35,479 nt of DNA from Bacteroidaceae bacterium (lineage in GTDB: Bacteria > Bacteroidota > Bacteroidia > Bacteroidales > Bacteroidaceae). Below, one piece after another: positions 1 through 35,479 of the stretch. Within the stretch, counting starts at the first letter, position 1; each line of letters begins with the position of its first letter. Position numbers and translations under genes: made by a program. The stretch lies in the NCBI GenBank assembly GCA_024695315.1, contig JAILIJ010000075.1, positions 1 to 35,479 of the forward strand, read 5' to 3'. A model generated the notes under the pieces. It did not search any database, was not told the DNA's origin, and was given only the letters and a program-made list of their open reading frames with translations.

Positions 1-165
1 TCGCTTACATCCATCGATTTACCTTCATCGGTCAAGTTGATTGGCGAAAGCGCCTTTTCTGGCTGCGCCTGTCTTACCTCCCTTGTCATTCCCTCTTCGG
101 TAACAGAGGTTAAAAGATCTGCTTTCTATGGCTGTGACAGCCTGAATAGTGGAAGAGTATCATAA
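1..165 (+). pseudogene. C-terminal fragment of a BspA-type leucine-rich-repeat (LRR_5) surface protein, 5' end outside the window, abruptly terminated
   Basis: Frame 1 reads SLTSIDLPSSVKLIGESAFSGCACLTSLVIPSSVTEVKRSAFYGCDSLNSGRVS*, the typical 'IPSSVTxIgxsAFxGCxsLtS' repeat. The repeat breaks after GCDSL and ends at a stop at 163-165. Confidence 0.75.
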
Positions 166-388
166 TCAGAATGATTTCTGCCTTTGACATCGTGGAAGCA
201 CGGTGATATTTTCTTTTATTGACCGGTTTTAGCGTATATTTTGACATCATTGTATCAAAAAACTTGCAGAAGTCATCTGCCATACAAAATATTTCTGTAA
301 CTTTGTCCTCGGTGATTATAGCGATTTTTGTTTGTAATTCTTTGTATTTCAACACTATAAAGTTACAACAAATTTCGCTAATCACCAA
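110..388 (-). pseudogene. Truncated IS982-family transposase, N-terminal fragment only
   Basis: Translated ITEDKVTEIFCMADDFCKFFDTMMSKYTLKPVNKRKYHRASTMSKAEIILIMILFHYSG resembles the IS982 transposase N-terminus. The frame runs into the BspA fragment and has no DDE catalytic region. Confidence 0.75.
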
Positions 389-436
389 ATTTACAAGGAC
401 TTATAATTTGTCGAACTCACGTTATTTTATATAGTC

Positions 437-461
437 ATCCTTAAAAGACACATTTAAGGAT
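437..461 (-). terminator. Hairpin downstream of yifB, possible terminator
   Basis: ATCCTTAAA-agacaca-TTTAAGGAT: 9-bp perfect stem, 7-nt loop, just 3' of the yifB stop on the minus strand. No strong U-run. Confidence 0.4.
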
Positions 462-497
462 AAAGTATCGTAATATTACAAGTGGTTATTTTTGCTT

Positions 498-2048
498 CTA
501 CTCAAACCAATTATCCCTGTCCATACTGCGGTAGCCTACTGCTTCGGCAATGTGGTGGCGCTTAATATTCTCAGTCCCTTCTAAATCGGCTATGGTGCGT
601 GCTACTTTGACGATACGGTCGTAGGCACGAGCTGATAGATTTAGACGCTTCATAGCGTCCCTAAGAATTGTTGTACATTCTGCATCAAGTGTTGCATACT
701 TTTGCATGAGTGCTGATGTCATCTGGGCATTGCAATGAATGAGCTTCTGTTCCTTGAATCGTTCTTCTTGTATCTTACGTGCTTTGATGACCCTTTCACG
801 GATCTTTGCGCTTGGTTCACCTTTAGGTAGGTTTGTCATTTCTTCTATACCTACTGCTTCGACTTCAACCTGCAGGTCGATTCGATCCATTAATGGTCCT
901 GAAATCTTATTCATGTATTTCTGAATCTGACCTGGAGTACATACACATTCGTGAAATGGGTTGTGATGGTAGCCGCAAGGACATGGGTTCATGCTGGCAA
1001 CTAGCATGAATGAGCATGGGATTGTGAGATTATATTTTGAGCGTGAAATGGTAATTATTCTGTCTTCGAGTGGCTGACGCATGGTTTCTAATACGGAACG
1101 TGAAAATTCTGGTAGCTCGTCAAGAAATAACACTCCATTATGTGCCAAACAGATTTCTCCAGGCATGAATGTTGTACCCCCACCTACCAGGGCAACGTCA
1201 GATATCGTGTGATGCGGTGCTCTAAATGGTCTTTGTGAGATTAGTGATGTATCCTTTGACAGTTTGCCTGCTATACTATGAATCTGGGTAGTTTCAAGAC
1301 TTTCATTTAGAGATAATGGTGGTAGTATACTTGGTATGCGCTTAGCCATCATTGATTTACCACATCCTGGGCTGCCAATGAGGATAATATTGTGTCCGCC
1401 TGCCGCAGCTATTTCAAATGCTCGTTTAACATTTTCTTGTCCTTTTACTTCTTCAAAGTCAAAGTCGAATGTTGATTGGCTTGCGTAGAATTCTTCTCTT
1501 GTGTTTACTATTTCTGGTTGTAGTTGTTTTTGTCCAGTAAGATGTCCGATGATATCTTCAAGTTTGCTAACTCCGTATACATTTAATTTGTTGACAACAG
1601 CAGCTTCTCTTGCATTGTCTTTCGGAACGAATAGGTTTTCGAATCCCAGTTCGCGGGCTTTTATTGAGATTGGAAGAGCGCCTTTTATTGGCATGATAGT
1701 ACCGTCAAGACTTAGTTCACCAACAAACATATTTTTGCTAAGGTCGTTAAATCTTATTATGTCATAGGCTTGCAAAAGAGCAATTGCTATAGGCATGTCG
1801 AATCCAGTACCTTCTTTTCTCACATCTGCTGGTGACAAGTTTATTATTACGTTTTTCATTGGATGTGTATAACCATAATAGCGTAGTGAAGCGAGAATGC
1901 GTTCTTGACTCTCCTTCACTGCGCTATCAGGCAGTCCTACTATAGAGAAGCGTATTTGTGGCGAAGAAGTGGCATAAGAATCGGCTTCTATTGTCACGTT
2001 TAGTGCTTCTAGTCCGTGTAAAGTGGCACTTTGTATTTTTGTTAGCAT
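498..2048 (-). CDS. YifB/ComM family Mg-chelatase-like AAA+ ATPase
   Basis: 516 aa; N-terminal ChlI-like domain (FSIVGLPDSAVKESQERI), Walker A GSPGCGKSMMAKRIPSILPPL, RPFRAPHHT motif, C-terminal Mg_chelatase_C. Confidence 0.95.
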   Translation of the reverse strand: MLTKIQSATLHGLEALNVTIEADSYATSSPQIRFSIVGLPDSAVKESQERILASLRYYGYTHPMKNVIINLSPADVRKEGTGFDMPIAIALLQAYDIIRFNDLSKNMFVGELSLDGTIMPIKGALPISIKARELGFENLFVPKDNAREAAVVNKLNVYGVSKLEDIIGHLTGQKQLQPEIVNTREEFYASQSTFDFDFEEVKGQENVKRAFEIAAAGGHNIILIGSPGCGKSMMAKRIPSILPPLSLNESLETTQIHSIAGKLSKDTSLISQRPFRAPHHTISDVALVGGGTTFMPGEICLAHNGVLFLDELPEFSRSVLETMRQPLEDRIITISRSKYNLTIPCSFMLVASMNPCPCGYHHNPFHECVCTPGQIQKYMNKISGPLMDRIDLQVEVEAVGIEEMTNLPKGEPSAKIRERVIKARKIQEERFKEQKLIHCNAQMTSALMQKYATLDAECTTILRDAMKRLNLSARAYDRIVKVARTIADLEGTENIKRHHIAEAVGYRSMDRDNWFE

Positions 2049-2071
2049 ATTGGTTAACTTAAGGTTTTTTG

Positions 2072-3097
2072 TTATTTCATGTATTTTCTTACATCTGCTT
2101 GCATCTTATCAGGATCTCTTCCTTCGGCTACTACTTTATGTTTTTTGTCGGTAATAATATAGTATGGAAGTACTGGGACTCCGATACTCTTTACGGTTGG
2201 TGATTCGAATGCAAGACCGTCGCAGTAGTGTTCGATATCATAAATTGAGTCGTTTCTGCTATCTAACTCGAACCTGTGATATTCTGTGTCAAGTGAAATA
2301 CATACAATTCGCCCAGAGATCGTATCCTGATCATCTTTCCTAAGTGTACGGATTTTCCATAACGTGTCGTAGCTTGAAGAGGCCCATGATGCCCAGAAAA
2401 GTATGATAGTATTGTCTTGATTGTCGTTCCAGAGCTTACATTTTTCTTTATTCTTTTTTTGTAATTCCACGTTCGAGATGACTTTGCCTACTTTTGAACG
2501 TTGTAGCGTTTTCAACTTTCCTTCGATGTTGAGAAGGTAGTCATTCTTAGGTTGAGCTTTCTTTATGACTTTGAGCAAGGAATTTGTTTTTTCAAAGTTT
2601 GTTCCTGCTTGTTGCACAAAGTAGCGGTCAAATAGATAGATGGCAACAGGAGAGTTGGAATATTTCTCAATGAAAGTTTCCGCTGTTTTGGTTGTTTCTG
2701 TTTGTGACTGTGAAGAAGTCGTTTTGCGGAATTGATTCATTAGTTCGTTTTCATCATTTCCGTCTACCTTGTAATTCCTTAAATCATTACCATTCACTTC
2801 ATAACTTATGTCCTGACCTGCACCTATGAAAATCACTTGCTCAACTGCGTTAGGGAACACGAGCATGTAAGGTTCTGTTTCTTTATTTGCTTCTCCAGTG
2901 TACACAAATTCTCCCTCTGCGACTTTTATGGTATCAAATCGTCCATATTCATCGGAGAGATTGTAGATGTATAATTCTCCTCCTGTCATACCTTCGAAGG
3001 AGCCTTCTAGTCGAAAAGAAGGACCGCTGGGGCCACATCCTAAAAGGAGAGTGGCTACCAGCGGTACGATATAAATGATAGAAAATTTATTCTTCAT
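2072..3097 (-). CDS. DUF4369-type thioredoxin-fold lipoprotein lacking the CXXC motif
   Basis: 341 aa; lipobox LLLGC; N-terminal DUF4369-like region (FRLEGSFEGMTGGELYIYN); thioredoxin core IILFWASWASSSYDTLWKIR. Confidence 0.8.
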   Translation of the reverse strand: MKNKFSIIYIVPLVATLLLGCGPSGPSFRLEGSFEGMTGGELYIYNLSDEYGRFDTIKVAEGEFVYTGEANKETEPYMLVFPNAVEQVIFIGAGQDISYEVNGNDLRNYKVDGNDENELMNQFRKTTSSQSQTETTKTAETFIEKYSNSPVAIYLFDRYFVQQAGTNFEKTNSLLKVIKKAQPKNDYLLNIEGKLKTLQRSKVGKVISNVELQKKNKEKCKLWNDNQDNTIILFWASWASSSYDTLWKIRTLRKDDQDTISGRIVCISLDTEYHRFELDSRNDSIYDIEHYCDGLAFESPTVKSIGVPVLPYYIITDKKHKVVAEGRDPDKMQADVRKYMK

Positions 3098-3102
3098 TGT
3101 TA

Positions 3103-4800
3103 TTACTTAACGATGCTAGCAATTGATTCTGCATAGCTCTTGAACTCAGCGTCGTTAGCAGCCTTCTTAGCGTAGTTGTTGTTGAGGTCAACTGCCTTCT
3201 TGAGGTTAGAAACGAGGTCAGTAGTTGAGTTTGTACGAGCTGCAAGAACAGCTGCGAGATAATAAGTAGTAGCGTCAGCCTCCTTGATGTTGTTAAGAAC
3301 TGTCTTAGCCTTAGAGTAGTCCTTGTTGAGGATGTAAGCAAGAGCAGCGCTGTTGCTGTTGCTATTGTTGAGCTTGCCGATAGCCTGGCTGTACTTACCC
3401 TGAGCGATGTAAAGCTGACCGAGAGCTTCGTCGTAGTTGTTAGCAGCAGTACCCTTAGCAATGTATGACTCTGCAGTCTTTGCGTCGCCATTCTGAAGAG
3501 CGATGAGACCGAGGTTTACATTTGGCTCAGCAGCCTTAGAGTTGATTGAAAGTGCCTTCTTGAAGTAGTCAGAAGCTGTAGCGTTATCACCCTTCTTGTA
3601 TGCAAGTTCGCCAAGGTTGTTGTAAGCACGGTAATCCTTTGGATAAAGCTCTGTAGTCTTTTTGAGGATTGTTTCCTTCTTAGCAGCATCAGTTGTGAGC
3701 TTGTTAGCAGCATAGAGAAGTTCCTCTACAGAAAGCTTTGAAGCGTCATCACTGAACTGAGCGAGGATTTCCTCGTCGCTACGTCCGATAACGTCGTAGT
3801 TGATTGTGAGACGTGAACGACGGAGTTCTGGGAGAACTGCATCAGCGAGTTCCTTATATACGCTTGAAATGTTCTTGATTTCCTGCTCACGCTGCTCTGG
3901 ATCAGAGTACATAGAGAGAACGCGAAGAATAACATCCTTGTCCTGGAGGTTAGACTGCTGTACGAGCTCCTTGAATCCGTCCCAGTCCTCAGCTGTGTAC
4001 TTTGTATCAACATCGCCAGAAAGTTTCTGCTTCTTGAGCTGCTGATTAACGTATGACTCAGAGTTCTTACCACGATTGTTAGCAAGGTTCTCGTTGAGAT
4101 CGTATGCACCATCTGGTGAAGCGTATGAGCTAACTTCTACATTGTTAAGCTTAAGACCCTTCTCGTCACCCTTGATAGTCTTCAACTGATTGATGAAATC
4201 CTTGATTGTTGTGCTATTAAGTTCGCTACCACGGAGATTTGCCTGACCGATGAGGAACTTGATCTGAGCTTCCTGCTTCTGAGCGATGATACGCTGGAAC
4301 TGATCAGCTGCCTCGCCTGTAGTTGCGCTCTTTGCTGCATCCTTAAAGAGTGTTGCTGTGCACTGTACACCCCAGTTGATCTTTACGTCGTTGAGCTCAA
4401 CAGATTTTCCATTCTTTGTTGCTGCGAATGTCATATAGAGTTCAGATGACTCCATGCCGTCAACCCAAGGGAAAGAGATCTTCATTGTTGATGCACCACC
4501 ATTCTTATAAGAGATAACTGTGTTGTTACCTTTGATCTTTTCACCCTGGAATGTCTTACCAGCACCTGTAGACTCTCCACCGTTGTAACGGAGTACTGGA
4601 GTACATGTGATGAGACCCTTCTTAGGCATAACCTTTGCAGGGATGTTTGCACTTACTGTTGCAGGTACTTCACCACCTACATACTCAAGTGGAGTAGGTG
4701 TAACATTAAACATGTCAGAAGTGAAGTTTCCAAATTTACTACAGCCAGAAAGCATAACTGCTGCTGCAGCAGGAATTAAAACATAAAAGTTCTTTTTCAT
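3103..4800 (-). CDS. Tetratricopeptide-repeat outer-membrane-type lipoprotein with an OmpA-like segment
   Basis: 565 aa; lipobox MLSGCSKFG; OmpA-like VEVSSYASPDGAYDLNENLANNRGKNSESYVNQQL; TPRs such as YPKDYRAYNNLGELAYKKGDNATASDYFKKALSINSKAAEPNVNLGLIALQNGD. Confidence 0.85.
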   Translation of the reverse strand: MKKNFYVLIPAAAAVMLSGCSKFGNFTSDMFNVTPTPLEYVGGEVPATVSANIPAKVMPKKGLITCTPVLRYNGGESTGAGKTFQGEKIKGNNTVISYKNGGASTMKISFPWVDGMESSELYMTFAATKNGKSVELNDVKINWGVQCTATLFKDAAKSATTGEAADQFQRIIAQKQEAQIKFLIGQANLRGSELNSTTIKDFINQLKTIKGDEKGLKLNNVEVSSYASPDGAYDLNENLANNRGKNSESYVNQQLKKQKLSGDVDTKYTAEDWDGFKELVQQSNLQDKDVILRVLSMYSDPEQREQEIKNISSVYKELADAVLPELRRSRLTINYDVIGRSDEEILAQFSDDASKLSVEELLYAANKLTTDAAKKETILKKTTELYPKDYRAYNNLGELAYKKGDNATASDYFKKALSINSKAAEPNVNLGLIALQNGDAKTAESYIAKGTAANNYDEALGQLYIAQGKYSQAIGKLNNSNSNSAALAYILNKDYSKAKTVLNNIKEADATTYYLAAVLAARTNSTTDLVSNLKKAVDLNNNYAKKAANDAEFKSYAESIASIVK

Positions 4801-4839
4801 TTCTTTAATTAATTTAAGTACTTAAAAATATGTTTATTA

Positions 4840-6072
4840 TTAATTTTTTTCTAATCTTTTAACAGCTCTAACACATGGATACCATACAGAAAGGAAACCT
4901 ACTGTTAGTACCGTAACCAGTACTAATACTACATCTGTGAAGTGGACACTAACAGGGTAGGTGTCGATGATGTAGGACTGGTTGCTATCTCCAAAGCCGA
5001 TTATTCCGTATTCTTGCTGTATTAGGCATAATGATACTCCTATTATAATGCCAGTTACTGCACCTATTAGTGCAATCATTCGACCTTCAGTAAGGAATAT
5101 GCCTTTTATTTGCTTTTCGTTCGCTCCGAGATTGCGAAGTGTTTGAACATCTGCTTTTTTGTCGATGATAAGCATTGTCAGTGAGCCAATAATATTAAAG
5201 CATGCGATTAAGAGAATGAAAGTAAGAAAGACGTATGAAATGAGTTTCTCAATTTGCATTATCTTAAATGTGTCAGCCTGTTGATCATATCGGTCTTGTA
5301 CTTTGTATTTTGAACCGAGTATGTTTTCTACAATGGCTTTTCCGTTGCTCATGCTGATGCCGTCTGCTAGTTTTATTTCTATGGCTGTTACATATCCGTC
5401 TCTTTCAAAAAGCCTTTTAGCTAATGTCATTGATGTGATGATGTAATTGGCATCATATTTGTTTTGTTTCACCATGAATCCCACCTTTGGAGAGAATATC
5501 TCTTCTTCGTTGAGATTTTCAAGCGGATTGGTGATGTCCAGTTTTTCGCCTTTGCGTGGAGCATATAATTGGAAAGGAGCATTACATTCGGGTGTTACTC
5601 CTAATTGTGATAGTAGTCCTATTCCACATATGCCATAGTCAATGACGTCAGCTTGTAATTCAAAATCTCCGTCTCCTACAAGTATGTCATCGAATGAAGT
5701 TAACTTGTTGAAGTTATCGGATACTCCTTTGACGGTAACCATTCGTTGACGGTTGTTCACCATCAGTAGAGCATTATCTTCTATTGTTTCTGTGTAGACA
5801 GCGATGTCTTTACATTTCTTCAAATCTTCCAATTCCTTACTGTTGGCAGTCATGTATTTTCCATTTGCAGGAATGACTTTCAGTTCGGGATCAAAAGAAG
5901 TGAATAGGTCGGCAACCATATCCTGAAATCCGTTAAATACAGAAAGGATACAAATCAATGCTGCTGTCGCTATTGCTACACCACATACTGAAACACCTGA
6001 TATGATGTTAATGGCATGGTGTGACTTCTTTGAAAGGAGATATCGACGTGCTATGTAGAATGAGAACATCAC
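4840..6072 (-). CDS. LolC/LolE-type ABC transporter permease (FtsX-like)
   Basis: 410 aa; FYIARRYLLSKKSHHAINIISGVSVCGVAIATAALICILSVFNGFQDMV start and C-terminal FtsX transmembrane block. Confidence 0.9.
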   Translation of the reverse strand: MMFSFYIARRYLLSKKSHHAINIISGVSVCGVAIATAALICILSVFNGFQDMVADLFTSFDPELKVIPANGKYMTANSKELEDLKKCKDIAVYTETIEDNALLMVNNRQRMVTVKGVSDNFNKLTSFDDILVGDGDFELQADVIDYGICGIGLLSQLGVTPECNAPFQLYAPRKGEKLDITNPLENLNEEEIFSPKVGFMVKQNKYDANYIITSMTLAKRLFERDGYVTAIEIKLADGISMSNGKAIVENILGSKYKVQDRYDQQADTFKIMQIEKLISYVFLTFILLIACFNIIGSLTMLIIDKKADVQTLRNLGANEKQIKGIFLTEGRMIALIGAVTGIIIGVSLCLIQQEYGIIGFGDSNQSYIIDTYPVSVHFTDVVLVLVTVLTVGFLSVWYPCVRAVKRLEKN

Positions 6073-6110
6073 TTTTTTGTTGTAAGATTTCCTTGATTCC
6101 TCTATATGAT

Positions 6111-6497
6111 TTAGTTTTCAGAATCCTCAGAATTCTTTGTTGCCTCATTGTCGTTTGAGTTGCCTTTCTTGAGTAGCCTGTCTATGTTATCTACATAATC
6201 GAGCGAGTCGTCAATGAAGAATTTTAGTTCCGGTATTATTCGGAGTTGGTGGCGCTCAAGAGTACCCAACTCGTATCTAATCTGTGATGCGTGAGCATTG
6301 ATATTGTTGAGTATGTCGTTTGCCTTTTCACTTGGGAAAATGCTTAGGTAAGCTCTAGCCACACTTAGGTCAGGACTAATGCGTACTACGCTGACGCTAA
6401 TAAGTATCCCATTAGTTTGACGTGTTTGAGCTTGAAATATATTGCTAAGGTCTTTTTGAATAAGACGTGCAATTTTATTTTGTCTAGTTGTTTCCAC
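6111..6497 (-). CDS. rbfA: 30S ribosome-binding factor RbfA
   Basis: 128 aa; METTRQNKIARLIQKDLSNIFQ, VRISPDLSVARAYLSIFPS, LRIIPELKFFIDDSLDYVDNIDRLL. Confidence 0.93.
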   Translation of the reverse strand: METTRQNKIARLIQKDLSNIFQAQTRQTNGILISVSVVRISPDLSVARAYLSIFPSEKANDILNNINAHASQIRYELGTLERHQLRIIPELKFFIDDSLDYVDNIDRLLKKGNSNDNEATKNSEDSEN

Positions 6498-6617
6498 TTT
6501 GCTTTACATTTAGTTTGTTAAACATATGCGTTATGTCAACGCAATATTTTTTATTGTTGCTTTCTTCGCAAAGAACATTGAAAATGGGTTTTATCAATAT
6601 TGATATTAATTTAACGT

Positions 6618-7298
6618 TTATTGTTTTTTGCGAATTATTGTCAATCCATCTCTAATCGGTAAAATAACCTTTTCAACTCTGGAGTCTTTAGCAACTATAT
6701 TGTTGAATGCTTGAACTCCTCTTGTTTGGAGGTCGCATTCTTTTGGATTCTTGTCCAGTACATGTCCGTCCCAAAGTGTGTTGTCGGCTAATATGTATCC
6801 TCCTGGAGCAAGATTTTTTAGTACTAATTCGTAGTATTCTGAATAGATGCGTTTGTCACCGTCGATAAAAGCCATATCGAATTGTAATCCCAATTTAGGA
6901 ATAATCTTCATGGCATCTCCGATGTGCATCGTTATTTTATCTGCATATTTTGAGTTTTTGAACCATGGTAAGGTAAAATCCTCTTGTTCGTCGTTAATCT
7001 CAATAGTGTGCAGATGTCCTCCATCTTCTAGTCCTTCAGCCATGCAAAGTCCAGAATATCCGCTGTATGTTCCTATCTCAAGTATGAGTTTTGGCTTTAT
7101 CATCTGTACAAACATCTTTAGTAGTCTTCCCTGAATATGACCGCTTGCCATTCTTGGGTATAAAAGATGCAGATGTGTAGCTCGGTACAACTGGTGAAGG
7201 TATTCATCTTCTGGGTCGATATGATCCTTGATGTAATCTTCTATTTGAGTGAGCTCATCAGAGAATTCTGATATGAGAGAAACGTCAGAGTTTTTCAT
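6618..7298 (-). CDS. SAM-dependent O-methyltransferase (COMT/CCoAOMT-like)
   Basis: 226 aa; ILEIGTYSGYSGLCMAEGL, FIDGDKRIYSEYYELVLKNLAPGGYILADNTLWDG. Confidence 0.93.
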   Translation of the reverse strand: MKNSDVSLISEFSDELTQIEDYIKDHIDPEDEYLHQLYRATHLHLLYPRMASGHIQGRLLKMFVQMIKPKLILEIGTYSGYSGLCMAEGLEDGGHLHTIEINDEQEDFTLPWFKNSKYADKITMHIGDAMKIIPKLGLQFDMAFIDGDKRIYSEYYELVLKNLAPGGYILADNTLWDGHVLDKNPKECDLQTRGVQAFNNIVAKDSRVEKVILPIRDGLTIIRKKQ

Positions 7299-7332
7299 CT
7301 TTTTCAGTGGTACTCTTTGTTTGCTTATTAAT

Positions 7333-7767
7333 TTAGCCTTTCATTGCTATTAAAGCTTCAACACCAAGGCGATAGCTATCTAATCCAAAACCGCAGATTA
7401 CGCCAGCACAAGCACATGATATCATTGATTTGTGTCGAAATTCTTCACGTTTGTGAACATTTGAGATGTGCACTTCTATGACTGGTGTGTTTATGCCACG
7501 AATAGCATCTTGTAACGCTACGGATGTATGAGTGTAGGCACCTGCATTAAGCACGATGCCATCCCATGAGAATCCTACTTCGTGGATTTTGTTTATCATC
7601 TCCCCCTCAATATTAGACTGATAGTATTCGAACTCTATGTTTGGGTATCTCTTGGTTAATTCTTCATAATAGTCGAGGAATCCACGAGATCCATATATGC
7701 CTGGTTCACGTTTGCCAAGCAAATTAAGATTAGGTCCGTTTAGTATCAATATTTTCATATTCGCCAT
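7333..7767 (-). CDS. aroQ: Type II 3-dehydroquinate dehydratase
   Basis: 144 aa; ILILNGPNLNLLGKREPGIYG, IVLNAGAYTHTSVALQDAI, IEVHISNVHKREEFRHKSMIS. Confidence 0.96.
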   Translation of the reverse strand: MANMKILILNGPNLNLLGKREPGIYGSRGFLDYYEELTKRYPNIEFEYYQSNIEGEMINKIHEVGFSWDGIVLNAGAYTHTSVALQDAIRGINTPVIEVHISNVHKREEFRHKSMISCACAGVICGFGLDSYRLGVEALIAMKG

Positions 7768-7810
7768 TTAATTTTCAATTTGCAGACAAAGATACAACAT
7801 TTATTTTTAT

Positions 7811-8824
7811 TTAGAATGTATTTGAAAACAAAAAGTTGGAGTGATTACATCTTTTAACGACTTTCTTGTACAAAAATCGTAATATCTTGCCTAATATGGT
7901 ATAACGAATTCCCCAGTCAGTAATTGCTTGGGCAAATAAATTTTCTATATTTTTGTTTTTCTCTGGATTTTCTATTTTGTATAGTTTCAAAGGCCTTTGG
8001 GATGGTTCTCTATCAAATTCATAAGACTGTAGCAAGTCAAAAGAACGGAAATGTGTACCATTCTTCAATCCTATATTTCTTACAAGTGTATGACTTGGTG
8101 TTAGGCATAGTCCTTTTGATTTATATATACATAATTCCCAGCAGATATCCCAAGGAATTGGATTTCTGTCAAGACTTTTTAGGCATGGAAAGTGTCCGTC
8201 GTATTGGAATGCATCAATATCTTCCTGGTTCATACCTTGAAGTGCTTCGTGTCTTGTTTTGAAGTGAATAAAGAACTTTTCCCAACGATTTTTCCATGTT
8301 CCCCATCCCCATCCAGACATGTGAGGAGTAAAATAGAAGTCCTCGATTTTATCTATATTTTTACTATTATCCCAGAGGTCAAGATTTGTAAAACCAGAAA
8401 CATGCATAACTTTTGGGGAGTCCTTATACAGTTCAAAGGCCTGGTTCATATATTCTAGATAGTATGGGGAAGTACAAATATCATCCTCGAGCACAATGAT
8501 TGTATCATAATGCTCGAAGATGAAATCTATACCTGTAAGAATATTGGCTTCGAGATAGATATTTTCTTTACGTTCTATAATTGTAAAGCTTTTGAATCTC
8601 TTGCTGCTATCAATATCTGTTTTTTTTGTGCGTAGAAAATTCCTTACGGTCTCTACTTCAGATTTCGATTTTTTATCTATGGAACCGTCCTGTAGTTTCT
8701 TTGCGCCATCTGAAAACACGAAAACATCTGTCTCCTTGGCTAATGTGTTGGCAAGGAGATGTTCTAAGGTTTTTTGTGTGTTTTCTAAACGATTGTAGAC
8801 AAATATTGCTACAGGGCTATACAT
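7811..8824 (-). CDS. Glycosyltransferase (GT2/GNT-I-like fold)
   Basis: 337 aa; PVAIFVYNRLENTQKTLEHLLAN, IIVLEDDICTSPYYLEYMNQAFELYKDSPKVMHVSGF, GWGTWKNRW. Confidence 0.85.
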   Translation of the reverse strand: MYSPVAIFVYNRLENTQKTLEHLLANTLAKETDVFVFSDGAKKLQDGSIDKKSKSEVETVRNFLRTKKTDIDSSKRFKSFTIIERKENIYLEANILTGIDFIFEHYDTIIVLEDDICTSPYYLEYMNQAFELYKDSPKVMHVSGFTNLDLWDNSKNIDKIEDFYFTPHMSGWGWGTWKNRWEKFFIHFKTRHEALQGMNQEDIDAFQYDGHFPCLKSLDRNPIPWDICWELCIYKSKGLCLTPSHTLVRNIGLKNGTHFRSFDLLQSYEFDREPSQRPLKLYKIENPEKNKNIENLFAQAITDWGIRYTILGKILRFLYKKVVKRCNHSNFLFSNTF

Positions 8825-8831
8825 AAGCGTT

Positions 8832-10775
8832 TTATTTTTTCTTATCTTTCTTGTGTAGGTCTTTGTAGAAAGGTTGATTCTCTACTTGACCTTCAAAGTA
8901 TTTTGCCCATTCTGAAGCACCTTTTGGTCCACGTTTTGAAGTGTACCCACGTTCTTCGCGACTTGCTTTATTTGTTGTTTTTGCACTTTTGGCTTCAGAA
9001 CGTCCTGACTTGGATCTATCTTTTCCGCGATTGCCGCGTCTATCATCTCCTCTAAAGTTTCTTGATTCGTGAGTTCCTTTGCTATCTTTTGAATAGCGAG
9101 ATTTTCTTTCGCCGTATCCGTTGCTGTTTCCTCCCTTATTATCTGTCAGTTCTACATTGACTTTTCGACCGTCAAATTCTGAACCAGACATGAGAGATAT
9201 GGCTGTCTGAGCTTGAGATTCTGGAACTTCAAAGAATGAGAAATTAGTCATTAAGTCTATGCGTCCAAGAGTTATCTTTGTTCCTTTGGTTACTCTGTTG
9301 ACAAAGCCCATGAATGCGCGTGGGCTTATGCCGTCTTTTTTACCAAGGTTGATGAAAAGACGAGAGTAACCTGACTCAGCATTGCGAGGTCCTCTTTCGC
9401 CGCGCTTTCCGCGCTTTCCATCATCGCCTTTCTTATTTCCTCTGTCGGATGGAACTTCTATTTCTGGTGCATTTTTATAATAATCAAGGAATCTATTGAA
9501 TTCCATTGACACCATACGCTTGATGATGTCTTCCTTTTCCATTAGGTCGAACTTTCGATAGACTTCAGAAAGGAAAGGCGCTATTTCCTCTTCGTTAATT
9601 TCTACCTTTTCTATATCATCAATAACTTTGTAAAGTTGTTTTGCGCATATTTCTTGTCCTGTAGGTAGAATACCTGGGATGAATTTCTTCTGAATCTGTT
9701 GCTCAATTGCGCGCACTTTTGACTTTTCACGTACGTGGATAATACAGATACTTGTACCTGCTTTTCCTGCGCGTCCTGTACGTCCGCTTCGGTGTGTGTA
9801 ACTTTCAATATCATCAGGTAGTCCGTAGTTGATGACATGAGTTAGGTTATCTACGTCAAGTCCTCGTGCTGCGACATCTGTAGCGACAAGTAACTGCACT
9901 CTGTGCTGACGGAATTTTTGCATTGTCAAGTCGCGTTGTGCCTGCGAAAGTTCGCCATGTAGAGATTCGGCGTTATAGCCGTCTTGAATCAATTTGTCTG
10001 CTATTTCTTGTGTCTCCATACGAGTACGACAGAATATAATAGCATAGATTTCAGGATAATAGTCAGCAATGCGTTTGAGTGCATTATATTTATCCTTAGC
10101 ATGAACAAGATAGTATATATGGTTTACTTTTTCTGCTCCTTCGTTTCTACTTCCTACAACAATTTCTTTTGCATCGTGGAGATATTTCTTACTGATGCGT
10201 TCGATTTCTTTACTCATTGTTGCAGAGAATAGTAGTGTGTTGCGATCAGTAGGTACGCCCTCAAATATTGCGTCAATACTGTCTGTAAATCCCATGTTTA
10301 GCATTTCGTCAGCTTCGTCAAGAACAACATTCTGGACGTTCTGAAGTTTTGCAACACCACGTTCCATGAGGTCTACAAGTCGACCTGGTGTAGCTACAAT
10401 AACTTGAACACCACGTTTTAGTTGACGAATTTGTGGTTCAATGCTTGCTCCTCCATATACTGCAAGTACATGAAGTCCATCTATATATTTTGAATATTCC
10501 TTCAAATCGTCTGCTATCTGAAGGCATAATTCGCGTGTAGGTGATAGGATGAGAGCCTGTACTTCGTTGCTCTCTGTATTTACTTTTTGTAGTACTGGCA
10601 AGCCATAAGCAGCGGTTTTGCCTGTTCCTGTCTGAGCTAAAGCGACAACGTCATTATTATTTCCAAGGAGGTAAGGAATCACTTCCTCTTGCACGGGCAT
10701 TGGATTTTCGTAGCCCATCTCCGTAATTGCTTTGAGTATTTCACCAGAAACACCCAATTCTTCAAATGTTTTCAA
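8832..10775 (-). CDS. DEAD-box ATP-dependent RNA helicase with DbpA-type RNA-binding domain and basic RG/K-rich tail
   Basis: 647 aa; Q motif, AQTGTGKTAAYGLPVLQ, VLDEADEMLNMGF, SATMS, HRSGRTGRAGK; C-terminal RLFINLGKKDGISPRAFMGFVNR; tail rich in R, G and K. Confidence 0.95.
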   Translation of the reverse strand: MKTFEELGVSGEILKAITEMGYENPMPVQEEVIPYLLGNNNDVVALAQTGTGKTAAYGLPVLQKVNTESNEVQALILSPTRELCLQIADDLKEYSKYIDGLHVLAVYGGASIEPQIRQLKRGVQVIVATPGRLVDLMERGVAKLQNVQNVVLDEADEMLNMGFTDSIDAIFEGVPTDRNTLLFSATMSKEIERISKKYLHDAKEIVVGSRNEGAEKVNHIYYLVHAKDKYNALKRIADYYPEIYAIIFCRTRMETQEIADKLIQDGYNAESLHGELSQAQRDLTMQKFRQHRVQLLVATDVAARGLDVDNLTHVINYGLPDDIESYTHRSGRTGRAGKAGTSICIIHVREKSKVRAIEQQIQKKFIPGILPTGQEICAKQLYKVIDDIEKVEINEEEIAPFLSEVYRKFDLMEKEDIIKRMVSMEFNRFLDYYKNAPEIEVPSDRGNKKGDDGKRGKRGERGPRNAESGYSRLFINLGKKDGISPRAFMGFVNRVTKGTKITLGRIDLMTNFSFFEVPESQAQTAISLMSGSEFDGRKVNVELTDNKGGNSNGYGERKSRYSKDSKGTHESRNFRGDDRRGNRGKDRSKSGRSEAKSAKTTNKASREERGYTSKRGPKGASEWAKYFEGQVENQPFYKDLHKKDKKK

Positions 10776-10817
10776 ATTTTTATTTTTCTTAATAAATATA
10801 AATACCTATTTCTTTGC

Positions 10818-10825
10818 AAAGTTAC
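10818..10825 (-). promoter_or_regulatory. Candidate -7 element (TAACTTTG) upstream of the DEAD-box helicase
   Basis: Minus-strand TAACTTTG matches the Bacteroidetes -7 consensus TAnnTTTG. No convincing -33 TTTG at 19-nt spacing. Confidence 0.4.
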
Positions 10826-10957
10826 GACTTTTCATTTATATAAATAGTATTTATTTGATGAAAAATGTAAATATACATATATCATGGAATTAAAACTATC
10901 AAATAAGTACACATTATAATCATTACATGCAAAAAAGTGTCCACCTTACTTTTAAAA

Positions 10958-10990
10958 ATCATTTAATGCTTGTTAAATGGACGTTAAATG
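10958..10990 (-). repeat. Short 11-nt-period array: CATTTAACGTC / CATTTAACAAG / CATTAAATGAT
   Basis: Direct reading of the minus strand. Two CATTTAAC copies are exactly 11 nt apart and a degenerate third is in the same register. Confidence 0.65.
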
Positions 10991-11036
10991 TCATATTACT
11001 AGTCAACCTAAAAAATCGGGTCAAAATTTAGTTTTT

Positions 11037-11080
11037 TTCTCCTTCGTTTGTCCTTCGTTTGTCCTTCGTAACTCGTTCGT
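11037..11080 (-). repeat. 44-nt intergenic element, copy A: four 11-nt units ACGAACGAGTT-ACGAAGGACAA-ACGAAGGACAA-ACGAAGGAGAA
   Basis: Direct reading of the minus strand. Aligns without gaps to copy B at 24974-25017. Confidence 0.85.
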
Positions 11081-11110
11081 AAAACTTATATCCAATTTTG
11101 TAAATTATAT

Positions 11111-11153
11111 TGGTTGTGAAATAGTCTATAATTTTGAACTAATTCCACAACCA
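11111..11153. repeat. Inverted repeat TGGTTGTG ... CACAACCA with inner TAGT/ACTA
   Basis: 8-bp perfect outer arms (11111-11118, 11146-11153), 27-nt spacer, 4-bp inner pairing. Confidence 0.5.
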
Positions 11154-11204
11154 AATATTATTTTACGAGAAAACCATTTATGAAATGTAAGCAGATGACT
11201 GTAT

Positions 11205-12116
11205 TTACACTCCATCAAAGAAATTGTCGTACTTATGTTCCCACACTTCTATATCTTTAAGAATTTCTTTTACATTCTTGTATCTTTCCTCATGATGCCT
11301 CTTAGTACATTTCATGGCAATCATTTTCAGGTGATTGCTAGCACGTGTAGGATCTTTCTTTCTTACATTTATGATAAACTTTATGATTTGTCCTATTTCA
11401 TATATGTCGGTTTGTTCATCGAGCGGCATTCCCTTTTGCATTTCTGGTGGAAAATTCGTACTAAGGAAAGGCTTGAATTTAACGTTATCATGATGTGCTG
11501 CGGCAAGTCCAATATTGAGTAGGACCATATCGTGGTCGGCATTCATCTTAATTAGAATGTTTTCTGGATTTATATTAAAACTGCATAGTCCCTTATTATG
11601 AAGGAATCCTACTGTTTTAATCAATTCCTTTAAGAATTTGATAGTTGTCCTACGTTTGAAGAAATATTCAGGGAATTGTTCCACGAAACCGTTTAATGAC
11701 ATTCCTGGAATAAGTTTGCTTATTACGACTTTTTCCTCAGGAATATAGTCGTAGATATCAACAAGTCCTGGACATTGTCCCAAATTCATAACTTTATGCA
11801 ATTCGAATTCGCGTTCGAGCATGTTTATACATTCTGGATGTATTTTATCAAAATTTTTGGTAACTCGTCTCAAAACCAGTTCTGTATCATTCTCTGCATC
11901 GTCTTCAAGTGTGAGTCGAAAACACTCATAGATTCTACCACTAACAAGCATCTTTCCGAGAACTTGATAGTGTTTGTCATTGACGGAAATCTCGTCTTGT
12001 TTAAGTTTTCCCAACAGAAAGTTGTTATCACCGGTGAACACTTTAAGAAAACTACCGAGAGCATTTGTGATGGATTGCATCACATTCTCATTTTGTACAT
12101 TATTTGCTTTTCCCAT
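11205..12116 (-). CDS. Protein-kinase-fold protein, probable pseudokinase
   Basis: 303 aa; KTVGFLHNKGLCSFNINPENILIKMNADHDMVLLNIGLA aligns with HRDxKPENIL and DFG, with both Asp replaced by Asn. The APE-region equivalent is FPPEMQKGMPLDEQTDIYEIGQIIKFII. Confidence 0.85.
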   Translation of the reverse strand: MGKANNVQNENVMQSITNALGSFLKVFTGDNNFLLGKLKQDEISVNDKHYQVLGKMLVSGRIYECFRLTLEDDAENDTELVLRRVTKNFDKIHPECINMLEREFELHKVMNLGQCPGLVDIYDYIPEEKVVISKLIPGMSLNGFVEQFPEYFFKRRTTIKFLKELIKTVGFLHNKGLCSFNINPENILIKMNADHDMVLLNIGLAAAHHDNVKFKPFLSTNFPPEMQKGMPLDEQTDIYEIGQIIKFIINVRKKDPTRASNHLKMIAMKCTKRHHEERYKNVKEILKDIEVWEHKYDNFFDGV

Positions 12117-12185
12117 AGTGTAATTATTTTTAGGTTTATATATTATGCGAGTTGCGTGTTCTGAGCGGTAGGACTTGTTGTGGAA

Positions 12186-14804
12186 CTATCCTTTGACGAT
12201 TTTCTTTATCTCGTTTAGCTTGTTTAGGGCTTCGAGTGGTGTAAGAGTGTTTACATCAATATTTAGAATTTCGTCTCTAACCTGGCAGAGTACAGGATCA
12301 TCCAGTTGGAAGAAACTAAGCTGAGCATTAGAAGGAGCTTGTATATTTTCCGTTTTTGGTTTTGAAACTCCCTCGCCTGAGTTATTTCTTTCCAAATCTT
12401 TAAGTACTTGTTCGGCACGTTTTACGATTGTGTTATTCATGCCAGCAATTTTTGCTACATGAATACCAAAAGAATGCTCGCTACCCCCAGCAACAAGTTT
12501 TCGCATGAAGATAACTTTGCCGTCAACCTCCTTTACGGAAACATTATAGTTTTTAACTCTTGGCAGAGATTTTTCCATTTCGTTGAGTTCGTGGTAATGA
12601 GTGGCGAATAGGGTACGTGCATGAGCTTTTGGGTTCTCGTGAATATATTCTACGATAGACCATGCTATGGATATACCATCGTATGTAGATGTGCCTCGTC
12701 CAAGCTCGTCAAATAGGACGAGTGAACGCTCAGAAATATTATTTAATATGCTGGCAGCTTCGTTCATCTCAACCATAAATGTAGATTCGCCTGCGGAGAT
12801 GTTGTCACTTGCTCCAACGCGTGTAAAAATCTTGTCTGCAAGTCCAATATGTGCGCTATCGGCAGGAACGAAAGCACCTATTTGTGCTAATAGTGTTATT
12901 AGGGCTGTTTGACGTAATAAAGCGGATTTACCAGCCATGTTTGGACCTGTAAGAATTATTACTTGTTGTTTTTCTGAGTCCAAAAAGATATCATTAGGCA
13001 CATACTGTTCACCTATAGGCATTTGTCTTTCGATAACAGGGTGTCGTCCTTGTTTTATGTCTATTACTAGACTATCGTCGACTACAGGGCGAATATATTT
13101 ATATTCCTTAGCTGCCATAGCAAACGATAATAGGCAATCTACCTGTGCTATGAGAGTAGAGTCTGTTTGTATCTGTGGTATATACTCAGTTGCCTTGTTT
13201 ACGAGTTCGTTGAAAAGAGTAGATTCCAGGACTTCGATTTTCTCTTCTGCCCCCATTATCTTTTCTTCATACTCTTTTAACTCTTGGGTAATGTATCTTT
13301 CAGCCTGCACAAGGGTCTGTTTTCTAATCCATTCTTGTGGCACAAGATCCTTGTATGTATTACGAACTTCAATATAGTAGCCAAAGACATTATTGAATCC
13401 AATCTTAAGACTTTGTATACCTGTGGCTTCAATTTCTCTTTGTTGAATTTTCAACAGATAATCTTTTCCGCTAAATGCTATTTGTCTCAGTTCATCAAGT
13501 TCGGCATTATATCCTTCTTTGATGACTTGTGCTTTACCTACTTGTATTGGAGGACTTGCCACAAGTTCATTTTCTATCTTGTCTCTGAGTTCTGTACATG
13601 CGTCAAGTTTCTCTCCGATAAGTCGTATACTTTCGCTGTCGGCATCAAGGCAAAGCTTCTTGATTGGTTCAATGGCATTAAGGGCGTTTTTGAGTTGTGC
13701 AATTTCTCTTGGATTAGCACGTCCTACGGCTATTTTGGATCCTATACGTTCAAGATCACCTATTTGAGCCATAAGCTCTTCAATAGAATCTCTAAAGTCA
13801 GGCTCTTTGAAAAAATATTCTACTACGTCTTGTCTTTTTTGAATTTGACTTACGTTCTTTAGCGGGAAAACGACCCATTTTCTCAGCATTCGTCCTCCCA
13901 TAGGGCTTACAGTTTTATCTATGACGCTAAGTAGACTTTTGCCTCCCTCATTCATAGAATCTATAAGTTCCAGACTACGAATAGTAAATCTGTCAAGACG
14001 GACATATTTATTTTCTTCAATCTGGGAAATGTTGCGTATATGGCTTATGTTGTTATGAAGCGTTTGTTCCAGGTAATAAAGTATTGCACCGGATGCAATT
14101 ATTCCGTCCTTCAAATGTTCAATGCCAAATCCTTTGAGATTTTTAACTCCAAAATGTCCAAGAAGTTTTGTCCTTGCTGATTCATCAGTATAAACCCAAT
14201 CATCCATTTCGAAGGTAAAAAACTTATTGCCAAAATTGCCTTCAAACATTAGTTTTTTTCCTCTTTCAAAAAGAACTTCTTTTGGAGAGAAATTTGAAAG
14301 AAGTTTGTCTACGTAATCAGTAGTACCTTCAGCTGTAAGGAATTCACCTGTAGAAATATCTAAGAAAGCTACGCCACATGCAGCCTTGCCGAAATGTACT
14401 GACGCAAGGAAGTTATTTTCTTTGTAGTTTAGTACGGTATCGTCAAGAGCAACACCTGGAGTGACAAGTTCTGTTATTCCTCGTTTTACGAGTTTCTTTG
14501 TTAATTTAGGATCTTCGAGTTGGTCACATATTGCAACTCTCTTTCCTGCTCTGATAAGTTTTGGAAGGTATGTGTCTAGTGCGTGATGTGGAAAACCTGC
14601 CATGGCTGTACCACTGGCATTTGTTCCTGCTACACTACTTCTTTTTGTTAAAGTTATACCTAAAATTTCAGCTGCTACACTTGCATCCTCATTATATGTT
14701 TCATAGAAGTCACCACAACGAAACAGTAGCAGAGCATCAGGATGCTTTGCTTTCAAATCATAGAACTGCTTCATCATAGGTGTTAATTCTTCTTTTTTTG
14801 CCAT
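12186..14804 (-). CDS. mutS: DNA mismatch repair protein MutS
   Basis: 872 aa; [79 protein letters not shown]. Confidence 0.98.
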
Positions 14805-14953
14805 TTTGTCTTAATTGTAAATTTTGCCTTACTACTTACTTAATTTAGGCAAAGATAGCAAAACAAAGTCAATAAATGAATTGTTATTACTTAAAAAGTT
14901 TAAAAAATAAGTATATAAAAAGTTAAAATTAATAGTGTTATTATTTTTCTTCT

Positions 14954-14961
14954 TATTTTTG
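14954..14961 (+). promoter_or_regulatory. Candidate -7 element TATTTTTG upstream of the DUF4294-like gene
   Basis: Matches TAnnTTTG and lies 15 nt before the ATG at 14977. No clear -33 element. Confidence 0.35.
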
Positions 14962-14976
14962 TAAGCAATTTATTAT

Positions 14977-15624
14977 ATGAAACGCATTTGTGTCCATATC
15001 TCACTTTGCTTCCTACTTTTAATGTTTATATTACCAGTAAGAGGACAGCAAATAGAAGCCACTCGAGAATTTGATGTGGCCATGACAGGTGCGCCTATAT
15101 TTTCACACGCATATTATTTTACTGGAATGGTAGAAGTCGATGGAGAAATGATTCCTAGTTTCCTATATTCGGACTTTTATGTTTTTCCTAAATTAGTATT
15201 TAAGAATCACCGTCAAGCAAAGAAATATTATAGGATGGCCAATAATATAAAGAAAGTCTATCCTATTGCTTGTGAGATAAAGCAAACCCTTGATAAGACA
15301 ATAGCCCACTTAGACTCTTTGCCAACTAAGAAGGAAAAAGATGAATATATGAAACAGGCGGAGAAAGATTTGAAAAAGCAATATACTCCTCGCCTCAAGA
15401 AACTGACCTTTTCTCAAGGTAAATTGTTAATTAAACTTGTAGACCGCCAATGTGATCAGACGAGTTATGAGCTTATAAAAACATATATGGGTGGATTTAA
15501 GGCTGGTTTCTATAATGCTTTTGCTAGTTTGTTTGGGGCAAGCCTAAAGAAAGAGTATGATCCTGAATGTGATGATAGGTTGACAGAGCGCTGTATTATG
15601 CTTATAGAGTCTGGTCAGATGTAG
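14977..15624 (+). CDS. DUF4294-like exported protein
   Basis: 215 aa with signal peptide; SFLYSDFYVFPKLVFKNHRQAKKYYRMANNIKKVYPIACEIKQTLDKT and QFDxTSYELIK-like region (QCDQTSYELIKTYMGGFKAGFYNAFASLFGASLKKEYDP). Confidence 0.85.
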   Translation: MKRICVHISLCFLLLMFILPVRGQQIEATREFDVAMTGAPIFSHAYYFTGMVEVDGEMIPSFLYSDFYVFPKLVFKNHRQAKKYYRMANNIKKVYPIACEIKQTLDKTIAHLDSLPTKKEKDEYMKQAEKDLKKQYTPRLKKLTFSQGKLLIKLVDRQCDQTSYELIKTYMGGFKAGFYNAFASLFGASLKKEYDPECDDRLTERCIMLIESGQM

Positions 15625-15678
15625 TATTGGCCTTTTTGCATATCATTTATTAATTTTGAAATTCGATTATTTATATAA

Positions 15679-15710
15679 AAAGAGCCTGTTGGTGATACAA
15701 CAGGCTCTTT
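15679..15710. terminator. Bidirectional intrinsic terminator between the DUF4294-like gene and frdB
   Basis: AAAGAGCCTGTT-ggtgatac-AACAGGCTCTTT: 12-bp perfect stem between convergent genes. Confidence 0.88.
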
Positions 15711-15729
15711 CATTTATATTGTGACTATA

Positions 15730-16494
15730 TTAGTCAGCAAGTTTAGCTTTAATGAACTCGCGGTTGAGACGAGCGATATTAGCGATAGTCTCGCACTTTG
15801 GACAAACAGCTTCACAAGCACGTGTGTTTGTACAGTTACCGAAACCAAGTTCGTCCATCTTAGCTACCATTGACTTAGCACGCTTAGCAGCCTCTACACG
15901 TCCCTGTGGAAGGAGAGCGAGCTGAGATACTTTAGATGAAACGAAGAGCATAGCAGAACCGTTCTTACAAGCGGCAACACAAGCACCACAACCGATACAG
16001 CTTGCGCAGTCCATAGCCTCGTCAGCATCTGGCTTAGGGATGAGGATTGCGTTTGCATCCTGTGGAGCACCTGTACGTACAGTAGTGTAGCCACCAGCCT
16101 GCATAATCTTATCGAAAGCTGTACGGTCAACCATACAGTCCTTGATTACTGGGAAACCAGCAGAACGCCATGGCTCTACAGTAATAACGTCACCATCATT
16201 GAACTTACGCATATAGAGCTGACAAGTTGTTGCTCCGCGTTCAGTCTTACCATGTGGAGTACCATTAATGTAGAGTGAACACATACCGCAAATACCCTCG
16301 CGGCAGTCATGATCGAAAACGAAAGGCTCCTTGCCTTCTTCGATAAGTTGCTCGTTAAGAATATCGAGCATTTCGAGGAATGAAGTATCACCTGGGATAT
16401 CCTTCATTACCTTCTCCTCAAAATGGCCAGCATCCTTTGGGCCATTCTGCTTCCAATATTTTACTGTGAATGATGTTAAAACCTTCTCTGCCAT
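15730..16494 (-). CDS. frdB: Fumarate reductase/succinate dehydrogenase iron-sulfur subunit
   Basis: 254 aa; [50 protein letters not shown]. Confidence 0.95.
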
Positions 16495-16496
16495 AA

Positions 16497-18497
16497 TTAG
16501 TTCTTGTAGTTACGAGTTTGTACCTTAATTGCCTCATAGTTGAGTGGCTCCTTAATGAGTGTTGGAGGGGTAGCGTCGTTTCCTTCGTATCTCCAGCAGC
16601 CTACATAGAAGAAGTTCTCGTCGTCACGCTTAGCTTCACCTTCCTCAGTCTGGTGCTCCTCGCGGAAGTGTCCACCGCAAGACTCCTCACGAGAGAGGGC
16701 GTCGTAAGCGATGAGTGAACCCATAGTGATGAAGTCGTCGAGGTGGATTGCCTTGTCGAGCTCTACATTAAGACCATCACGTGAACCTGGGATGAAGAGA
16801 TCTGTGTCGAATGCCTTACGGAGTTCCTTGATCTTTTCGATACCTGTTTCAAGACCCTCCTTAGTACGACCCATTCCGATGTATTCCCAGCAGATGTGTC
16901 CGAGTTCCTTGTGGATAGAGTCAACTGAACGCTTACCCTTGATGTTCATAAGTTTCTGGATACGAGCTTCTGTTGCATCCTCAACCTCCTTGAACTCTGG
17001 AGCGTCAGTAGAGATACGTGGCCAGATAGACTGGTCAGCAAGATAATTCTGGATTGTGTATGGAAGTACGAAGTAACCATCTGCAAGACCCTGCATAAGA
17101 GCTGATGCACCAAGACGGTTAGCACCGTGGTCAGAGAAGTTACATTCACCGATTGCAAAGAGACCTGGGATAGCAGTCTGGAGTTCGTAGTCTACCCAGA
17201 TACCACCCATTGTGTAGTGGATAGCTGGGAAGATCATCATTGGGTTGTAGTAGTCTACACCATTGACAGTCTTACGCTTCTCACCTGGGTTTACGTCTGT
17301 GATTTCCTCATACATATCGAAGAGGTTACCATAACGCTGGAGAACAACATCGAGTCCGAGGCGCTGGATTGACTCAGAGAAGTCAAGGAATACTGCGAGA
17401 CCTGTATTGTTTACACCGAATCCCTTGTCGCAACGCTCCTTAGCAGCACGAGATGCTACGTCACGTGGTACGAGGTTACCGAATGCAGGGTAGCGGCGCT
17501 CCAAGTAGTAGTCACGATCCTCTTCTGGAATCTCAAATCCCTGCTTAGTACCTGCCTGAAGAGCCTTAGCATCCTCAAGTTTCTTTGGTACCCAGATACG
17601 TCCGTCGTTACGGAGTGACTCAGACATAAGAGTAAGCTTAGACTGCTTGTCACCGTGTACAGGGATACATGTTGGGTGAATCTGTACGTAACATGGGTTA
17701 GCGAAGTAAGCACCCTTACGGTAGCAAGACATTGCTGCTGTTACGTTACATCCCATAGCGTTTGTAGAGAGGAAGTAAGTGTTTCCGTAACCACCAGTAG
17801 CGATAACTACTGCGTTAGCTGAGAAACGCTCGAGTTTACCAGTTACGAGGTTCTTTGCGATGATACCGCGAGCACGACCGTTGATGATTACAACGTCGAG
17901 CATCTCATAACGTGTGTAAAGCTTTACCTTACCAGCATTTACCTGACAAGAGAGTGCAGAGTAAGCACCGAGAAGGAGCTGCTGACCTGTCTGTCCCTTA
18001 GCGTAGAAAGTACGTGAAACCTGAGCACCACCGAATGAACGGTTAGCGAGTGTACCACCATATTCACGAGCGAAAGGAACCCCCTGAGCAACACACTGGT
18101 CGATGATTGAGTTTGAAACCTCTGCGAGGCGGTAAACGTTTGCTTCACGAGCACGGTAGTCACCACCCTTTACTGTATCATAGAAAAGACGATATACAGA
18201 GTCACCGTCATTCTGATAATTCTTTGCTGCATTGATACCACCCTGTGCTGCGATAGAGTGAGCACGACGTGGAGAGTCTTGAATACAGAAGTTGAGGACA
18301 TTGAAGCCCATCTCGCCGAGAGATGCTGCTGCAGATGCTCCAGCAAGACCTGTACCAACAACGATAACGTCAAGTTTGAGCTTGTTCTTTGGGTTTACCA
18401 AACGTTGGTGTGCCTTATAGTTAGACCACTTCTCTGCTACAGGTCCCTCAGGAATCTTAGAATCTATTTTGACTGTATTGTCTATATTGATTGCCAT
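16497..18497 (-). CDS. frdA: Fumarate reductase/succinate dehydrogenase flavoprotein subunit
   Basis: 666 aa; [93 protein letters not shown]. Confidence 0.96.
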
Positions 18498-18519
18498 AAT
18501 AATCTAGAAATAAAAGATT

Positions 18520-19242
18520 TTACATAATGAATGGTAGAACGTTGCCGTCTAACTTACCCAGGCTATCTGGACAGAGGCAGAAAAGAATTACCACGAGAGC
18601 GAAAGCACCCATAATTAGTGTAGCCCAAATCTGACCGATGCACTTCCAGCGGTTGAACCAGATGTGACCAGATACGCCAAGTGTCTGCATTGAAGACCAC
18701 ATACCGTGAGCAAGGTGGAACCAGATTGCTACAATCCAAATGAGGTAGAGAACTGTGTAGATGTAAGAAGCAGTTGTGCCGCTACCGAAAGTGAAAGCAA
18801 TCCATCCAAAGCCGTCTGTTGGAGCGATAGCCTTGTGAGCACCGATAAGCTCAGCAAGCATCATGTTCTCCCAGAAATGGTGTAGGTGTAGGATAAGTCC
18901 CAAGCAGATGATGATTCCGAGAGCAAACATGTTTTGGCTTGCCCACTCAACCTTCTCTGGTTTTGAAGTGATAGCATACTTGTTGTTACCACGAGCCTTA
19001 GCATTCTGATGTGTAAGAATGAGTGCAAACACAATGTGAATTGCCATAAGTGCTGCAAGACCAGCAGTTGCAACAAGTGCATACCAGTTTGAACCAAGGA
19101 GTTTACAAATCTGGTTGTACGCCTCTGCGCTGAAAATCGCTACAACATTCATGCATGCATGAAATGTAAGGAAGAGAATGAGTGCCAGACCAGTTACCGA
19201 CATCACAACTTTCCTTCCGATTGAAGAGTTACATAACCACAT
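18520..19242 (-). CDS. frdC: Fumarate reductase/succinate dehydrogenase cytochrome b subunit
   Basis: 240 aa, about five hydrophobic segments; SIGRKVVMSVTGLALILFLTFHACMN, LILHLHHFWENMM, WFHLAHGMWSSMQTLG. Confidence 0.92.
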   Translation of the reverse strand: MWLCNSSIGRKVVMSVTGLALILFLTFHACMNVVAIFSAEAYNQICKLLGSNWYALVATAGLAALMAIHIVFALILTHQNAKARGNNKYAITSKPEKVEWASQNMFALGIIICLGLILHLHHFWENMMLAELIGAHKAIAPTDGFGWIAFTFGSGTTASYIYTVLYLIWIVAIWFHLAHGMWSSMQTLGVSGHIWFNRWKCIGQIWATLIMGAFALVVILFCLCPDSLGKLDGNVLPFIM

Positions 19243-19306
19243 AAAATGATTGAATTTAAAGTTATAAAATTATTTTTGAATTTTAATATTTGTTATCCTT
19301 AATGTA

Positions 19307-19329
19307 GGGTATGGAGTATACCCTCCATA
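19307..19329. promoter_or_regulatory. Two overlapping palindromes in the frd leader
   Basis: GGGTAT-ggagt-ATACCC (19307-19323) overlaps TATGGAG-tatacc-CTCCATA (19310-19329), starting a few nt downstream of the predicted frd transcription start. Confidence 0.6.
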
Positions 19330-19338
19330 GGAATTTTG

Positions 19339-19369
19339 CAAATGTAGTTTTTTTTGTTCTAATATCAAA
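19339..19369 (-). promoter_or_regulatory. frd operon promoter, TTTG-N19-TACATTTG
   Basis: Minus strand: TTTG (CAAA at 19366-19369), 19-nt spacer, TACATTTG (CAAATGTA at 19339-19346). Matches the Bacteroidetes -33/-7 consensus. Confidence 0.75.
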
Positions 19370-19385
19370 ACAAAATATAATAAAA

Positions 19386-19417
19386 TATGCTGAGGAAAGT
19401 GTTATTTCCTCAGCATA
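19386..19417 (-). terminator. Intrinsic terminator overlapping the 3' end of the 64-aa ORF
   Basis: TATGCTGAGGAAA-gtgtta... i.e. 13-bp perfect arms 19386-19398 and 19405-19417, 6-nt loop; T-rich tract follows on the minus strand. Confidence 0.85.
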
Positions 19418-19596
19418 CTTGTAAACTTATCTGTCAATTGTTTTCTCTGCTCGTCAGTTATTGTAGAAAAATCCTCGTCCAAAATTGTTGCGAAAGCTTG
19501 TTCTGCCTTTGCTCTCATCTGTGCCTTTCCGGCTCTAAGTCCTGATGACAATTCTGTTTTTGGCAATAACTGTCTATTGAAATTTCCGTCTGACAT
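19402..19596 (-). CDS. Small hypothetical protein, 64 aa
   Basis: MSDGNFNRQLLPKTELSSGLRAGKAQMRAKAEQAFATILDEDFSTITDEQRKQLTDKFTSMLRK; charged and helical in composition; dedicated terminator. Confidence 0.75.
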   Translation of the reverse strand: MSDGNFNRQLLPKTELSSGLRAGKAQMRAKAEQAFATILDEDFSTITDEQRKQLTDKFTSMLRK

Positions 19597-19650
19597 TTAA
19601 CAATACAATTTTTGTGTTTTTATTTGTTGTCTGTCAAAATACTATTGTGT

Positions 19651-20472
19651 TTAGAACATGTTGAATCCTATACGGAAATTGATTACAGGATAAATCTGTA
19701 TATTAGTGAACGTTTTTAGGAGTCCACCATTGCTACCACTTGTATCCTGCTTTGGAAGTTCGTAAGAATATTCTGTATTGTTGCCATCTTCATCATAGAT
19801 GGTTGGTGTAGTGTACACCTTAGGCTGTCCCCAAAACATTACTCCAGCTTCAACCATCCAGTCGAAACTCTTGTCAGATACTGCTTTTCCCCATCCGAGA
19901 CCTACGTATGGCTTGAGTTTGCTTGTCTCAATCCATCCGTCAATTTTTCCGTCAACATTTGGAAGAAGAACATAGTTTCCGAGCTGAGGACCCCAAAGTT
20001 CATCTGCTCTACTGCTATATGGGTTGCTATTTGCACTTACATTATGGAGCCATACTTGTTTGAGCATGTCTTCATTACCAACATTTTCCAAATCGAAAGT
20101 CTTACCTCCATTGATATAAGCACCTAAAGTCAGGTGAAGAGGTAACTCCTGAGAGAAATAGAAATCAAAGAGGATTTTAGCATTAAAGAAGTTTGCTGTT
20201 CCTTTGATATCTGTCTCGTTGTTATGAAGAGGGTCAACGCTTTCTTTATTGTATTTAAGAGTAGTTGTCAAAGATACAGGAGGCATGTAAGTAGCTCCGG
20301 CTCTTACTTGTACATAATTACCTATTGGCATGCCAAGTTCAAGACCTACACCAGGTGTACCTGCTGTTATACCTAAAGCCATGTGATTAAACATGTTTGT
20401 GTCATCCTCCTGAGCCTGAACAGCTGTTGTTGAAAGGAAGAGCGCAGCAATTAACGTAGATAATACTCTCAT
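19651..20472 (-). CDS. Secreted or outer-membrane hypothetical protein (beta-barrel-like)
   Basis: 273 aa; signal peptide MRVLSTLIAALFLSTTAVQAQ; alternating patterns (VQVRAGATYMPPVSLTTTLKYN, FYFSQELPLHLTLGAYINGGKTF); C-terminal aromatic residue (NFRIGFNMF). Confidence 0.75.
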   Translation of the reverse strand: MRVLSTLIAALFLSTTAVQAQEDDTNMFNHMALGITAGTPGVGLELGMPIGNYVQVRAGATYMPPVSLTTTLKYNKESVDPLHNNETDIKGTANFFNAKILFDFYFSQELPLHLTLGAYINGGKTFDLENVGNEDMLKQVWLHNVSANSNPYSSRADELWGPQLGNYVLLPNVDGKIDGWIETSKLKPYVGLGWGKAVSDKSFDWMVEAGVMFWGQPKVYTTPTIYDEDGNNTEYSYELPKQDTSGSNGGLLKTFTNIQIYPVINFRIGFNMF

Positions 20473-20649
20473 TTTTGTTATACCTATTTTTTTTGTTTAT
20501 AATCCAGTCCGGATATTGAATAAAAGTAAAATGTTGAATCAAAATAGTTTGCAAAAATATATCTTTTTTTTATAATATTCACAATTATAAATTGTTTTTT
20601 ATGGTTTTGCCGAAAATATCTCTTAATTTTGTCATAAAAATACCGGAAA

Positions 20650-21609
20650 TTGCAAATGACAAATGACGAAAAATATATTAGTCGATGTATTCAGTTGGCT
20701 AAAAATGGCTGGATGAATTCCCAGCCAAATCCAATGGTAGGGGCTGTTATTGTATATAATGATACGATTATTGGTGAGGGCTATCATGTCAGATGTGGCG
20801 AAGGACATGCGGAGGTTAATGCTTGTGCTTCTGTTTTGCCTGAAAATGAGCACTTATTGAAGGACTCAACTATATATGTGAGTCTTGAACCATGTAGTCA
20901 TTATGGTAAGACACCACCTTGTGCAGAATTGCTCGTTTCTAAAGGATTCAAGAGATGTGTTGTAGGCTGTATGGATCCTTTTGCTAAGGTGCAGGGTAGG
21001 GGAATAAAACGTCTTCGTGACGCTGGAATGGAAGTGACTGTTGGGGTGCTCGAGGAAGAGTGTAAGGCTCTTAATACACGTTTTATGACTTTCCATGGTA
21101 AACAAAGACCGCTCATTACCTTGAAGTGGGCACAGAGTGCCGATGGATTTATTGATGGACATATTTCCACCCCTTATACACAGATGGTTTGCCATAAACG
21201 TCGCGCTGAGCATCAAGCAATTCTCGTTGGGCATAGTACCTGGACTATTGATAATCCTGGACTTGATGTTCGTTCATGGGTAGGTAAGAATCCTAAGATA
21301 TATGTTGCAGGTAATCATTTTACCGATAAGGAATGTATAGAAATAGAATCACGTGGCGGAAAGATTCTTGGGGGAGATGTGAACGATTTTCTTCATACAT
21401 TATACGAAGATGGAGTTCAGACTTTACTTGTTGAGGGGGGGGCTAAACTTCTCCAGTCTTTTATTGATAGTGGACTTTGGGATTCTGCTTATATTGAGAC
21501 TGGTAGTGCACCAATACATGGAAATGTTAAGGCTCCAAATCTTTATAATGCTACACTAAAAGAAAGACAATATTATATGGGTCGTATAATAGAGAAATAT
21601 GTTCTTTGA
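20650..21609 (+). CDS. ribD: Bifunctional riboflavin biosynthesis deaminase/reductase RibD (start could be Met at 20656)
   Basis: 319 aa; GEGYHVRCGEGHAEVNA, YVSLEPCSHYGKTPPCAELL, ITLKWAQSADGFIDG, LLVEGGAKLLQSFID. Confidence 0.95.
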   Translation: MQMTNDEKYISRCIQLAKNGWMNSQPNPMVGAVIVYNDTIIGEGYHVRCGEGHAEVNACASVLPENEHLLKDSTIYVSLEPCSHYGKTPPCAELLVSKGFKRCVVGCMDPFAKVQGRGIKRLRDAGMEVTVGVLEEECKALNTRFMTFHGKQRPLITLKWAQSADGFIDGHISTPYTQMVCHKRRAEHQAILVGHSTWTIDNPGLDVRSWVGKNPKIYVAGNHFTDKECIEIESRGGKILGGDVNDFLHTLYEDGVQTLLVEGGAKLLQSFIDSGLWDSAYIETGSAPIHGNVKAPNLYNATLKERQYYMGRIIEKYVL

Positions 21610-21720
21610 GGGTACGAGTACTCATGCTTTTTTCTTGAAGAATAACAATTTCGACTACAGAAAAATAAACAATCTTTTATAGTACAATTTTACTACTTAC
21701 GAAGTTTGACTTAATAAATG

Positions 21721-21755
21721 AAAAGAACCTATCTAATAGAAAGATAGGTTCTTTT
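21721..21755. terminator. Bidirectional terminator between ribD and the Lrp-family regulator
   Basis: AAAAGAACCTATCT-aatagaa-AGATAGGTTCTTTT: 14-bp perfect stem with flanking A/T tracts between convergent genes. Confidence 0.9.
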
Positions 21756-21772
21756 ATTATATTTATATGAAA

Positions 21773-22297
21773 TTAGTCTATTTCGTCGTCAAGTACGACC
21801 TCAGTCTTAGCCTTAGGAGAAACATTTTCCTCTTGTTCAATAACGTTGATAGGTACTTGCTTTTTAATACTCTGATCGAGAGATATTAACGTTTCAGTAG
21901 AGTCGACACCATGAATGCCTTGAATTTTTCTGTTTAGAAGATCCATAAGTTGTTCATTGTCGCGAGCATAAAGCTTAACGAGCATAGAGTAAGGGCCCGT
22001 AGTGTAGTGGCACTCAACGATTTCAGGAATCTTCTTTAGTTCTTCAACAACTTGAGCATACATAGAACCCTTTTCGAGTTTTATACCCACATAAGTACAT
22101 GTTTTGTATCCGAGGCTCTTAGGATTAACATGATATCCAGAACCTACAATTACATTCATATCGATAAGTCTCTGCACGCGCTGATGGATAGCTGCACGAG
22201 ATACACCACAAACAGCTGCGACGTCCTTGAAAGGAATACGTGCATTGCAGGAAATAATTTCCATTATCTGCTTATCGAGTTTATCAATTTTTTCCAT
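21773..22297 (-). CDS. Lrp/AsnC-family transcriptional regulator
   Basis: 174 aa; DKLDKQIMEIISCNARIPFKDVAAVCGVSRAAIHQRVQRLIDMNVIVGSGYHVNPKSLGY, followed by a RAM-type domain. Confidence 0.94.
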   Translation of the reverse strand: MEKIDKLDKQIMEIISCNARIPFKDVAAVCGVSRAAIHQRVQRLIDMNVIVGSGYHVNPKSLGYKTCTYVGIKLEKGSMYAQVVEELKKIPEIVECHYTTGPYSMLVKLYARDNEQLMDLLNRKIQGIHGVDSTETLISLDQSIKKQVPINVIEQEENVSPKAKTEVVLDDEID

Positions 22298-22327
22298 TTC
22301 TGTATTGTTAGATTGTCATTTTGTAAA

Positions 22328-22358
22328 CAAAAATAGCTATTTCTTTTCAAATAACAAA
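22328..22358 (-). promoter_or_regulatory. Promoter of the Lrp-family gene, TTTG-N19-TATTTTTG
   Basis: CAAAAATA at 22328-22335 and CAAA at 22355-22358 on the plus strand, spacing exactly 19 nt, 30 nt upstream of the start. Confidence 0.7.
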
Positions 22359-22420
22359 CCAAAAAGTCGAAAAAAAATAATAATTTGTATTTTTTTGAGG
22401 AAAAGGATAATTATAATCAA

Positions 22421-22450
22421 AAAAAGGATAGGCTTCTGCCTATCCTTTTT
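22421..22450 (-). terminator. Intrinsic terminator of the 364-aa FKBP gene
   Basis: AAAAAGGATAGGC-ttct-GCCTATCCTTTTT: 13-bp perfect stem, tetraloop. Confidence 0.88.
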
Positions 22451-22476
22451 ATATGTATTGTAAAGTGTGGTTTACA

Positions 22477-23571
22477 TTATTTCTTTTTAGATTTTGCATT
22501 ATCCTTATTTGAGCCTTCGTTTCTTTTTGCAGCCACTTCATTTGCTGTCACATTTTCAAGAAGTTCAACTGTGAAGACAAGTGCTGAGTAAGGCTTGATG
22601 TCCTTACCTTGTTCGCGATCTCCGTATGCCAACTGGTAAGGTATGTAGAGTTCCCATCTACTTCCTACAGGCATAAGCATAAGTGCTTCTGTCCATCCCT
22701 TTATAACCTGGTTTGCCTGGAATATTGCTGGTTCCTTGCGCTTGTATGAAGAGTCAAATACTGTACCGTCGATAAGACGTCCTTCGTAATTAACTTTCAC
22801 TTTGTCTGCGCGCTTTGCTTTTTCTGAGTTCTTGTCACCTTCTAAAAGAACCTTGTATTGGAGTCCGCTTGGAAGAGTTACCACGCCTTCCTTCTTTTTG
22901 TTCTCCTCAAGGAATTTCTCTCCGGCCCTACGGTTATCTCCGTACATAGCCTCCATGTTTTCTTCCTGGCGCTTTTTTCCCTTTTCCTGGAGTTCCCTTC
23001 CAGCTTCATCAGCTGAGATAGAGTTCTGGCCAAGAAGTCCCTGCATAAGTGCTGTAGCTACGATTTTGATGTCGATTTTTTTCTCAGGTGTAGCTGCGAA
23101 CCATTCTTTTGATAGGTTGTTAGTCATCATTTCTACTTGACCACCAAGGCTATAACCTGCAGCGTATGCGTGATTCTCTTTGTCATTAGGATCTACAGAT
23201 GTACGATATAGAACTCCTTCGACAAATTTGTTTATGTGTGTTGTGTCTACATTTAGCTGACCGGTAACGTATTGCTTGAGTCCTCTTGACTGTGCAACAC
23301 CAAAGATGTATGCTATGGAGTCGTCTGCATTATTGAGCGCTGGGGTTCCCAAACTTATTCCGTTTGTTGGCTTACCAGCTTTCTGAGCTTCGATAAATGC
23401 TTTGAGATCTGCTGCCTGTTTTGCCTTGAACTCCTTTAGTTCCTGTGCTTTTTGTGCTTTAGCGGCTTTTGCTGCGGCTTTTGCTGCAGCAATGCTGTCC
23501 TTTACTGACATCTGTGCATTTGCTGCAAGAGATGAAAGAGCAATAAGTGAGAAAAATAAAATTTTTTTCAT
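22477..23571 (-). CDS. FKBP-type peptidyl-prolyl cis-trans isomerase, exported, with Ala/Lys/Glu-rich N-terminal helix
   Basis: 364 aa; signal peptide; GLQYKVLLEGDKNSEKAKRADKVKVNYEGRLIDGTVFDSSYKRKEPAIFQANQVIKGWTEALMLMPVGSRWELYIPYQLAYG. Confidence 0.93.
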   Translation of the reverse strand: MKKILFFSLIALSSLAANAQMSVKDSIAAAKAAAKAAKAQKAQELKEFKAKQAADLKAFIEAQKAGKPTNGISLGTPALNNADDSIAYIFGVAQSRGLKQYVTGQLNVDTTHINKFVEGVLYRTSVDPNDKENHAYAAGYSLGGQVEMMTNNLSKEWFAATPEKKIDIKIVATALMQGLLGQNSISADEAGRELQEKGKKRQEENMEAMYGDNRRAGEKFLEENKKKEGVVTLPSGLQYKVLLEGDKNSEKAKRADKVKVNYEGRLIDGTVFDSSYKRKEPAIFQANQVIKGWTEALMLMPVGSRWELYIPYQLAYGDREQGKDIKPYSALVFTVELLENVTANEVAAKRNEGSNKDNAKSKKK

Positions 23572-23600
23572 GATAGATATTGTTGCTATTTTAACTTACA

Positions 23601-23635
23601 AATCCGAAATCCAAAAAACATTTGGATTTCGGATT
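23601..23635. terminator. Intrinsic terminator of the 295-aa FKBP gene
   Basis: AATCCGAAATCCAAA-aaaca-TTTGGATTTCGGATT: 15-bp perfect stem between the two FKBP genes. Confidence 0.85.
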
Positions 23636-23661
23636 CTGTAAATTTTCGTTTTATACCTTAA

Positions 23662-24549
23662 TTATTTAAGAGTCTCGATAGTGAAGATAAGAGTTGAGAA
23701 AGGCTTAATCTTACCCATGTTCTGAGTTCCGTATGCCTGATCGTAAGGGATAGTAACTTCCCACTTAGATCCTGCTGGCATAATTCTGAGAACCTCAACC
23801 CATCCTGGAATTACTCGTGGCATTCTCATATTAACCTCGAATGGTTCTTCGCGCTTATTAGAAGAATCGAATACTGTACCATCGATGAGCTTACCTTCAT
23901 AGTTTACCTTAACAATAGAAGTGTCTGTTGGAGTTGCTCCGTCACCCTCTACGAGGACTTTGTACTGAACTCCGTTTGGAAGTACCTTAACGCCTTCCTT
24001 CTTCTGGTTCTCTGCGAGGTACTTCTCACCTGCAGCTTTGTTGTCGCCGAATTGCTTAACCAAGTTAGCCTCCTTAATTGGCTCGAGCTTCTGCTGGAAG
24101 AGCATCATAGCTGAGTCTGTAGAAATATTAGCTGTACCATTGAGACCTTCAATCATACCAGCGAGAAGGTTATTTACGTTTACTGACTTTGTTGAGTCGC
24201 CAGCGTAAATCTCGTTAGAGAGGCCATTAGCCATCTGCTGAACCTGCTTACCAATCTCAAGTCCCTTCATATATGCGTCCTTTCTTGGGTCAGCCTCGTT
24301 GATGGCACCTTCTTTCATACCCTTGATGAACTCATCAATATATGCTGTATCAACTCCAAGCTGCATTGTCATATACTGCTTGAGGCCTTGAGCCTGAGCG
24401 ATACCAAGGTGATATACCAATGAATCTACATCTTCTTTAAGGTCTGCTTTTACACTTTTGTTGCAGCCTGTGAATGTCATGGCAGTTACTGCTACAGCTG
24501 CCAACATCATAATTTTTCTCATTTGGTTTATTTCGTTTAAGTTAATCAC
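23662..24549 (-). CDS. FKBP-type peptidyl-prolyl cis-trans isomerase, lipoprotein (Mip-like)
   Basis: 295 aa; lipobox MTFTGC; GVQYKVLVEGDGATPTDTSIVKVNYEGKLIDGTVFDSSNKREEPFEVNMRMPRVIPGWVEVLRIMPAGSKWEVTIPYDQAYG. Start may be the internal Met at codon 11. Confidence 0.92.
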   Translation of the reverse strand: MINLNEINQMRKIMMLAAVAVTAMTFTGCNKSVKADLKEDVDSLVYHLGIAQAQGLKQYMTMQLGVDTAYIDEFIKGMKEGAINEADPRKDAYMKGLEIGKQVQQMANGLSNEIYAGDSTKSVNVNNLLAGMIEGLNGTANISTDSAMMLFQQKLEPIKEANLVKQFGDNKAAGEKYLAENQKKEGVKVLPNGVQYKVLVEGDGATPTDTSIVKVNYEGKLIDGTVFDSSNKREEPFEVNMRMPRVIPGWVEVLRIMPAGSKWEVTIPYDQAYGTQNMGKIKPFSTLIFTIETLK

Positions 24550-24826
24550 GTTTTTAGTACAAAACGATGCAAAGTTACACTTTTATTTTTTAGAATATGG
24601 ATAAATATGAAAAAATAAATGCTAAAAAAGATTAAATGTGTTTTTAAAGGCCATTTTATTGACTGTGTGTCTATTCTAATAAGTTGCCCTTTTATACTTT
24701 ATTTTTATAATTTTATGGGTATTTTTTGTAATACTAGTTTTAAATTGTTACTTGTGATTTTTTGCGAAAAATGGTATAATGGCGTTTATATTGCGTTAAA
24801 TAAACTTAAATAATAAGGCATTTGCT

Positions 24827-24937
24827 ATGTGGAATTTGCAATTTTTATGGTTGGCTATTATATTTGTAATACATCTGACGATTGCTCGTATATTACCTGT
24901 TTTTATGGGGGATGAGATGAAAATTTTCGAGGAATGA
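24827..24937 (+). CDS. Possible 36-aa single-pass membrane peptide (speculative)
   Basis: MWNLQFLWLAIIFVIHLTIARILPVFMGDEMKIFEE*; AAGG 8 nt upstream of ATG; hydrophobic stretch with charged C-terminus. Confidence 0.25.
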   Translation: MWNLQFLWLAIIFVIHLTIARILPVFMGDEMKIFEE

Positions 24938-24973
24938 AAATGATGTTTATCATCTATAAAAATCGAGTGAGTT

Positions 24974-25017
24974 ACGAACGATTTACGAAGGTAATACGAA
25001 GGGTTGTCGAAGGAGGT
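24974..25017 (+). repeat. 44-nt intergenic element, copy B: ACGAACGATTT-ACGAAGGTAAT-ACGAAGGGTTG-TCGAAGGAGGT
   Basis: Direct reading; gap-free alignment with copy A (minus strand 11080-11037), identical ACGAA/CGAAGG cores in the same 11-nt register. Confidence 0.85.
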
Positions 25018-25040
25018 GGGGTAAGAAATTACGCCAAATT

Positions 25041-25095
25041 GGTTACAAGTTTTTTACGGGTGTTTTTTATTTATGATAAGTAATAAATTGTAACC
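25041..25095. repeat. Inverted repeat GGTTACAA ... TTGTAACC
   Basis: 8-bp perfect arms at 25041-25048 and 25088-25095, 39-nt spacer, just 3' of copy B. Confidence 0.4.
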
Positions 25096-25141
25096 GTCTT
25101 TTTTCTTTTTCAAAAAATAAGTTTGATGGCCTATCTAAAAT

Positions 25142-26275
25142 CTACTTTTGTAGTTTGATTCTATTTCCGCCCACGGTTTCTATAATCCCTTTTGATTCCA
25201 AATCAAAAATTGTGGAACTAACAATATTGTATGGTAGTCCAGTTTCGGAAACTATACTATTTACGTATTTGTAGTCTTCGCTTTTTAGACAATCGACGAT
25301 AATTTGTTCTTCGTTGGATAGTGGGGTGCTTTCACATCCTGTAGTATCCTCAAATAGTTCAAGTTGAGTGGCTACTTTCTTCTTTTCTTTGACTTCCCAT
25401 CCCATTATGTTCACTAGGTCTTGAGCGCTTTCAATAAGAGCGGCCTTATTCTCCCTAATTAGTTTGTTGCAGCCTTTACTATGTTCGTCGAAAATACGTC
25501 CTGGAAAAGCAAACACGTCGCGATTATAGTCGTTGGCGAGTTCGGCAGTTATGAGTGACCCACCTTTTTCGGCACTTTCTACAACGACGCATGCGTCGCA
25601 CATGCCGGCTACTATACGGTTGCGGCGAACGAAATTGCCTTTATCTATAATTGTGTTGGATATATATTCTGTTAGAAGTCCTCCGCGTTCTGTCATTTCT
25701 ATAGCTGTGGAACGATGGGCATGAGGATAGATTTTCTCAAGGCCATGTGCCAATACCCCCACGGTTCCCATGTCATTGGCTAATGCAGCCCTATGAGAAT
25801 GAATGTCTATTCCGTAAGCCAATCCACTAACGATAAGGGCGTCTGGAAAACAATCGTGAAGATCTTTTACAAAGTTCTTACACAGGTCCTTGCCGTATTC
25901 CGTACACCTTCTAGTGCCTACCATGCTGATGATTTTCTTGCTGTTAAGATCTCCCTTACCATAGTAATAAAGAACTAATGGGGCGTCATCACACTCCTTT
26001 AGTCTTTGAGGATAAGCCGAGTCGTTGAAGCAGATGGCTTGGATATTCTTTTTCGTAATGAATTCCATTTCTTCTTCTGCTCTTTTGAGTTCAAAACTCA
26101 CGTCGCTAAGGGCGTCAACGAGTTTTTGCGACGCATCGGGAATAGCGTCGCAAATATTTTTCCTATGTTCAAAAACTGCCGTTGCTGACCCCATTTTGTC
26201 ATATAAGACTCTGGTCGTTGGGATGCCGATGTTTTTGAGTAGTGAGAGTGCTATGGTATAGATTGTTTCTTGCAT
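25142..26275 (-). CDS. dprA: DNA-processing protein DprA
   Basis: 377 aa; YPQRLKECDDAPLVLYYYG, ISMVGTRRCTEYGKDLC, VSGLAYGIDIHSHRAAL, LLTEY, FVRRNRIVAGMCDACVVVESAEKGGSLITAELANDYNRDVFAFPG; C-terminal winged helix. Confidence 0.96.
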   Translation of the reverse strand: MQETIYTIALSLLKNIGIPTTRVLYDKMGSATAVFEHRKNICDAIPDASQKLVDALSDVSFELKRAEEEMEFITKKNIQAICFNDSAYPQRLKECDDAPLVLYYYGKGDLNSKKIISMVGTRRCTEYGKDLCKNFVKDLHDCFPDALIVSGLAYGIDIHSHRAALANDMGTVGVLAHGLEKIYPHAHRSTAIEMTERGGLLTEYISNTIIDKGNFVRRNRIVAGMCDACVVVESAEKGGSLITAELANDYNRDVFAFPGRIFDEHSKGCNKLIRENKAALIESAQDLVNIMGWEVKEKKKVATQLELFEDTTGCESTPLSNEEQIIVDCLKSEDYKYVNSIVSETGLPYNIVSSTIFDLESKGIIETVGGNRIKLQK

Positions 26276-26278
26276 GGT

Positions 26279-26689
26279 TTATTGTGCTTCTAAGAAAGGC
26301 GCGAATTTCTCGTTTAGTTCTTCGCACTCAGAAAGACGGCCTTGAACCAAACATACGCTATCGACTTGTGCACGTATGCAGAGCTTCTCGTCAGGAAGGC
26401 GGTAGATGTCTTGTAAAAAGACATATTTTAGTCCATCTTTCTTGAGACGGATTCTAGTTACATATTCATCTCCGCTTTTGAGGGGAACCTTGAATTGCAT
26501 AGTCAAACGTGCTACTACGGCATCTGTACCTTCGTCATGAAGTTTTGCAAAACTAATATTGTTTGCAAGTAAGAACTCATGACGAGCGTGTTCAAGATAA
26601 TGTTGATAATTTGCATTATTCACAATGCCTTGTAAGTCACATTCGTAGTCGCGTACTTTATCTTTTAATTCGTATACGTAATTTGCCAT
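26279..26689 (-). CDS. Acyl-CoA thioesterase, YbgC/4HBT hot-dog family
   Basis: 136 aa; VRDYECDLQGIVNNANYQHYLEHARHEFLL, catalytic Asp region intact. Starts 3 nt upstream of dprA, so operonic. Confidence 0.9.
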   Translation of the reverse strand: MANYVYELKDKVRDYECDLQGIVNNANYQHYLEHARHEFLLANNISFAKLHDEGTDAVVARLTMQFKVPLKSGDEYVTRIRLKKDGLKYVFLQDIYRLPDEKLCIRAQVDSVCLVQGRLSECEELNEKFAPFLEAQ

Positions 26690-26707
26690 ATTTAGTTAAG
26701 TTTTATG

Positions 26708-26766
26708 CAAAGTTAAGACAAAATGGAGAATAAAGAAGGGAGAATGAAGATTTTTTTCTAACTTTG
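26708..26766. promoter_or_regulatory. Candidate divergent -7 elements: TAACTTTG minus (26708-26715) and TAACTTTG plus (26759-26766)
   Basis: Both match TAnnTTTG and lie upstream of the divergent thioesterase and FKBP genes. -33 elements are unclear. Confidence 0.45.
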
Positions 26767-26818
26767 CACACTAATTTATTATTTAATAGCAAATAATACA
26801 TAAACGAAAAAGAATATA

Positions 26819-27427
26819 ATGGATAAACTTAGTTATGCTCTTGGCCTTGGAATCGGTCAGCAGCTCAAGCAGATGGGACTTAAGGATGCTCTTAAGATTG
26901 AAGATTTCTCACAGTCAATAATGGATGTACTTGCTGATGCACCACTCAAGATGTCACATTCTGAGGGACAGGCTATGCTCAATGATTTCTTCAAAAAGCT
27001 CGAGGATGAGCAGAGAGCTGCAGCCGCTGAGGCTGGAAAGGCTGCTAAGGAGGAAGGCGAAAAGTTCCTCAAGGAGAATGCAAAGAAGGATGGAGTGATT
27101 ACTACTGCAAGCGGACTCCAGTATGAAGTTCTTACAGAAGGAACAGGTAAGAAGCCTAAGGCTACAGACAAGGTACGTTGCCATTATGAGGGACGTCTTA
27201 TCAATGGAACTATTTTCGACTCTTCTTATAAGCGTAATGAGCCAGCTGACTTCGGACTTCAGCAGGTTATTGCTGGTTGGACCGAGGGTGTACAGCTCAT
27301 GGCAGAAGGTGCTAAGTATCGTTTCTATATCCCTTATATGCTCGCTTACGGCGAGGGAGGTGCTGGCGAACTTATCCCACCATTCTCTGCTCTTATCTTC
27401 GATGTTGAGCTTATTAAGGTTTTGTAA
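26819..27427 (+). CDS. Cytoplasmic FKBP-type peptidyl-prolyl cis-trans isomerase (FklB/Mip-like)
   Basis: 202 aa, no signal peptide; MDKLSYALGLGIGQQLKQMGL, VRCHYEGRLINGTIFDSSYKRNEPADFGLQQVIAGWTEGVQLMAEGAKYRFYIPYMLAYGEGGAGELIPPFSALIFDVEL. Confidence 0.95.
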   Translation: MDKLSYALGLGIGQQLKQMGLKDALKIEDFSQSIMDVLADAPLKMSHSEGQAMLNDFFKKLEDEQRAAAAEAGKAAKEEGEKFLKENAKKDGVITTASGLQYEVLTEGTGKKPKATDKVRCHYEGRLINGTIFDSSYKRNEPADFGLQQVIAGWTEGVQLMAEGAKYRFYIPYMLAYGEGGAGELIPPFSALIFDVELIKVL

Positions 27428-27451
27428 TTGAGACGTCTTAATTCTTAGAAT

Positions 27452-29272
27452 ATGACTATAGAGGAAAAAATCATAGCTGGTGTACAGGATGCCGTCAAGG
27501 CTTTGTACGGCGTTGAGGCTGACGCTTCACAGGTACAGCTACAGAAGACTAAGGCTGAGTTTGAAGGCCATCTGACTGTCGTTGTGTTCCCATTCGTCAA
27601 GGCTGCTAGAAAAAAGCCTGAGCAGGTGGGAGAGGAAATCGGACAATACCTTCAGGATAATGCTTCTGAGGTAGTGGCTAAGTACAACGTGGTAAAGGGA
27701 TTCCTCAACCTTGTAATAAGTGATGCTCAATGGATTGCTCTTCTCAATGAGATAAATGCGAATCCATGTTTTGGATTTAAGGAGGTTACGGAAAAGTCTC
27801 CTTTAGTGATGATTGAGTATAGCTCACCAAACACTAATAAGCCACTTCACTTGGGACATGTACGTAATAACTTGCTCGGTTCTGCTCTTGCAAGAATCGT
27901 TGAGGCTAACGGTAATAAGGTCGTTAAGACTAATATTGTCAACGACCGTGGCATACATATTTGTAAGTCTATGCTTGCTTGGCTCAAGTACGGAAATGGA
28001 GAAACTCCAGAATCTTCTGGCAAGAAGGGTGACCACCTCATTGGTGACTATTATGTAGCTTTTGATAAGCATTATAAGGCTGAGTGCGACGAACTTTCTA
28101 AGAAGTACGTTGCTGAAGGCATGGGCGAAGAAGAAGCTAAGGAAAAGGCTAAGCAGGAGGCCCCACTCATTAAAGAGGCTCACGAAATGCTCGTTAAGTG
28201 GGAGAATAATGATCCTGAGGTACGTGCTCTATGGCGTAAGATGAACGAATGGGTTTACGCTGGATTCGATGAGACATATAAGATGATGGGCGTTAGCTTC
28301 GATAAGATATATTACGAATCAGAAACATATCTTGAGGGTAAAGAGAAAGTGATGGAAGGTCTTGAAAAGGGATTCTTCTATCGCAGACCAGACAATTCTG
28401 TTTGGGCTAACCTTGAGGCTGAAGGTCTCGATGAGAAACTTCTTCTCCGTTCTGATGGTACTTCTGTATATATGACTCAGGATATTGGTACGGCTAAGTT
28501 ACGTTTCCAGGATTTCCCTATCGACAAGATGATTTATGTTGTCGGTAATGAGCAGAACTACCACTTCCAGGTACTCTCTATACTTCTTGATAAGCTTGGC
28601 TTTAAGTGGGGGAAGGATCTTGTTCACTTCTCTTACGGAATGGTTGAACTTCCAAACGGTAAGATGAAGTCTCGTGAAGGTACTGTTGTTGATGCTGACG
28701 ACCTTATGGCTGCCATGATTAACGACGCTTACACAGCAAGTGCGGATAAACTCAAGAAGGCTGAAATGTCTGAGGAAGAAGCACGCGAGGTGGCTCGTAA
28801 GGTAGGACTCGGTGCGCTCAAGTATTTTATACTTAAGGTTGATGCCCGTAAGAACATGCTCTTCAACCCAGAGGAAAGTATCGACTTCAATGGTAATACA
28901 GGACCATTTATTCAGTACACTTATGCTCGTATCAAGAGTATCTTGCGTAAGGCTGCTGAGCAAAACATAAATGTGCCAGATACTCTACCTACAGGAACAG
29001 AAATTTCTGTTAAGGAGACAGAGCTTATCCAAAAGTTGAATGCCTTTTCTGTTGCTGTCCGTCAGGCCGGAACAGACTATAGCCCTTCTGGTATATGTAA
29101 CTACTGCTATGAGCTTACTAAGGAGTTCAACCAGTTCTACCACGACTTTACTATCCTTGGTGAGGAAGATGAAAATAAGAAACTTTTCCGTCTTGTACTC
29201 TCTAAGGCTGTAGCTAAGGTTGTTAGCCTCGGTATGGGACTTCTAGGCATCGAAATGCCTGAACGTATGTAA
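27452..29272 (+). CDS. argS: Arginyl-tRNA synthetase
   Basis: 606 aa; MIEYSSPNTNKPLHLGHVRNNLLG (HIGH-type), VYMTQDIGTAKLR, YGMVELPNGKMKSREGTVV (KMSKS-type), C-terminal anticodon-binding region. Confidence 0.97.
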   Translation: MTIEEKIIAGVQDAVKALYGVEADASQVQLQKTKAEFEGHLTVVVFPFVKAARKKPEQVGEEIGQYLQDNASEVVAKYNVVKGFLNLVISDAQWIALLNEINANPCFGFKEVTEKSPLVMIEYSSPNTNKPLHLGHVRNNLLGSALARIVEANGNKVVKTNIVNDRGIHICKSMLAWLKYGNGETPESSGKKGDHLIGDYYVAFDKHYKAECDELSKKYVAEGMGEEEAKEKAKQEAPLIKEAHEMLVKWENNDPEVRALWRKMNEWVYAGFDETYKMMGVSFDKIYYESETYLEGKEKVMEGLEKGFFYRRPDNSVWANLEAEGLDEKLLLRSDGTSVYMTQDIGTAKLRFQDFPIDKMIYVVGNEQNYHFQVLSILLDKLGFKWGKDLVHFSYGMVELPNGKMKSREGTVVDADDLMAAMINDAYTASADKLKKAEMSEEEAREVARKVGLGALKYFILKVDARKNMLFNPEESIDFNGNTGPFIQYTYARIKSILRKAAEQNINVPDTLPTGTEISVKETELIQKLNAFSVAVRQAGTDYSPSGICNYCYELTKEFNQFYHDFTILGEEDENKKLFRLVLSKAVAKVVSLGMGLLGIEMPERM

Positions 29273-29277
29273 GGATA

Positions 29278-29979
29278 ATGGCAAAGCAGAAGTTCTATGT
29301 CGTTTGGGACGGTGTGGAGGATGGAGTTTACACCAGTTGGGAGGCCTGTCAGGAGGCGGTAAAAGGATACTCGAATGCCAAGTACAAGTCTTTTAAGACA
29401 GAAGATGAAGCAGAACAGGCTTTTGCTCTGGGATACGAGGCTTGGAAAGAGCAGGAAGACAGTATGAAAGATTCTCAACAAGTGGAGGCTATGCCTGAAA
29501 ATAAAAAGGAACAGACGGATGCTACCCCAGACGAGAATGACAGTCAAGAGCCTATGCTGAAACTACCAGACGGGGCCATTAACGAAGCCATAGCTGTGGA
29601 TGCTGCTTGTAGTGGCAATCCGGGTAAGATGGAGTATCGCGGGGTGTATCTTAGAACAGGTAAGACGATTTTCCATTTTGGACCTGTATTTGGTACCAAT
29701 AATATAGGAGAGTTTCTTGCCATAGTACATGGATTAGCCTTGCTGAAACAGAAAAATCTTCTAAATCTGCCAATATATTCAGATAGCGTAAATGCTCAGC
29801 TTTGGGTGCGCAAAAAGAAATGTAAAACTACTCTTGAGCGTAACGAGAAAACGGAGCAGCTTTTCCAGATGATTGAGAGGGCGGAAAAATGGCTTAAAAC
29901 AAATTCTTACACAAATCCGATTATTAAATGGCCTACGGATAAATGGGGAGAAATTCCTGCTGATTTTGGCCGTAAATAA
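29278..29979 (+). CDS. Ribonuclease H with N-terminal viroplasmin/RNA-DNA hybrid-binding domain
   Basis: 233 aa; KFYVVWDGVEDGVYTSWEACQEAVKGYSNAKYKSFKTEDEAEQAF, then AIAVDAACSGNPGKMEYRGVY, NNIGEFLAIVHGLALL, IYSDSVNAQLWV. Confidence 0.92.
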   Translation: MAKQKFYVVWDGVEDGVYTSWEACQEAVKGYSNAKYKSFKTEDEAEQAFALGYEAWKEQEDSMKDSQQVEAMPENKKEQTDATPDENDSQEPMLKLPDGAINEAIAVDAACSGNPGKMEYRGVYLRTGKTIFHFGPVFGTNNIGEFLAIVHGLALLKQKNLLNLPIYSDSVNAQLWVRKKKCKTTLERNEKTEQLFQMIERAEKWLKTNSYTNPIIKWPTDKWGEIPADFGRK

Positions 29980-29982
29980 ATA

Positions 29983-30014
29983 AAAAATGGAGTTCTATTT
30001 GGAACTCCATTTTT
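29983..30014. terminator. Intrinsic terminator after the RNase H gene
   Basis: AAAAATGGAGTTC-tatttg-GAACTCCATTTTT: 13-bp perfect stem and T-run. Confidence 0.9.
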
Positions 30015-30104
30015 GTTTAATAATCTATTTTAACTCTCAAAAACTTACTCTTATATATGGTTACCTTTTGTAATGTATTTTCCCCTTTATATCTGAATAA
30101 TACT

Positions 30105-31433
30105 TTATCTATTTGGGTATACAACCTCATTAGATGCTGGGCCTAATCCACCATGCCAGTTGGCGCATCTAATAGAGATGCAAGCCCCTTCTTCTGTATC
30201 AGCTGGTACTACGTAATTTGCCTGTCTAGTAAATGTTTTTACATCGCCATTTATACAGATAGCATAGCAATATGCGTCAGGAATCTCATTCCAGGATATT
30301 GTTTTTCTACCCTTAATCCAAATATATGGTGGTGCAACTTGTTTGCAGGCTTCTTTTGGATTCCAGTCGGGAAATACTTTCTCTACAGTATATTCTTTTG
30401 CTTCTTCGGCTGTAAGACTGCTTTGGTAATCTACAATTACCGTTTCGCCCTGTTTGTTTTTGAAGCTCCTTTTACGTAGTGAAAGGTCTATCGAGGATTC
30501 ATTATTATCCACGCTTTTATATTCTGCAAATAGTCGCGGAACCATTCCATGCATCTCAGTCCAACCTTGAGCAGAAGGGCGCACTTTCATTTTCGTATTT
30601 AGAAATACGGCGCGTGGGGCATTTTTCCAAGGACGGCCGAGATTATAGCGGTCTTGCTGTTCTGGCGAACCGTCTATATCACAAAAATTGAATACATATC
30701 CGTATTTCTGCTCTGCTTTTGTGGCAGGGGCGCAAATAACGTCACGGCTACCTGTTTTACCCCTTGGACGAAGAATTATGTCACACGTATTGAAAAAGAC
30801 TGTTCCGCCGCCGCAAATAAAGTCTACAGTACCATGAATTTTACAGTCCTCCAAATAAGTCGTTCCATCATCATTTGTATAATATGTATCTTGGGTACTC
30901 AGAAGACTCACATTCTTTAGGATATTTCCCTTGCATCTTTTCTCATTTAGTGCTACGGCACGGTTTGCAAAGGCGTTGATGTCATTTTTGAAATTGCACC
31001 AAAGTTCTATGTCCTGAATATATGTACTGTCCGCATTCTTTAGGAATAGGGTTGAAGTTATGCTTATACCCTCATGTACTGGGATATTTACAATCTTGGT
31101 ATCTTTCCAGTTTTCACCAATTATAGATGTGTTTGAGGCTGTAAGTTTAGTAATTGGACTCGGAAAATAAACGTCCTGTCCTTTCTCTACGGTCTTTATA
31201 GTATCCCCATCTCCTTTTATAAGGTAATAATTAGATTTTACAAATATTCGATATCTCTTGTCCTTGTCAACTCGGGTATTGGCAGCATGGATAGCTTCTG
31301 CAAAGGTGCCGCTATCAGGTACAACGAAGTCATATACCCATCTGTTTGGATATGCTAATGAATCCCAAGGTGTAGTCTGGGCAAAGGATTTGAATGAACT
31401 GCAAATTAGTAATAGAGCTATAATAGTTCTCAT
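30105..31433 (-). CDS. Pectinesterase-family protein (CE8-like), exported
   Basis: 442 aa; signal peptide MRTIIALLLICSSFKSFAQ; ALNEKRCKGNILKNVSLLSTQDTYYTNDDGTTYLEDCKIHGTVDFICGGGTVFFNTCDI; YNLGRPWKNAPRAVFLNTKM. Confidence 0.9.
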   Translation of the reverse strand: MRTIIALLLICSSFKSFAQTTPWDSLAYPNRWVYDFVVPDSGTFAEAIHAANTRVDKDKRYRIFVKSNYYLIKGDGDTIKTVEKGQDVYFPSPITKLTASNTSIIGENWKDTKIVNIPVHEGISITSTLFLKNADSTYIQDIELWCNFKNDINAFANRAVALNEKRCKGNILKNVSLLSTQDTYYTNDDGTTYLEDCKIHGTVDFICGGGTVFFNTCDIILRPRGKTGSRDVICAPATKAEQKYGYVFNFCDIDGSPEQQDRYNLGRPWKNAPRAVFLNTKMKVRPSAQGWTEMHGMVPRLFAEYKSVDNNESSIDLSLRKRSFKNKQGETVIVDYQSSLTAEEAKEYTVEKVFPDWNPKEACKQVAPPYIWIKGRKTISWNEIPDAYCYAICINGDVKTFTRQANYVVPADTEEGACISIRCANWHGGLGPASNEVVYPNR

Positions 31434-31547
31434 TTGTAAATATTGGTTTTAGGTTTTCTGATTTTACAAAGGTAATGAAAAGCAGTGAAACATCTGCTTC
31501 CGATATAAAAAATATAATATTTAGTTGCAACAACTCTTTCTAATTCC

Positions 31548-31919
31548 TTCTTTTATCTATCTATCCAATCTTTTAGTTCGTTACTATAACTTTTTAATAT
31601 TTATGATTTAGGTAATGGAAATAGTAAAAACATAAGTCGTAATGTAGTTTTTTTTGATGGTCTATTTAACCGATACTTTCTTGCAAAAAAAAGATTTAAA
31701 AACTTTTTGGGAAAAAATCCCCTTTTTCTAAAAAATGCTCATATAATTGTAGTTTTTAAGTATATACACAAGGCTATTTTTTTAAAAATCCCCCATAAAA
31801 AACCAAAATTTCGTCTAACGTATATTTAATTAGAAATTCGTGCTGATATTATATTATCATTACAAATAAAGACGTTCCTCTTGTTTTGCTTATATTTACT
31901 AGCTGGATAGATAAAAGAA
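31548..31919. repeat. Long-range inverted repeat TTCTTTTATCTATCTATCCA ... TGGATAGATAAAAGAA
   Basis: Arms at 31548-31567 and 31904-31919, 16 bp matching with a 4-nt (GATA) indel, flanking about 336 nt of AT-rich sequence without a convincing ORF. Confidence 0.4.
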
Positions 31920-32010
31920 AAATAGATGGCAATATATTAAGATTCTAAAGATGAAAAAATCCTTTTTTGATTGTAAAATACCTATTATAGGTAGTGGTCT
32001 AATCCTTCCG

Positions 32011-33546
32011 CTATTTTTTCTTTAATATATAGTTTAGGCATTCTCTAAGTATATTTGCCCCAAGTAGGTATAATATTCCAATATATACTAATGCTGCCAG
32101 AACTATTCGGGAAACTAGTAATAGGATTAGATTTGTGATAGAAGCGGTAATGAAATATGTTACGCCCATTGTAGCCGCAGAAAACAGTACAAATGGCGCT
32201 ATGTCCGTAAAAGCATGTAAATATGAAATGCCAATCTCTTTTTTAAGAAAATGATGCCAAACAGCAATCCAAGAAATTATGATTATTACATAGAATACAA
32301 TCATTATATCTATTGTGGAGTAGCTGAGGATAGAGCTGAGTAATTTGCTGCCATACCCAAGAGTGCAAAATAAAGATAAAGGACATCCGCTTTCGCCGAA
32401 AATGGATATTATGCCCAGTACAATAGTGAGTATGATGATGCTTTGGACCATCACATTCCACATGTAGATATTGGATTTGCCACGAGAGATTATAAGATTT
32501 GTGTATAGTGTGGCAATAGGAAGAAAGGCGCCTCCAATGCAGAGTATTTGCATCAAGTGAGCGGAAGGCAACCATTTTTCTTTTATCAAGAGAACGATAA
32601 ATTCTGGCGCTATAAGTGCAAGACCGAACATGAGCGGAAAACTCACGAAACTGGTGAAGCGTAGCATTTTGCGGAAAGTACGACAAAGGCGTTCTTTGTC
32701 TTCACCAACCTGAACGAAGGTAGGCTGAGCTACTCCCTGTACCATACCTGTAATGGTGTTAGCTCCCATGAGGTCCCATTTGTTGGCCTGATTATAGTAG
32801 CCTACTTCCGATTTATTATAGAACTTTCCTAATATGATGGAAAAAATATTATTGTTGATATGGATAAAAATGTTTGTAATCAGCATTTTGCTTGAAAAGC
32901 CAAACATTTCGCGTATAGGTTGGAAGCTAATGTCAAATGTGGGTTTCCAGCCTGACAATATCCAACTAAGAATTGAAACACACAAGTTGAATGTTATGGC
33001 CTGAGTTGCCAGGCCCCAATACGCCATTCCCATGCAAGCCATAGTTATACCTACGGCACCAGAAATGAGTAATGAGGTAAGTCCCATTATGGCCATTTCT
33101 TTTTGTTTTAATTGACGAAAGAGTAGGGCTCTTGGAACTATTGAAAAACTTGATATAAATATTCCAAAGAACAAATATCTTGATAGTGAAGTAAGCAGAG
33201 GCTCATTATAAAAGGCTGAAATGAGTGGGGCACAACAGAAGAGTATAATGCAGATGCAAAAACTTACACAAACATTAAACCAGAAGGCTGAATTATAATC
33301 CCTATGACTAGCATCCTTTTTATTTGTGAGCGCTGTGACGAAACCACTTTCTTGTAGAGATGCAGATATTAGGCAAAAGATGTTTAGCATCCCAATAAGA
33401 CCGTAGTCTTCCTCTGAGAGTATTCGTGCGATAACAATACCAAAAACAGCATTTAATAGCTGCGTGGCACCATTGTTTAGTGCTCCCCAGAATAGCCCCT
33501 TGGCTGCTTTGTCCTTTAATGAATTCATTCTTTCAATTATAAACAC
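32011..33546 (-). CDS. Polysaccharide flippase (MOP superfamily, Wzx-like); start may be the internal Met at 33528
   Basis: About 505-511 aa, multiple TM segments; MNSLKDKAAKGLFWGALNNGATQLLNAVFGIVIARILSEEDYGLIGMLNIF. Confidence 0.92.
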   Translation of the reverse strand: MFIIERMNSLKDKAAKGLFWGALNNGATQLLNAVFGIVIARILSEEDYGLIGMLNIFCLISASLQESGFVTALTNKKDASHRDYNSAFWFNVCVSFCICIILFCCAPLISAFYNEPLLTSLSRYLFFGIFISSFSIVPRALLFRQLKQKEMAIMGLTSLLISGAVGITMACMGMAYWGLATQAITFNLCVSILSWILSGWKPTFDISFQPIREMFGFSSKMLITNIFIHINNNIFSIILGKFYNKSEVGYYNQANKWDLMGANTITGMVQGVAQPTFVQVGEDKERLCRTFRKMLRFTSFVSFPLMFGLALIAPEFIVLLIKEKWLPSAHLMQILCIGGAFLPIATLYTNLIISRGKSNIYMWNVMVQSIIILTIVLGIISIFGESGCPLSLFCTLGYGSKLLSSILSYSTIDIMIVFYVIIIISWIAVWHHFLKKEIGISYLHAFTDIAPFVLFSAATMGVTYFITASITNLILLLVSRIVLAALVYIGILYLLGANILRECLNYILKKK

Positions 33547-34120
33547 TTAAGTTTGTACCATCAAATGATATGCGGTAACGATAAAGAGCTCGCACACTAC
33601 CGTATGCCTTGGTACTGTCAACGGATGTGATTATACCATAATTGTTTAGGTCGTATGTTATTCCACAACGGTTACATTTCGCATACCCATTGTCAGAAAG
33701 CGATAGGCGGTAGGCTGTTTGGTCGCAATATGGGCAAGATAAGTCATAGGCAAGATTCTCCCCATTATAATTTGTACCAACTATCAGTCCGCCAAGACCA
33801 AAGTAGAAATACTGTTGAACTTTTGTGGGAGTATAGTCGGTATATTTACCTGTGGCGGCAAGTGTCATGCGAACTTTGCCTGACCCCATCTCACGAATGC
33901 TTGCGAATTGTCCGTAGTTACCAAGGCTTCCAAACAATTCTGTGTAGCTCGATACGACATAATTGCATCTTACAAGTTCACGGGTAGAATATGTATTTGT
34001 CGCATCCTCGCACGAGCATAAACAAACTGTAAGGAGTAAAAAAGCTACAGACAAGGGAAGAGAACGAAGCCCCACCTTGTCTATAACCTTATTTATAATT
34101 TTATGTCTTGAAATTATCAT
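33533..34120 (-). CDS. Lipoprotein with C-terminal Rieske-like pattern carrying four cysteines (CxxC-x16-CxxC)
   Basis: 195 aa; lipobox LTVCLCSC; LAYDLSCPYCDQTAYRLSLSDNGYAKCNRCGITYDLNNYGIITSVDSTKAYGSVRALYRYRISFDGTNLSVYN. ATGA overlap with argH. Confidence 0.75.
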   Translation of the reverse strand: MIISRHKIINKVIDKVGLRSLPLSVAFLLLTVCLCSCEDATNTYSTRELVRCNYVVSSYTELFGSLGNYGQFASIREMGSGKVRMTLAATGKYTDYTPTKVQQYFYFGLGGLIVGTNYNGENLAYDLSCPYCDQTAYRLSLSDNGYAKCNRCGITYDLNNYGIITSVDSTKAYGSVRALYRYRISFDGTNLSVYN

Positions 34121-35460
34121 TTCACGTCAAGCAGATTGCTTATGGCCTGTTCCATCTTGTCAAACTTAAATCCTTTGACTACATCCTTCATTAAAGCCTC
34201 AATCTTGTCGTTGCACAGATTGCCGATTGAGCCCTCATGAGTGTGATGAATATCCTTGTTTGGGGTAAACTTACCAGCCTCAATATCCAAACCTACTTTC
34301 TTGTAAGCATCGCGGAAAGGCATACCTTCCTTAGCCAGACGATTTACTTCCTCAACAGAGAACATTGGGTCATAGATAGGATTGTCCAAGATATTCTCTT
34401 TAACCTCCATTTTATTGATGATGTAGGCTGCCATCTGGAGGCAGTCTTTAAGATCATCAAAAGCTGGGAGGAATACTTCCTTTATAATCTGCAAGTCGCG
34501 GAAATATCCTACTGGCAAGTTATTCATTATCATGGTTACAGTCACAGGAAGAGACTGCAACTTGTTGCACTTTGCACGAGTAAGTTCAAAGACGTCAGGA
34601 TTCTTCTTGTGAGGCATAATGCTGGAACCTGTTGTACAGTCTGCAGGTAGTTTCACAAATGAGAAGTTCTGAGAGTTAAACATACAAGCGTCGAAGGCGA
34701 GTTTTGCCAGAGTACCTGCTATGCTGGCCATAGAGTAAGCCACGTTACGCTCTGTCTTGCCACGTCCCATCTGTGCATAGACTACGTTATAGTCCATGGA
34801 GTCGAAACCTAAAAGGTCGGTTGTCATCTGGCGGTTAAGTGGAAAACTTGAACCATAGCCTGCTGCTGAACCAAGTGGATTACGATTTGTTATTTTCCAA
34901 GCTGCCAAGAGATATTGCATGTCGTCCACAAGACTTTCGGCATAGGCTCCGAACCAAAGACCGAAACTTGAAGGCATGGCAACCTGAAGATGAGTATATC
35001 CTGGCATGAGAACATTCTTATAACGCTCAGACTGCTGGATAAGCTCTTCGAAAAGATTCTCCACAAGACCTTCAATCTCCTTGAGTTGTTCTCGGATAAA
35101 GAGTTTCAAGTCAACGAGCACTTGGTCATTTCTGGAACGACCAGAATGTATTTTCTTACCTGTGTCGCCTAATTTTCGAGTAAGCATAAGCTCCACTTGT
35201 GAGTGCACATCTTCGACGCCTTCTTCTATGACAAATTCACCACGATTAGCTTGGTCGTATATGCTACGGAGTTCTTTGAGAAGAATCTTGAGTTCGTCTT
35301 TTGTTAGAAGGTCAATGGACTCGAGCATAGTGATATGAGCCATGCTACCGAGAACATCATATTTTGCAAGATAGAGATCCATTTCGCGGTCACGACCAAC
35401 TGTGAACTTCTCTATCTCTTCGGTCATTTGGACATTTTTAGTCCATAATTTATCTGCCAT
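34117..35460 (-). CDS. argH: Argininosuccinate lyase
   Basis: 447 aa; EDVHSQVELMLTRKLGDTGKKIHSGRSRNDQVLVDLKLFIRE, GYTHLQVAMPSSFGLW, TGSSIMPHKKNPDVFELTRAK. Confidence 0.96.
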   Translation of the reverse strand: MADKLWTKNVQMTEEIEKFTVGRDREMDLYLAKYDVLGSMAHITMLESIDLLTKDELKILLKELRSIYDQANRGEFVIEEGVEDVHSQVELMLTRKLGDTGKKIHSGRSRNDQVLVDLKLFIREQLKEIEGLVENLFEELIQQSERYKNVLMPGYTHLQVAMPSSFGLWFGAYAESLVDDMQYLLAAWKITNRNPLGSAAGYGSSFPLNRQMTTDLLGFDSMDYNVVYAQMGRGKTERNVAYSMASIAGTLAKLAFDACMFNSQNFSFVKLPADCTTGSSIMPHKKNPDVFELTRAKCNKLQSLPVTVTMIMNNLPVGYFRDLQIIKEVFLPAFDDLKDCLQMAAYIINKMEVKENILDNPIYDPMFSVEEVNRLAKEGMPFRDAYKKVGLDIEAGKFTPNKDIHHTHEGSIGNLCNDKIEALMKDVVKGFKFDKMEQAISNLLDVK

Positions 35461-35479
35461 CTTAAAATCAGTTATATGG

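Follow-up and report, generated by a model that had tools for sequence, protein, structure and literature searches.

Multicopy families of small RNAs and dispersed repeats are both already known in the Bacteroidales. The FopS sRNAs of Bacteroides thetaiotaomicron are 14 paralogous copies of approximately 65-70 nt with a single-stranded 5' seed and the RRM protein RbpB as partner, and their structure has been deposited in Rfam (PMC11697453). BrickBuilt of Porphyromonas gingivalis consists of 23-nt repeats, present in 1 to approximately 23 copies, with inverted-repeat ends, and is found at 19 loci (PMC4596501). The window analysed here (the whole stretch of 35,479 nt of contig JAILIJ010000075.1, from the Bacteroidaceae bacterium assembly GCA_024695315.1) contains two members of a family in which units of 11 nt, each with a 7-nt core (ACGAAGG) and a 4-nt linker, follow one another in phase: copy A, which is an array alone, and copy B, whose array lies inside a gene for a structured non-coding RNA (ncRNA), termed class I. 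Phased direct repeats of 11 bp that are bound cooperatively are also found in partition sites of the ParR/parC type, of which there are one or two per replicon, beside parM/parR.

Like the FopS genes of the same order, class I genes encode sRNAs in many copies, lie mostly between other genes, and have promoters and terminators. Unlike FopS, however, they number approximately 70, have a body of 155-168 nt of different sequence with a closed P1 stem, and carry the phased array and cassette ends. The two also differ in that no RRM protein of the RbpB type (PF00076, RRM_1) was found in 45 genomes of the genus at E 1e-6, with a Bacteroides control genome positive, and an RbpB-like partner was rejected on this basis. 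In addition, the family had no match in Rfam 15 (the best chance hits of a class I copy were at E 0.7 or worse), which argues against a known RNA family and, provided that this release includes the FopS structure deposited according to PMC11697453, would separate class I from FopS. The family shares with BrickBuilt its restriction to one lineage of the Bacteroidales, its strictly intergenic location, and tandem repeats that stand within a dispersed element and between conserved flanks, but its units are of 11 nt and mostly four in number, its ends are direct repeats and its RNA covaries. The 11-bp phased direct repeats are common to the family and to ParR/parC sites, but 114 distinct arrays were counted in 0.86 Mb of the source genome, beside mixed genes. 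A partition-type site, one of the explanations offered in the original prediction, was rejected in view of these mixed neighbours, the more than 100 copies, and array positions that are not shared between two related species above a rough chance estimate. Approximately 70 diverged copies of one structured ncRNA within a single genome, many of them in a cassette with defined ends, appear to be undescribed in the open-access papers searched. They provide one case for the joint study of RNA structure, tandem-repeat phasing and dispersal, in a group (rumen Bacteroidales) whose post-transcriptional regulators are poorly known, and they caution against taking such arrays for simple DNA operator sites.

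Architecture and distribution of the arrays

Both of the gap-free 44-nt arrays that had been described in the window are present. Copy A (positions 11037 to 11080, minus strand) reads, from 11080 to 11037, ACGAACGAGTT-ACGAAGGACAA-ACGAAGGACAA-ACGAAGGAGAA. Copy B (24974 to 25017, plus strand) reads ACGAACGATTT-ACGAAGGTAAT-ACGAAGGGTTG-TCGAAGGAGGT, the last being a conserved tail unit of the ncRNA, and a 40-nt profile matched exactly these two copies in the window and nothing in 100 shuffles. In copy B, the fourth core is TCGAAGG rather than ACGAAGG. The first unit ACGAACG is a feature of copies A and B but not of the family, as most arrays elsewhere start with ACGAAGG or with a degenerate unit. 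The linkers, described as variable, proved to be constrained, with TAAT, AATT and TGAT dominating.

The proposal that selection acts on the core and on its 11-nt register, rather than simple slippage, was borne out by a strict spacing. In 0.86 Mb of the source genome, ACGAAGG cores lay 11 nt apart 105 times, 22 nt apart 49 times and 33 nt apart 18 times, and all other distances up to 60 nt accounted for only 3 pairs. The units always run head to tail, exactly four of them are present in 58 of the 68 class I arrays, and within the class I RNA no part is better conserved than the array (97%, versus 83% for the P2 hairpin). Nearly all arrays are located in the gaps between long ORFs, and the few that overlap an ORF do so with a short, spurious-looking one.

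Genome-wide, a three-unit pattern with up to three mismatches had 186 + 135 = 321 matches in the source assembly (2.84 Mb in 376 contigs, 81% complete), a figure that counts overlapping matches inside one array separately, and the reversed pattern had none (0 + 0). The 114 distinct arrays, 68 of class I and 46 others, were counted in a 0.86 Mb sample picked around matches and so give no estimate of density; the phased arrays of this genome number well over 100. With two mismatches allowed, 239 matches were found in the source genome, 43 in a congener from water-buffalo rumen (MAG RGIG8147) and 0-3 in each of 35 other congeners, and with one mismatch there were 87 in the source genome and 1-2 in only two of 294 other genomes across the order. 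A scan of 84,980 species genomes (from which the source genome may have been absent) with the conserved 3' tail returned RGIG8147, the sheep-rumen MAG RGIG6920, one Treponema-binned contig with a full cassette, and one further match, by chance, within a protease-like coding sequence. The sparseness of matches among congeners, across the order and among species genomes indicates that the family is narrow, being confined to a few rumen Bacteroidales. Plasmid or phage carriage was rejected, as copy B had no match in plasmids, another class I copy had none in phages, and no viral contig in IMG/VR carried the ncRNA tail or the TAAT-linked form.

Arrays lie upstream of three orthologous genes in the source genome (L077, L144 and L147) as well as in RGIG8147 (L174, L173 and L182), in opposite orientation; by a rough estimate these three shared pairs are not above chance.

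Class I: a structured RNA gene in a cassette

Class I copies share much more than the array, namely a Bacteroidota promoter TTTG-N20-TATATTTG, a 5' end ATTCATCTGACGAC, a variable hairpin, the array, and a tail GTTGYCGAAGGAGGTGGGGTAGA that is often followed by a hairpin and a T run. In copy B, all on the plus strand, the -33 box (TTTG, 24835 to 24838) stands 20 bp before the -7 box (TATATTTG, 24859 to 24866, of the family TAnnTTTG). The ncRNA body, with the P1a/P1b closing stem, the P2 hairpin, the array and the 3' tail, occupies 24870 to 25037 and matches the structure model (R2) over this length with 89.1 bits (E 2.9e-19), and a possible terminator region with weak ACGCC...GGTGT pairing and then a T run lies at 25029 to 25069. 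A sigma-ABfr promoter and an intrinsic terminator are features of many class I copies. In 47 of 67, TAnnTTTG occurs at -11 to -13 from the modelled start; the -33/-7 spacer is most commonly of 20 bp (30 of the 34 counted), and a run of at least five T follows 49 of 67 copies, with an abutting hairpin in only 24. A sequence model of class I gave approximately 72 matches above 80 bits in the source genome and 12 weaker ones in RGIG8147; 69 near full-length copies were recovered, mainly in two length classes (165-168 and 153-157 nt). The orientation of the neighbouring genes is close to random, as expected for independent genes, and we infer that the RNA is expressed. A conserved small protein was rejected, since no reading frame is consistently open. 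A ribosome-binding tail was also rejected, because AAGGAGGTG, although Shine-Dalgarno-like, has an AGGTG part that in some copies varies together with the P1a bases opposite it and is lacking from a related species.

The secondary structure of the class I RNA is supported by strong base-pair covariation. In the model, P1a pairs positions 1-7 with 145-151, P1b pairs 10-18 with 132-140, positions 28-94 form the long hairpin P2, and the longer length class also has a short P3. A first RNAalifold run gave almost no structure, probably through misalignment of the two length classes, and the 168-nt class was then modelled alone. In a plain MAFFT alignment of 16 copies, 88.4% of cells pair, compared with 39-55% when the strands are slid by 1-3 columns, and 9 pairs changed on both sides, compared with 3.6 in shuffles, none of 500 of which reached 9. 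The R2 realignment of 81 copies from the two species gave 303 double-change cells versus 121 in shuffles (0 of 500 reached 303) and 82.7% of cells paired versus 41-55% when slid by 1-3 columns, counts that lean towards the structure because this alignment was fitted to it. Moreover, when 5' and 3' strands were swapped between copies, the native pairs were the more stable (-10.27 versus -9.70, sd 0.19).

The class I gene has sharp edges. In the 33 copies with both edges readable, the similar stretch runs from TTTTNTATGATAAGT or ATGATATCC to A[TC]GATAAGT, and outside these conservation falls to background. These end repeats have the same orientation, and most copies have them at a distance of 331-333 or 363-365 bp; they thus define a cassette of 332 or 364 bp with direct-repeat A(T/C)GATAAGT ends and unrelated flanks. 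In copy B, the right boundary repeat (ATGATAAGT, at +35) is at 25073 to 25081 on the plus strand, and the left one is unrecognisable, as left repeats are missing in many diverged copies. The Treponema-binned contig (JAILIC010000082.1) carries a full class I cassette that matches those of the source genome over nearly the same 345-350 bp, with unmatched flanks, and is probably a case of mis-binning or of mobile transfer. The edges coincide across genomes and no alignable empty site was found, so that it is from the edges only that we infer insertion. The cassette has no terminal inverted repeats, its ends being the direct repeats. A REP/RAYT system was rejected, as no Y1 transposase (PF01797) was present in the source genome (81% complete) or in RGIG8147, with 10 other genomes of the genus positive. 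At one locus (L126, minus strand, approximately 2967-3335), a degenerate array closely precedes an intact cassette on its left side, which looks like insertion of the cassette next to an older element.

Copy A and the arrays outside class I

Copy A matched the ncRNA sequence model (R1) in its array part only (27.8 bits, E 0.07) and thus does not represent the whole ncRNA. A kinase-like gene ends 124 bp before it, and 212 bp downstream of it is a -7 box (TAACTTTG, 10817 to 10824, minus strand), the first forward TAnnTTTG after copy A and probably part of the promoter of the DEAD-box helicase gene; no forward TAnnTTTG occurs between the upstream gene and copy A. Between the kinase-like gene and copy A there is also an inverted repeat (TTGGTTGTG/CACAACCAA, 11110 to 11154) without a T run.

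A few of the approximately 46 non-class-I arrays in 0.86 Mb are truncated or diverged RNA copies. Where an array-only copy has a codirectional downstream gene, a promoter is usually found after the array and none before it, and several such copies lie between divergent promoters. Between codirectional genes, the orientation of arrays outside class I is biased (14:4, p 0.03). A DNA-binding role for array-only copies such as A, upstream of promoters, is plausible. The genes downstream of array-only copies, whose functions were judged by eye from the sequence except for the scanned genes of the window, are functionally mixed and have no function in common. A link of the element to the helicase gene thus found no support, and a regulon site for the helicase was rejected on account of the mixed neighbours and of positions unconserved beyond the rough estimate.

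A subgroup of arrays, class II, has a conserved surround and adjoins transposase-like fragments and contig ends. This surround, with the inverted motifs CAATTTGTCAG ... CTGACATATTG, was seen at L033, L040, L043, L044, L045, L049, L051, L067, L069 and L079, many of which are at contig ends, and may mark where a larger mobile element ends. No convincing consensus fold was obtained for class II, and a structured RNA was rejected for these arrays.

Possible roles of the array

We favour, with a probability of roughly 0.6, the view that the array is the recognition module of a dispersed family, present in mobile small-RNA genes (class I) and in an array-only DNA form. The class I gene would be transcribed from its sigma-ABfr-type promoter into an RNA of approximately 200 nt, whose 5' and 3' parts would pair in P1 around the variable hairpin P2, and which would present three to four ACGAAGG units in a largely unpaired 3' part. 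The gene would have spread to unrelated intergenic sites as the 332- or 364-bp direct-repeat cassette, moved by recombination or transposition, and the second form, to which copy A belongs, would be the array alone in intergenic DNA upstream of promoters. As the array is more conserved than the adjoining hairpin, it is likely to be the recognition element, and probably serves as a multivalent site for one putative factor, displayed on RNA by class I and carried in the DNA by the other group. Such a factor might bind cooperatively, one unit per 11 nt, with the RNA acting as a multivalent scaffold or sponge and the array-only copies being either its DNA sites or decayed relatives. In class I, the factor would encounter the array in RNA form, since the last bases of the third unit vary (GG, GC or CC) and lie in the P1b stem. 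A single factor for both forms would be unusual and is the weakest step of the model, and the functions of the two forms may differ. That the approximately 70 mobile RNA genes jointly titrate one putative array-binding protein from approximately 40 or more chromosomal DNA sites upstream of promoters is decidedly unlikely in our estimation.

The cooperative DNA site of the original prediction is plausible for the array-only copies but does not, as a pure DNA-site explanation, fit copy B, which lies inside a covarying ncRNA gene. Arrays that are throughout cooperative sites for a nucleoid-associated or regulatory protein, with their presence in the ncRNA gene incidental, would agree with 11 bp being close to one helical turn, with phage initiator genes having iterons of 11 nt laid out in the same way, and with the position of array-only copies upstream of forward or between divergent promoters and their 14:4 bias, but not with neighbours that lack a regulon theme, nor with the variable end of the third unit, where RNA pairing overrides the DNA core; we consider this unlikely. 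It is possible, but doubtful, that the family is a repeat of a selfish or decayed kind, comparable to BrickBuilt: a non-autonomous, MITE-like element that uses its array and RNA for its own movement and has no function for the host. The copy number, which differs so sharply among species, the unconserved positions, the precise direct-repeat edges and the transposase-like remnants and contig ends beside class II arrays all point in this direction, but the element lacks terminal inverted repeats, no Y1/RAYT transposase was found in the source genome or RGIG8147, and the selection on array and stems in strongly diverged copies argues for a lasting function. Very unlikely is a family of antisense sRNAs in which, as with the seeds of FopS, an ACGAAGG seed pairs with CCUUCGU at mRNA start regions. 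FopS is a precedent for multicopy, promoter-driven, structured RNAs in Bacteroidales (PMC11697453), but the genus yielded no RbpB-type partner, and the antisense seed was rejected because CCTTCGT is not enriched at start codons (2 occurrences in 40 kb of start regions versus 3 in a 44 kb coding control).

The arrays might also imitate the iterons of DnaD/O-like phage initiators and act as decoys or belong to phage-dependent satellites. Three exact ACGAAGG units spaced by 11 nt occur in 15 IMG/VR contigs, in most of them inside an initiator-like gene, and all eight of the scanned initiator-like proteins match PHROG 2514. However, a control core, GGAAGCA, had 22 hits, many in apparent phage replication genes (judged by eye, unscanned), and since it behaves alike, the 7 + 4 layout appears to be general among phage initiator genes and the match of the ACGAAGG core is uninformative. 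Moreover, no such initiator was found in 45 genomes of the genus and neither the ncRNA tail nor the TAAT-linked form in the viral contigs, and all arrays examined adjoin unrelated genes rather than lying inside or beside an initiator gene. Mimicry of phage origins by the arrays, which we regard as extremely unlikely, was rejected, and the phage iterons serve as an analogy for cooperative binding, not as evidence of descent.

The arrays and the viral examples nevertheless have in common an 11-nt period with a 7-nt core. In the phage initiator genes (PHROG 2514; L193-L207), at least three units of a 7-nt core and a 4-nt linker run head to tail as in the family, but they lie within the initiator coding sequence, their core varies by phage, and they have neither an ncRNA nor cassette edges. 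The same organization, 11-nt iterons inside DnaD/O-like initiator genes with cores that differ by phage, was observed in both sets of IMG/VR contigs (L193-L207 and L208-L229), and a pattern as simple as this could help to find phage origins.
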